Of a DNA stretch of 64,000 bases, positions 1-64,000 are shown one piece after another (the stretch's first letter is position 1; every line of letters starts with the position of its first letter). Under the pieces are notes generated by a model. That model did not search any database. It was not told the DNA's origin and saw nothing but the letters and a program-made list of their open reading frames with translations. The translations under genes were made by a program, and so were the position numbers. The stretch spans positions 124,001 through 188,000 of the forward strand of contig CAJNDT010000511.1 in assembly GCA_905221615.1 (NCBI GenBank), written 5' to 3'. This DNA is from Symbiodinium sp. CCMP2592. Lineage: Eukaryota; Sar; Dinophyceae; Suessiales; Symbiodiniaceae.

Positions 1-170
1 CCGCGCCTGGCAGCAAGTTCCCTTCGAACTGAACAGGCGGATCTCTGGGCTCAAGCATCCTTGCAGGGATCATGGGGCATATTATAGTAGATTATAGTAG
101 ATAAAAGCATACTACAGTATGTTATAGTGTATTACAGTATATCATACTATACCATATACTACCCTTGCAG

Positions 171-281
171 GATCATGGGACTTAGTAAGTAAGACTATAA
201 AGAAGGGAACTATACCAATAGTTACATTTATATAACCACAATAAGGTACAGAGAGCCTTGCTTACTAAGTCCCATGAGCTT
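171..281. repeat. Family A MITE-like element, diverged copy
   Basis: Inverted ends GATCATGGGACTTAGTAAGTAAG and CTTACTAAGTCCCATGAGC enclose an AT-rich middle with no coding capacity. The same ends recur at least ten times in the window. I infer a non-autonomous DNA element; the transposase is not in the window. Confidence 0.7.
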
Positions 282-1003
282 CCATCTGCCCAGAGAGCCC
301 CAGGGAGTAGACTAAGACTTTCAGTCATAATGTCCAGCCTGGTAACCCAGAGTCTGGAGGGTATACCTGGGCAGTACAAAACTTGGCTGTTTAGGGATAT
401 TCTCTTGGGTTTTAGATGAACAAAAGCTCTCCAAAAAATAATTCTTGAGGAGACTCTAGAAGGAACACACCCTTTTTCGCAAACTCCTTTATATGACTCC
501 TTGAGAAAGTAGGTTATGTGGGTGGTTAAGGTATTCCTTGTCAGGGGAACATTGGGATCTCGGAGTGCCTCCTGGTTTGAGATGCAACTGTCGGTTCTCG
601 GAGTGGAAGGGTTGAGGGCTTCGGAATGACGCAGTTTTTGGGGTTATACGTGAAATACCATACACTCGCCAGTATGTGTTGCATATGGTACTGTCTACAG
701 TATATTACATGTTATTTCTTATTCTCTGGTTTCCAGGTAGCTGGATTAGCCATACCTGTAGCCGAAAAGACCTACCTTTCTAAGAATTTATGTATATAGA
801 GACCATAGCAAGGAACCCTAAAAAGGTCTTTCTGGCTACAGGTAAGGTTTAGGGGTCTGGGGTATGGGAGTCTGGGGTTTGCTGTTGTACGGCACTTGGC
901 TTGCTGCCAAACCGCTGAACAGGTGTTTTCGCAATTTTGAGTCGCGACGAGTGTGGGTTTCGTGTTAAGGCTTTGGAGGTGGGAGCCCAAAGCACAACGT
1001 ACA

Positions 1004-1117
1004 TGGAGGATCATGGGACTTAGTAAGTATAAAGTTATATGTAAGGTAACTGTGCTTATAATTACTTATAACACCAATTACGGTACTTATAACCTTACTA
1101 AGTCCCGCGATCCTCCA
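1004..1117. repeat. Family A MITE-like element
   Basis: Ends TGGAGGATCATGGGACTTAG and CTAAGTCCCGCGATCCTCCA are complementary. The centre (TTATAAGTACTTATAA-like) is also partly self-complementary, so the whole element could fold as one hairpin. Confidence 0.75.
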
Positions 1118-1213
1118 ACTTATGGTAGTGTGCAGAAGTGTTTCCAAACCCGAAGACTGGCGGCCCCGAAGACCCTAAGCTCCCGAACCTTGAAGTGTAG
1201 GAAACTTGGATCT

Positions 1214-1317
1214 GGGTGGTTGTCAAACTTGGGGTGCCTTTTTGGGTCCTTATTATATTACTTCACCTAATATTTAGGGTACCCCAAAAAGGGACCATAA
1301 TTTTGACAACCACCCAT
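1214..1317. repeat. Family C MITE-like element
   Basis: Ends GGGTGGTTGTCAAACTTGG and ATAATTTTGACAACCACCC form a terminal inverted repeat; inside, CTTTTTGGGTCC pairs with CCCAAAAAGG. Related copies lie at 5008-5082 (one arm), 26863-26980, 27422-27511 and 55654-55761. Confidence 0.75.
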
Positions 1318-1896
1318 CTAATTGCACAGTCCGAGAGGCCAGTTGCCGCATTTAGACGGAAGCATGTGCCGTGTAAGGTAGTGCATCTCGTTGGATCTGG
1401 GCTCAGGGTTTGATTCTCAATAGCTCTGAACAAGAAGTAACAGCACTCCTCTTACTTCTTCGCTCTCCAATGGAAGTCGAAAGTGCTGTGGGCAGAGCTA
1501 CCCTAAGGAACCCTTGCCATATGGGAGTTTCCGAAAATAGGGGCCCTAATAAAGTACCCTAAATAGTAGGATCCGTTTAGCTCCAGTCGAGTCCCAATCC
1601 TTAAAGCCTTTGTGGCTGGCGATGCGGGAGCCGAAACCATGTCTAGAGAAACCCGGAGCCCCAAGTGGTAAACACCAACAAAAAACCTAAACCAAGAACC
1701 CTATGGTTTTTAATGTGTAGGGCTTAGGAAAAACAGCCCTGAGCCCGTAAACTGAGAGGGTTTCGTCCTCCCGAGTTTGCGGCGTTTTCAGGCTGCAGCG
1801 CGGGAGCTATCGGGGTAACGGCAGTTGCAGGGGCCTTGGCTTCCGCGTCGGAAGAGCTCGAGCCTCAGACTCCGCCCCGTAAGCCTCAGCAGGCTC

Positions 1897-2026
1897 TACT
1901 TAAAGGATCATGGGACTTAGTAAGTGGGGTTATAAATAAGGTAACTATACTTATAAGTACTTATAACCCCAATTAAGGCACAGGCACTTATAACCCTGCT
2001 TACCAGGTCCCATGATCCTCCAAGTA
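1897..2026. repeat. Family A MITE-like element
   Basis: TACTTAAAGGATCATGGGAC at the left end pairs with GTCCCATGATCCTCCAAGTA at the right. It ends about 165 bp before the ubiquitin-like ORF, so it lies in that gene's upstream region or 5' intron. Confidence 0.75.
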
Positions 2027-2192
2027 GACTATGAACCTCAAGGCCCTCCAAATACCCTCGCAGGAGTTATCTGCGCGACACTCCAGGAAATCAAGGCCTC
2101 AATGCCACCCTAAAGCCATATCCCGAGCCCCAGGCCTTGCGATTCATCCGTCCGTGAAGCAGACCTCCAGGCTCAACGAATGATCCTTGGCC

Positions 2193-3257
2193 ATGGATGT
2201 GGATATTGAGACGCTGCGATGTTCGTTGCAGAACAAGCCCTTCTACCTCAAGGAGAAGTCGCTGCTCCAGATGATCCAGCAGGCTGAGGCAGTCCACCTT
2301 CAGAAACAGGAGCTGCTTGCAACCACCGAGTGCCTCGCATGTGTTGCTGGCCCGGTCGGGGCGAATTCGACATCAGCCACCATGACCAAGGATGGCCAAG
2401 ACTTGCCGAAAGATGCGGCTCTCGAGATTTCAGCAAGCTCCAAGCCCGAGTGCTCTCTGCAAGGTTACCAAGTGTTCGTGAAGATGCTAAAAGGCCAGAC
2501 GCTGACCTTAGACGTGGAAGGAAGTGACACCATCGACAGCTGTAAAGAACTAATTCGATGCCGCGAAGGCATCCCGCCCGACCAGCAGCGCTTGATTTTC
2601 AAGGGAAACTTTCTGGAAGACGGACATACCTTGTTAGATTGTGGCATCGAAAAGGAGTCCATCTTGTTCCTTGTCAAGAAGACCAAGTATGGCCAAGACT
2701 CGCCGAAGCATGCAGCAAGCTCCAAGATCGATTGCAATCGGCAAGGTTACCAAGTGTTTGTGAGGATGCTAAACAAGACGCTGGCTTTTAACGTGGAAGG
2801 AAGTGACACCATTGGCAGCTGTAAAGAATTGATTCGAGACCGCGAAGGCATCCCTCCCGACCAGCAGCGCTTGTTTTTCAGGGGGAGCAAGCTTGAAGAC
2901 GGACGGACCTTGTCAGATTCCGGCATCGAAATGGAGTCCACATTGCACCTCCTGCTGCCTTTGCGCGGGGGCATGTACGATGAGATCTCCGGACGGCAAG
3001 GCTTCGAAGTGCTTCCCGACAAAATCGTCTTCGAGGATGGAAGCTCCTGGACGGTGGACGGAGGTTTAGTGAGCCTTCCGTGTAGCGGTGATGACGAGCG
3101 ACAGCGAAAGATGTCTTCGTTTTCCTCACTTGAAGAGATGGTGAGCCACCTGGAGTCGTCTCGGGTGGAGTTCTTGCTTCGGCGCTTAGAGCAGATCCAG
3201 ACGAGGACCCACATAACCGAGAAGGAAGCAGGTGTGTGGAGGTCCAGAGGCAACTAA
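2193..3257 (+). CDS. Tandem ubiquitin-like protein
   Basis: An intronless-looking ORF of 354 codons from the first ATG; the open frame extends only two non-ATG codons upstream. After about 90 residues without a recognised domain come two ubiquitin-like folds. The first (about 93-163) has [13 protein letters not shown] and LEDGHTL. The second (about 187-260) has [22 protein letters not shown] and ESTLHL, and ends in LRGG followed by Met, as at a polyubiquitin or Ub-fusion processing site. The Lys27 equivalent is kept in both. The Lys48 equivalent is Asn in the first and Ser in the second. Lys63 is kept in the first and is Met in the second. Ile44 becomes Phe in the second. Linkers before the domains ([18 protein letters not shown]) are also alike, so a unit of about 100 residues was duplicated. 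The last ~94 residues, with an acidic FEDGSSW segment and a helical [11 protein letters not shown] segment, I do not recognise. GAAGCAG followed by GTGTGTGG near 3230 is a good splice donor, so the true C-terminus may lie in another exon. Confidence 0.85.
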
Positions 3258-3459
3258 CTGCCCACAAGTGGCGTATCGTAAGCTCTTGCAGCAGACCAAC
3301 CCTGACCATTTTCAGGTCATCCTTGCAAAATCTTATTGCAGTACGTTCCGTTAGACTGTAAAATGTTACGGTGATAATTCGTGCACAGTCTTCTGTCAAG
3401 GGTTTCTCGGCGAGTTCCTGGTCTATCGCTGGTTTAGTTCTTTGGAGGCCCCAGGTTAC

Positions 3460-3561
3460 AGTTTAGGGTCTAGGGTTTAGGGTCTAGGGTTTAGGGTTCG
3501 GGTTTAGGGTCTAGGGTTTATAGGGTCTAGGGTTTAGGGTCTAGGGTTTAGGGTCTAGGGT
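3460..3561 (+). repeat. Degenerate TTTAGGG / TCTAGGG array
   Basis: Alternating GTTTAGG and GTCTAGG heptamers. This is interstitial telomere-type DNA, because unique sequence lies on both sides. It starts about 200 bp after the ubiquitin-like ORF. Confidence 0.85.
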
Positions 3562-3902
3562 TTCTGTCGCAAAGATGTTGCAGGTTGGATTTCGTTAAGC
3601 CACCCTTCGGAGCAAAGTTTGAAGGAGTCAGTCTCAATGCGACGCGAGACCAAGCTCTCTTTGTCTGGTAAGGTTGTGAAACGAGCGCCTTGTATGGTCA
3701 TTCTTTCGAAGGTGTCACTTGTTTGGCTTGGCCTTTCATGTTCCTAGTGTGACCTTGAGATCTCATTTGGCTTGTCTGTGTTGTGGGAGCATTAGCCGCT
3801 ACCCTAACCCCTAAACCACAGCTAAACCCTAAGACCCCAAACTTCTAAACCCTAAATCCCTACACCCTAAATCCAGAAACCCTCAGCCCCTAAATCCTTA
3901 AC

Positions 3903-4006
3903 TAACCATTGATATTATGGGAGCTAAGGAGCCAGGGATGATGATACTCCCTATTAAGTAAGGAGCTAAAGAGCCAAGGGAACCCCCAAAACCACTGGTT
4001 AGCTAA
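3903..4006. repeat. Family J dispersed element
   Basis: About 100 bp beginning ACCATTGATATTATGGGAGC and ending CCCCCAAAACCACTGGTTA. A close copy lies at 52970-53063 in the same orientation. Inverted ends are weak (ACCATTG against CACTGGT). Confidence 0.65.
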
Positions 4007-4430
4007 CCCCTATACCACTGCTAAACCCTAAGACCCCAAACTTCTAAACCCTAAATCCCTACACCCTAAATCCCCGAACCCTCAACCCCTAAATCCTTAA
4101 AGCCTTAAACCCCTTAAACCCAGAAGACAGCACCGAAGATTCGACCAAGGCCGCTGTGGCGACTTCTTCAGCGGGCCGGCCCGAGCCTCATCAAAGCGAA
4201 GGTTCCAGAGACAGGGCTGCGGCTCACGTTTAGGGTTTAGGGATGTTTAGGATTTTGGGGTTTTGGGGTTTAGGGTTTAGAGTTTAGGGTTCGCTGGCAC
4301 ACAATCCAAGCCCATGCTGAAAGGGGCCTTCCGTCCATGTATTCAGGCGATTGCACAAGTCCTGATGCAAAAAGGGGCCTCAAGGGCTGAACCTGGGTTG
4401 CCTGGCGCTGCTAGACTCTCTGGATGCAAC

Positions 4431-4467
<37 letters not shown>

Positions 4468-6839
4468 CTACGGAAGGGTTTAAGGCTTGGTCTTCAAGCG
4501 CAGTTGCAAGAAAAGGGTTTAGGGGGTTTTGGGTTTAGTGTAGAGGGTGCCCCCTAGAGCTTCGCTGCCGGCATACACTCCAAGTCCGTGCTCAAAAAGT
4601 GTAGAGGGTGCCCTAAGCCCCAAACCCTAAACCCAACTGATACAAGCGAGAATCGACTCCAATCTACTTTTCACACCGACTCCGCACCTAAGAACCTCGC
4701 CTGGCTGTGTCCGAGTTGTGAGAACGTAAGCCCAACTGATAGCACAGAGCCTGGGTTCAACAGTGCTAAGTGTGCAAAGCTGATCAGCAGAGTTTGGGTT
4801 CAGAAAGAGGTTCAGGGGTTCTGTGAGAATCGCCTTGGCATTCAAGACGAATAGGGTTCCTTTGAGGGGGTCTATAAGGGTCGGACCCTCGCCACCCCAA
4901 ATCTTGCGGAAAGGAACACTGCGGGGGCCCTTGTTTTTCCATGCAATTAAGGCTTCTTCCGTACAAAAACGGTTTATACAAACGGGCGATTACATATCCT
5001 TGTAATGTATGGGTAGTTGTCAAAATTATGGTACATTTTTGGGTCCCGATTATAGTACGGCACCTAATATTTAGGGTGCCCAATTAGGAACCTTGTGCAA
5101 AACAAAGCAATATTCGATTTTCATGCCGTGCAGAGTTTGAGGACTCGGGCTAGGGCCTGCGGGGGCGGGAGGCCTCCAGCCAGCCCCTGCTTTTGGGGCC
5201 GTAATAATTACCTACACTATTTTGGGGGTTCTTTATTGTTTTATATAGTATAGTTAGCCCCAAAACCCCATTATACTATTTTGGGAGGTTCCTTATTGTA
5301 ATAACAGTAGATTTAGCCCCAACACCACATTCTAATTGTTAAGGCCCCTATATTAGAGGGCCGGGGGGGCTGGGGAGGGCACAGGGCGTTCCGCCTTCAA
5401 ATCTTAAGCGCGTAGCCTTTGCAAACCCTAAATCCCTTCACCGTAGTGCCCTACATCCTGAAACCCTAGAGCCTTAAACAACCCTAAACTTAAGCCCCAG
5501 CGTTGAAGCCCTACAGTACCAAACGGACACAGGCAAAATCCCTTGAGGTATAGTCCGCAATCGTAGTAGAATCCATACCACACCGTATGCTGATTGTTCA
5601 AGCCCCTACACAAAACTCCTACAGAATTCTGTTAACCTTACCCTTCAGGTGGGAGGTTATAGAGCCCAGCAAAGCCTAGACTTATCCAGTCCCTCGTCAA
5701 AACAATACGATCAATAGTATTACGGTGTTAAGTATTCATAACAAGACTAGCTGTACTCCTGATGAAATTACGTAGCAACAACAGGCAACGATGAGGTAAT
5801 GACAGTAATTAGTGTAGGAGTCATTATTTCAGACTGTGGTGTCCGGTGAGATACCCTAAACCCTCAAATCTTCAACCCTAAGCCCTAGATGCTGAACCAA
5901 ACAGGACTGCTCGGTGGGCGAATGCCCGCCCGGCTACGAGTACGCAGCTGCGCAGCATTGGGGGATCCTTGAGCCCCAAACCAAATCGCACACCCCCTGC
6001 TTAGTTCGTGAGGGAGGCATGTAGCATACTAGGAGGGGCTTGAACATAGTAGTTTTCTCTATACTCCATATTCAGCAGGACCTACTCAGGCATTCCAAAT
6101 TGCAGGTTTCATTGTGTGTCTCACCAACATGGCGTGCGGAAGGGTAAACCTGAACCTTAAACTTAAACTTGAACCCGAACTAAACCCTGAACTCCAAACC
6201 CTTCTAGAGCCCCCTTACCTTCCTTAATTGCCGCTTCCAAATCCCATATATGAATATGGAGACCCTTGTGAAGCCAAACCCCTGAACTTCGGCACTGTTC
6301 GGGGTGTCGGGTTTGGGGTGGTTGGGGTTTAGGGCGGCTAGGGTTTACCGTAGTTTTGACTTAGTTTTGGGTTCGGAGGCATGGGATCATTTGGTCGACC
6401 ACTTCAACTGCCGCCGGTGCCGCCCTGGAACCTTCAAGGCCCAGGAAGTTTTACCAGAGCTCGAAATTGGAATCAGGGTTTAAGGTTTGGGGTTTTGTTG
6501 GAACTTTTTAACCTCTTAGCATTGAGGGATTTGTACTGGCGTTCTAAACGTCAGGGGTTCGCTAAAGTAAGACCTTGACAGATGAACAACCGCTGAACGC
6601 AAGCTATCTGTGAAGGACCACGCGACATTGTACAACCTCAACCGGCAACAACAAAAACAAGAACTACATCAAGAACAATAACAGCAATATCCGCAAGCAC
6701 AACCATCAACCAGCAACCAACAAGCAACTATCAACAAACAACGCTGAAACAAAGATCAGCGAGCAACAAGCAACAAGCAACATACAACAAATCAGTAGCA
6801 GCAGCAGCAACTACAGCAGCAAAATCATAGTGACCGTCG

Positions 6840-6854
6840 GGTACCACTGCTGCT

Positions 6855-6891
<37 letters not shown>

Positions 6892-6945
6892 CTACTACTA
6901 CGACTACGACTGCGACTACGACTACGACCACTACTACTACTACTA

Positions 6946-7044
<99 letters not shown>

Positions 7045-7063
7045 GACAAGCGGGAGCCAAAAA

Positions 7064-7135
<72 letters not shown>

Positions 7136-7205
7136 GCTAATTATGTTTGTGCTGCAGCGAAGTAGTAGTAGTAGTAGCAGTAGTAGTAGCAGCTGTAGTA
7201 GTAGG
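6840..7205. repeat. Trinucleotide satellite, inverted
   Basis: Almost pure CTA/CGA triplets to about 7135, interrupted at 7044-7065, then switching to AGT/AGC triplets at 7165-7205. The second part is the reverse complement of the first, so the tract can fold on itself. Long ORFs of one or two amino acids across it are translation of the satellite. Confidence 0.9.
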
Positions 7206-8269
7206 ACGAGGAAGGATCATACGCCAATTCCTGAGACCTGTTTGGCCGCACAGGCAGAAACGAACAACTTCGACAGCCGCCTGCCATTTAAGATTCGGTG
7301 TTTCGCAGGCTGGACGCAAAAAGTGGTTTGGTAAGGCATAGAGAAGAGTTGGAGATATTGTGTTCTGCGAGCAGTGTGCGGTTTGTTCGAGAGTTCGGGT
7401 TCTTTAGAGCGAGAAAACCTCGCGAATTGTCTGGTCAAAGCCACTGCTTGGGCTTTCGCAAATTGAATCAGTCTGGTCAGTCTGATCCTAATCTCAAGCC
7501 ATCGGCTCCTGAACGGCCCAATCCTGTGCCGTGCAGCTGACGTGATTTCTGAGGCTGCCAGCGCTGCGAGGACCGCGTTGATTTAGCTCATAACTTACGG
7601 GTTTACAATAATTATTAATAAGTCACTTGCGAACTAGCCAACTAACTAGACAAAACTTAGTCTAATCTGACTAGCCAACCAACTCTCGACGAAACTGACT
7701 AATTCTGTAACTAGCTAGCTAACTACCCTGAGGCCTAAGCTCCCAAGATACGAAGTTCATGGCCGGTCGTCGAAGTCTTCTTTTGCTTAGCAACTTCGGC
7801 TGCCCCTCCAGGACGGCACCTATACCAAAGGCTACGGCTCTGCCGCTGGGCTTTTTGGGGGAAGTGACACAATACACTTCAGTATGAACACCATGCTACA
7901 CGGGTCCAGTCCAGTGGCTGTAGTAATAGCTTATGGGCACGCTACAGTTGGCAGAGCCCGATAGCAGAGTAATTCAGGGAAGGGGTGAGGACGTCTTTGC
8001 CAGATCTAAACTGTACTGTGCTGTACTGTACTGTACCAATACCATACTATACTCTGTAATATACTGCACTCTATACTATACTACACTACCCTTCACTGCT
8101 GCTGCTACTTCGACTGCGACTACGGCGACGACTACGACTACGGCAAATACATTCGATAAGAAACGGCGCAGGTGAGATCAGACCCTGGAAATTTCTTATG
8201 GGGGCAAAATGGAAATTACAAATGTGAGATAGGTTCAGGGTCTGAATTGGATTTCTAAAACAGTATCCC

Positions 8270-8800
8270 CAGCCTCCAGACCCCTTCCAGCCCTCCAGCC
8301 CTCCAGCCCTCCAGCCCTCCAGCCCCTCCAGCCCTCCAGCCCTCCAGCCCTCCAGCCCTCCAGCCCCTCCAGCCCTCCTCCAGCCCTGCCCTCCAGCCCT
8401 GCCCTCCAGCCCTCCAGCCCTCCAGCCCTCCAGCCCTCCAGCCCTCCAACTCCAGCCCTCCAGCCCAGCCTTCCAGCCCTCCAGCCCCTCCAGCCCTAGG
8501 CCTCCAGCCCCTCCAGCCCTCCAGCCCTCCAGCCTTCCAGCCCCAGCCCTCCAGCTTTCCAGCCCTCCCCTCCAGCCCTCAGCCCTCCAGCCCTCCTAGG
8601 GCTGGAGGGGCTGGAGGGCTGGGGCTGGAGGGCTGGAGGGCTGGAGGGCTGGAGAGCTGGAAGGGCTGGAGGGCTGGAGGGCTGGAGGGCTGGAGGGCTG
8701 GAGGGCTGGAGGGCTGGAGGGCTGGAGGGCTGGAGGGCTTGGAGGGCTGGAGGGCTGGAGTTGGAGGGCTGGGTTGGTGGATACTGGAGGCTGGAAGGTG
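8270..8800. repeat. 9-bp minisatellite forming a large palindrome
   Basis: CCCTCCAGC units run from about 8281 to 8595, then the array flips at CCTAGG (8595-8600) to GCTGGAGGG units until about 8770. Spacing varies through CCCC and CCAGCCC slips. Outer flanks are also partly complementary (CAGTATCC near 8262, GGATACTGG near 8778), so the inversion extends beyond the satellite. Confidence 0.9.
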
Positions 8801-10590
8801 AAAGGGTTGGGGGGTTGTTTGATTAAGAAATTCCGTGACATCTGGACGCTGAGCTAAGAAATTGCTAGCGAGACCCCAATTTCTTGTTTGAAACGATTTC
8901 TTATTAAATGCGTTCACCGTACTACGTCTACTACGCCTACTACGACTACTACGACGACTACGACTACTAGGACTACTAGGACTACTACGACTACTACGAC
9001 TACTACGACTACTACGACTGCTACGACTACTACGACTACTACGACTACTACGACTACTACGACTACTGCGACTACGACGACTCTACTACTTCTACTACTA
9101 GCCACCCCCAATCCCCTGCCAACCACCTGGCGCTTAAACCGTTGAGCAAACAGGGAACAGTACGAAGGATAACTCACTCATTAAGCGCGAACACAAGGGG
9201 GGAGAAGCAGCTAGCTGTATGTAGGAAAACCGACCCTCTAAACCGCAAAAGCTGTAGAATAGGCAAGGGTGACAAAGCATCATCGTCAACATCATCGCGT
9301 GGACATTTCCAGTCCTTCTTGGCCATGGCTGACTCACATACTCGAAGCGCAAGCTAGCATGGCCGCAAAAAATGTTTGGGGCTGCCATGTTTGTCTACCC
9401 AGCAAGAATGGTGTTAAGGAGAGGTGGTTGGTTGGGGGGAGCCTGCTGCTGCTACTGCTACTGCGACTGCTACTGCGACTACTACTACTGCGACTGCTAC
9501 TGCTTACTACTACTGCTACTACTACTACTCCTGCTGCTGCTGCTGCTCCGACGACGACTGCTGCTACTACTACTGCCAGTCCTAGCCCCCAGAACCCTAA
9601 ATCTTAGCTAGGTAGGAGTCACAAAATCCCAGGCCTCGTGCAAGCAGTGCGCCGGCTGGATGTTCGCCTTTGAGACTTCCCGGGCGCCGAAACCGAACTC
9701 TGGGTTTGGGGTTTATTCTGGCCGGGCGAGCACTAATCAAGCCTGTGGAAAAAGGGTTCAGGAAAATTTCAGGTTTCGGGTTCTGTTCAGAGTCTTAGCA
9801 AAGCACCTATGGGAGCTGTCTCTTGGTGTAAGGTTTGGGCTTTGGGGGTTTTTCCGCTTAGACTTCATGATTTGGGCGTCCAGGGTCTGTAGTAGAAAGC
9901 GTAGAGAAATTTGTGGGTGACCCTACACCCTAAACTCTAAACCCCTGAGCCCCTAAAACCCTAAACCCCTAAACCCCTGAACCCTAAACCCTCAACTAGT
10001 GTTATTGGAGTGGTTGTTACTGCTTCATCCCTGTTAGAGAAGTTTCACTCGTCAGACTCCGACCCATATGCCTCGCCTGGATTGTCCGAGTGTGAGCGCC
10101 GAAAACCCTCAACCCTAAACTCTAAACCCCTTAGCCCCTAAAACCCTAAAACCCTAAACCCCTACACCCCTGAACCCTAAACCCTCAACCCTAAACGGTT
10201 TGACTGACCTCAGGGCTTCGATGTGAAGCCCGAAACCCTACGGTTTTTGGGGTTTAGGGCAAAGTGTAAAGTAGGCCTTAGACCTAAACCGGGTTCCTAG
10301 TTGTTTTGTTTGAACAAATTGCCTGATGTGAATGCAGCGTCTTGTTGATGGGGTTCGCAGACTTTTGTGGCTTTCGTTCTTCTGTAAGATAGGGCGTTTG
10401 GCACACGGGTGTGCCGTGCCGTTAGTTTTATGTCATCTAGTCAGGTATAGTGGAATGCACAGTAGCAACAAAGTAAAATAAACCGGGAATACAGCAGTGC
10501 TACTTCATAGTTCCGTACTGTAGCAGTACGGTAGAAGATCTTGAAGATGTCGTTTGGTTTCGTAGGGTTTTTTTACTCCGAAACCCAAAC

Positions 10591-10702
10591 CATATGGGGG
10601 TTTCCGAAAATTAGGGGTACCTTATTTTGGAGTCCCTATACTTTGGATCCTGCTATTTCGGGTACTTTGATGGGGTCCCTTATGTTCGGAAACTCCCATA
10701 TG
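10591..10702. repeat. Family B MITE-like element
   Basis: CATATGGGGGTTTCCGAAAA at the left pairs with TCGGAAACTCCCATATG at the right. Inner blocks GGGGTACC, GGTCCC and GGATCC recur in all copies: about 21771-21876, 22035-22134, 48724-48832 and 57254-57361, plus fragments near 1521, 26296 and 51917. Confidence 0.8.
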
Positions 10703-10791
10703 TCAGTTTACATACCAACTAGACCAAGAGCCCGAGCCCTGGTAAACCCTTGGGCAAGCCTCCCCGGGCTCCCCTTCCCAGGGAACCCAGT

Positions 10792-10869
10792 ATCCCTTAA
10801 TTTAGGAATATACCTTAAATCGTATTCGGGATCCTACTATAATTTAAGGTATATCCCTTAATTAAGGGG
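10792..10869. repeat. Family H MITE-like element
   Basis: TATCCCTTAATTTAGGAATA pairs with the TATCCCTTAATTAAGGGG end. Copies lie at 36670-36767 and 50960-51040, always with a GGATCC block in the middle. Confidence 0.7.
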
Positions 10870-11021
10870 TCTTGGGATCTCTGGGTTGCTATCATCTACT
10901 TACTGAAGATTGACCACTAGCAGAAGGGAAGATGCAATGACCCGAGCTATTGCGCTTTATAGACCACCGGTCGACAGCCTGCCAAATCGTGAGCAGGGCA
11001 CGGGAAACAAACACATTACAG

Positions 11022-11207
11022 AGGGTTGCCTAGTCTCAAAAAACTAGCTCTCGACCTATCTGCTTACCGACATGCCTCTCTCGCTGTCACACTCTCTGGG
11101 CCTCTCCCGTTCTTGTGGGCATTGAAGGAGCTAGCGCATGAAATTGGGCTTAAAGATGTTTCTGAAGCGGCAGAGTCGCACTTTCAGCCTGAAACCTGCA
11201 AAGATGG
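11022..11207 (+). CDS. Candidate exon, unrecognised protein
   Basis: An open segment with protein-like amino-acid use, including LKKLALDLSAYRHASLAVT and ALKELAHEIGLKDVSEAAE, between a plausible acceptor (CATTACAG at 11014-11021) and a donor (GATGG then GTTTCGGG). There is no ATG at its start, which suits an internal exon. I do not recognise the family. It could be a 5' exon of the split gene further right, which has the same orientation, but no phase link was established. Confidence 0.3.
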
Positions 11208-11919
11208 GTTTCGGGTCTTGGGAGACATCCTTAAACCCTAAGGCCAAAAACATGTGCACCCGACAGGAAAACAAGCACTGTCGGGACAGTCCGTGGACCA
11301 ACCTGCTTGGCGTGTCAATGGTGTCATGCTGGGGCAGCCTGGTCTTTACGAGGAGTTCGTGTGTAGGGTTTAGGGCCTGGGGTTTGTTTAGGGTTTAGGT
11401 TTTGGGGTTCCGGGTTGGAGGTCAAGGGCTTCGAATTCGGGCTTCAACGGTCATGAGGGCCGTTGGAGGATCCATACCCCCGAGAAGGTGAAGGTTAGGG
11501 ACTCCCATCACTCATCACCACTCCTCTTCCAAGTTGCCGGAGTCGCCTTCAATGGTTCAGGCTGCGGGGTTTAGAGTCGTGTCTCTACCACGTGGTGAAG
11601 CTTCGTCGCCTTGCTTCAAGGCGACGCAGAGGTCTGAATTGTAAGACTGTGTTCGTTTTGGTTTCTTGAAGATGCAAATGCAGTAGGCGAGCCCCTGCTT
11701 CAGAAAAGATGGTCTTTTCCCTTTGCCCCCTCCTGAACCCGTGGGGGGCCGTAATGCCCAACTCCCTAGCAACCACCAGTTCCCGATCCTTGAAGCCGTT
11801 GAAATACATTCAGCGGATCAAAATCCCTGCCACCCTTGCTCTGACACCGAGTGCCCTTCGTAGAATCTGCTGACGCCCACTCCCACTTCAAAATGCTGAT
11901 GCGCTCCACGATATCAGTG

Positions 11920-11953
<34 letters not shown>

Positions 11954-12716
11954 ATCTATCTGTGCGTAGACACACAATCTACATGCTCACACATACATGC
12001 ATACGTATGTCATGTACACATTCGTTACAAAACACAATCAAACTCAGACCAACAACTCCAACAAAACTCGATCCACACCCACCGACTACCCTTATAGAGC
12101 GCTTCGGAAATCCTTGTGAGGCCTTCCAAGAATCCTTGGCATAGCCCGGCACCCCGAGGCCTGATCCTTCAAACTTCTAGATCCCTACCAAAGCCTACAA
12201 AACGCCTATAAAGGGAACTCCAGAAAGTTGGAATATGGATTAATGGTAGGATACCCTAAAATTTACCTTAAAGGAGCTACGATAATGATATTCCAACTGT
12301 CTGGCTTCTACTGTAACACCTGCCCCAAACCCCAGATGTCACCCCAGAGACACCTAGCGCCGAAGCCCGAAGCCGTCTGGATCGTCCGCGTTGCGAGAGC
12401 GTAAACCCGAAGCCGACACTTCCTTAGGGGTACTTAGAAATAATTTCTATTTTTTTTGTTATTATAATCCCTAAGAAACAGCTAAAATTATAATTAGTGC
12501 TAGGGTTCTAAGTTCAGTATCGAGGCCTGATCTTTTGGACCTTGGCCTTCATCTGTGGGCTCCCGGGGGTCGTGGCGGACATCCGGCTGTCAGCGGGTCA
12601 GGTCCCGACCTGAGCTCAGGGCTTTTCGTGCACGATATTTTTTTTTTGGGGGGGGGTCTTGATATTCTAGCCTGCGTTTTCGTGCCCTTGCATTGCAAGA
12701 CTCTTGATGATGGCAC

Positions 12717-12761
<45 letters not shown>

Positions 12762-14332
12762 TCATTGGATTTGACAGGTCTGCATTGTTCTATCAGGATT
12801 CCTACAGGGGTTCCGGTCAGGGTTCCAGAAGGGATTCAGGACTTGGGCGTCGGGCTTCGACGTTTGGACTTAACCATGCTGTTTGAAGGGTCAGGCGTAA
12901 GGTTAGGGTCTTGTGGTTGAGTCACCCAAAGAAGAACTGTACACCAGGATCCTACATTGGGTATGCGGTCTGCGGGGTCTCGAGCAGGGGTTTAGGGTTT
13001 AGGGTTTAGGGGTCAGGGTTTAGGGGTCAGGGTTAAGGGTTATAACCCCCCCCCACTTTCGCAAGGCTTTCCAACCACTGCAGGCCGCAGCATCGAAAAC
13101 TACTGAGGCCTTTCATCTACAAGGTCATGTTCGCCTTCCCAAGGTTAAAGTATGTAGCTCCACCCCTGGACACCGAGAAGCAAACAGCCAACGCTTGTGA
13201 GTTCTCCATTCTGGCTGGTTTTCCCTTGCAAAAGTTTGCAACCAGTTTATCAAGCACCTCAACGCAGCAAATGTGCGCCGGGCAAATCAATCAATGTGCC
13301 GTAAACCAAACGTTGAAGGCCTAAGCTCAAATCCTGAAGCTTGAACTCGAGACCTCTACGGCTAACCCTGAACCCTCAACCTTCACATCATCGCAAATCA
13401 TACCAAAACGGAAACCTTCAACCCTCACCTGAAGTAAGCCCTAAACCCCGAGGTGCACGTCTTTTCCAGCGGCCACTTGGTGATATCTGCTTGACTTCAG
13501 GGTTTTTAGTGGCTGAAGGCTGCAGGTTCTTTATTTATTATCGGTTCCGTAGGGTTTTACAGTGTTTTAAGCTAAGGCTCCGCCGAGGGTTCCTCTAAAT
13601 GTGTGGAATCTAAGAGTCAGGTTTCGGATTTTGTTACCTTCAGGCGATTGCACAAGTCCTGATGCGAAAAAGAGTCTAGAAGAAGTAGCATGTAGATCAT
13701 AGGCCAGCTTTTAAATCATGCAGCTGCAGCTGAGTTACAATACCCTAAACCCTAAACCCTATACCCTAAACCCTAAACCCTAAACCGTAGCTCGCTGATC
13801 CCAGTCGAAATCCGGGGTTTTGGGTTCAGCGGCTTGCTGTGGTGCTTAAGATCTAAGGTGCAGGGTTTTGTGGTCATAGGCTTAAGGTGCGGGATCGCAG
13901 GCTCGATTCAATAGCCGGGAAGACGGGTGCGTGCTGGACTGGTGACTGCAATTTCCGCTCTTTTTAAAGTCTTTTCCTATGTGTGTGTGTGTGTGTGCTC
14001 AAGACACTGCAAGATGCAACCCCGAACCGAAAATGTCCGTGCCATCTTTGGTTTGGACACTTGGCGCTGCAAGATGCAGGCCCCATCATAATTTTCAGGT
14101 GCTCACCATCCGGCTCAAGCCTGTGATCCAGTGATCCAGAAGGTTAAAGGAAGACATGCGCGAAGCGCCTGAAGCCTAAGCCCCTGCAGCTTAAAACCGT
14201 AAAGCTAAACCCTAAAGCCAACCCTAAAATAAACCCCAAACACTCTACAGAAAGTAGGGGCTTTTCGAAACCCAGGGAGACATTCCGCAGAATCCGGCAT
14301 ACTGACCCTTTCATTCAGGGGGCGAAGCCTAG
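11208..14332. other. No gene recognised
   Basis: GA-dinucleotide tracts at 11921-11950 and 12720-12757, a family F element at 12214-12320, TTTAGGG-like DNA at 12989-13040 and CCCTAAA units at 13741-13790. ORFs here run through GA tracts (alternating Arg-Glu) or telomere-like repeats and carry no domain. Confidence 0.55.
12214..12320. repeat. Family F MITE-like element
   Basis: GAACTCCAGAAAGTTGGAAT at the left; ATTCCAACTGTCTGGCTTC at the right. A second full copy lies at 51213-51315 and a diverged one near 51587-51697. Confidence 0.7.
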
Positions 14333-14459
14333 GGTTGAACTGGGGCGAGGAGAACAGGTTCATAAACGACGAAGGGAGCGGTTTCTGCCGTGTTCTTGCT
14401 CAGCAAAGGACGCCACCTGCTACTCCGTCGCAGTCGGCCCGTGCGCCTTCGCTTCTGGG
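14333..14459 (+). CDS. Candidate exon, unrecognised protein
   Basis: Open between acceptor AGCCTAG and donor CTGGG/GTACAGG, with text such as NWGEENRFINDEGSGFCRV followed by a Pro/Ser-rich linker. There is no start ATG. A degenerate family D MITE follows directly (14470-14575), as with other exons in this window. Family not recognised; it may belong to the long + strand split gene. Confidence 0.3.
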
Positions 14460-17400
14460 GTACAGGCCCAAAAAATATATCAAGGGGGCAATATTGGGGC
14501 CTTCAGAATTACCTATACTGTTTTGGGGGTTCCTTGTTATAATTATCGTATACTGGGCCCTGTATATCACCGTGATTCTCTGGTTTCGGAATGGGTTTCA
14601 CCGGCGAAACACTGCCAGTTCGGGCCTGGAGTGACCTGAGCCCCTCAAACTCCAGTAGCCCGATAGGTCTATACGAGCGTCATGAGGGTTTGGCACGAAC
14701 TTTGCCGGGCTTCATAAGGGTTTAAGAAGGGTTCATGGTACTTGCAAGTGAGCTTCCACGAAACGAAAGGTGAGTCTACTTGTGCAACTTCGTCAAACCC
14801 TAAACCCTAAACCCTAAACCCTAAACCCCCACCATCGTACTTTGAATCCCATTTGTTGTCGAAGACGTTGATGAACCCTGGACCGCCTGGACTACCCTGG
14901 TTGCAACCCGACGAGCAATGCTACATCAACGCTAAACCCCCTAAGCCCCAATGAGCCCCATGCTACTCGTAACCATCCCGAATCTGAATTCGAGTCGGCG
15001 ATTTGTAACTATTTTTAATCTGAATTCGAGTAGGCGTACTTTCTGGCCGTAACTTGTGTTGTGCGTTTTCGTGGTGACTCGAACTGAAAATCCACCTCCT
15101 GTAGTCTGACCTGACCTTTGAGACCTCGTCTGGCTGGTCCGAGTCGCGAGAGCGTAAGCCTCCTAAACCCTAAGCTCTAACCCCTAAGCTCGTTTCCCTA
15201 AACCCTAAGCATGGAAACGGGAGCCCCCCCCCAAAATATCAACCCTAAACCCGAAACCCAAAGTCCTAAACCCTAAGCGCTAAACTCTAAAACCCCTAAC
15301 CCTGAGCCCTAAGCCCTATGCATTGGGTGGAAAAGGGAGCCCAAAGAAAAACCTAAGCCCTAAATCCTAAACCCTAAACCCCTAAACCCCTAAACCCCTA
15401 AACCCTGAACCCCTGAACCCCTAAACTCCTAAACCCCTAAACCCCAAGCCCTAAACCCTTGAACCGTAAACCCCTCAACCCCAAGCCCGAAATCCTAGAC
15501 CCTTGCTCAGGGGTGCCTGGCCTCGATAGTGGCAGCTTAATGGACGGAGGCTTCTTGGCTTGCTGTGCTTCGGGGGCTTTGGATTCCTTTAAAGGGATCT
15601 ATAAGGGTTCCTTTAAAGGGATCCAGAAGGGTTCCTTTAAAAAAAGGCTCTGTAATAAGGGATCCATAAGGGGGGCTTCAGGGGGTCAGGCTATCCATCA
15701 GGGATCCATAAGGGTTCCTTTAAAGGGATCTATATGGCTTAGGGGTTTAGGGCTTAGGGTTCGCGGTTTCGGGGTTAGGGTTTGGGGCTTAGGTTCGGGG
15801 TGAGGGGGTTCGAGGTTTTGGGGTCAGGGTTTGGGGCTTAGGTTCGGGGTTTGGGGTTCGAGGTTTCGGGGTCAGGGTCTGGGGCGTAGGGTTCGGGGTT
15901 TCGTGGTCAGGGTTCAGGGTTTCGGGGTTAGGGTTGGGGTCTTATTGTTTCAGGGTTTAGGTGTTTGGAAGCAAAGATGTTGCCCTTCGACCAAGCCTGA
16001 CGCTTCGAGTGCCTGTGAGAGAGAGAGAGAGAGAGATGTTTTCAAACAAACTTAGCACCTCAGAGCCTAACGGAAGTCAAAGCTTTCAAAATCCCTAGCC
16101 GCATCCAACTTTATGCCCTGCGGCGATTGAGAGTTTAGAGTATGCTGCAGAGGTTCGAATAACCAAAAAAAGCACACCATGATAGTCTCCGCACAAACAT
16201 TACAGTGTTATATAATGCGCCACAAAAGCCTTTGCTGTTTATCTGGACCCCATGCCGAATCTTTCACAACCTTTTCACAGTTTGTCAGATCCCTGAAAGA
16301 ACCAAGTCTAACTCTATACATGAAGGCCCTGATTCCGAAGCCCCAAGCCCCTCAAACCCGTAAGCCCCAACCTGAGCCATCTCGCAAACCCCAGGCCAAA
16401 AGCCACAAAAACCGACTAGGGTTTCGGGTAAGCAGAGAGCCTTGAACCTAAACAACTTGAAAGCAGAATCCCTTCACCCCGAAACTCAACCTAAAAGCCC
16501 ATCAGCCCTACATCCCTTGACCCTAAGACTGACAACCGTGAACCCCAAACCCTATACCCCCTACGATGTTTAAGTTGTGAACTCTAACCTCCTTAAAAAT
16601 AGAGTGCCGACGCTTCCTACGCCTCAAACCCAAGATGCCAGAAACTTCGGGTTCAATGCCAGGTCCTCGGCAGTGGCTCAAATCCTGCTGTCACAGGAAA
16701 AAGATCGTCCAGCACTGGCCCTACAAGGCTCTTCATTCAGGGGCCTTAATATTTAGAATAAGGTTTTGGGGTTTAGGGTTTAGGATGCCATAATAGGTGC
16801 TTTGAAGAAGCGGGGGGCAGAGGGGCTCTTTGCTGTAACCGGGCTGCTGGACAACGAGGCCTGCTGCAAAAAGGATGCCATAATAAAAATAAGGAGCACC
16901 AAAAGTCTCTTGAGTGGCTGTCTATGGATTTCTAGGGCTTGACGTGGGGTGAAAGTGGGCCCTAAATCCTATATAAACCCTGGACCCTAAAGCCTGAATC
17001 GTAAAAGCTAGGAGCTGCTGAGTCGAAGCGAAGCTTCGAATCGGCTTTATTCATGAGGGAGATTTTGCAGGCTTTCGGAGAGTTTTGGTGGAAGACCTTC
17101 ATCTGAATTCGGGATATGTATGGGACTTAATATCTCTTTCGTAGTAGCATAACTTAGATCAATCTTACGAGTTGCTCGTAGGCTTCTGGGTATCCAGGGT
17201 TGAGGGTCCGGGCTTGGGTTTAGGGCTTGGGTTCGGAGTTCGTCTCAAGAAAGCGCTCGGTCCAAGGGCCTTGCAAAAGCAATGGTGTCGCACCTTGATC
17301 AGATATTCAACCCGACATGTGCACGACGTACCCCAAGCAATGCCCACGCCCCCAAAATCTTGGGTCCTTAAGCCTACACCCTATGCTCTCAAGTCTAACC

Positions 17401-17809
17401 CACAGACTACACCCTAAAAGGGCCCTGAGCCCCAAGCCCTGCAGAAACCTCTACCCCGAAACCCTACACCCTAAGCCCTGAAGGTGCGCCATGTCAGTGC
17501 CATGGAGCTGAGCCTTTGTAATGCTGTGGCTCGGCACGTAGCTTGCTTTGGGTGACCGGTTTGGGGATGGTTTAAGATTCAGCAGGGCCAGGCTTCTGAG
17601 GGTCGTCCATGCTTTGCTGGTCCAGGACACTTCTCATTAGGGTTTAGGGTTTAGGGTTTAGGGTACTTTTGAGGTCTTTGGGTCGCGCCACAAAGCCTAC
17701 CTACCTTCAAGCCAAGTGGTAGAATTCATCTCATCCCAAGTGCTGAGAACCTTCTCTACCTGCTCCTGACCGACCTCAGACCCTCCCAAGCCCTAAACCG
17801 ACCTCGCAG
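14460..17809. other. Telomere-like repeats; no convincing gene
   Basis: CCCTAAA runs at 14795-14828 and 15355-15480. A block of GGGATCTATAAGGGTTCCTTTAAA-type repeats spans about 15585-15740, and GGTTTCGGGGTCAGGGTTTG repeats span 15745-15940. A short GA tract lies at 16016-16035. A short open stretch near 17040-17105 reads LFMREILQAFGEFWWKTF and then stops; it could be a coding remnant or exon but has no support beyond composition. Confidence 0.5.
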
Positions 17810-17872
17810 CTTGTGACAAAGGACGGGGAGCCAATCACTGATGCCAAGGATGCCTCCATTGGCTACTTCCAG
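17810..17872 (+). CDS. Candidate exon, possible N-terminal part of the FVSHxWG gene
   Basis: Twenty-one in-frame codons containing TKDGEPITDAKDASIGYF, entered from acceptor CCTCGCAG and left at CAG followed by GCGAGC, a GC donor as seen elsewhere here. Phase 0 at both ends, compatible with the candidate exons at 20550 and 23488. Proteins of the FVSHxWG family, as I remember them, have a segment of this kind (a Gly-x-Pro-hydrophobic-Thr turn) ahead of the FVSHxWG block. That placement is inference. Confidence 0.35.
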
Positions 17873-20549
17873 GCGAGCCGGACGTTATCAGGGTTTAGGG
17901 CGAAAGGTTCACGGCTGCCTATGTACCCATGGTGTCTAGCTTCACGTGGTTCGTTCCGAGGCGTTCCCACACAGCGTCGAGTGCGTCGCAGATGTTGTGG
18001 GCCTACCTCCTCTGAGAGCATTTTAGTATGTCAACGCGGGTCTATGAATAAGGCAAAACCGTTAGCCTGAGTTTCTGAGCACCAATCCCAAAGTCCGAGA
18101 CCCGAAACCGGCTGAGCCCCGCTATCGCTGATATGACTTCTGTTTTCTTGCCCTCTGGGGGTCCCTAATCAGTTTTGGTTGCTTGGAGCACACAGCGGGG
18201 TAAGCCGGGTCCTTGAAGCTTCCGCAGGTCCTGATTCCTTTTGTGCCTTCATATATATGTTCGCTAGATACACCCAGCGGGAACCCGCTTTCTGGACGTT
18301 CAGGCAGATGGAAAAGGGTCGTCGAAAACAAAAAGACCCGGAACCGGAAAACTTTGCAAACCCAGGCAGCATAACAGGAGCCCTTCTTAAATCCAAGAGA
18401 CCGTGAAGCAACGTTTCAGAAACTATAGATTACAAAATGAATACAGCCCCAAACTCTTGAACTCTGAACTTCCGACTCCTAAATTTAAACCTTGAACCCT
18501 AAGCCCTAAACCCTAAACCCTAAACCTCGCGAGCGGGCATCGACTTCCAAGCAATGCGAGAGGGGAAAAAAACCCTAAACCCTAAACCGACAAACTCCCA
18601 AAACCTAAGCCCAAAAGAGACGCTTCCTGCAGGTTTTGCCCCGCCACGCCATGGCCAGCCTCGGTTTCCTTCGTGTGCCGCTCCTCCTTTGGATGACGCC
18701 TGCCATGAGCTGTAGGGATCTGTAGGGTTTAGGGGTTTAGGGGGTTTAGGGTTTAGGGCCTGTAGGGTTTAAGGTTTGGGAGGTAGGGTTTAGAGGTTTA
18801 TATGGGTGATAAGGGGGCTCAGTCGCTAGGGCTATAATCAGGGTGACCAGGCTTAAACCCACTCCTAGCCCCACTTAACGCATGTACAATCCTACTTAGT
18901 TCCGTGAAGTTTAGGGCTTCATCCGTATAAGCATAACATGTAGGATGTCTGAACGAGGGTCGGGTTGCGACTGAGTCCCAAGACACAAGATGAGCAGAGT
19001 AACGTTGAGGAAATGGGCTTGGAAAGGTCAGCATCGCGAGAACTTAAGGAACGGTATTCCCAACATTTGTCACCCTGATCTCAGCCGCAGAACGAGCAGG
19101 GCGAGAAGCAGTAGGAGCGCCATGATGGAGTTCAAACAGTATAAGTCGCAGAAGTAGATGTCACAGTAGTGTTAAGACTTCAAAGAAAGAAACCAAGCAA
19201 AGTTACTGGTGCGATTCCTACAACATGATGGCCCCTTGCCAGCGACGGCTGTCAGTATGCGCATGGCGCTCTCCCCCCCCCCCCGCCTCCGGATTTCCTG
19301 CTCCTTCTTCACCCCTCGAACCTCAACCCGAATCCTCAGCCCTGAACCATCCACAACTTCGAGTAACCGTAGAGCCCGTAGAGTTTTGAGGATCATTCCG
19401 CTGGTGCTTTACCTGGCTTTGATGGACGCCTGGCGAGAGGACAAGAGGTTAGGGTTCGGGATTTGGCATTTGGGTAGTTCCTTATGTCAGGGTCGCTTTG
19501 ATGGTCCTTGGTATGAGGGTGCCACCACTTGCCCCGCTTTTTTTTTGGTTCCAAGACCTATTTACGTTTTCAGGGTTCCACCGTTTCATGGCTCAGGGGT
19601 GTAGGATTGGGAATCCTCGGCCCTGACGCACGCGGAATGTTGTGTTCCCAAACCCGCAGCTCGAAAACCTAAGCATGGCCCTAAACTCGAAGCCTTAACC
19701 ACAGGCCTGCTTGGACACATCTGCGCTGGATGTCAAAATTGTAACCCCATATCCTATTTTGTTTAGACCCCAAATCCCGCAATCCTCTTTCCATATCCTG
19801 TCTTCTAGATCCTGAGTTTTACTGCAAGATCCTCTGTTTTCTGAACCCTACCTCCCGAGTCCTGCTTTCCTTTAGGCCCTGATTCCGAAGGTGAACCTCT
19901 CCTGACAGTTCGTACGTTTAGGGTGCCTGATTTGCGAAGCCCCTCCCTCAGGGGCCCGAATGCTAAGATCTCCGTTATAGTCCTTTCAGTTGGGAGGTCG
20001 TTCCGGTTTGTTCCCAACGCCTGCTCTTTGAGAGTGAACAGAGATTCTGCGACGCAGTGAGGCGGTCCGGGTATAGGGGCTTGGGTGGTGAGTGTTGGGA
20101 AAGAGCTTTGGGTTGCTGTGGCTACCATTGTTTAGGGTTTAGGGTTTAGGGTTGAGGGTAAGGAGCCCTCCATCGTAAGTGCTAGAGCTAATGCTCCAAT
20201 CTCCTACAGCACTAAACTCCTCAATTCTGAGCCCTAAGCTCTTCAGAATCCAACACGACTCTTAAATCCGAAGCTCCTGAAACCCTAAACTCCCAAATCC
20301 TAAACTCCTGACTTCTGAACCTTAGAACTCCGAAATCCTAAAGCTAAGCTGCCCTGAGGTCATATTCGCCTCAAGGTTCTTCAGAGTGTCGACGCTCGAA
20401 ACGCAAGTTTTGGCTCTTCAGGTTTTTACACTCAGAGTCCAGCTGCACAAAAGGGGAGTTTCGGCTGCAGGGTTAAGGGAACAGGGGTTTAGGGGTTTCG
20501 GCTGCGGGGGTTTAGGTTTAGGGGTTTGGGGGCTTCGGCTTTCTTCCAG
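17873..20549. other. No convincing gene
   Basis: Long intergenic or intronic stretch. CCCTAAA units at 18497-18530 and 18570-18590, TTTAGGG units at 18725-18790 and 20133-20155. Short ORFs on both strands at 18180-18410 and 19172-19604 overlap each other and show no domain. Confidence 0.45.
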
Positions 20550-20600
20550 GACGGAGAGGTTCAGGTGGGTACACTTGAACGCTACCTCGAGCCCTTCGCT
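20550..20600 (+). CDS. Candidate exon of the long + strand gene
   Basis: Acceptor TTTCTTCCAG is followed by 17 codons reading DGEVQVGTLERYLEPFA, then GTTTAG as a possible donor. Phase 0-0, so it would join the 17810 and 23488 exons without a shift. No family match by itself. The complementary strand is also open here, so the strand call rests on the splice sites. Confidence 0.3.
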
Positions 20601-21770
20601 GTTTAGAGCTTTCACCCTCCGGCCGAAACTCTACAATCCTCAGCCGCACGAAAACAGTGGCCTGTCTGACAACCTCAACCGGACCCCCTACATACGCTCA
20701 TTGTACGTCCGGGAAGCTACGCCGGCATACCTGGGCGGCCCATCCGTGAGAAGCCAGACCCCGGCCCTTAACGAGTGAGCGCCGCATGCGTTCCGAGCCT
20801 CGAACCCTAGGCTCTAGACCCGACAACCCGAAGCCCAAGAAGTTTTGCACTCTGAGCCATAGCTTCTCCTGGCTTCAGCCACGTTCAGCCTCAACTCCAG
20901 AAACTCCAAAAAGAAGCCCCGACGCTCCCTCCAGGGTCGCCGTCCTCCTGCACGCGCTTGTCGGTGCCTTCATGGGAGCCTTTGCACATTGGCTGAGGCA
21001 CCGCTTGAGGGTTTGGGCATAAAAAAAAACCTATACTATTTGGGGGGTTCCTTGTTATAACTATAGTATAATGGGCCCCAAAACCCTATTCGAGGGTAAG
21101 GGTTGCGGGTTTCGAGGTTTTTGGTTTCTGGACTGGCAGTGCAGATTTTGGACATTGCCGTTGCGTAAGCTCGTTCTAGGGAGCTGTAGAGGGTTTCAGA
21201 GAGCTACAGCAGCGGGACCTTTCTTGTTGGTCTTGGGTGGTTCCACCCTAGCCACGGTGTCCTTTGCACGCTTACAATCACAATCAGGAAGCTCTGCATC
21301 CAACAGTGGAGCCCTAAACTCTAAATGCTGACCCTATAAATTCTGACCCCGTGGCTAGAAGGGCTCGGGTATTGAGGCTTCGAGTCCCATCCGCCGGGTC
21401 AGAAGACGGAATCGATTGGCTCTTAGCCCGGGGTTTGGGGTTTACTTACCTTTGGTTAGTAGGGAATGGAAGAATGGTAGCAACAGTAGTTATAGTTATA
21501 CCCCTTTCCTCCATTGCCTACTGACCAAAGATAAGTTTCGGGTTTGTGGTTTAGACCGTCAGAATGTTTTCGTCAGCTTCTCTCGCAGACCCTCCCAAGC
21601 TTCTGCAGGGATCCCAGGTTTCTCTCGGGTGTTCCTTTAGGGGTTTGTAGGGGTTTGTGCAGGCAGGATCCTACAAAGGTTTCATAGGGCTTCTTGGGCT
21701 TCGGGTTTAGGGTTGTCCTCTCTCCCGAAGCACGCCGAGACGTATCCATGACTCCAAACGCTCAGTACAA

Positions 21771-21876
21771 ATGGGAGTCTCCGAAAATTAGGGGTGCCTG
21801 ATTTTGGGGTCCTTATAACAAGGATCCTGTTATTTAGGGTGCTATATCAGGGTCCCCTATTTTCGGAATGTCCCAA
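21771..21876. repeat. Family B MITE-like element
   Basis: GGGAGTCTCCGAAAATTAGG against CCCCTATTTTCGGAATGTCC. A second copy in the same orientation begins only about 160 bp further on. Confidence 0.75.
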
Positions 21877-22034
21877 ATAAACCAAAGAAGCCGCACCACC
21901 TGACCGAGAAGCCCAGTTGCATGTCTGTGGCGAGTTTGGTTTTGTTCCTTGCACCCATGTAAACCTTGCAGTGCACATAATCCAGTAACCCGCGCTCTAG
22001 GCAGCCGTGCTTCTACTGTGACGTAAAGCTCCAA

Positions 22035-22134
22035 TATTGGAGTTTCCGAAAATGGGGGTACCTCATTTTGGGGTCCTTATAATAAGGAACCTATTATTTA
22101 GGGTACTATATTTGGGTCCCCTATTTTCGGAACC
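22035..22134. repeat. Family B MITE-like element
   Basis: TGGAGTTTCCGAAAATGGGG against TCCCCTATTTTCGGAAC, followed by a C run. Same internal GGTACC / GGTCC / AGGAACC order as the copy at 21771. Confidence 0.75.
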
Positions 22135-22461
22135 CCCCCCCTCCCACATGAGTGTGACAACAACAATAACAAGGTCAGGCCTCCGCCTCAATTCCCCCTT
22201 ACTGCGAGGTGGCGTTCCATCGCGTTGACACGTTTGGCCTCGGACATTCAAGATTTCCGGAGGGCGCTCCTCCGCCACAGGGCTGGACCACAGTTTGGGG
22301 TTTGAGTGTTTCGGGTTTCGGGTTGAAGAAGGTTTGGGTTCAGCTGTCGGTTCCGGTGGTTGGCAGTTTACCGTCTGAGGCTTTGGGGTTCCGAGTTTGC
22401 GAGCTACGGGTTTGGGGATTCCGAGTTTAGGGTATAGGGCTTGACGTTTCGAATGCCTGGG

Positions 22462-22464
<3 letters not shown>

Positions 22465-22551
<87 letters not shown>

Positions 22552-22552
22552 G
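22465..22552 (+). repeat. GA dinucleotide microsatellite
   Basis: About 40 GA units with one interruption near the end. The Arg-Glu ORF on + and the Ser-Leu ORFs on - are artefacts of it. Confidence 0.95.
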
Positions 22553-22864
22553 GTATAGGGTTTCGACATAAGGTTTTCGACAAGAGGTTTTCAAGAAGTT
22601 GCCCGGCGGCCTTAGCAGGATACCTTAACAAGGAGCTCAAAAGACGGACATCGCGTTAGTTGGCGGCGGTATGCAGGGTCTTTTAGTACGGGGGGTGGGT
22701 CCTCAGTATTTCGAAGTATTAAGGCCCCGACATTATCCCCCAAAGTTGGATCGGAAACCACGCCTTCCAGTCGATTTTCTTTCCAACTGCCAGCTTGGAA
22801 TGACGATTTCAGAGTGTTGGCAGCTGAAAACGGGTCCTTTACAAGCCCAGAATGGTGGTTGCCT

Positions 22865-22962
22865 CATATTAGGGGTGCCTGGGTCAGGGTTATTAGAATA
22901 AGGATTCCGCCATTTAGGGTGGGCGTGCGGCTTCAGAAAACAAGGGGCCGCCCTAATATGAG
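22865..22962. repeat. MITE-like inverted repeat, family of its own
   Basis: CTCATATTAGGGGTGCC at the left and GGGCCGCCCTAATATGAG at the right pair at their ends. Only one copy seen here, although its middle (AATAAGGATTCCGCCATTTAGGG) resembles family B. Confidence 0.55.
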
Positions 22963-23487
22963 TTTCGACTAGCACGGTCCATAATGCGACTGGGGTAGGG
23001 GATGCACCCCAAATGGCCTGGCCCGTACAACCGTCTGAGACCCCTGTACACGGCACCCCATTAAGAGTCCTGAAACCCGGAACCTCCTTATCCAAAGACG
23101 TAAGAAGCTTATTGATCCTATACAGCCCTATACAACCTTATAGCACCTTAGAGCACGCCAAACAAGAGAGCCTTGTTGTACGTATACAGGCTCCTATATC
23201 CGCTTTTAGTAAGTTGATGGCTGTGGTGTTTAAAGCTGAGCGTGAGTAGCGAAACCTTCACCCTAAACCCGTCCTCGTAAAGCTTGAACACTACAAACCC
23301 GAGGCCCCAAGCCTAACCCTAATTCGTCACACTTACTTTAATGAGCCCCGCGCGAAACTTTTTTCTTGAAGCCCTAAACCCTGAAAGGAGCCCATCATCG
23401 GAAGCCTTACAACCGCACCAGAACCTAGGAAAACACCGACCGAAGCCCTGCCCCCGCGGCCCGTCGCGTGCGGTGACGGCGCGGCAG

Positions 23488-23571
23488 CTGCAAGACTTCG
23501 TGTCGTACTTCCAAGCCTACACAGGCGCCTGCTTTGAAGAGAATTTCCAACATGCTTTTCTCAAGGATCTT
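23488..23571 (+). CDS. Candidate exon ahead of the FVSHFWG exon
   Basis: Acceptor GCGCGGCAG, then 28 codons including LQDFVSYFQAYTGACFEENF and ending FLKDL before GTAAAA. The amphipathic text flows naturally into the DIRQLGSLMFEV helix of the 27287 exon. The phases differ by one base as drawn, so a small exon is missing or a splice site is misplaced. Strand and reading frame are well supported by amino-acid composition. Confidence 0.45.
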
Positions 23572-24074
23572 GTAAAAATAAAGATCTCGTAGTAGCTCAC
23601 TCAGAGACTGTTTCAGGTATTCAACCAGGATCTATACCGGGTCTTTGGGTGACCAGTGACCAGAAGCCTTTCCTAGGGGTTACTTAGAGTTCAAAGGTTT
23701 TAGGTTTGGCACTCTAGAGTTTTAAGCTTTGGAGGCGCAGGGTTTTCAGACCACATCGCGGTCGGGTCTGATATCCACGGCTCCAAGGGTCCCGGTTTTG
23801 GAAATTCAGGGTTATGTCGGGTCTCATGTGCGAGATTCCTCTGTATCACCCGGATGCCGACGACCGTCGTGCAACTGATGACAGCCATGTCAGTGATGAC
23901 GGTGATGGTGATGATGTCCGTGACGGTGATGATGACGGTGCTGGTGACGATTGAGCTGAGGTGATGGTGGTGCTGGTGCTCGGGCAGATTCGATCGTCAA
24001 CATGTCGTAGGTGCTGGCAGTAGGGGATTTCTGGAGAGCGGGAACATCTACAGCCGCTTTTAGCTTGAGAGTAT

Positions 24075-25200
24075 TCTAGGGGCTGCGCCCAGGTGCGGGC
24101 AGCGCGAGTTGTTGTCAGCGGATGTAGCGGGGGAACGGGAAAGACACGGTCAAAATTTCCAGACGGTGCCGAGACAACGACAGCTCGACACCAGAAAAAA
24201 AGTGTGACGTAGGCCCGAAGTGCACAACTTATGGGTGATCTTAGGCTCTTAGCCCTCGTCGGCCCTCCATGTAGCCCGCATCCGCCCTCCGCCGGACCCC
24301 GCTGATGCTGATGATGCGCGCCCTTTTGGGGCTTCCCTGCCCTGTATGGACTGAGCTATGGCTCAAACGAATGAGCTTCGTCTGCGAAGCAAAAGCCAGG
24401 ACCGACAGTGCCGCCGACCCGCCCCGGACCCCGCATCATCGGACCCTGGTTTTTCCCTTGGGCCGCGCGGGCCCTGGCCCGGAGGCGTCTCGGAACGCGC
24501 ACGCGCTTCGCAGCCATTCCCCACGGCATGGCGGGTTTCGGGGCCGCCGTGGACGACCCCAGGAGGCGAGCCGGCGAGCATCATGAGCACTCGGGCGCCC
24601 GCAACCGGCCCCGCGGCGCGAAGTGGGCGCGAAGTGATGATTTCCAAGCCCGATTTGGTGGTTCCTTATTTAGGGGCTGCACCCAGGTGCGGGCAGCGCG
24701 AGCTGTTGTCAGAAACCCGCGGTATATAGAAGTGCAACGTAGGCCCGAAGTGCGCAACTTGTGGGTGATCGTAGGCTCTCAGCCCCCGTCGGCCCTGCAT
24801 GTAGCCCGCACCCTCCGTCCGCCGGACCCCGCTGATGCTCATGATGCGCGCCCTTTGGCGGCTTCCGCAACCCACTCAAAAACTTGGGAGTTATGACTTC
24901 GCGCCCACGTCGCGCCGCCGGCGCCGGTTGCGGGCGCCCGAGGGCTCATGATGCTCGCCGGCTCGCCTCCTGGGGTCGTCCACGGCGGCCCCGAAACCCG
25001 CCACACCGCGGGGAATGGCTGCAAAACGCGTGCGCGTTCCGAGACGCCTTCGGGCCAGGCCCCGCGCGGCCCGAGGGAGAAACGAGGGTCCGATGATGCG
25101 GGGTCCGGGGCGGGTCGGCGGCACTGTCGGTCGTGGCTTCTGCTTCGCAGACGAAGCTCATTCGTCTGAGCCATAGCTCAGTCCATACAGGGCAGCGAAG
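24075..25200. repeat. GC-rich block with inverted and direct duplications
   Basis: Four linked segments, far richer in G+C than their surroundings. A block beginning GGGGCTGC-CCAGGTGCGGGC occurs directly twice (about 24080-24335 and 24673-24860). A second block (about 24337-24640) recurs as its reverse complement at about 24890-25200. The two arms differ at about 14 of the first 220 aligned bases (roughly 94% identical by eye). Long ORFs exist in several frames of both arms because GC-rich DNA has few stops, and none has a recognisable domain. It lies between candidate exons at 23.5 and 27.3 kb, so it would be intronic to that gene. Confidence 0.75.
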
Positions 25201-27286
25201 CGCTGCCCGATTTTCGTCTTCTGTGCAGTTATGATTGAAGCTCTACAGTAGTGATTGAATGTCCTGTATAATTAGCTATCGGTCCCAAGCCACTCAATTC
25301 CCCGTACTGCTTCTGCGACTTCTCCTCCTCCTCGTCGTCCCCCGTCCCCTTCTTCTACCACTACTCCTGCTACCACCGCCACCACCACCACCACCACCAC
25401 CACCACCACCACCACCGCCACTATTGCTGCTGCTGCTGCTGCTGCTCCTACATTCGGCACGACTACTGCTGCTACTACTACTACTACTACTCCTCCTTGC
25501 ACTGCAGTGCAAACACAGTGATATGTGGGTAATCCCCAAGCCCTAAAAACCCTAAACCCTACACCGTAAACCATCACACAGCTCGTTCTTTTTAGCCCAG
25601 ACCCGGAGACCGGTTTTCCGAAAGCCATTGCCATGTCAAGGCTACCGCACGACGTACTACGCCTCTGGGATGGCCAAGCTTAGGGCTTTAGGGTTTAGGG
25701 TTTGAGGTTTAAGGTACCCGGCAGTCGCAATAGGCCTGGATGCAAGAAGGGTCTAGGGTTTGAGGCACCCTGAAAAAAGTTTCAGGGTGCAGGGTTTGGG
25801 TCTGGGATGGCCAGCACTAGGTCTAGTGGGAGTTTGGGGTTGAGTCTAGGGCCAGGGTTTTCGAGTTTTGCCGGTTTTGGGTGGGGGGGCTTTTTGGGTG
25901 CAGCCCAAGGGTTTCAAGCTTAGAGACTCAGGTAGGGAGAATGAAATTGCGCTGCTGAGCTCATCTTAGGGTTCAGGGACGCCACTACCACTGCTGCTAC
26001 CTCAGCCCCAACGCCCTGGTGGCCCGATTCCGGAAGCGGAAATCTCTAGTTTGCGACCCACTTCGGATCTAAACCCTAAACCCTCAAACCCTGAACCCTA
26101 AACCCAAGTCCTTTCAACTGTTCAACCAAGATTCCCTGCAATGCGGGCCTCGTCCTTGCTAGGTAGGAGCGAGAAAAACCCAAGTCCGTAAGACCCCCCA
26201 GAGCCCGCATGTAGATAAACGAGAGGTCTCGGGCTTCCACCGCCCAAGCATGTCTCTATCCGCCGTGGGGTTATGGGTTTCAAGGCTGGGGATTTGGAAG
26301 TTTCCGAGAATTAGGGATACCTTATTTGGGGATCCTTATAATAAGCATCCTACTATTTAATTAGGGTTCAAGCTCCGAAGCCCTAGGTCGCCCACAACAT
26401 CTTAAAGCCGATCACTGAGCCCTACCAGCTCTCCTACGCAGAGGCGCCCTCTTGAGTTCAGCGTCGGGTCGGGGCTGAGGGTTCAAGGAGAATAGTATCC
26501 CCTTACAGTCCTTGCTAAAGTCATTGTGTATCATAATTTCGCCCCGAACCCTATTCTAATTATTATGGCCCCGAGGTTAAGGCCAGGACTCTTAACGGTT
26601 CTGGAGTGTCGGGCTCAGCAACTCCATTCAAAGACTCCGCAACCCCGTCAGCACAAGGGTTTTTACTGAAGGTTTGAAGGTGCTTAGTTCAGGGGCCTTA
26701 ATAATCAGAATAGGGTTTGGGAGCCTTTATACCATAATTATAATAAGGAGCCTTCCAAATTGCATTGGTACTTATTTCGGCTCCTAAATTAGAGCTTCAA
26801 CGCGCCGGGACTGAAGGTTGGGGCGCGGGAGGGCCGAGAATTCCAGGCTTCACGACTTCATGCGGGTAGTCGTCAAAATTATGGCCCCTTTTTGGGTACC
26901 CTAAATATTAACTCAAATATTAAGGTGCCGTAGTATAATAAGGACCCAAAAAGGGACCCTAACTTTGACAACCCCCCATTGTGCACACCATGTATTAAGG
27001 GTTTAGGGTTTAGGGTTCAAGCCCTTCGAAACCTGAAACAGAAAGCAGCACCCTGCGACTTGAGACCTCGTGCCTGAGTTGAACGGTGCCATGCGCAAGC
27101 CTGCCTGGTGCGAAAGAAGGGGGTCTTTGTTATCACAGAAACGACCTCGAGCTTCTCATCTGTCACAAGGCTTCAGAAAGCGATGCTAGACCGACGCAGT
27201 TACATCCTTGGTGGGTGTGCTTAGGGTTGACAGGGTGTAGGTAGGGCTCTCTCCGAATCATTTAGGATGTAGGCTCGGCGTGGCAG
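25201..27286. other. Triplet satellite, telomere-like DNA and MITEs
   Basis: CCA/CTG/CTA triplets at about 25315-25500; its mono-residue ORFs are not genes. CCCTAAA or TTTAGGG scraps near 25540, 25680 and 26070. Half a family B element near 26296-26350, family D relics near 26480-26580 and 26690-26760, and a full family C element at 26863-26980. The first supported exon starts at 27287. Confidence 0.55.
26863..26980. repeat. Family C MITE-like element
   Basis: GGGTAGTCGTCAAAATTATG against TAACTTTGACAACCCCCC, with inner CTTTTTGGG / CCCAAAAAG. A second copy lies 440 bp on, so two copies flank the FVSHFWG exon. Confidence 0.75.
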
Positions 27287-30200
27287 ATATAAGACAACTC
27301 GGATCTCTGATGTTCGAGGTGGCGGGCCCCTCGACCGTGCGATGGTTCGTGAGCCACTTCTGGGGAGCCGTGGCTGCATTTCAAGGGTTTCGAGCCCGGC
27401 GGCAAGCAGCCTCCATAGGGGCGGTTGTCGGTCCCTTATGGGTCCTTATTATAATACGGCACCGATTATTTAGGGCACCCCAAGAGGGACCATAATTTTG
27501 ACAACTACCCATACGTTCTTCCCGAAGTCATTCGTTCGGGGTGCAGGGTTGACGGGGCTCCCAAGCTCAAACCCTGCGCAGGGGCCTTCTGCGGCCCTCC
27601 CAAGCCTCAAAGCCTTCAAGCACAAACCCGAAACGTCGAAAGAAGAGTACACCTTTTTTAAACAAAAGAAAGAAGACCAACTGAAGTTTCTGGCCCCGGT
27701 CGGAGAAAACCGGTGAAGAAGACGAGGATGATGGCAATGAGGGCAGCCTGATGACGCGCAAGCCATAGCATAGCAGCGTCGGTGATGGTGCTGGCTGGCA
27801 GTATATAGCTTGTCGTAAACACCATGAACATGACAATGATGACCCTGACGGTGATTAGCTGGGTGGTGGGATTTAAGGATCCGGGTTCCGCATTTTAGGT
27901 CAGGGTTTAGTAGGATCAGGGCTTGGCGGTTTGCAGGTTCAGGGTCCGGGTCCAAGCTGTTGGCATATCTGGGGCTGAGCAGAAGGGCGCTCGACTCAGG
28001 TACCCCCTTCCTGCATCTGGTGAGTACTGCAACTTGGCAGTGGGTATACAACATTTCCAGTAGCTTCATAAATTTCATGATAGTAATATCATAGTATGAT
28101 ACAGTACATTAGTATACTATAGTATCCTACATTAGAGTATACTGTAGTATGCTGTTTGTGTAATGTCATGGTCCTCTTGGCCCGACTCTCGGCTTCAGAA
28201 ATCTCAGAAGGGCCGGGGTTCGGAAATGTTTCGACAACTTGTCCGACGGTTTTTTTCGCAAGCCACCCTCGCAGCCCATCGATCATCAGGTCTCGTAGCA
28301 ATACTGGTGGTAGTAGTAGTAGTAGTAGGAGGAGGAGGAGGAATCGCAGAAGTGGTAATAACAACAGTAGTTGATGTCGTAGTTAGTTGTACTGGCAGTC
28401 AGCAGTAGCGGCAGCAGCAGCACTAGGGTAGTAGGAGGAGAAGAGCTATTGCAAATAGGGGCAATGCAGGCGAGTTTCTGGCCGCTCCGTCTGTAGTTCT
28501 TCAATCGTCCTCTGAATTACTACCGATCCATCCAGCCCTGGATCCTCAGTCACTTTAGTTGTTGATAGTTGGTGTTTCTTGTCCTTGACTACTCCTCGTA
28601 GTGAAGTCTCACTTCTCAGACTCCGAACCATATGCCTCGCCTGGATTATCCGAGTGTGAGCGCCGCAACCTTTCGCTAGGCTTGTGTCAAAAACCCTTCG
28701 ATTCCGTCGGCAGGGGAAAACACTGTAACACGCTTGGAGGCCCTTTTGACTTCGTAAGTAGGTTAGTAAGGTGGGTTACGGGGATTATAATAGGGTTTCT
28801 AGGGGATACTATGTAGACTTACTAAGTCAACAGGGCCTCCAATCGGGGGACCCGAAGGTTCATGTTCCGGGGCTGGGGGTTTGTGGGCTTCTCTTGTTTG
28901 GGGTTCCTTGTAGTGTCTCGTGTTATTACATACTACGAGACCCTGTAACAAACTATAGTCTACAATAGTATACCGTACTATGCTGTAATGTGCTGTACTT
29001 CATTATAACATACGATACTATGCTACAAACCCGAGAATGGGTAACAATGTACTATGAATATGGTTGAATTTCAAGTTTAATTCGGATTAAATTCGAATGT
29101 ACTATAATCTACCGTAATGCCCACAGAAGTCATGAGGTCACGAAGCATGCGGAAGAGGCCGCCGCCGAGGATCCCTCCTGGGTGCCTCGAGTGAGTTTGG
29201 GGGTTTAGGGTTTAGGGTTTAGGGTTTGGGGGTTTGGGGGTTTAGGGTTTAGGGGTTTAGGGGTTTGGGGGGTTTGGGGGTTATTTAGGGTTTAGGGTTT
29301 AGGGGTTTGGGGGTTTGGGGGTTTAGGGTTTAGGGTTTAGGGTTTGGGGGTTTGGGGGTTTAGGGTTTAGGGGGTTTAGGGGTTTGGGGGGTTTGGGGGT
29401 TATTTAGGGTTTAGGGTTTATGGGTTTAGGGGTTAGGGGTTTAGGGTTTAGCTGTAGGTTGTCATGCGGACTTGGTAACACCAACCTCGCATGCTTTGGG
29501 TCCGGCTTTTTCCTCAGCTATTGTTTAGGGTAACGGTTCAGGGTTTAGGGTTCAGTCATGTCACATCTTCGTACATTATGGCATAACCGAGTATGTTATG
29601 GTATACCCTAGCATGTCATGGTACATGATGGTTTATTGTTATTGTAGTACATGATATTGGGGTCTTGGGGGTGAGGAAATACGTTGCCAAAGTGGCGTTT
29701 CGGTGAGACCATAGGCGTTGGCGCAGGGTTTCTTCAGCCGAGACTTGAGGTAAGGGCTGAAGGTTGGTTGAGGCCTTCTTGAAAAAGGGGGTCGTGCTGT
29801 AGAATTTTGTCCATGGCATTCCCCCATATACACCTCAAAATACTATTATCATTGTTAAGCCCGGCCCCCATATTAGGAGTGTTTGGATTACTCGAGCCCC
29901 AAACTCTAGCCCGAAACATGACATGGCGGATTGATAGCGTCTGTACTTGGAGGCCCTTTTGACTTAGTAAGTAGGGTTAGTAAGGTGGGTTATGGGGATT
30001 ATAATCGGGTTTCTAGGGGATACTAACTAAGTAGACTGACTAAGTCAACAGGGCCTCCAAGTATTGAACCGAGGGAAGGAAGGTAGCGTCTGAAAGGTCG
30101 AAGTTTTTTTTTATAAATCCCACACAATGAACCCTACATCCCAAAACGCTACACCCCTACCCCCCTGCTACAAGGACCTTAGAAATTACCTTTACTAATT

Positions 30201-33200
30201 GGATGGTTTCTTGTTTTAGGCATAGTATGATATACCCCAAAACCGTACTCTAATTATTAAGACCCCTATACTAGCCTTATGCACCGACTTCACAACAGCC
30301 CAGGTGTCGCCGGCCAACAGTCAGTCCTACTGGACCCGGGGCTCGTCTCCTAAAGCGCACTATACTTTCCTACCCTTCGGGACAGAGACATACATGCATA
30401 GCAAAAGTAGTTGAATCGTGTTAATATGTACGTATGTAGGTAGGTAGGGAGGTATGTATGTATCTATGCAGGCATGGTATGCATGCACGCATGGATGGAT
30501 TGTATACATAGTTGTTCTCATATAGATGCACGCCCATATTACATATAGTGTATGGTAAACCACATCAGATCTTATTTCAGTACATAGCGGCATATAGCAA
30601 GACGTATTGTAGTATGTTTGCATCTAGTTTAACATAGTACAGCATAACCTAGTACAATGTAACATTATACAACATAACACGATGTAAAACAATATGTGCA
30701 TATGATATGATGTAACATAGTATGTATGTGTGTATACATATATATATATATATGTATACACATATATACATACAGTACAGTATAGCTTACGATAATATAG
30801 CATAATACCATGTGACGTAATGAAGGAAGGATACTACCAGTAGTGTAGTGCACTATATATATATATATACACATATTTATACATGTATACTAATATTACA
30901 CAAACAGACAGACACACGAATACGCACGTATAATGCAGACTTGGTTTAATATGATGATATGACATATGTACCCGTAACAGATACTGTTGTATACACACTA
31001 CACGTACATGTAACATGAAGTAGTATGCATGTATACCTAGATAAATACAAGTACATATAATATACGTCTTTGTTATACCGCACATATGTTTAAACCGTGC
31101 CGCCCCCCGCAGTGTGGCAGGATTTGCACCTTCAGCAACAACCAGAGCGATCCGGAGAGCATCCACGAGGTGTTGGGGGTGTAGGGTTTAGGGCTTAGGG
31201 TTTAGAGTTTAGGGTTTAGGGTTTTGTTCTAGGTGGCAGTCTGGGACACTTTGAATTACCCTTATGGTTCCTATAGCCGTACCTATTCATCAATAATTTG
31301 AAGGGTCCTAAAACGACCAGACGGTGTTGTATTACGGCTTGGTTATTGCTTAGGCTTCTGCACCCGTCGCCGCCGCCATGGTCGCACAAGATCGATTTCA
31401 ATATATTGAAGGCAGAACTCCCTGAACCCTAAAAAACAGCCGCAAGCCCGAAACGCTAAACCCTGACCAGGAGTTGGGTGGAGGCGACTGGAGAGCCTCG
31501 GCTGTTTTTCGATGGCGACGGAGGGTTGCGAGCGGTAACATCGGCCTCAGTAAGGTTTATCTGCGTCAGTCCCACAAGTCTCAGCTTGAAGTATGTCTAC
31601 ATCCCAAACCCGAAACCCTAAATTCTTAGCCGGAAACCTAGATCCCAAACCGTAAGCCCACAAACCACACCCTGGGCCAACACCGTCGGTATCTTTAATC
31701 TCTCGGGTTCGACATGAAGTATACATGGGCTTGAACTAATTAGAAGCCGGGCGCTGAAACTGCTTTTGTTTTTCTGTGACTTGGGCTTGGTGTTTATCTT
31801 GCTGGGCCCTTTCGAAGAATCACGGTTCTTTTTTGTGCTGTGGCCGTGTAGCATGAATGTTGTGTCCAGGCTTAATATGGCCAGGATCATTAGTTTTATC
31901 GCCTTCTGGCTGCAGTGCTATCAGCCCGATGAATCACAAGCCCTCTTCTAAGCTCGAAGCCCTAAGCCCTAAGGCGTTTCTTCGTTTTACATGGCGCTGC
32001 ACAGCCCCACCACTATTGGCACGGCCATGGTGCCGCCTGGCCTGAGCAAGTGGAGGAGTTGGCGATCGCGCGGGTTTCAGGCATGTTAGGGTTTAGGCTT
32101 TAGGGGCTTGGGTTTAGTCTTTGGGAAGACACATGGGTTTTTCGGGAATACGGGCAAGGGCTTAATGCAGGGGCATGAAGACGGACCAGCCACGTGCAAT
32201 CGACGGTGATTGGGAGCAGTGTGCACAGGGTTCGGTGGGCTTTTGATCGGGGTCATAGGATTCTATATACATGAACCGCAAAAAGGAACTACTATGGAGC
32301 CTCTAGGTAGCGGGAGATACAGTGTGGCATCTGCAGGTTTTGGAAGCTCTCGCAGGCTCCGCATGGTCAAGAACTACAAGGGAATGTGTTAGAAGCTGCC
32401 CCCACTCTGCAATAGTGGTGTTATAGGAATATAATAGGGCCCTAATATAATCCTATATAATCCTCATAGTCACTATTACAGGGTGGGGGCAGCTTCTAAG
32501 GAATGTGCCCTACTGCTGAGTTGTAGCTGGGCCACGGTGGCATCCAGGTCTCTTGGCGCCCAAGACCCGAGGTCGCTAGGACCCTCAGAAAAAGGAGACC
32601 CACTGACAGGAAGCCCGCGCCACACGTAGCCAAAAACCGCAGTCTGCATGACCATGCTTGGGCTGAGCTGCCCAAGGCCGACATTAGTGATGCGAGCATC
32701 ATTCAATGCCATGCAATGCGATGATCCCACTCCTTAGTCTTAGTCAGTCTGAAAACTTCAACCTCAAGAACTCGCTGCAGGGGCGGTAGAGCTTTGGCAT
32801 CGCAACATGAGGGTGGATATGAATTGGGGCCTACGATAGTTGGATCGGGATACAACCAGATATCGTTCCTTATGTTAAAAATGACCGTCATATTTTCTGC
32901 AATTTCCAGGGGCCGGTATCCTCGATCGTATTCTGTGAATCAACCCTAAACCCTAAAACCCCCCTAAACTCCCCGAGGCCCCTAAGCCCTGAAGCCTATG
33001 CGAGGTTTGACGACGAAGCCATGCCGCTTACCCGCTCTTGGTGTGGCTGGGCATGGAGTTTACAATGAATGCTGCAGCTGGAGCATCTGACGGACACCCG
33101 TATCATAATGAGTCATTATTAATGACCATAAGTAGAAATTCATGATGGCCGTAGTTGACAGAGGAGAGAGAGGAGAGAGAGGAGAGAGAGGAGTGAGAGG

Positions 33201-36200
33201 AGAGAGAGGACAGAGAGAGAGAGACACTAGAGCCAGGTAGGTAGGTAGATAGGTAGTTAGGTCGGAGGGTAGGTAGCGAGAACTAGATGCATGAACAGAC
33301 AGATAGACGATTAACCAAAAGTGCATGTATGTATGCATGTACGGGTATTTTTATGTATGTATGCATGTGTTTGCATGCGTACATGCATGGATGGATGGGT
33401 GGATGGGTGGATAGGTGGATGGATGAGTTGGTTGATGGGCGGATAGTTGATGGGTGGATGGGTTGATGGGTGAGAGTGGACGCCTCCAGAAAGACCACCG
33501 AGAAGCCGCACAGCGAACACGAAGATAGCCTTCACCTGCAGTCCGCATCTAACTTTTCTGTCGGTGAGCAGTGTACTTAGCCCCACGCCGCCACAGTGCC
33601 CACAGCCACCTCCGACTAGGATGAACAAAGGGGAGCAACATGGCCACATGACCCCCGACTCTGGAGCTCTTGCGACGGAAGCCCGTAAAGCCTAAGTATC
33701 CTAGTATCCCAAGAACTTCGAGCCATTGAACCCCGGAACTTGAATGGTTGAGGCTTGTTCGAGTTGCTCCAGACCACGATACTCAAGAAGGCACAGTTTG
33801 CAGCTTGGGGTTTGATGCAAAAGGGGCTTATTGTGCAAGGGTTTAGGATAAGAGATAAACTAGGTGGCAATTTGGGAAACTTTTTAATTTCCCTTATGGT
33901 TCCTATAGAGGTACCCATTCATAAATACTTTTCAGAGCCCCAAAACTACAACCCAGTAAAGGCATGATATGTCGGATCGACTTCGTTGGGTGGGCTGCTT
34001 GAAAGCTGAAATGCTTGAAGGTATATCTCTGTGGGGCAGGTGTTCGTTCTGTTTTTTTGGGGGGAAAGCGAAGTCAGAATACTTCCGATATTTCAGTGAA
34101 GTCTTTGTAGCCTACCCGTAGTCACTGGCGATCTAAACTCAAACTGGATGGGCTGTTCTCAGCAAAACCGGAGATTCAAGGCTGTAGGATTCAAAAATGG
34201 ACAAGGTTTTGCAACGAGCCTTCTTGAATGGATGCTATCGGCGCCCCCTAGCCGTAGGCGCCAGTGTCAATGCCACTTGGAGGATAATGGGTCTTGGTAA
34301 GTAACGTTATAGTCATGCTTATAACTGCTCATAAGACCTTACTAAGCCCCATGGTCCTCAATGGCAGAGGCACGTGGCAAGACCTACCGTGGGCTGAAGC
34401 TTCTCGGCGCCAGACGGTGAAAGAGTGCTTATATGAAAGTATATTGTGGTACATTGTACCATGGTACAGTAAAGTACTAGGCCTTCATTGAATTTATCTG
34501 TCGTGTCAAGGGGATCTGAAGCACCTCGGTTTTCGCATCGCGCTCAAGTTTGATGTATATTCGTTTATACTCTAGTGTCTAGTATTATCGTATGTTGCAT
34601 TTTCGTACATTGTGTTAGAGTGTATTATAAGTTGTTACAGTTCATGAAAGTATATTCTAGCATATTGTAGTACATTATAGTTTATTATAGTATGTTATAG
34701 CATATTGTTGTATATTGTAGTTTATTATAGTATATCATAGCATATTGCAGCATATTATAGTTTGTTATAGTATATTGTAGTCTATTGAAGAGGGTTGTAG
34801 TTTATTATGTGCCAAGCGTTCGGTTCTTGAAGCGCTGATAAGGTCCGGGGGATCTTTTCAGATCAGAGCAGCAGTGGATGGTTCCTTTAAAGAAGTCTAA
34901 AAGGGTTACCATAAGGGGTCTATAGCGGTAATATGATATAGTGGCCCTAATAATTAGAATAGGACTTGGAGGATCACGGGACCTGGTAAGTAAGGTTGTA
35001 AGTACTTTAACTGGGGTTATAAAGAATTATGAGCATAGCTACCCCCATTCATAGCCTTACAAGGTCCCATGATCCTCCAGGTACTTGCACTAGGCCGCGG
35101 CTAGCAACCATGCTGCTGCTACTACATGGAAGAAATGCTTAAGCCCTCAATCTGAAACCCGATAGCCCTGAAGCCCCAAGGCCTCAGATGCTCCGCCCGT
35201 AGGCCTTGAAACGCTATGTCCGGAGCCTAAGCCCAAAGGGCTCGAAAGGCGGGATGAAGGCAGGTGGGATGATCCCCAATCAAGGCTCTTAGACAAGGGA
35301 TCCTTATTCCTACTTTCATTACCGAAATCCTCAAGATGGCCGAGGCTTTGCTCACCGCCGCTCGGCTGAAGACTGCGGACACCCCTCATGCATTTCCTAT
35401 GGGCTTCTGGGGTTTAGAGTTTGGAAAACATGAGGGTTGGGGGTTTAAGGTTCAGGTTTGCGGTGGTTGGGGCTGATTGGTTGAAGCATATTTGAGAATG
35501 GGAAGTTCGAAGATGTTTCAGTCGAAGAAGGCAGGTAACAAGTTAACGTTTAGGCGAAGGTGTCTTTTTGGACTCCGGTTACGGGGAAGCCCCACCGTCC
35601 CAACCAAGCCTACATCCTGACAGCCTCGATAGGGGGCAAAACGTGGATGCCTCTGTTTGGGGTTGCTTTGCGGCCCGTAAGTTTCTCAAGCGCCCACAAG
35701 GTTCTGACATGATCGTCTGGTCTGGCGCTGGTCAAAAACCCGGCCCTTGGTAAACTGTATAGTGATCCGAAGCAGCAGCTGTAGGGGAAACCCGGTGGCC
35801 ATGCTAAACCCCGAACCCTTTCCGTCCTGTTGTAGCCCAAGCCTTGATAGTAAACGTTTTAATATCCCGAGAGCCCCAAACCCCTATCATAAGCCTGAAG
35901 CTGACTCAGACCCACAACCCTTGCTGTGGACCGTATACTGTAGTTTCCCACGCCCATGCAACAGGAACCTGTCAACGGTAAACCACCGCATCCTTGCAGC
36001 AAGTCCTTCCAAACCCCATGTATTTAACTCGTAACTTCTTTTTATCGGCTCATTGCAAATCTTACGGCAACCCGACAGCCCTAAACCCTTTTACTGAACC
36101 TCATAGTTCCCATAGACTCTCAGCCCATATAGTAAGCCTCAAGTTATTCTTATACAACCAGAAACCCCGTCCACTGCCAGCAACCGGCTGAGTGCAAGTG

Positions 36201-39200
36201 ACATCAGTTAAAGGGACCCTCAAAAGGTTAGGGGACTATACTTGCTTAAGTAGGCCTTATTGAGTCCTGATTATAGGTATAAAGGCACCCCCGCCCTCCC
36301 TACCCTCCCCAAGCATCCTTATGGATCAGCCGAGGCTGGGGATCATGAACAACGGGTGACTCGTCTGCCGCCAGAGGTGTTTTGACGCCTAGGGCTTCGG
36401 CACCTTATTAGTTAGAATAGGCTTTTCGGGGTTCCTTCTTTTAATTTGTGTATATTGTACCTCCCAAACCCTATTCTAAGTATTAAGGCCCCTATATTAT
36501 ATTACCGTTATAGACCCCTTATGGTAACCCTTGTAGACCTCTTTAAAGGAATCCTATTCTAATTATGGCCCCTACATCAGGGTCTAGGACATCGACTAAC
36601 CTGGGGCTTTCCGGCCCCCACAGCGCCCAGTAACCTTGTATAGCATGCCTCAGAGTAGCTCTTACCCAAACCTTCCAAAATCTCTTAATTCAGGAATATA
36701 CCTTAAATTATAATAGGATCCCTCGCATGAATTAAGGTTTTTCCTTAATTAAGGGATTTTGGAAGGTCTTGGGCATATCGAGCCTTAAACACCCTAAACC
36801 TTGAAGCCCTCCAGAAGAACGAAGGGCGTAAAACCCTACACCCATACCATGATACTGTAACCTTGCTTCGCGACTCGTTCGGCAATGCAAGCGGCAAAAA
36901 ACCGTAAACCTTGAACCCTAAACCCTATGCAGATGGAAAGGGGTCGTCTAAAAACAGGAACCCTAAACCCTACACCCCTAAAAAACACACCCTGAACCTT
37001 AACCGCCCATCGCCCGAGGAGCGGAAGCATGGACCTGGCGCTGAATGTCAGTCGTAAATTGGCCCATCTCCGACTCCAGGCCGTTTGCCATAGGGCTTCT
37101 GTAAAAGGCTTCTTATCAGCTACTACAAGGGATACTTTAAGGGATATAGTTTAGGGGCTTTAATAATTAGAGTGGGGGTTTGGGCTCCTGTATAGTATAA
37201 GTATGCTTAAGAACCCTGAGAATAATGGTGGTCATTATCCACTTAAGTTCAGGGTTCAGGGTTAACAAGCAAGCCTGCAGCAAAAGGGTTAACAGTGCAG
37301 AGTTTTCAGGTTCAGAGGTTTCGATCATCAGCGGGGAAGAAGAGCCTGTTGAGCTTGGCTCTAGCCCCACTTTGTGAAATCGACTTCGTGTCTCTCGTTC
37401 GCGGCTTACGGTGTTGGGTTCAAGGCTTGGCTTAGGGTCTACCTGGACCCTAAAGAACCTACCTTTTTGGGGTTCCCTACTATGATTTCCTTATACAAAT
37501 CCTTACTCGGTAGGTTGTTCGGGGTCAAGGTAGGGTTCGGGGTTTCAGGTACAGGTAAGGCAGGTAAGGCTTCTGCGTTGAAGGCTTAGGGTTTCGGATT
37601 TTTGGGCCAAGTTCTCGCGCCCTTTCATGGGGGCCAGGGCAAACGAAGGCCTTCGAAGGCCTCCACTCTGGCCCACGGTGCCTTAAAGGGCTCCTTCAAG
37701 GGATCTATGGGGGTCCTTATAGGGATCTATAGGGACTATAGGGTTTAGGGTTTAGGGGCTACTTGGAGGATCATGGGACGTAGTAAGTAAGGTTGTAAGT
37801 ACCTTAACTGGGATTGTTTTAAGTAGTTATGAGTATAGTTACTTTATTAATAGCCCCACTTACTAAGTCCCATGATCCTCTAAGTCACCTTCAAGACTTA
37901 GGCCTCATAGCTGTAGCCACAGCGATTGCCGTGCGGGAGCCCCGAAATGCTGTTTACCCTGGACCTTGGAGCCTCAAGCTCTCCTTCCTAGTAGTCGAGT
38001 AGGTAACCTTTAACCTTTTTTTGGGTAGTATAGTCCCGATATAATCCCTATATAACCGAAAAGGTTTCCCTTTAGTTCGCCATCATGCCCGACAAGTAGG
38101 CCTTTTCCAGGATGCTCAAGCCAGTGTGCAGAGTGACAAGGAGATGATCGAGAATCTGGTCATAGCCGAGGCACTTGTCTTCTGACACGTCTCCGTAGCC
38201 GACGAGTTGTTTTTAGAGACTGTGCTGCAGCTCCAGCTGCTGTCATTGCTACTGCTACTGCTACGCTATTGCTGCTCCTACCACTGCTACTGCTCTGCTA
38301 CTGCTTCTGCTACTGCTACTGCCGCTGCTGTTACTACTGCTGCTGCTGCCGCTGCCACGTCTGCCATCGCTGCTACCTGCTGCTGCAACTACGAGGGGTT
38401 TAGAGGAGCAGGGTTTAATCAATACCGGATAAGGTACATAGATGGTCATCATGCTTATGGTTATGACTGTGGCTCTGATTCTGATTATGACGATTCTGAA
38501 TGTGGTTATGGTCAATGTTACGGTCATGGTTCTCGTTATGGTTATGACCCCGACCATGACCATGGCCAAGACTAAGACTATGACTATGTCTATGACCACT
38601 ACTACGACATCGACGACGACGACTGCTCCAGTCATTAGCGTCTTGTTTCATTTTTCAGTCGTTGTCACAGTTAGTATTGTCATTGTTATGGTTACTTTTA
38701 TTTTTCTTCTGGTTATTATTACAGTTTTTCGTCATTCACTATTATTGTTTGTATTCTGGTGGTAGCAGGCTTTTACATGTCTGATGTTGTGCTGTGGGCT
38801 TGTACGGGCTTAATTTGCTGCATAGTGTGTGGTCTTACTAGTGCTGTGGGATCTTCAGCGGCACGCTTGCGAGTTTGCAACTAGTGACTCATGCTTTCCA
38901 TCTTTCTCTCACTGTCCTGTCTGATCTGACCCGAGATACCCTCTCGCTATCCTGTCGCTTCCTTTTTGGTATGCACCATGACAAGACTTGACTGTGAACT
39001 CTGGTTCTGGAGAAGCCCTAACCAGTCAACGCTATACAGAGTGCTCAGGTCTCTAAACCGAAGTTACCAAGACTATTTTGGGGGTTCCTGATTATATTTC
39101 TAGTGTCAGGGGCCCCCAAAAATTCTAATTCTTGAGGCCCCTCTATTGCCCCTCTATTGCAGCAGCAGCCCCGAATTTTCGACCCTTGGTGCACCGCGGC

Positions 39201-39721
39201 TTCGATGCCAGGGCGGCTTCGACTTGGTGAACTTAACCCTCATCGAGTCCGTCCGAGAGGTCGCCTTTTCTGATCCCTAAGGGAGGGTGATCCTTTAAAG
39301 GGGTCTATAGGGGTTACTATAAGGGTTACTGTAGGGCTTTGGGGGCTTCAGACTGTTTTGCTTTGGGGGGTAGCGGGGGTTTGTGGGATGAGTTAATCTT
39401 GCTGTTTCGAGGGCGTGCCATAAAACCCCGAACAGATGCCGGAATCAGGAGACTCAGATGCGAACTCTGGAAACCTTCAAGCCTATGTCCTATTTTCTCC
39501 CAGGGTCATTTTACTGCAGAAGGAGGATCCGGATATTTCAACTCCGATTGAACAAACCACCAAGCCACAAACCTACAGCCCAAACCCAGAACAGTTGATG
39601 CTCGTAGAACCGTCATAGAACTGGTTTCCACACCTTGCAGGTGCTGCAAGCTGTCCAGTACTCCTTCACCCGCACCATGCAAAACCTCGAGACGGACCTT
39701 GCTTTCTGGCTGCCCGTTTGA
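27287..39721 (+). CDS. Split gene, FVSHxWG / ICTFSNNQ family protein
   Basis: I assemble these exons: 27287-27386, 29127-29190, 31113-31169, 31471-about 31534, 31974-32031, 33005-33042, 33753-33809, 34368-34416, 35293-35374, 38111-38170, 39212-39259, 39641-39721. They give roughly 250 codons in 12.4 kb. Ordered landmarks: VRWFVSHFWG; TKHAEEAAAEDPSWVP; ICTFSNNQ; ELGGGDW; SSFYMALHSPTTIGTAM; DDEAMPLTRSWCLFELLQT; a helical EILKMAEALLTA; DKEMIENL; GGFDLVN; then AVQYSFTRTMQNLE and a TGA at 39719. Reading phase agrees across every junction except after the 31471 exon, where several donors are possible. Donors are GT except GC after 32031, 35374 and 38170. I remember this order of blocks from large uncharacterised dinoflagellate families; I know of no established function, although the SHxWG and Trp-Cys blocks recall TIR-like folds. 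No start codon was found; candidate exons upstream probably belong to it. Transcript data would be needed to rule out a decayed copy. Confidence 0.65.
27422..27511. repeat. Family C MITE-like element in the first intron
   Basis: GGTTGTCGGTCCC against TAATTTTGACAACTACCC. It starts 36 bp after the proposed donor of the FVSHFWG exon. Confidence 0.7.
28080..29120. repeat. Degenerate AT-rich array and a family E element
   Basis: Stretches at 28080-28155 and 28920-29120 consist of variants of TATAGTATACTGTAATGTGC. Between them lie AGT/AGG triplets (28310-28435) and a family E element (28733-28842). Everything is within the first intron of the FVSHxWG gene. Confidence 0.6.
28733..28842. repeat. Family E MITE-like element
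   Basis: CTTGGAGGCCCTTTTGACTT at the left and AAGTCAACAGGGCCTCCAA at the right. Near-identical copies lie at 29944-30063 and, inverted, at 50115-50229. Confidence 0.85.
29191..29455 (+). repeat. TTTAGGG / TTTGGGG array starting at a splice donor
   Basis: The array starts right at the proposed GTGAG donor of the exon ending at 29190 and runs for about 260 bp as TTTAGGG, TTTGGGGG and TTATTTAGGG variants, including a higher-order unit of roughly 120 bp present twice. Confidence 0.85.
29944..30063. repeat. Family E MITE-like element
   Basis: TACTTGGAGGCCCTTTTGAC against GTCAACAGGGCCTCCAAGTA. The middle carries GGATTATAATCGGGTTTC. Almost the exact reverse complement of the copy 20 kb away at 50115. 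Confidence 0.9.
30400..31080. repeat. AT-rich low-complexity DNA (TATG/TACA/TATA)
   Basis: GTATGTATGTATC-like tetramers, TATATATA runs and TACAGTATAGC variants. Several short ORFs occur on the minus strand with cysteine, tyrosine and isoleucine bias typical of such repeats. Intronic to the FVSHxWG gene. Confidence 0.7.
32389..32499. repeat. MITE-like palindrome with an 8-bp target duplication
   Basis: TTAGAAGCTGCCCCCAC at the left and GTGGGGGCAGCTTCTAA-like at the right are complementary. GGAATGTG stands immediately outside both ends (32381-32388 and 32500-32507). This is the clearest target-site duplication in the window and shows insertion by transposition. Single copy here. Confidence 0.8.
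32512..32730 (-). CDS. Doubtful open segment within an intron
   Basis: The minus strand reads ITNVGLGQLSPSMVMQTAVF and continues open for over 70 codons until it meets the palindromic element at 32389-32499. The plus strand is also open for part of it. No family recognised. It could be an exon of an antisense gene, a remnant broken by the insertion, or chance. Confidence 0.2.
33160..33480. repeat. GA-rich, GTAG and GGAT tetranucleotide tracts
   Basis: GAGAGAGGAGAGAGAGGA repeats at 33160-33225, AGGTAGGTAG at 33235-33260, ATGTATGC near 33320-33370 and GGATGGGTGGAT near 33388-33470. Intronic low-complexity DNA. Confidence 0.85.
33862..33930. repeat. Family L dispersed element
   Basis: GGCAATTTGGGAAACTTTTT, then CCCTTATGGTTCCTATAG. 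A related copy lies at about 31234-31305. Both sit 50-70 bp after a proposed splice donor (33809 and 31169). Inverted ends are short. Confidence 0.55.
34275..34361. repeat. Family A element abutting a splice acceptor
   Basis: ACTTGGAGGATAATGGGTC against CCATGGTCCTCAA. The acceptor ATGGCAG used for the exon at 34368 follows directly, so the element forms the 3' end of the intron. Confidence 0.7.
34560..34810. repeat. Degenerate AT-rich array
   Basis: Units like AGTATATTGTAGTTTATTAT repeat with drift. Similar DNA is found at 60-160, 28080-28155 and 28920-29120. Confidence 0.7.
34963..35084. repeat. Family A MITE-like element
   Basis: ACTTGGAGGATCACGGGACC against GGTCCCATGATCCTCCAGGT. It is preceded by the fragment CCCTAATAATTAGAATAGG of family D, so it may have inserted into an older element. 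Confidence 0.75.
36404..36497. repeat. Family D MITE-like element
   Basis: CACCTTATTAGTTAGAATAGG against CCTATTCTAAGTATTAAGGC. Family D copies or relics also lie near 5195-5360, 14470-14575, 21020-21095, 26480-26580, 26690-26760, 30175-30275, 39064-39150, 44445-44556, 46342-46440 and 53985-54070. Confidence 0.7.
36670..36767. repeat. Family H MITE-like element
   Basis: CCTTCCAAAATCTCTTAATT against AATTAAGGGATTTTGGAAGG, nearly perfect over the outer 20 bp. Confidence 0.8.
37447..37523. repeat. Family I dispersed element
   Basis: ACCCTAAAGAACCTACCTTT with GTAGGTTGTTCGGGGT at the other end. A second copy lies at 52747-52829 (AAGAACCTACC / GGTAGGTTCTTCAGGG), where the inverted ends are better preserved. 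Confidence 0.65.
37760..37885. repeat. Family A MITE-like element
   Basis: TACTTGGAGGATCATGGGAC against GTCCCATGATCCTCTAAGT. It lies in the intron before the DKEMIENL exon. Confidence 0.8.
37990..38105. repeat. Family K dispersed element next to an exon
   Basis: GAGTAGGTAACCTTTAACC, a T run, GGGTAGTATAGTCCC, then CATGCCCGACAAGTAGG. The copy at 40911-41018 has the same order. The acceptor TTTTCCAG of exon 38111 follows within a few bases, so family K supplies the end of that intron. Confidence 0.65.
38220..38395 (+). repeat. CTG/CTA triplet satellite
   Basis: Runs of CTGCTACTGCTGCT type followed by TATGG/TGACC-like tetramer and pentamer repeats to about 38600. Intronic; the ORFs across it are artefacts. 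Confidence 0.85.
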
Positions 39722-41508
39722 GGGTGAAGGTTTAGCATGCCCAGAGACCAGAGAGGGGCTCCTCTGCGAAATCCTTCATGGGTTACACCGTACGCCCACT
39801 GATGCAAGCTGATTCAGCTTAAGTGCTGAAACCTTATCGCAGAACTTTGTAAGAACCCTAAACCCCAAAAAAGGCCAACAAAATCCCCAAGACCACCACC
39901 TCCTCTGAACTTCGATGACCTGGGCCTTAATCCCTACAGTTTGAACCGTGTAAACTTCCGTCATAGAGCCCCTCAAAACAAGCCCATAAATCTTCAGAAA
40001 CCGTAAACACCACATGAGAAACTAAGACCTGTGAAAAATCGCTCTACACCTTAAACTAAAACCAAAACCTACAACGAACCCTGAGCAGCCCCTAAACCCT
40101 AAACCCTACACCATAAACCCAACCTACACCCTGTTCAGCGGCCGAAAGCAAGAAACCTCGGAGCCAAGGCACAGAGAGGAGCCAACCGTGCACGCAGCCT
40201 GCCCGGCTTCGCCCAGGCCGTTGGGATAGGGTTTAGGGTTCAGGGTTGAGGGTTCACGAAAGGCCGTGATGCAAGCATCTGGCTGGTCCCCAGGCCTAGC
40301 ACACAGAAAAGGATTGAGGGTTCGCTGTTGAGTTGCACACAGGCGACGGCAGCTTCCGTTGTGTCAAGTGCATGGTAGCTGTGAAAGCTTGCCCCACGAC
40401 CCTGCAGAGTCAGACCTTTTCCAAAGAAGCCAGCTTTGGTTCTGGGGAGAAGGTGTTCCGGTATCGGGTCCGATCTAATTAATTCATTTCGTTAACGGTT
40501 CTCGACAAGCTCGACATGCTTTTCATCCGGAGGCTCGTGAGGCTGATGGATATCCTGGGTAAAATGCTATCGGGTCCGATCTGGGTGCGCCTCGAGTCCC
40601 ATCAGCTGTGTGCAGGGGCGATCGTACACTGCATCCTTCGTTCCCACGACCTGGACGCAGGCGCGAGAATGTCAACCGTTGATGGACTTCGACTAGAGTA
40701 CCCTTATAGATACTATCTTTACAAAAAATCCGCAATGACTTTTGGAACCGTATAGCAGCCTCTCGTAACCACATCGTAACCTTAGAAAGGCGACCATTCT
40801 GCCTTGCCTTGTCATGCTCGGAACAACTACCAAAACCCGTTTGTCAACGAACAGCCGTGCACTCCACCAGCCGTCAAGGGTGATTCAGGACCTGATGAAC
40901 CAACAGCTAGTTGTAGAGTAGGCAACCTTTAACATTTTTTGGGTAGTATGGTCCCTATATAACCTATATAACCAAAAAGGTTAACCTTCAGTTCCCCATG
41001 ATACCCGACATGTAGGAAAACGTTAAGGGCACAGCACATGCACAAGTGTAGCCAGAAGGTTTAGGGGACAACTCCAGTTGCGGTGCCCGGCTGCAACCCT
41101 CCCCCAGTTGTGGATTACCCGTGTGTCCAAGTCAAACCTGACCTAAGCCCAAAACTCTACAGCTAGACCCCGACCTAGCCTTTCAATCTTACAACATTAA
41201 CCTAAACTCTGCACCACGAAAGCCTGCAGACTGACCCCGAAAGCCCCCAAATCCCGTGTAGAACCCGAGCAGTAGTAGCCGCCCGGTAGTCCCAGAAACA
41301 AACCATTGTAGTGATAGGAATCTGCCTAGTAACCTTACGACCCTAAAGCAATTATGAAGCTCTTTCAGTAACTCTGTCGGAGCCTTTTTACCCCCCGTCT
41401 GTAGTAACCCTTATAGCAAGCTATCCAAGCCCGGGCTTTGGGGAAGTTTAAACCGAACTCCCGACACAGAGGCCGCGAGGATCCAGGTGCCCCGGCATTT
41501 GTATTCGG

Positions 41509-41578
41509 GTTTAGGGTTTAGGGTTTAGGGTTTAGGGTTTAGGGTTTAGGGTTTAGGGTTTAGGGTTTAGGGTTTAGG
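41509..41578 (+). repeat. Perfect (TTTAGGG)10 tract
   Basis: Ten uninterrupted heptamers, the longest perfect run in the window. Unique DNA on both sides shows it is internal, not a chromosome end. Confidence 0.95.
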
Positions 41579-42679
41579 GCTTTTGCCGTGGGCATTGGGT
41601 TCTTGAAACCTCGGGCCTCTATAACTCAACACCCCCCACACCCCTAAAATCCTCAGCCCTAAATCGACACAGGGGTTTTATGAAGGTTTCCTTTAAGACT
41701 GGAGCTCTCCTACTATAGGGCTGTTGTAAGGGCTGCTGACTGTAAGGGCTTCGAATGTTGAGGGATTTGAATCTCGAACCCCGAGTTCCGCAACCCTAAG
41801 GCTGCGTGAGACCTACAGGGAAGCCCGTTTGAGGCGCATTTTCAGCCCATGCCGACCTTCGGCGCTTTCAGGGTGTAGGGCTTGGGGCACAGGGCATAGG
41901 GTGCAGGGTTTAGAATTTTGGCAGTTTCGGAATTTAGGGTTTTGGAGTTTAGGACTTTAGGGTTTAGCGTTTAGGAGTTTAGGAGCGTAGTAGTTTCGGG
42001 TTTAGGAATTAGAGGCTTCACGCTTTAGGGTTAAGAGTTGGGGTGTAAGGTATCGGGTTGAGGATTTAGCTGTGCGCCTATCATGGGACGTAGTGAGTAG
42101 GGAGTAGTTGGGGTCACATAGTTTCCGTTGTCGTCTTCTGGTTTGCTGGAGAAGTCTGAGCATTCGCACTAGTGTCACCTCCATCACCTTATGGTCCTTG
42201 TGCAGATGTACTGCAGCAGACCCAGAAGCCCTGGTCTAAAACCCCCCGTACTAACACCGTTAGAGGAACCCTACTCTAATTACCAAGGACAAGACTTACG
42301 GCCCATTCCTGGTCTCTTGTTTAGGAATTGATTTAAATTACCGGTAATTTGGCTTATGGCAAACATCGGGTTTCTCTATAAACGGTAAGGAACCCACATA
42401 AATAAGGAACCGTATTATGTATTATCGATTCCTGTATAAGGAAACCATATTCATAAGGAAACAATATTATGTACTATAGATCCCTTTTGCTGTAGCTTAA
42501 ACAAAAATCCTTAAACCCTAAACCCAGAGAGAGGGGGTGACACCTTTAGCGCAGGTGTATTCTCTAGGGTATGGCGTGTTACTGTCACCAGCCCCTCTCG
42601 ATAGCTAGAGTTTCACCTCATCATTAGCAGACCTCGAACCATATGCCTCGCCTGGATTGTCCGAGTTTGAGCGCCGAAG

Positions 42680-43105
42680 CCCTAAACCCCAAACCCCCAA
42701 ACCCAAAACCCCCAAACCCATCAACCCTTAAGCCCCCAAACCGTAAAGCCCAAACCTCCAAATCCCTAAACCCTGAAGCCCCCAAAACCTGAACCCTAAA
42801 CCCACTAACCCCTAAACCCAAAACCCCCACACCCTAAACCCTTAAACCCCTAAATCCCTAAACCCTTAAGCCCCCAAACCCCGAGACCCTTAAGCCCGCA
42901 AACCCTAAACCCAGAACCCCTAACGCCTAAACCCAAAGCCCCCCAAACCCTAACTCAAAAATCCCCAAACCCCTAAACCCTAAACCCCCAAACTCCTACA
43001 CCCTTATACCCTTAAACCCCCAAACCCCTAAACCCTTAACCCCTGAACCCTTAAACCCCTAAACCCCTGAAAACCCCCAAACCCCTAACCCCTAAACCCT
43101 CAAAC
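42680..43105 (-). repeat. Long degenerate CCCTAAA array
   Basis: More than 400 bp of CCCTAAACC, CCCCAAACC and CCCTTAAAC variants. It begins right after the CCGAGTTTGAGCGCCG motif described in the findings. Confidence 0.9.
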
Positions 43106-43263
43106 TCCAACAACAGCCCCCGGCCGTGTCACCCCCGAGGCCGCGAGGCTCCAGGTGCCTCGGCAGGCTGTTCTTATTCTTTGTGCGTTACACAGGCCCG
43201 AAAGCCCCTAAAGCCCCTAAGCCCTAAAGCCCTAAGCCCTGCAAGCCCTAAGCCCTAAAGCCC

Positions 43264-43399
43264 TACTTGGAGGGTCGGGGGACTTAGTAAGTAGGTGATA
43301 AGTAGACTTATAAGTACCCTAAAAGGGACCCTAATTGGGGTTATGGTACTTATAAGTCCCTAAAATAACCAGTTACTAAGTCCCCCGACCCTCCAAGTA
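43264..43399. repeat. Family A element, GGGTCGGGGG subtype
   Basis: TACTTGGAGGGTCGGGGGAC against GTCCCCCGACCCTCCAAGTA, an almost perfect 30-bp terminal inverted repeat. It is inserted inside a CCCTAAG/CCCTAAA array. The half copy at 52830-52925 belongs to the same subtype. Confidence 0.85.
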
Positions 43400-43481
43400 A
43401 GCCCTGCAAGCCCTAAGCCCTAAAGCCCCTAAGCCCTAAACCCCTAAACCCCTAACCCCCAAGCCCTACTTCAGCGGCTGG

Positions 43482-43656
43482 GGTCTTGTTAAGGGATTTA
43501 ACTTAAGTTACCGTCATTCTAAATAAGGAAACCATATTATTTTACTATAGATGCCTAACTAAAGTAACTTAAATTAAACTCCCAAACCCTTCTAGAACCC
43601 TTAATGGAGCCCGAAATTTTGGCAACTTAAATTTAAACTCCTTAGCAAGAGCCCAG
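43482..43656. repeat. Family G MITE-like element
   Basis: GTCTTGTTAAGGGATTTAAC at the left, TTTAAACTCCTTAGCAAGAG at the right, with an AAGGAAACCATATTATTTAC motif inside. Relatives lie near 42312-42500, 49600-49680, 56680-56813 and 57570-57720. The last two fill introns of the telobox gene. Confidence 0.7.
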
Positions 43657-43713
43657 TAGGGGTTTCGGATTTCGGGCCGAGGCTCTGGGGGCCTTAGGTT
43701 TTGGCAAGCTCTT

Positions 43714-43883
43714 TAGGGTTTAGGGCTTAGGGTTTAGGGTTTAGGGTTTAGGGTTTAGGGTTTAGGGTTTAGGGTTTAGGGTTTAGGGCTTAGGGTTTAG
43801 GGCTTAGGGTTTAGGGCTTAGGGCTTAGGGTTTAGGGTTTAGGGCTTAGGGTTTAGGGTTTAGGGTTTAGGGTTTAGGGTTGC
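43714..43883 (+). repeat. TTTAGGG / TTAGGGC array
   Basis: About 24 heptamers, mostly TTTAGGG with GCTTAGG variants, ending in GGGTTGCGAAAGGCCGCGG. Confidence 0.95.
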
Positions 43884-45032
43884 GAAAGGCCGCGGTGCAA
43901 GGATCTGGCGAGCCCCAAGCCCAGTGGCAAACAGGGTTTAGGGTTGGGGGGATTTGCAAGATCTTCATAGGAGTGTAGGTTAAGGCTATGGGGTGTAGGC
44001 TTTGCGGGGCTCAAAATAGGGGTTATGGATATTCGGGCTCAGGGCCCGGGGTCTAGACTTTAGGGGTTTACTGCGGGTTTAGGGTGGAGGCTTTAGAGTT
44101 ACGGGGTTCAGGGTTGACAGTCTCTTCATAAGATTTTGGGTTCCGGCTTCAGAGTCTGGGGCTAAACCCTAAAACAACCCTTACACCCCTACACCCTAAA
44201 CCCCCTAAACCCTTATAGCACCCTTTAAAGGAACCCCTAAAAATCCTATTGATCCCTTCAAAGAGAACCCCTGAACCCAATTCCCCTAAGCCTACAGGCT
44301 CGTCATAGGAGTTTTTCCGAGGATCTCCTCTGGAGTCGTGGAGCGAAACGCTGGTACCTATTTCGGGCTTTAGGGGTTACTATAGGGTTTAGGGTTTAGG
44401 GTCTGGCCGGGCGAACACTAATCAAGCCTGTGGAAAAGGGGTTACTATAGGGGCTTAAATAATTACCCAGATTATTTTGGGGGTTCCTTGTTATAAATAG
44501 AGTATAATGGGCCCCAAAACCCTGTTCTAATTATCGAGGCCCCCATATTGGGGGCCCAGGCGTTCAGTGGTTTAGGGGCTTGGTCAAAAAAAGAGTCTGG
44601 GGATACTGATGGAGGCAATTCAGAGAGACCCGATGGGGGTTGGGTCAGGGTTTGGGTTTAAGAGTTTCAGTGTCAAAATTAGGGTTAATCCCCATCCCAA
44701 GACCCATCATTCAAACACATCTCCTAGGCGCTGCCGGTGACGACAGCTCGCACAACCTCAGGTCGCGGCTTCACCGTGGACATGAGAGTTCAACAAGTAA
44801 GGTTCCCAAATGTAGACTGCGAGCAGCAGGATCTCTTCTATACCGGCCAGAGGCTCTTCTAAACTAGGAAAACTTTATGAACTTTATGGTTTGTGGCTGC
44901 CCGAAACCGGAGACCGCAAACCTTAAACCCCGAACCCGAAGCTTTCGTCCGCCAGAAGTATGACACCGTCTGGCATTCTGGCCTTCTTTTCGAAGTCTCG
45001 TCTGAAGACCTTGCCTGGCAGTGATGGTGTGC

Positions 45033-45156
45033 TACTTAAAGGATCATGGGACTTAGTAACTGGGGTTATAATTAGGGCAACTATACTTATAACTACTTAT
45101 AACTCCAGTTAAGGTACTTATAACCTTACTTACTAAGTCCCATGATCCTCCAAGTA
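45033..45156. repeat. Family A MITE-like element
   Basis: TACTTAAAGGATCATGGGAC against GTCCCATGATCCTCCAAGTA. Its TACTTAAAGG left end is shared with the copy at 1897, which suggests a subfamily. Confidence 0.8.
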
Positions 45157-46591
45157 GTGTCGAACGTCGAAAGCTCTTTCGGAACTTAGGGTTTAGGCTT
45201 TTTTTACTTACGCTGAGTCCCTGTGTTTGGGGTTTCAGGCTTGGGAGCTTAAGCTTGAGGGCTTCATGGGGTTACGGTTTGGGGTTTCGGGTTGAGGCTA
45301 GGCGGCTTGGAGCTTGGGATTTGGGGTTGGGACGGTTTGAGCTTGTCTATGATATTCCGCTGCAGCAGTGAAAATGATGCAGCACATGTGTGTGCCATCC
45401 GACACATGCACCCACCCCGCGCCGCTGAAGGCGGTAAAATCACCCAAATCTGATCAATGCATGGTTTATGCCTAGACTCACGAACATGATTTTGAAGGCT
45501 TTGGCAATTCCTCCTTGTCGGTATTCCACTCAAGTAAAGCAAGGCCCATAAAACGGGCCCTTTACTTTGCAGAAAGCACCCAGATACCACATTGCTTGCC
45601 AGAACGCGAGAATCGTAGGACCGAAGAGGTTTCATGAGGTTCAGGGCTTTCGAGTCTATCTTCCGTCAGACCACGGGTAGCTACACGCATGCTGCAGCTA
45701 CCCATGAACCCTGACACATCATCCCTTAACTGAAGTTCATTACCACGCAAATGCACGCGCGTAATGGCAACAACACGCAGTGCGACAAGTCTGAGACACA
45801 CAACCATAATAAAAGAGAAACAAACACGATAAGGGAATGAACAGACAAACAAACGAACGCACCATCGAGCGAGCGAGCGAACGGATAGACGAACGAAGGA
45901 GCGAACAAACAAACGAACGAGTCACCCAAACACGCAAACGAGTACTGCTATTGTCTTTGATGCCCTAAGCAACAGCAGCTTCGAAAGCAACTCGTCACGG
46001 GAGGGGGGACGGGGGCACGGGCAGGCGAACATCTTCCCCTCCTGCAAGAGGATGCAGCCCCGAGGATCTAGCATGGAGTGCAGCTGGACGCACAGATCGG
46101 GCCCCTTAAACCCTAAACCCTAGACTTTTCAACCCTAAGCCCTAAACCCTAAACCCCTTAATCCTGCAGGTGGAAAAGAGCCCATAAAAAAAAAAAAAAA
46201 CCTTAATCCCGAACCCTTAAGACTTTGAGGGTTTGGGGGGTCTCAGGCTGCGATCTTTTGGGTTCGGGGTTGAGTTCTTTGGGTTGGCAGGTTCCAGGTT
46301 TGGACCTGGACTTGGCGCAGGGTCTAGGGATGTACTTTATGGGGCCTAGATAATTACACTCACTAGTTTGGGGGTTCCTTATTATAACTTATAACTATAG
46401 TATAATGGGCCCCGAAACCTACTCTAATTGTGGGCTTGGGGTCAGCACAGAACATCCCAAAAGCTTGAAGTCCTCAAAGCTTGGTGAGCTCCTGGTCCTG
46501 GCATCAACAAACATGCGTGGACTTGCCAGAAATTAGGTCTGGCCGATCTTTTGAGTGCAGTTCATGCCATCCTAGAGTCGTAGATCCTTAG

Positions 46592-46661
46592 CAACGGCAT
46601 CTGACACAGCCCAGGACAGCACCCACATCGAGGTCACAACCTCCTGGCGGAGCCATGCAGG
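46592..46661 (+). CDS. Candidate exon, unrecognised protein
   Basis: Open between ATCCTTAG and CAGG/GTAATT, reading TASDTAQDSTHIEVTTSWRS. Composition is protein-like and both splice sites are reasonable. No family recognised. It could belong with the exons at 49977 and 51375. Confidence 0.25.
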
Positions 46662-49600
46662 GTAATTGAACGGTTCATGGCGACCTACAGTTTCAATGAG
46701 GGTTAGAAATGTATTTTGCCCAGAACCTCAATCCATGATTTGTCTTACTCATAGCCCTGCCTGACCTTCCTATGAAGCTTCAATAGTGGGCATCGACTTT
46801 TTGGTAGAGTGCCCATTGGACTACAGGAAAGCCAGGTTTCATGCACTACAACATCATGATTATTGCTGCCAAAACTTGCTCCCTTCAGTTCGGTGCCGAA
46901 AACTCTACGCCTAATTCCCTATCACCCCCCTCAACAAAAAAAGCTCACAAGAAAGCACCTCTAATACCCTGTAAGCCTGTTGAAACCAACGATTTTTCTC
47001 GGGCTTATATACCCTAAATCTCTACACACTCAGGTTTCGAGGAAAGATTTTCAGCCTCCCTCCACCGCTTCGTCGGAGATTTAAAATTAGGTCAGAGCAT
47101 ACATACCCTCCCCTGAGCTCGCACGGGAAGAAGACTGCGTTTTCAAGAAAGGCCTAGTAGGATTAATCCTTTCGGAACCCCCCCTGCGCAGAAAAGCAAA
47201 GAAGGGGTCCAACTGAGGACACGAGGCGCTGGCGCAGGGTTCCGGCCCGCTGAAAGGACGACAAGCAGACGGAGCTGACAGCCTGCGGAACCCCTGGGTT
47301 TGCGATGGTTAGGGTTTAGGGTTTGTTGCCTCTATTGCTGTTATTCTTAAGATTCGTTTCAGTTTTGTTACTAGTTTCGTCATCAGCGCGGAAGTCTCAG
47401 CAAACGGACACTTCAAAGTAAACCGAACATATGAGGACTCTTGGCAAAGAAGCCTTGTTGCAGGGTTGTTCTGGGTTAACTTCTCGTTCTCGTTCTTCAC
47501 TGGCGTCCATCTGGGGGTTCTGGATGGCACCTTTCCTCTCGAAGGGCCGTTGTGTGAGCCCACTCGTCTCGTGTGACAACTTCCCCCGGCCTTTCGTCGA
47601 CACGAGATGCCGTCCATGGCCTCTCGAGCACAAAGAAGACGCGTCTGTCGCGGTCGTTCTCGCCCAGCCTCGGGCGGGCCAGCACGAGGGCAGAAAAGGT
47701 GTCTGCTTCGATGTGCTGTGCAGGCTCTGCATGCAACTACGGTGTAGAGAAACAGCCTGCTTCCGCGGAGAGAAGCTGGCAATTTAGTTTTCATAACCTA
47801 GCTGTGTTGTGACAGTAGTCTGTTCTAACATGAATGTAAGTGAAGGCTCGGCTGGCCTTCCCCGAGTGTGAGTGTGACAGTCAGATAGTCACATAGTCGA
47901 TGTATGGTGATGAAGATCAAGATCATGATGAGGATGCGAGTGCTGTCGCTGGCCTCTGGTGGCGATGATGAATAATGCACTATTCCTGCTCCGTGTCTCC
48001 TCCTCCTCCTCCTCCTCTTCCGCTTCTTCCTACTCCTCCTCCTGCTCCTCCAAGTATGCCTGCCGCTTTCTGCTGCTGCTTGCGACGACGCGTACTTCCT
48101 ACTGCTATGGCTGCTGCCACTGCAACCGCTATCGCTACTGCTACTGCCAGTGCTGTTGCTTCTGCTATAACGATGACTACTGCCACTGCCGCTGCTACTG
48201 CTACTGCTTGTGCTACTGTCAGTGCCAGTGCGCCAGTGCCACTGGTGCTGCCACTGCTGCTGCTACTGCTCCTGCTACTACCACGACCACCTCGACGAAC
48301 CACTAGTACCACGGCAGTTTGATGTTGCCAGTTATTGGTAACGGTGTTGTTCTCATGCGGTTGTTGGAACGTATCGCAGGCCAGGCGCTGCATATGTGGA
48401 CTGTCTCCAAGGGGCGGACGAGGTGAGACAGCAAGCGGTCAGGGCTCACGGTTTGAAGCTCCACGGTTGCGTGAATCAGGTGCACGGGTCAGTGAGTTTG
48501 AGGGTATGTGATTCGGTGTTTGGAGGGTTAGTGGTTCAAAGAGTTCGGTGAACCCAACGGAGAAAATCAGACTCAAAACCCATGCCACGCCCATAGAGGG
48601 ACCTCTATACAGGCCGTGATATAGAGGTTTGGAACTTTGTAAGAATCAATAGCATTCCACATTCTTGGCAGAGTCCTTACATAGTTAGTTGTAGTACAAG
48701 GTCAAGCAAGACCGTCGTCTTGATATGGGAGTTTCCGAAAATAGGGGGACCCTAATACAGTACCCCAAATAATAGGATCCTTATTATAAGGACCCCAATT
48801 AAGGTACCCCTTGTTCTCGGAAAGTCCCATATTATGCCCAGCTGATGTCCGAAACCCGATACCGCCCTGTTGGGTAGAAACCCTGAATCCAGAATCCTCT
48901 GACTTCTCCTACACCTGGAGAAGTGCGGGGTCGTGTAGGGGCGTTATATAGGTCTTCATAGGGCTTCTAGAAAGGTGCATGGTGCCCTTTTGCGGGCCCT
49001 TGTAGGAAAAGAAAGATTTTTACAATGCTACAAACCCTAACCCCTACATTCCAAAACACCCGACACCCTTATGACCCCAAAAGGGGCCACTGCAAGGCAG
49101 CAAGTGCCTCCTTCATGCTCAGCTACACCTGGGGCTACAAGAGCCTTGCCTTTGTCTGAGGGCTGAGAGTTGTAGGGCTTCAGGGTCTTGACCTTAATTT
49201 TCAATGTTTAGGGCTTGGTTGTGCAGCTTTTTGGCAAAGTTGGTCTCGGGTTCTGAGCGTAGGAGACCTCTGATTAGTAACTCTTCCCTCAGGGGTTCAA
49301 ACAGTAGGATCCCTGTTCTTGCCCTCATGAAGGGAGGGGGGTCTACATTTGGGGCGTCTTGGCCGTGTAGGATTGAGAGTCGGGATTGTTTCCAGGTCTC
49401 TCGCCCCGAACTTCCAGCCCGCCCGGTGTATTCGGGTGCATGGTTTAGTGTAGCGTTTAGGGCTGTTTTGGGGGCGTGAGTTTAGGGTTCAAGGTTTAGT
49501 TGGTCGATCCCTCTGCTCTGTTGCTGCACAAAAAGATCACGAATGCCATTTCTAGAAATTGTGGAGGCACCTGCAGGGCTATTCTGGGTTCTTGTTGCAG

Positions 49601-49976
49601 GGTTTAAATTAAGTTACAATTCATAAAGAAACCATATTATTTACTATAGGCCCCTCTTATGGTAACTGAAGTTAAGTTCCTGAGCCGCAGAAGCCCTAGG
49701 TTGGATGCTGTTACCTAGAAGTTGAAAGGGTTTGACAACGGCTCACGAGGGCTTCAAGAGTTTTCAAACAAGGGTTGACCTCACTTCCTGCTCCCTTGGA
49801 GTCTTACGTCTTCGCTGTAGCAGGACTCTTTGGCTTTCTTGAGTTCAGCTCGGGTTTGGGATTTAGACTCTTGTTGCCTGTTTTAGTCTTCTCGGGGTCT
49901 ATTTTTTTTTTTTTTGGGGGGGGGGGGCCTTGTGGGGCCCTGGGAGGTTTCATTGAAGGTTTGCGTGCTCTGAAGG
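46662..49976. other. No convincing gene
   Basis: 47309-47812 is open in several frames on both strands and looks like GC-balanced old coding DNA; the minus-strand text FSALVLARPRLGEND is the most protein-like, but I cannot choose. Triplet DNA lies at 47995-48290 (CTC then ACTGCT). A family B element lies at 48724-48832 and a family G relic near 49600-49680. A poly-T/poly-G junction lies at 49903-49927. Confidence 0.4.
48724..48832. repeat. Family B MITE-like element
   Basis: ATATGGGAGTTTCCGAAAAT against TTCTCGGAAAGTCCCATAT. Orientation opposite to the copy at 10591, judging by the order of the inner GGACCC and GGTACC blocks. Confidence 0.8.
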
Positions 49977-50064
49977 ATGGGCGATATCATGGACACCTTG
50001 ACACAGTACTGCCGGGACGCCAACCTCGATCCCAAGCGAACGCGACTCCGACGCAAGCCGTCGG
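49977..50064 (+). CDS. Candidate exon, possibly first coding exon
   Basis: An ATG in good context (AAGGATGG) opens MGDIMDTLTQYCRDANLDPK and a basic RTRLRRKPSG end before GTAGGAG, a strong donor. I do not recognise the protein. A family E element follows 50 bp downstream, as seen after other exons. It could start the gene to which exon 51375 belongs. Confidence 0.4.
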
Positions 50065-50114
50065 GTAGGAGTCGACAGAACTAGTAAGATCATATCATAC
50101 CCTTATGGTTCCCT

Positions 50115-50229
50115 ACTTGGAGGCCCTGTTGACTTAGTAGGTCTACTTAGTATCCCCTAGAAACCCTATTATAATCCCCATAACCCACCTTACTAACCCT
50201 ACTTACTAAGTCAAAAGGGCCTCCAAGTA
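50115..50229. repeat. Family E MITE-like element, inverted copy
   Basis: TACTTGGAGGCCCTGTTGAC against GTCAAAAGGGCCTCCAAGTA. Aligns end to end with the reverse complement of 29944-30063 with very few differences, so it moved recently. Confidence 0.9.
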
Positions 50230-50288
50230 CGAAAGCGATCCTAGAAAGAACCCTGCTCTAAGTGTTAAGGCACCACAATTAGGGTAAT

Positions 50289-50391
50289 GTAGGAACCTGA
50301 TTAAGAAACCCTGGGCCTAGAACCCCCAAAACAGTAGGATTCATATAAGGAGCCCTAATAAAGGCCCAAGGTTTCTTAATCAGGTTCCTAC
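50289..50391. repeat. MITE-like inverted repeat
   Basis: GTAGGAACCTGATTAAGAAA against TTTCTTAATCAGGTTCCTAC, perfect over more than 20 bp. Seen once. It is followed directly by a CCCTAAACCC array. Confidence 0.8.
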
Positions 50392-50959
50392 CCTAAACCC
50401 TAAACCCCTAAACGCCTAAACCCTTAAGCCCTAAACCCTTAAAGCCCTAAACTCCCAAACCCTAAACCCTAAACCCCTACATTGGCGAGACATCAAAAGT
50501 CCGATGCACTTTAAAAAAAAACCCTACACTGGGGTCTAGGAGCCGGGCTGCATCTAACGCCTCTGTGCGGAGATGGACGAGTCCAATAGCTAAGCAGTCT
50601 TGAACCCGACTTCCCTAAACTTGAAACCTGGTAGCCCGAAACCCCAAGCCCCAAACCGTGTGAGTGAAAGTCCCAATGCACCCTTAAAAAAGCCGTGTCT
50701 TGATGAAGATGAGACTTCTTGAAAGTATTTTCTGGCGCGTGACAGTCAGGTGGGCCTCGGTCAAGATGATTGTGGGTCGTAGACTGGCTAGACTTGAGTC
50801 CAGTGGCAAAAAAAGGGTTTAGGGGGGTCCAGGGTTTAGGGTGTTGCGAGTCCTCGTTCAGAAAGGGTTCAGGGTATTCCCAGCTTTGGCACTAAAGTCC
50901 TTAGAGCTTTGGCCACATGCTGCCAGCCGTCACTCGCGACTCCTTAGCCCAACCCAGAA

Positions 50960-51040
50960 TTCCAAAAATCCTTAATTCAGGAATGTACCTTCATTCATAT
51001 TAGGGATCCAAGGTATACTCCTTAATTAAGGGATATTGGA
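50960..51040. repeat. Family H MITE-like element
   Basis: TCCAAAAATCCTTAATTCAG against CCTTAATTAAGGGATATTGGA. Third copy of the family. Confidence 0.7.
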
Positions 51041-51212
51041 GTCTTTGGGAATTAGATAAAATAATGGCCCGAAAGCTATAAAAGGCTATTATTCTACATG
51101 CTTTTAGGGTCCAGGTATTGCTTGATGAAGGATTTTTTGGAAGGCCTGGCACAGGCGTCCAAGGTACACGGGTTTCTTAATCCTAATATAGATCCCTTAT
51201 AGATCCCTTTAC

Positions 51213-51315
51213 AGGGAACTCCAGAAAGTTGGAATATGGTTTCAGGGTAGGATACCTTATAATTTACCATAGAGGGCTTAGGATAATCATATTCCAACTT
51301 TCTGGCTTTTACCTT
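51213..51315. repeat. Family F MITE-like element
   Basis: GAACTCCAGAAAGTTGGAAT against ATTCCAACTTTCTGGCTTTT. It lies about 60 bp upstream of candidate exon 51375. Confidence 0.8.
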
Positions 51316-51374
51316 ACAGGAGCCCTTAAAAAGGAAGCCCTATGCGAATGAGTACGGCCCCTACATGAGCCCAG

Positions 51375-51440
51375 CGGCCCTCCGCCAAGGTACACATGGA
51401 TGTGCTGCTTCTGCATCAACCAGCACAGGCTGCTCAGAGA
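51375..51440 (+). CDS. Exon with MCCFCINQH motif
   Basis: In one frame the segment reads PPRYTWMCCFCINQHRLL. I remember a near-identical MCC-hydrophobic-CxNQHR block from a large dinoflagellate protein family that resembles the FVSHxWG family in architecture (a Trp-Cys block further on). The acceptor is probably CCCAG at 51370-51374. The 3' limit is uncertain, because an inverted-repeat element begins at about 51440 and may contain the donor. No other exon of this gene was assembled. Could be a pseudogene fragment. Confidence 0.45.
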
Positions 51441-51588
51441 TGGGCGCGGGACCTATAGTAAACCTTGGGTACTGCCCCCTCTCAGTAACAGTTGGATCAT
51501 ATTCATAATACAGATATATCAGGCCCTGAATAGTAGCCCTATCATAGACTGTTACTGTATGGGGGCGGTACCCAAAGTAAACCCCATA
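51440..51588. repeat. Long imperfect palindrome directly after an exon
   Basis: GGTTTACT-type ends are complementary: GACCTATAGTAAACCTTGGG and GTACCCAAAGTAAACCCC. An inner pair, CAGTAACAGTTGG and ATAGACTGTTACTGT, also matches. It starts where the MCCFCINQH exon ends, so element insertion and intron origin may be the same event. Confidence 0.65.
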
Positions 51589-51782
51589 AAGTTGGAAGCC
51601 GGATTAAGGCCAAATAGTGCTGGGATTCCCTAATATATTATAATCTTAAGGATCGAGGCTGTTGGGTTTCCAACTTTTGGGCTTCTACTGTAACACTTAG
51701 AGCATCGTGGGACTTAGTATAAGTAAGGTTCCTTAACAGGGTTCCTTAAAAGGGGTCCTTAAAGGGATCTAGAAGGCAAGGG

Positions 51783-51910
51783 CTCTATAAGGGAAGATCA
51801 TGGGACTTAGTAAGTAAGGTTATTGGTACCTTAACTTGGGTTATAAGTAGATATAAGTATAGTTACCTTATCAATAACCTTACTTACTAAGCCCCGTGAT
51901 CCTCTAAGTA
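51783..51910. repeat. Family A element with fragments around it
   Basis: AGATCATGGGACTTAGTAAG against CTTACTAAGCCCCGTGATCC. Another partial left end lies at 51700-51728, and half of a family B element follows at 51917-51987. Confidence 0.75.
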
Positions 51911-52007
51911 ATGGAGCACCCTAAATAGTAGGATCCTTGTTATAAGGATCCTATAATAAGGTACCCCTGATTTCCGAAAACTCCCACATCAGCAACGACA
52001 TATGGGA

Positions 52008-54300
52008 CTACCCCGCGACCACTGCCCACCGCTCCTCCTCCTCCTCCTCCTCCTCCTCCTCCTTCTTTTTGCGACTACGACAGACCGCGCCGCCAGCGAC
52101 GACTAAGTCCCAAAACCTCAGTTTAACGGAGAGACTGCCAGGGTGAAGGAGACGGAGGCGGCGGGCGAAACCGTGCCATTCGAAGAGTTCAAGCGGGGAC
52201 CCTGGCAGAGGGTTTGCTAACACCGCAAGAACCCCAACACGAAGCAGGGGCCTCTCTCTCAGGTTGCTGTATAAAAAGGCGGATGCTTGAGGGCATCTGG
52301 AGCCCAACATCCAGTGAATGCAGGATACTCAAGCAAGCAGCCCGAGATTCTCGCTCCAGGGTTCATAACGTGTCGAGCTGGGGGCTTGGGGTTAAGGGCC
52401 TCTTGAGTCTTCTGAGCTACATGAGGCTTTTAGGGTGGAAACATCTAGTCCTTGAGTTCGGGCGTTTGGGCGCGCGACGCTCTGAAGCTCGCCGGAGTTT
52501 CGATGAGGGAACAGATGTAGCATGAGGCGTTCAAGCTATATTGCAACATGCTATAGTATACTGCTACCTATGTGTATATGCTATATTATACTCCTGCATA
52601 TGCATATACATATATACTTTATAGATAGCAAGCGCTCGGCTTTCCAGTGCCTCGCCTCGGTGGTGGCGGGGTGTTTGGCGGGTGCAAGATGAAGGGTTTT
52701 GCGATTGGGGTCTAGGAGTTTACAAACCATTGAGATTATGCACCTTAACCCTGAAGAACCTACCTTTTAAGGGTTCCCTATTGTGACTTCCTTATATAAG
52801 TCCTTACAAAGGTAGGTTCTTCAGGGTTACTTGGAGGGTCGGGGGACTTAGTGAGTAGGTAGTAAGTAGACTTAAAAGTACCCTAAGAGGGACCCTAATT
52901 GGGGGTATGGTACTTATAAGTCCCGAAGATGAAGGGTTTTGCGATTGGGGTCTTGGAGTTTACTAACCATTGTTATTATGGGAGCTAAGGAGCCAGGGAT
53001 GATGATAATCCTTTTTTAAATAAGGAGCTAAAGAGCCAAGGAACCCCCAAAACCACTGGTTATTTTAGGTGAGGCGTGCATGAAGAAGTCTGTGCAAAAG
53101 GTCTAGAGGTCTGTCCTGATGCGCAAATGTTTAGGGTTTGGCAAGTTTGGGAAGTTTGGGGTTTTGGGAAAAGGCGCCAAGCATCTCAAAGCTTTGCATG
53201 CCGAGGAAAGCTTTCGGAGATCGAGTGAAAGGCATCGGCAAGCACACCCCTCAGCAAATACCGAGATGCGTGATATTCGGGCTTTGAGCGGTTTAGGTGT
53301 TTGGGCACGCAGTTTCTTGCATGCATGTGCATCTGTGTACGTGCCTATCGAATGTAATTGAAGGTAGTTGCAACGACGAATTCCTGAGCACTTCTATCCC
53401 GGTGTGAGTAAACCCTAACCCTGAAGCCCTCAAGCCTTAAAGCCCTAAACCTCAAACCTTAAGGTAGCACATGCAGAGGTATGCACGCTGACTCCGATGC
53501 AACCGAAAGTCCCGACGTCCCTGGAGCCTAAAGCTGAGGCCCTGAACCCTAAACTCCATGCACCTTCTGTGGATGGGCGGGCTTTGGGAGTTGGGCTGAA
53601 GGGACAAAGGGCTTAGTTGTCCCCTCCTGCTCCGAACAGATTCTCAGAAGCGATGAAGTTCTGCATTGTAGATATTCTTAGCTGCTTCCGGTCCTGCAGC
53701 CCTAACCCAGCTTAAACAGGGCCTCAACCCTACGCAAAGCTCTAAACCCTCAGTTCCCAACCCCTGAACCCCCAAACCCCAAGCCCCAAGGATTGTGGCC
53801 ATGATGGCCCCGTGGAAGGATCCTTTCTACATCAAGCGTGCCGGAACCTGAGTTGAGGTGTAGGGTTTAGGCTTAGGGTTTAGGGTTTAGGGTACCGTGC
53901 CCAAATTACATTCTGGTGGCAACAGGTAAGGCAGTTCTTGGTAGAAGCTCAGCTGCTCTCATATAGAGACTTCAATCATTACCAATACCATTGTGGGGGT
54001 TCCTTATTCTAATTATAGTATAACGGACTCCAGAACCCTCTTGCAATGCTCAGGGCCCCTACACTAACTCTTTCTTTTTAGGATGGTCTAGTCTAAGGTA
54101 CTGCTGGCGAGTTGTTATGCTCGTAATCTCCGGAAGGCCTCCCAAGTGCTTGTTCTTGAAGCTTTGCCGGGAACTTCTCCAACCACCAAAAGGCCTCGTC
54201 AAGCTTTTTGTTTTTGAAGTTCTGCCGGAAACTCCGGTCTAGTCAGACGCTCAGAACGCAATCTTATGCCCAGTGGCTGCGAACAGGAGCTCACTTAAAG
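52008..54300. other. No gene assigned; nested repeats
   Basis: The minus-strand ORF at 52008-52310 begins at an ATG but runs into a CTC-repeat (Glu run) and has no domain; a real short gene cannot be excluded. Families I and A (half copy) lie at 52747-52925, bracketed by a duplicated 50-bp sequence, followed by family J at 52970-53063. The open text at 53190-53280 (EESFRRSSERHRQAHPS) could be an exon. TTTAGGG units lie near 53873-53895 and a family D relic near 53985-54070. Confidence 0.4.
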
Positions 54301-54349
54301 AATCACCGGCCTTGAGCGCTTTGAGTTCATGTTCTCGAAGTTGCCAGTC

Positions 54350-54581
54350 GCCACTACAATGTCTCCACCATCAGCACCGCTCCCATTGCCACTACAACTA
54401 CCGCCACCACCGACATTACCAATACTATTGACCATTACTACCACTAATACCACTACCACCAATTCTATTACCACTACTACCACTACTACGACTACCACTA
54501 CTACCACTACTGCCACTACTGCCACTACTACCACTGCTACCACTACTACTACTACTACTACTACTGCTACTACTACCACTA

Positions 54582-54625
<44 letters not shown>

Positions 54626-54632
54626 GCTACTG

Positions 54633-54694
<62 letters not shown>

Positions 54695-54974
54695 GCTACT
54701 GCTACTACTACTACTACTACTACTACTACTCCTACTGCTACTGCTACTGCTACTGCTACTGCTACTGCTACTGCTACTGCTACTGCTGCTGCTGCAACTA
54801 CTACTACCACTACCACTACCACTACCACTAGCACTACCACTAGCACTACCACCACCAACCACTACCACTACCACTACCACTACCACTCCTCTCTACCTCT
54901 ACCTCTACCTCTACCAATACCACTACCACTACCACTACCACGACGGCGACGACGACGACTACTACTACTACTAT

Positions 54975-55006
<32 letters not shown>

Positions 55007-55300
55007 TTACTACTACTAGTACTAGTACTAGTACTAGTACTAGTAGTACTACTCTGCTACTAGTTACTACTACTACTACGACGACGACTACTGCTACTGC
55101 TACTACTAATGACTACAAATACTACTACCACCACCACGACTGCGACTGCCCCCCACTGCCGCTGCCACTGCTCCTGCTCCTGCTCTTGGTGCTGCTACGG
55201 CTGCGGCTAAGTGCTAACTGCCAACTGCTAATTGCTGCTGGCGCTGCTGCTGCTACCGGGACTGCTACTGCCAGCTGCTGGGGCGACGACCCAAGACGGC
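54350..55300. repeat. Large trinucleotide satellite (CTA/CTG/CCA triplets)
   Basis: About 950 bp of nearly uninterrupted triplets in which the second and third positions drift in blocks (CTACCA, CTACTA, CTGCTA, AGTACT near 55020-55045). The 120-240-residue Thr, Val or Ser ORFs on both strands are read-through of it. Confidence 0.95.
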
Positions 55301-55653
55301 AACTGCTGCGACATGCTGGCAACGGCTGGTGTTATTTACCCTGCTGCTACCACCACTTTAGCACACTGCGGCCACGGCGGCCGCGATTAGTACGACTACG
55401 CATGGTCATGGTGGCAATGCGCCTGACGTGCTGAGGTCTGGTGTGACTTTGAGATGTACACGGCAACGTCCGAGAAGCAGGCGTGTTGCAATGAAGCTAT
55501 TCTGTGAAGGGGTCTGTACTGGCATCGGTTTAGCAAGCAAAGTTCGGCGAATTCCCTTAACTTCAGTGCTCACGGCTTAGATCCCATATCCTGTGGACTC
55601 AACAATGACGGCTGAGTGCAGGCCTTTCCATGTAGGTCGGGCTCCAGGTTCAG

Positions 55654-55761
55654 ATATGGGTGGTTGTGAAAATTGTGATCTCTTTTTGGGTCCCTGTTAT
55701 AATACGGCACCTAATATTCAGGGTACCCAAAAGAGGGCCATACTTTTGACAACCGCCCATA
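55654..55761. repeat. Family C MITE-like element
   Basis: ATATGGGTGGTTGTGAAAAT against TACTTTTGACAACCGCCCATAT. Fourth full copy of the family, 60 bp from a family A copy. Confidence 0.8.
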
Positions 55762-55818
55762 TGGTTTTATGCTACGTGAGCTCAATTCCCAGCCGGAGCC
55801 TGAACATGGGAACCCTCC

Positions 55819-55929
55819 CTGGAGGATCATGGGACTTAGTAAGTAAGGTTATAAGTACCCTAATTGGGGTTATAAGTATAGTTACCTTACTTATAACCCC
55901 ACTTACTAAGTCCCATGATCCTCTAAGTA
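55819..55929. repeat. Family A MITE-like element
   Basis: GGAGGATCATGGGACTTAGT against ACTAAGTCCCATGATCCTC. The sequence CACCATTTGGCTCAAG follows it directly (see findings). Confidence 0.85.
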
Positions 55930-56106
55930 CACCATTTGGCTCAAGCATAAAGCGTGCATCAGACTCGGCTAATGGATGTGGGGTAGCTAGCAGCTAGCAA
56001 GTAGCAGTTACACATGTCCGCGTTGGCCTTATGCAGGCTATTGACCTTCATTGATGTCTAGTTCAGCCTCCTTCGGCTTGTGACCGTATCCCGATTGCGA
56101 CTCTTC

Positions 56107-58029
56107 ATGGGGAAGTCGGCGGAGGTCACCGTCCAAGAGGTCGACGCCGCTGCCTTTCACCTCTTGAACGCCGATTTCAAAGGGGCGAATGCCTTCAGCG
56201 AGGGAGCGAATGCACTTTGCGAAAAGACCGTGGGGGTTTCTCGCGATGCGTTGCTGCAGTGCGGACGCTTGCGTCTCGTCGCGCGTTTGGCAAAGGTCCT
56301 GCGCCTGCTTTCTCAGCCGGGGGAGCGGCTCAGCAAGGCGGCTCGCGATTGGGCCAAGACTCCCAGCGTCGATGCGCTTCTGGAAGTTACTTTGTCACAG
56401 TTGGGTAACCTTTTACATTTCTATGGGTACTTGAACCCAATCCGCAATAAAATGTACATTTTTAATCCTATCCCAACAATAAACTAAAGGATCATGGGAC
56501 TTAGTAGGTAGGGTTCCTTATAGGGTTTAGGGTTTGGGGTCTACTTAAAAGATCATGGGACTGAGCAAGTAGGTTCGGGACATCGGCTTGGAAGAGGGCC
56601 CAGCCTCGAGTGCAGCAAGCTCGGACCGGGTCTCCCGCGAGGTCTTCCAAGCAGCGCGGAAGTTGAGCCGTGAAACTAGGCTCTTGTTATAAGGGATCTA
56701 GTTTAAGGTACCATATACAACGAAGAAACCCATAATGAAGAAGCCATATTGTTTACCATCGACCCCTAATTATTCTGGTAATTTACAGTAAAAATTCCTT
56801 AAGAAGAGCCCAGGACATGCTGCCGAAGCATGGCGAAGAGGATCCCATCGAAGCCTTCGGGGACTCGCAGGCCTCGACCCTAAACCCTAAACCCTAAATC
56901 CTCAACCCTTGAGACCTCGTCAGGTATGTCCGAGTTGCGAGAGCGTAAACCCTAACCTTTTTTTTTTTTATACCCTAAACCCTAAACCCTGGGGACTCGC
57001 AGGCCTCGACGGTGCCGGGAGAAGCTTCGCCGGCGGAGTCGAGGGAGTACCGAGCTCTGAAGCGATACAAGCCAGGGAAGACAGGTAGGAGTGTCCGAAA
57101 AACTTAAGGTGTGCCTTTAAAGGGATCAGATCTATAAGAGTTCTATAAAGGGTTTAGGGTTTAGAGTGTCCGAAAAACTTAGGGGGTTACCTTTAAAGGG
57201 GATCCTTAATGGGATCTGTAAGAGTTTCATAAAGGGTTCAGGGAAGTTTGGGGTTAGAGTTTCCGAAAATTAGGGGTACCTTATTTGGGGGCCCTTGTAA
57301 TAAAGGATCCTCCTCTTTAGGGTGCTATAGTTAGGGTCCCCTATATTTTGGAAACTCCCAGGTGTGCAGGGAGAAGGATCTGCGTCTCGGGGTGGCCCCA
57401 ACATCTTCGATGCCCCGTTAGTCAGCGAGATGCCTTCCTTCGAAGACGGTCTTGCAGGACGGCCTTCGAACAAGCGAGTGCACTCCTTTGCGCAGACTTC
57501 GGAGGGCGACACCTTCGTGGCGCAAGGTGGAGCCCCGAAGGCCAGGAAGGAATACAGTGCCTGGACAACTGTTAAGGGATTTAGTTTAAGTTGCCTTAAA
57601 AAAGAGACCGTATCATTTACTATAGATCCCTATTATGGTAACTTTAAGTTGCCTTTGAAAAGCAAACATATCATTTTACTATAGGTCCCTGTTACGGCAA
57701 CTTTTCCCTAAGAAGAGCCCAGGTGTCTGGACCGAAGGAGAAGAGCAGCGTCTACTCGAGGGCTTCAAAATCTACGGAAAGCAGTGGGCCATGATTTCCA
57801 AGTGCTGCGGCCTGCAACACAGGAGTGGGGTTTGGGGGTTAGGGTTTAAGGCTTAGGGGAGGCCAACGCAGGCTGGGTTCTTGATGAAATTTAAGTTACC
57901 CTAAATTGAGTTCCTTAACAAAAACCTTGCAGGAGTGGGATGCAGATCAAGGACAAGTGGCGGATTCTGCAGAAAAACGGCATCGTGCCCGCGCGCGGCG
58001 CGGATGGCCGCTTGGACGTCGAGGATTGA
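56107..58029 (+). CDS. Telobox Myb protein, TRF-like telomere-binding candidate
   Basis: Proposed exons: 56107-about 56385, 56573-56671, 56814-56870, 57003-57084, 57362-57556, 57723-57822, 57933-58029; about 300 residues. The first exon (ATG at 56107, frame open further upstream) is helical (VDAAAFHLLNADF, LQCGRLRLVARLAKVLRLL) and unrecognised. The middle is acidic and Ser/Pro/Gly-rich. The end is a single Myb/SANT repeat: YSVWTEGEEQRLLEGFKIYG, KQWAMISKCCG and IKDKWRILQKNG. KDKWR is the telobox signature of helix 3 in TRF and plant TRF-like proteins, which bind double-stranded TTAGGG-type DNA; a C-terminal position is usual for animal TRF proteins. All junctions from 56671 on keep frame and end at TGA 58027-58029. 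The first junction is the weakest. Donors are GA (56671), GC (56870), GT (57084), GT (57556) and GA (57822). Function in telomere binding is inferred from the motif; a TRFH dimerisation domain could not be confirmed. Confidence 0.65.
56680..56813. repeat. Family G element forming an intron
   Basis: GGCTCTTGTTATAAGGGATC at the left and AATTCCTTAAGAAGAGCCCAG at the right. The element fills essentially the whole intron; its last bases CCCAG are the splice acceptor. Confidence 0.7.
57254..57361. repeat. Family B element ending at a splice acceptor
   Basis: TTAGAGTTTCCGAAAATTAG against TATTTTGGAAACTCCCAG. The final CCCAG is used as acceptor for the exon starting 57362. Confidence 0.75.
57570..57722. 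repeat. Family G element filling an intron
   Basis: GTTAAGGGATTTAGTTTAAG at the left and TTTTCCCTAAGAAGAGCCCAG at the right. AACTTTAAGTTGCC and ATTTACTATAG blocks inside are repeated. Its end again supplies the AG acceptor. Confidence 0.7.
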
Positions 58030-58659
58030 GGAGGAGGCGGCATTCCGAGGCCGGATAGCAATAATAGTAAAAGTAATGCTAACAATACTAGTGTTAGCAA
58101 TAGTAAAACTAGTACTCACAGTTACAATAATAATAACAATATTAAAAAAATAGGTTTTCTTCGAGCTTTTGTGTAGGGCCGATATGTGAAACTGTTAAAG
58201 ACAGTTCTTTCCGAACTCGGCGCTGAGTGTCCCGCGGACCCATAGGCGCGGGAAAGCTGCGCGGGGATGGGGTTCGTCAAAAGGGTGGACAGCTGAAGTG
58301 CATGCTGTGGCTAGAGGGATATTGAGACGGTTCGTGAATGTTGCTAACTGTCGTGCCAAAGCGCATTGGCCAATGTGCCTCGTTGTGCCAGGAGCCTTGC
58401 CAGAAATGCTGAGATTGTGAGTGCCAAAATGCCTCACTCTTGAACCTTCCAACGAGCTTGACCCACAGCACTGAACCCTTGCAGAGCTTGCTTCGAAACC
58501 CTAAAGGAACCCTCGAATCCCATTGTCAGGAGGTGGTCATCGCCATGCCTCCCAAGGACCGGGTGCCCTTCTTGTATGCACGCATGTAACTAGAGAAAGG
58601 GAGGGAGAGAGAGAGAGAGAGAGAGACAGAGAGATAGATAGATAGATAGGTAGCTAGAG

Positions 58660-58662
58660 AGA

Positions 58663-58748
<86 letters not shown>
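58660..58748 (+). repeat. GA dinucleotide microsatellite
   Basis: About 40 GA units with a GAGGGA break at the left; a second GA stretch and GATA repeats precede it at 58600-58650. Confidence 0.95.
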
Positions 58749-58752
<4 letters not shown>

Positions 58753-59309
58753 GGGAGCAGGATAGAGATAACGGCGGGGGTTGGGGTAACTCCCCCTCCT
58801 TCTACCCTTCGGGAACAAAGAGAGGGAGAGAGAGAGATGTGTCTTTTGGGCCCCTGAAGCCCTTAGACGGCTAAACTCCAAAGCCTGTTTCGGAGAGAGC
58901 TTTGTGCATTCCCTCTTACCCTGGAACCCGAGCCTTAGCAGGCAGAGGGCCTAAACTCAAACCCTTAACGGTTTCGGGTTTCGGGCGGAGGGGTTTAGAG
59001 TTTAGGGTTTTAGGGTTTGGGGTGTACCCGGCAGTCGCGATAGGCCTGGATGCAAAACAGGGTTTGGGGTGTGGGGGTTCAGGGTTTGGGGCCCTAAACA
59101 CCTCGGCCCTTCCATCCTGAACCCCAGGTGTCACAAACCTTCTTGATCCCTGTAAGCCCGGTACACCCTATTAAACTATTCAACCCGCATACAAGCCATG
59201 TGAAGTAACACTGAATCTTCGAGGAGCCGTTTAAGCAGTAGAGAATAGTTTTGTTCTATGAGCCGCCTTGCCCCTTAACCGTTGAAGGAACCCTTCGAGG
59301 AACCTCCCC

Positions 59310-59550
59310 TGAACCCTGAACCCTAACCCCTGAACCCTAAACTCTAAACAGAAACCCTAAACCCTAAACCCGGCTCCCTAAACCCGGAACCCTGAACCCT
59401 GAACTCTAAAAAGAAACCTTAAACCCTAAACCCTAACCCCTGAACCCTAAACCCTAAAAAGAAACCCTAAACCCTGAACCCTGAACCCTAAACCCTTAAC
59501 CCTTAACCCTAAACCCTGCCCTAACCCCTAAACCCTAAACCCATAAAGCG
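59310..59550 (-). repeat. CCCTAAA / CCCTGAA array with AAAAAGAAA spacers
   Basis: CCCTAAACC and CCCTGAACC heptamers in short blocks separated three times by CTAAA(A/C)AGAAACC. This gives a higher-order unit of about 60 bp. Confidence 0.9.
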
Positions 59551-60749
59551 CTTCGCCGAAGGAGGCCGCCGACTTCCGGGGCGCTTTGCTGAGCGGCGGC
59601 GTCAGCGAGGCAGGGCGCCCCTGAGCTTTAGGGCTTTTGACGGGATCCATAAGGGTTCCTTTAAAGGGGTTTATAGGGTTCCTTTAAAGGGATTTATAGG
59701 GTTCCTTTAAAGGGATTTATAGGGTTCCGTTAAAGGGATTTATAGGGTTTAGGGTTTAGGGCTTTAGGGCTTGAGGGCACGGATGCAAAAGGGTTTGAGG
59801 GTCTTAGGGCTTTGGGGGTTAGGGTTCAAGGTTTCGGACGTAAGATTCAAGATTCATGGTTCAGGGTTTGGAGGGTCGCGAAGGCTTTCGCCTGATTCGG
59901 ACGTGGCAATCTAGGTTGGTTTAGGCTTGAGGGTTTCGGGTTTAGGGTTCAAGGCGGCATGAACCTCAAACCGAAAGCTTCAAACCGAAACCCCAACAAG
60001 GCACTGAGACATAGAATAGAAGTCGTCTAAATATGCCGGCTGGTCGCTGCTTCTACTGGATCAGTGTTGAGGGTGGCGCAGTTGGCTGACATGACGATGA
60101 TGACCAGGTTGGTCGCTTGGTCATGACGACGAGTGCCATGATGGCGTTGATGCCGATGATGGTGTGGCTGCTGCTGCTGATGATGATGTTGCCAAATGAG
60201 AGTGACAGCTACAATGGTGGTCGGTTAAACCCCTAAACCCTAAACCCTAAACCCCTAAAACCCTAAACCCTCAAAAAAAGACCCAGAAGCCCTTGGCACG
60301 AAGGTCTGGGCTGCTTTGGGCGCGGTGAAAGTGGAGCAGGCGCCTGGGGCGGGTTTTTGAGGGTTTTTAGGGGTTTAGTGGTTTAGGGTTTAGGGGTTTA
60401 GGGGTTTGTGGCATGGACCTTTAGGGTCTATTTGGCAATCCTGCTGGGCTTTGTATTTAAACTGCAACAACACCACGGCGACAAGAAGCCACGACGACTC
60501 GGTTTAGCACGACGACGACTGGGTTCAACACGGCGACGACAAGGTCTGGCACGACGGTTACATCGGGAGGCCGAAGCGCGTACAGTGTAAAGGTCTCGAC
60601 AGGAGTTTAAGGGTCTAGGGTCTTAGTTCCTAACTATGGTTTACCGGGGTCAGTATACTATGGAAGATCTAAGGTTTGGAGTTTATGAGGATTTAGATGG
60701 TTTTACGCTCTCACAAGTTCTCCGTGCTGGTTTTAGGGTCTATCACAGT

Positions 60750-63700
60750 CTATCACAATGTCCTCCCGTCCCTCTCGCGCCGGGAACCATCAAGAATCTG
60801 TCTTGTGTATTTCTCGTCCTGCGTCTTTCTCTCATTCCCTTTCCTCTTCCTGCCTATCCACTCTGCCGTTTGTCAAGAAGACACAGAAATTGAAGTCATG
60901 ACAGAGGAATAGGCATGAAGATGGACGAAGTGAACTCTTCATTCTCTCGTCTCTCCCTTCTCTCCTTCCTTTGATTGATCCTTTTTCTGTTTCTTTTCTT
61001 GTCGCCTTCTGCTGTCAATGACAGGGGTAACACGAGGGAGGGGCAAAGGGACGACGTCAGTTCCTCTCGACGTGGTTCGTTTTTTCATTTCCTCTCGCGT
61101 TGTCTCTCTTCCGCCTCTCTCTCTCTCTCTCTCTCTTCTCGCTCTGTCTTCCTCTCTGCCGTGTCTCGCTCTCTCATCTCTTCTGTCCCTTCTTTCCTTG
61201 CTCCCTTGCTGGAAGGAATAGAAAACAGAAGCGAAGACATAAGATGGAGGAAGATGGTTGGGAGAAGGTGGATTCCTCCCTCACTCGGCTCTTTGACTTT
61301 CTTTGCCCTTGCCTTCTTTTCTCTGCTCCTATCCTTCTTCACAATTAGAAGGAGAAGCGACAAGAACGGAGAGCTCAGGGAGAGCAAGTGACACTGTTCC
61401 TCATAATCTCCTCCTTCCTCGTGTTCATTGCGTTGTCCATCTCCCCCTCGCTCTCTCTCTCTCTCTCTCTCTCGCTCTCTCTCTCTCCCTCCATCCTTTC
61501 CTCTCTACTTCTGCACATTTACTTTTCCACTTCTCTCGCCTACTACATTATGCTTGCTTTGATACTTATCTTCAACTTTCTCTCACTCTCTTTGTCCCAT
61601 CGCTTGCCCTGTTCCTTCTCCTCCTCCCTTCCCTGCCTCCCGTCCTTCTCCCCTTATCACTCAGAAGGAAGAAGGAAGACTCACAAGGAGAAAGACAAGG
61701 GAGTAAGAAAACAGACAAAAGAAACGGAGAGAGAGCCATAAGGGACGAAATACAGAAACAAAGAGAGAAAATAAGGGGGAAAGATAATCAAAAAGAGAGA
61801 CAGAAAGAGGAGGCGATGCATAAAGCAGCCGACAGTGCCTTGACCTCCACGTCTATTCATTCTTTGTTCTTGTCCTATCACACTGTCTCATTGGTGATAA
61901 ACCAGGAAGAGCTTGTGGAGGGAGACGAGGAAGTGTTCTCCTCTTCACTCACCTTGTGCCCTTCCTCTCCCACCGCTCGCCCGCTCTCCTTTCTTTGATT
62001 TTCTTGTCTGGCGGAAAAGTGGGAACCAGGAGAAAGAAGAGAGATACAGAGAGAGCGAGGGAGAGCTTCAAGCCCAGCAGAGGAAGAAGAGAGAGGAAGA
62101 TAAGAGAAGGGGGCAAGGGGTGGCCAGAAGAAGCGTAAGCCAAAGCTACGTATTGAAAGGGCGGAAGCCCCATTCTCCTCTTCTTCCTCTTTGCTCTCTT
62201 ATTTTTCTCTTAGCGCAGGGCATGCATGGAGCTAGGAAAGGGAAGGGGTCAAAGCGGATGAGAGAAAGTAACGGAGAGAGCTGTTCTTCGTCCCTCTCAC
62301 CTCCTCCTCTCATTCTCCTGATGCTTACTCATGTCAGAAGGGTCTGGAAAGGAGTGAAGGCTAGGGCATGGACTGAAGCGAGGCAATAGGTGAAAGTGGA
62401 TAAGAGAAAGTCGGGGGAAGTCGAGTGCGAAAGAAAGAGAAACGAGGAAGACTAGGAAGAAGGACACAGAAGAGGAAGCGAGAGAGTACCAGTGTTGCCG
62501 TATCTCAAAGGACTCCGGGCCTCGCGAGGGCTTCGAGGAGGCTTGTAGGCGCCTTCAGACACTTCCACAACTTTCTGGAGGCCACCAACTTCCTCCCTAA
62601 GGGGGCCTCTTGAGGACATGAACACCAAACCGAGTATAAAGAAAGCAGGGGGATGTAGAGAAGCAGAGTGTGGTAAGAAGGAGCAAGGAGAATCAGTTCG
62701 CGTCTCCTCATCGTTTCCTTTTTGAATGACCAGAGGAAAGAAAAGGATAAGGAGGAAGGGCTCTGCGAAGACATAAGGAAAGAAGAGCAAACAACAGAAA
62801 GGAAGCGGTAAGATGCGGGAAGACGGTTCGGAGAAGAAAGGAGAATTCCTCCTTCGCTCGCCTCTCTTACTTCCTTGCCCTTCGCCTTCTTCCTCTTCTC
62901 TTACCCTATTCATCTTCATAAGGAAGGAGAAATGAAAGGAACGGAGAGTTCAGGGCATGCAAAGGGCACTCTTTCTCATCACCTCATCCATCCTCCTTTT
63001 CATTGTTCTCTCCAGATCCCTCTTTCTCTCTCCCTCCCTTCCCGTCTACTTCTGCACATTCCCTTTTCCGCTTCTCTCCGCCTATTATGTTCGCTTTGAT
63101 AAAATCGCTTGCCCTATTCCTTCTCCTCCTGGCTTTCCTGCCTCCCGTCCTTCTCCCTCTATCACTCAGAAGGAAGAAGGACGATTCACAAGAAAGAAGC
63201 GTAAGCCAAAGCTACGTAATGAAAGGGCGGAAGCCCCTGTCTCCTCTGTTCTTCCTCTTTTCTCTCTTATTTTTCTCTTAGCAAAGGGCACGGATGGAGC
63301 TAGGAAAGGGAAGGGGTCAAAGCGGATGAGAGAAAGTAGCGGAGAGAGCTGTTCTTCGTCCCTCTCACCTCCTCCTCTCATTCTCCTGATGCTTGCTCAT
63401 GTCAGAAGGGGTTGGAAAGGAGTGAAGGCTAGGGCATGGACTGAAGCGAGGCAATAGGTGAAAGTGGATAAGAGAAAGTCATAGACAGAGAGTGGGGGAA
63501 GTCGAGTGCGAAAGAAAGGGAAACGAGGAAGACTAGGAAGAAGGACACAGAAGAGGAAGCGAGAGAGTACCAGTGTTGCCGTATCTCAAAGGACTCCGGG
63601 CCTCGCGAGGGCTTTGAGGAGGCTTGTAGGCGCCTTCAGACACTTCCACAACTTTCTGGAAGCCACCAGCTTCCTCCGATGTAGAGAAGCAGAGTGTGGT

Positions 63701-64000
63701 AAGAAGGAGCAAGGAGAATCAGTTCGCGTCTCCTCCTCGTGTCCTTTTTGAATGACCAAAGGAAAGAAAAGGATAAGGAGGAAAGGCTCTGCGAAGACAT
63801 AAGGAAAGAAGAGCAGACAACAGAAAGGAAGCGGTAAGATGCGGGAAGACGGTTCGGAGAAGAAAGGAGAATTCCTCCTTCGCTCGTCTCTCTTACTTCC
63901 TTGCCCTTTGCCTTCTTCCTCTTCTCTTACCCTATTCATCTTCATAAGGAAGGAGAAATGAAAGAAACGGAGAGTTCAGGGCATACAAAGGGCACTCTTC
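60750..64000. repeat. Purine/pyrimidine-skewed tandem units
   Basis: A block unlike the rest of the window: alternating TCCTCCTTCC-rich and GGAAAGGAAG-rich stretches and almost no telomere-like repeats. Units repeat with drift: 61220-61690 matches 62800-63190, and 62205-62920 matches 63272-63945 almost base for base (offset 1067 shrinking to 1026 because of deletions). The array leaves the window at the right. The ORFs (up to 231 codons) carry Ser/Leu or Arg/Glu/Lys bias and change frame between units, so I do not call them genes. One conserved stretch (62494-62600, 63561-63670) has balanced composition and reads FRHFHNFLEAT on +; it might be an exon or its relic. Confidence 0.6.

Follow-up and report, generated by a model that had tools for sequence, protein, structure and literature searches.

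A gene that encodes a Myb repeat with a telobox-like recognition helix, and whose introns hold telomere-like DNA, raises the question of whether the protein and its introns are connected and of how such introns came to lie there. The gene occupies positions 56107-58029 on the plus strand of a 64,000-nucleotide stretch of Symbiodinium DNA (the window; C511:124001-188000), and the genome searched alongside it comprises 1.098 Gb in 5383 contigs. We put at roughly two in three the probability that the gene is a dinoflagellate retrogene encoding a protein with a single Myb repeat, which probably binds telomeres, and that its introns were regained through introner, MITE, and telomere-like insertions.

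Seven exons form one open frame under constraint

The exons, all on the plus strand, join into one open frame of 909 nt including the stop codon and encode 302 amino acids. Exon 1 (56107-56385) carries the start codon and an N-terminal region predicted to be helical; exon 2 (56573-56671) is a GC-rich island flanked by two inserts, as seen in the GC profile and in the alignment with a paralog; exons 3 (56814-56870) and 4 (57003-57084) follow; exon 5 (57362-57556) encodes a linker and then the start of the Myb domain; exon 6 (57723-57822) encodes Myb helices 1 and 2; and exon 7 (57933-58029) encodes the recognition helix MQIKDKWRIL and the C-terminus and ends with the stop codon TGA. Upstream, a stop codon stands in frame at 56059, and no in-frame ATG occurs from there to 56107. 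From intron 1 to intron 6 the donors read GT, GA, GC, GT, GT, and GA, and the acceptor is AG in all six.

A six-exon alternative that omits 56573-56671 is also open, at 269 amino acids, and many other joins around this segment likewise preserve the frame. We chose the seven-exon model since the paralog is contiguous at both exon 2 junctions, and we infer that the transcript is spliced in this way. The match of the genome to its own window gives exon 2 no support since the query already contained this exon.

Comparison with the paralog, which has no stops, covered 212 codons, of which 177 encode identical residues. Differences by codon position number 20/16/38, and the dS of 0.278 and dN of 0.082 give a dN/dS of 0.29; the count excludes the overlapping alignment rows N 262-288 and C 615-635 and was made after hand trimming of the block ends. 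Since dN/dS is 0.29 and no stops occur, these exons encode protein and are constrained by purifying selection. The earlier note's claim of a spliceable seven-exon gene is thus borne out by a frame that stays open over all seven exons and by its conservation. For the N-terminal region, single-sequence AlphaFold2 gave five helices at a mean pLDDT of 57.6, too weak for a fold search, and an NCBIfam search of the protein matched no family.

A Myb domain with a telobox-like recognition helix

The Pfam profile Myb_DNA-binding (PF00249) matches the protein at E=1.5e-8, scoring 35 bits where the cut-off is 24.4; the match spans residues 206-248 of the 269-residue six-exon version, the Myb part of which is identical in the seven-exon version. 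With IKDKWR contained in the recognition helix (helix 3), the Myb/SANT repeat that the earlier note had read from the sequence is confirmed. Among 25 candidates scored in the genome, exon 6 alone was reported to match PF00249 at E<=0.01, in a search that split exons can escape; in the control, 1 of 14 genomes (Bacillus subtilis) gave a match. A plant TBP1 Myb query returned no second telobox gene from the genome, although a null of this kind proves nothing.

The same note had gone further and assigned the domain to the TRF/telobox class, and here the evidence divides. The telobox consensus for helix 3 is VDLKDKWRN, and over 16 residues around helix 3 the protein scores 46 by BLOSUM against TRF1 and 43 against the plant TBP1 protein NtTBP1, compared with 18-25 against five Myb repeats. 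Like TRF-type and plant TRP/TBP1 telobox proteins, the protein has a single C-terminal Myb repeat with a helix 3 of the form (L/I)KD(K/R)W(R/K), and basic residues immediately before that repeat. Unlike in those proteins, identity over the domain reaches only 23-25%, whole-domain scores lie nearer to Myb repeats, and the span from the first helix to helix 3 is, by alignment, one residue shorter than in TRF1 and three shorter than in the plant domains. The TRFH dimerization domain is a feature of animal and yeast TRF members, and unlike in TRF proteins no such domain was matched by Pfam at E<=1.

The protein could instead be a Myb/SANT regulator of the generic single-repeat kind that does not act at telomeres, its telobox look being due to chance or convergence, an alternative that we judge less likely than not. 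The best sequence matches in the PDB are, in order, B-MYB (2.1e-7), Trichomonas MYB21, c-Myb, TRF2 (5e-4), and TRF1 (4e-3), and a search with the domain alone gave a similar order, with B-MYB ahead of TRF. When scored against profiles built from 4 telobox domains and from 7 Myb repeats (small sets that include near relatives), the whole domain obtains 23.2 bits on the former and 36.7 bits on the latter, and the lack of a Pfam match to the TRF dimerization domain points the same way. However, human TRF1, left out of its own profile, also scores higher on the generic profile (29.1 vs 18.7), so that a true member fails the same test. Plant telobox members, when left out, score 116-124 on the telobox profile and 14-18 on the generic one, while the seven Myb repeats score 9-23 and 49-79, respectively, the latter range being well above the 36.7 seen here, albeit among repeats several of which are closely related. 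Since human TRF1 also prefers the generic profile, whole-domain scoring is undecisive for TRF1-like members, and the domain scores in the pattern of TRF1.

The proximity of helix 3 to TRF1 and TBP1 rather than to any of the five Myb repeats also argues against the generic reading, as does the position of the domain, C-terminal behind a helical region. In TRF proteins the Myb domain is likewise C-terminal and follows a helical region. Of the assignment in the earlier note, the telobox character of helix 3 therefore stands, while placement of the whole domain among TRF proteins by profile does not. Together, these comparisons suggest that the C-terminal Myb domain would let the protein bind duplex TTTAGGG, and a telomere-binding role is more probable than its absence.

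Intronic telomere-like DNA matches the genomic background

Telomere-like DNA is plentiful throughout the window, whose plus strand holds 148 copies of TTTAGGG and 151 of CCCTAAA. Heptamers cover 6.8% of it, compared with 0.7-1.0% of five first-order Markov sequences, and the 91 telomere-like blocks across the window agree with the many interstitial arrays that had been claimed around the gene. The telomere-like DNA reported inside the introns is present as well: exact heptamers cover 38.6% of 56871-57002 and 16.4% of 57823-57932, and none of the exons of the six-exon model.

What had been proposed from this conjunction is that a TRF-type binder recognizes the repeats in its own introns and in the surrounding arrays, either regulating itself or coating the arrays. 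The KDKWR helix and the telomere-like intron DNA are what such self-binding would call for, and TAGGGTT is denser in the introns alone than in the rest of the window (8.9 vs 3.7 per kb, or 2.4 times, from 9 sites). On the other hand, heptamer coverage over the whole gene span is 6.3%, compared with a mean of 6.9% for stretches of equal length, 44% of which equal or exceed the gene, and its 9 TAGGGTT sites compare with a mean of 7.4, with 34% of such stretches as high; equal-length stretches elsewhere in the window look alike. The strand of the repeats also varies, with CCCTAAA in intron 3 and TTTAGGG in introns 1, 4, and 6, and the repeats lie in different elements. Since telomere-repeat density across the gene is close to the window average, nothing here supports a particular tie of the protein to its introns, and we consider the self-binding view highly unlikely. 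The intronic telomere-like DNA is genomic background rather than a targeted feature, and the coincidence of such repeats with a Myb gene is about what would be expected here for a stretch of this length.

A spliced-leader relic and a paralog with empty intron sites

The dinoflagellate spliced leader (DinoSL) 21-mer CCGTAGCCATTTTGGCTCAAG has 429 exact copies in the genome, and its reversed control has none, which identifies the genome as that of a dinoflagellate. Upstream of the gene, at 55932-55945 on the plus strand, lies the relic CCATTTGGCTCAAG, which corresponds to the last 15 nt of the leader with one T missing and precedes the ATG by 161 nt. On either strand of the window, no other match to the 15-mer occurs at <=1 edit, and 20 shuffled 64-kb sequences yielded 0 matches. 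Relative to the 21-mer, the relic is without its first six bases and one T, which counts against the retrogene reading. DinoSL relics mark retrogenes (PMC6050394, PMC12014239), some of which contain introns that are either novel or inherited (PMC6050394), and in the genomes of Symbiodinium retrogenes account for 22-25% of the genes (PMC12014239). The usual distance of a relic is 50-100 nt (PMC6050394), and the longer 161 nt seen here also counts against this reading.

The diverged paralog lies on the minus strand of C5265, where 16 blocks align over parts of CDS positions 1-739 and are separated by 15 breaks (the same two overlapping rows, N 262-288 and C 615-635, being left out of the count); its halves are ~78 kb apart. 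Three introns of our gene have empty sites there. At intron 1 the paralog reads CTTCTGGAAGTTAGGGACATCGG without interruption, at intron 2 it reads TTGAGCCGTGACATGCTGCC, with AGCCGT running directly into GACATG, and at intron 5 it reads AATACAGTGCCTGGACTGAAGG, again contiguous. Where our gene has intron 3, the paralog instead has an unrelated stretch of ~250 bp with AG|GC and AG ends, in which no telomere-like DNA was seen by eye, and at the site of intron 4 an acceptor is present. A search of 12.9 kb of C5265 recovered neither the paralog's C-terminal Myb exons nor the part corresponding to intron 6. The paralog may be the parent or resemble it. As with retrogenes marked by DinoSL relics (PMC6050394, PMC12014239), a relic lies 5' of the ATG and a broken-up paralog lies elsewhere in the genome; what sets this gene apart from them is its six introns, the sequences of which suggest gain after copying.

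The paralog also bears on a different history, in which the gene is an ancestral intron-bearing one that was never retroposed, mobile elements and telomere-like DNA having later entered its introns or taken their place. Two of the 15 breaks fall at introns of our gene, one (CDS 435) at intron 3 and the other (517) at the acceptor of intron 4, as shared descent would have it. However, the remaining breaks fall where our gene has no intron, introns 1, 2, and 5 are absent in the paralog, and the DinoSL relic is present. The coincidence would arise by chance in ~12% of cases, given 22 AG|G sites in the first 740 nt and ~8 used by the paralog, with junctions approximate. We regard the ancestral history as unlikely.

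Both shared positions are AG|G sites. That they are common to the two genes speaks against a retrocopy to the extent that it may reflect retention and not parallel gain.

If the locus is a retrogene, as we prefer, a trans-spliced mRNA would have been reverse-transcribed into it, leaving the spliced-leader relic upstream, and the intronless copy would then have gained introns one by one.

Introner-like and MITE-like DNA in introns 1, 2, 4, and 5, and perhaps 6

Intron 5 (57557-57722, GT-AG) holds an introner-like element between target repeats GTGCCTGGAC and GTGTCTGGAC, which are equal at 9 of 10 positions. The left repeat, GTGCCTGGAC, supplies the donor GT and the element itself supplies the acceptor CCCAG. 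Querying the genome with intron 5 DNA gave 1051 first-look candidates, of which 40 were scored. Several of the seven other copies compared show, by eye, the ends CTGGGYTCTTGTTAAGG ... CCTTAACAAGARCCCAG, and one copy (L078) has a 15-bp target duplication by eye. Intron 2 (56672-56813, GA-AG) likewise holds an introner-like element, with ends GCTCTTGTTATAAGG ... AAGAAGAGCCCAG; its alignment to each of 8 family copies exceeds all 200 shuffles (scores of 33-72 vs at most 30), and a family match was not reported by blastn within the window at E<=1e-3. By these alignments, introns 2 and 5 hold members of a dispersed introner-like family, and their empty sites are known.

Intron 6 (57823-57932, GA-AG) contains a telomere-like stretch at ~57829-57861, and its two ends lie in copies of a 10-bp direct repeat in splice register, CAGGAGTGGG (57820-57829 and 57930-57939). 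It exceeds all 200 shuffles in alignment to 5 of the 8 introner copies and does not in the other 3, and is perhaps an introner remnant. Intron 1 (56386-56572, GT-AG) is AT-rich, with a MITE-like stretch and three TAGGGTT sites. Intron 4 (57085-57361, GT-AG) is a MITE whose inverted ends were read by eye as GGAGTGTCCGAAAA ... TTTTGGAAACTCC; its second half recurs, entire or partial, seven more times within the window. Apart from introns 3 and 6, repeats in splice register are short or absent, measuring 1 to 5 bp at introns 1, 3, and 4 in six-exon numbering, which counts against the retrogene reading with regained introns.

Introners have already been described in Symbiodinium microadriaticum and other dinoflagellates (PMC9860276; Roy et al. 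2023 as summarized in PMC11453091), and the elements here share with them inverted ends, target duplications, a 3' splice site borne by the element, and a 5' site taken from the duplication. They differ in that the duplications described there are 4 bp long, whereas those of intron 5 and L078 are ~10-15 bp. We propose that such elements, carrying their own CCCAG 3' splice site, would have made introns 2 and 5 and perhaps 6, that at intron 5 the introner would have taken its 5' splice site from the duplicated target, and that a MITE insertion would have given rise to intron 4.

A probable telomere-like insertion between 20-bp repeats at intron 3

Intron 3 (56871-57002, GC-AG) consists of CCCTAAA telomere-like DNA with a SINE piece nested in it. 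A perfect 20-bp direct repeat, GGGGACTCGCAGGCCTCGAC, frames it on the plus strand, the left copy (56859-56878) comprising 12 exon and 8 intron bases and the right copy (56991-57010) 12 intron and 8 exon bases. Across 1.1 Gb, the exact 20-mer occurs nowhere but in these two copies. Among ~200,000 random donor/acceptor pairs, 0 had a splice-register repeat of at least 15 bp, and the frequency of 10 was 8e-5. Most simply, the repeat is a duplication of contiguous exon 3 and exon 4 sequence, and intron 3 was probably born by insertion into that sequence. Entry of the insert into uninterrupted exon sequence would produce such a repeat, which fits a retrocopy from which the older intron had been lost; the repeat is hard to explain under the ancestral history unless the exons were contiguous at insertion. 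Under the retrogene reading, the telomere-like insertion would have become intron 3, with the 20-bp target duplication providing both splice sites, and the SINE would have landed later within it.

The nested piece (56911-56948, plus strand) is a 5'-truncated SINE-like retroposon with the 3' end GTCCGAGTTGCGAGAGCGTAA. Its 18-mer core has 742 exact copies in the genome, and the reversed control has 0; a query with intron 3 DNA gave 542 first-look genome candidates, of which 40 were scored. The copies show several distinct 5' parts with one common 3' end, and some end at GCGTAA followed by a duplication of the preceding sequence (ATACAATTACA, ATCAAGACGTGCTT, and others). Flanking repeats of at least 11 bp occur in 15 of 52 copies compared with 9.1% of 2652 mismatched pairs, and repeats of at least 9 bp in 25 of 52 compared with 21.6%, the control being high because telomere words recur.

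The core could instead be a fragment of telomerase RNA copied beyond the template, which would make intron 3 a product of telomerase-mediated break repair. Many core copies abut TAAACCCTAAA, and pieces of telomerase RNA have been found beside interstitial telomere repeats in rodents (PMC2246262). Varied 5' parts with a shared 3' end are, however, the pattern of a SINE, and other copies end in GCGTAA with target duplications that are not telomeric (ATACAATTACA, ATCAAGACGTGCTT). We gave up the telomerase-RNA core on the grounds of its SINE-like 3' end, 5' truncation, and non-telomeric target duplications, and consider this origin extremely improbable. The telomere-like array around the core could still derive from telomerase-mediated repair, a process of which the core bears no sign. 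A tRNA-derived core was also rejected, as no tRNA was detected in the window, and Rfam gave no family at gathering score in the window, with seven sub-threshold matches near the gene.

A general rule of target repeats at telomere-like blocks did not hold. In the window, 5 of 91 blocks have flanking repeats of at least 10 bp, compared with 4.3 expected, and at 61 other loci the count is 10 of 188 blocks compared with 31 of 940 controls. Only 1 of the 91 window blocks has a flanking repeat of at least 15 bp. Five blocks at other loci have repeats of at least 12 bp, and by eye one of them (L034, 17 bp) is insert-like while the others (L036, L046, L071, and L072) are tandem or MITE-like. Since telomere-like blocks generally lack long flanking repeats, intron 3 may be a one-off.

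Telomere-like insertion as a possible source of introns

In mammals, telomere repeats have been inserted at double-strand breaks, some with target-site duplication (PMC2246262), and intron 3 resembles these interstitial repeats in being a short insert with such a duplication. It differs from them in being a putative spliceosomal intron to which the duplication gives both splice sites. Retrogenes and introners are already known in dinoflagellates, and a telomere-like insert turned intron is possibly new; among the open-licence PMC papers listed, judged chiefly by titles and abstract openings, we found no report that links telomeric repeats to intron gain. The telomere-like intron with its 20-bp duplication may thus be the new element here, with one clear case and a second in L034 (17 bp), whose gene context is unproven. 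Similarly, among the open-licence PMC papers listed, PMC11508785, PMC11453091, PMC9498494, and PMC3485576 included, we found no duplex telomere-binding protein described from a dinoflagellate, and the gene is a concrete candidate for one.

If the retrogene reading is true, a single gene records the loss of introns by way of mRNA and then their return as inserted DNA of at least three kinds, a history in which the empty sites and the target repeats are still legible, and it offers a testable example of an intron formed from telomere-like sequence. A broader idea, which we hold to be speculative and rather unlikely, is that the filling of a staggered exon break with telomere-like repeats is a recurring route of intron birth in dinoflagellates. 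The 20-bp fill-in duplication would place AG|G at each end, the block would be spliced out thereafter, and a telomere-binding protein could coat such introns. Were this true, a genome with so much interstitial telomere DNA would make telomere-like introns repeatedly.

Results

Among 188 telomere-like blocks at 61 loci, we found a single further case resembling intron 3 of the Myb/telobox-like gene, a telomere-like insert at L034:1716-1811, elsewhere in the genome, with perfect 17-bp copies of AGGGTCCCTCCTTTTCC on both sides in direct orientation.

The diverged paralog of the gene on contig C5265 is split into two halves, at 168.5-170.2 kb (locus L044) and 248.2-251.7 kb (L045), which share a common strand and are separated by ~78 kb; the counterpart of exon 1 consists of about eight separate pieces. 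This layout represents either a giant intron or else a rearranged copy.

The MITE that occupies intron 4, with ends GGGAGTTTCCGAAAATTAGGGG and CCCCTATTTTCGGAAACTCCC, has further copies outside the gene, complete or partial, at window positions 1577, 10600, 21775, 22037, 26299, 48826, and 51983. Several window copies were also seen of a MITE-like repeat centred on GGATCATGGGACTTAGTAAGTAAGG (55823-55933, 1892-1931, 45032-45157, and 51698-51906, among others); one lies directly upstream of the DinoSL relic, and intron 1 contains one.

A SINE-like retroposon whose 3' end is GTCCGAGTTGCGAGAGCGTAA has copies genome-wide. Compared by eye, the final 40 nt are common to copies with differing 5' parts (loci L049 and L063 versus L064 and L067). 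Our search of the window revealed five copies, at 3783, 4718, 12393, 15146, and 56937, all on the gene strand (+), of which one is only about 70% alike. Among 100 places listed of 742, adjacent copies on the same contig shared a strand in 51 of 56 pairs. This strand bias looks as if copies are retained in the gene-sense direction.
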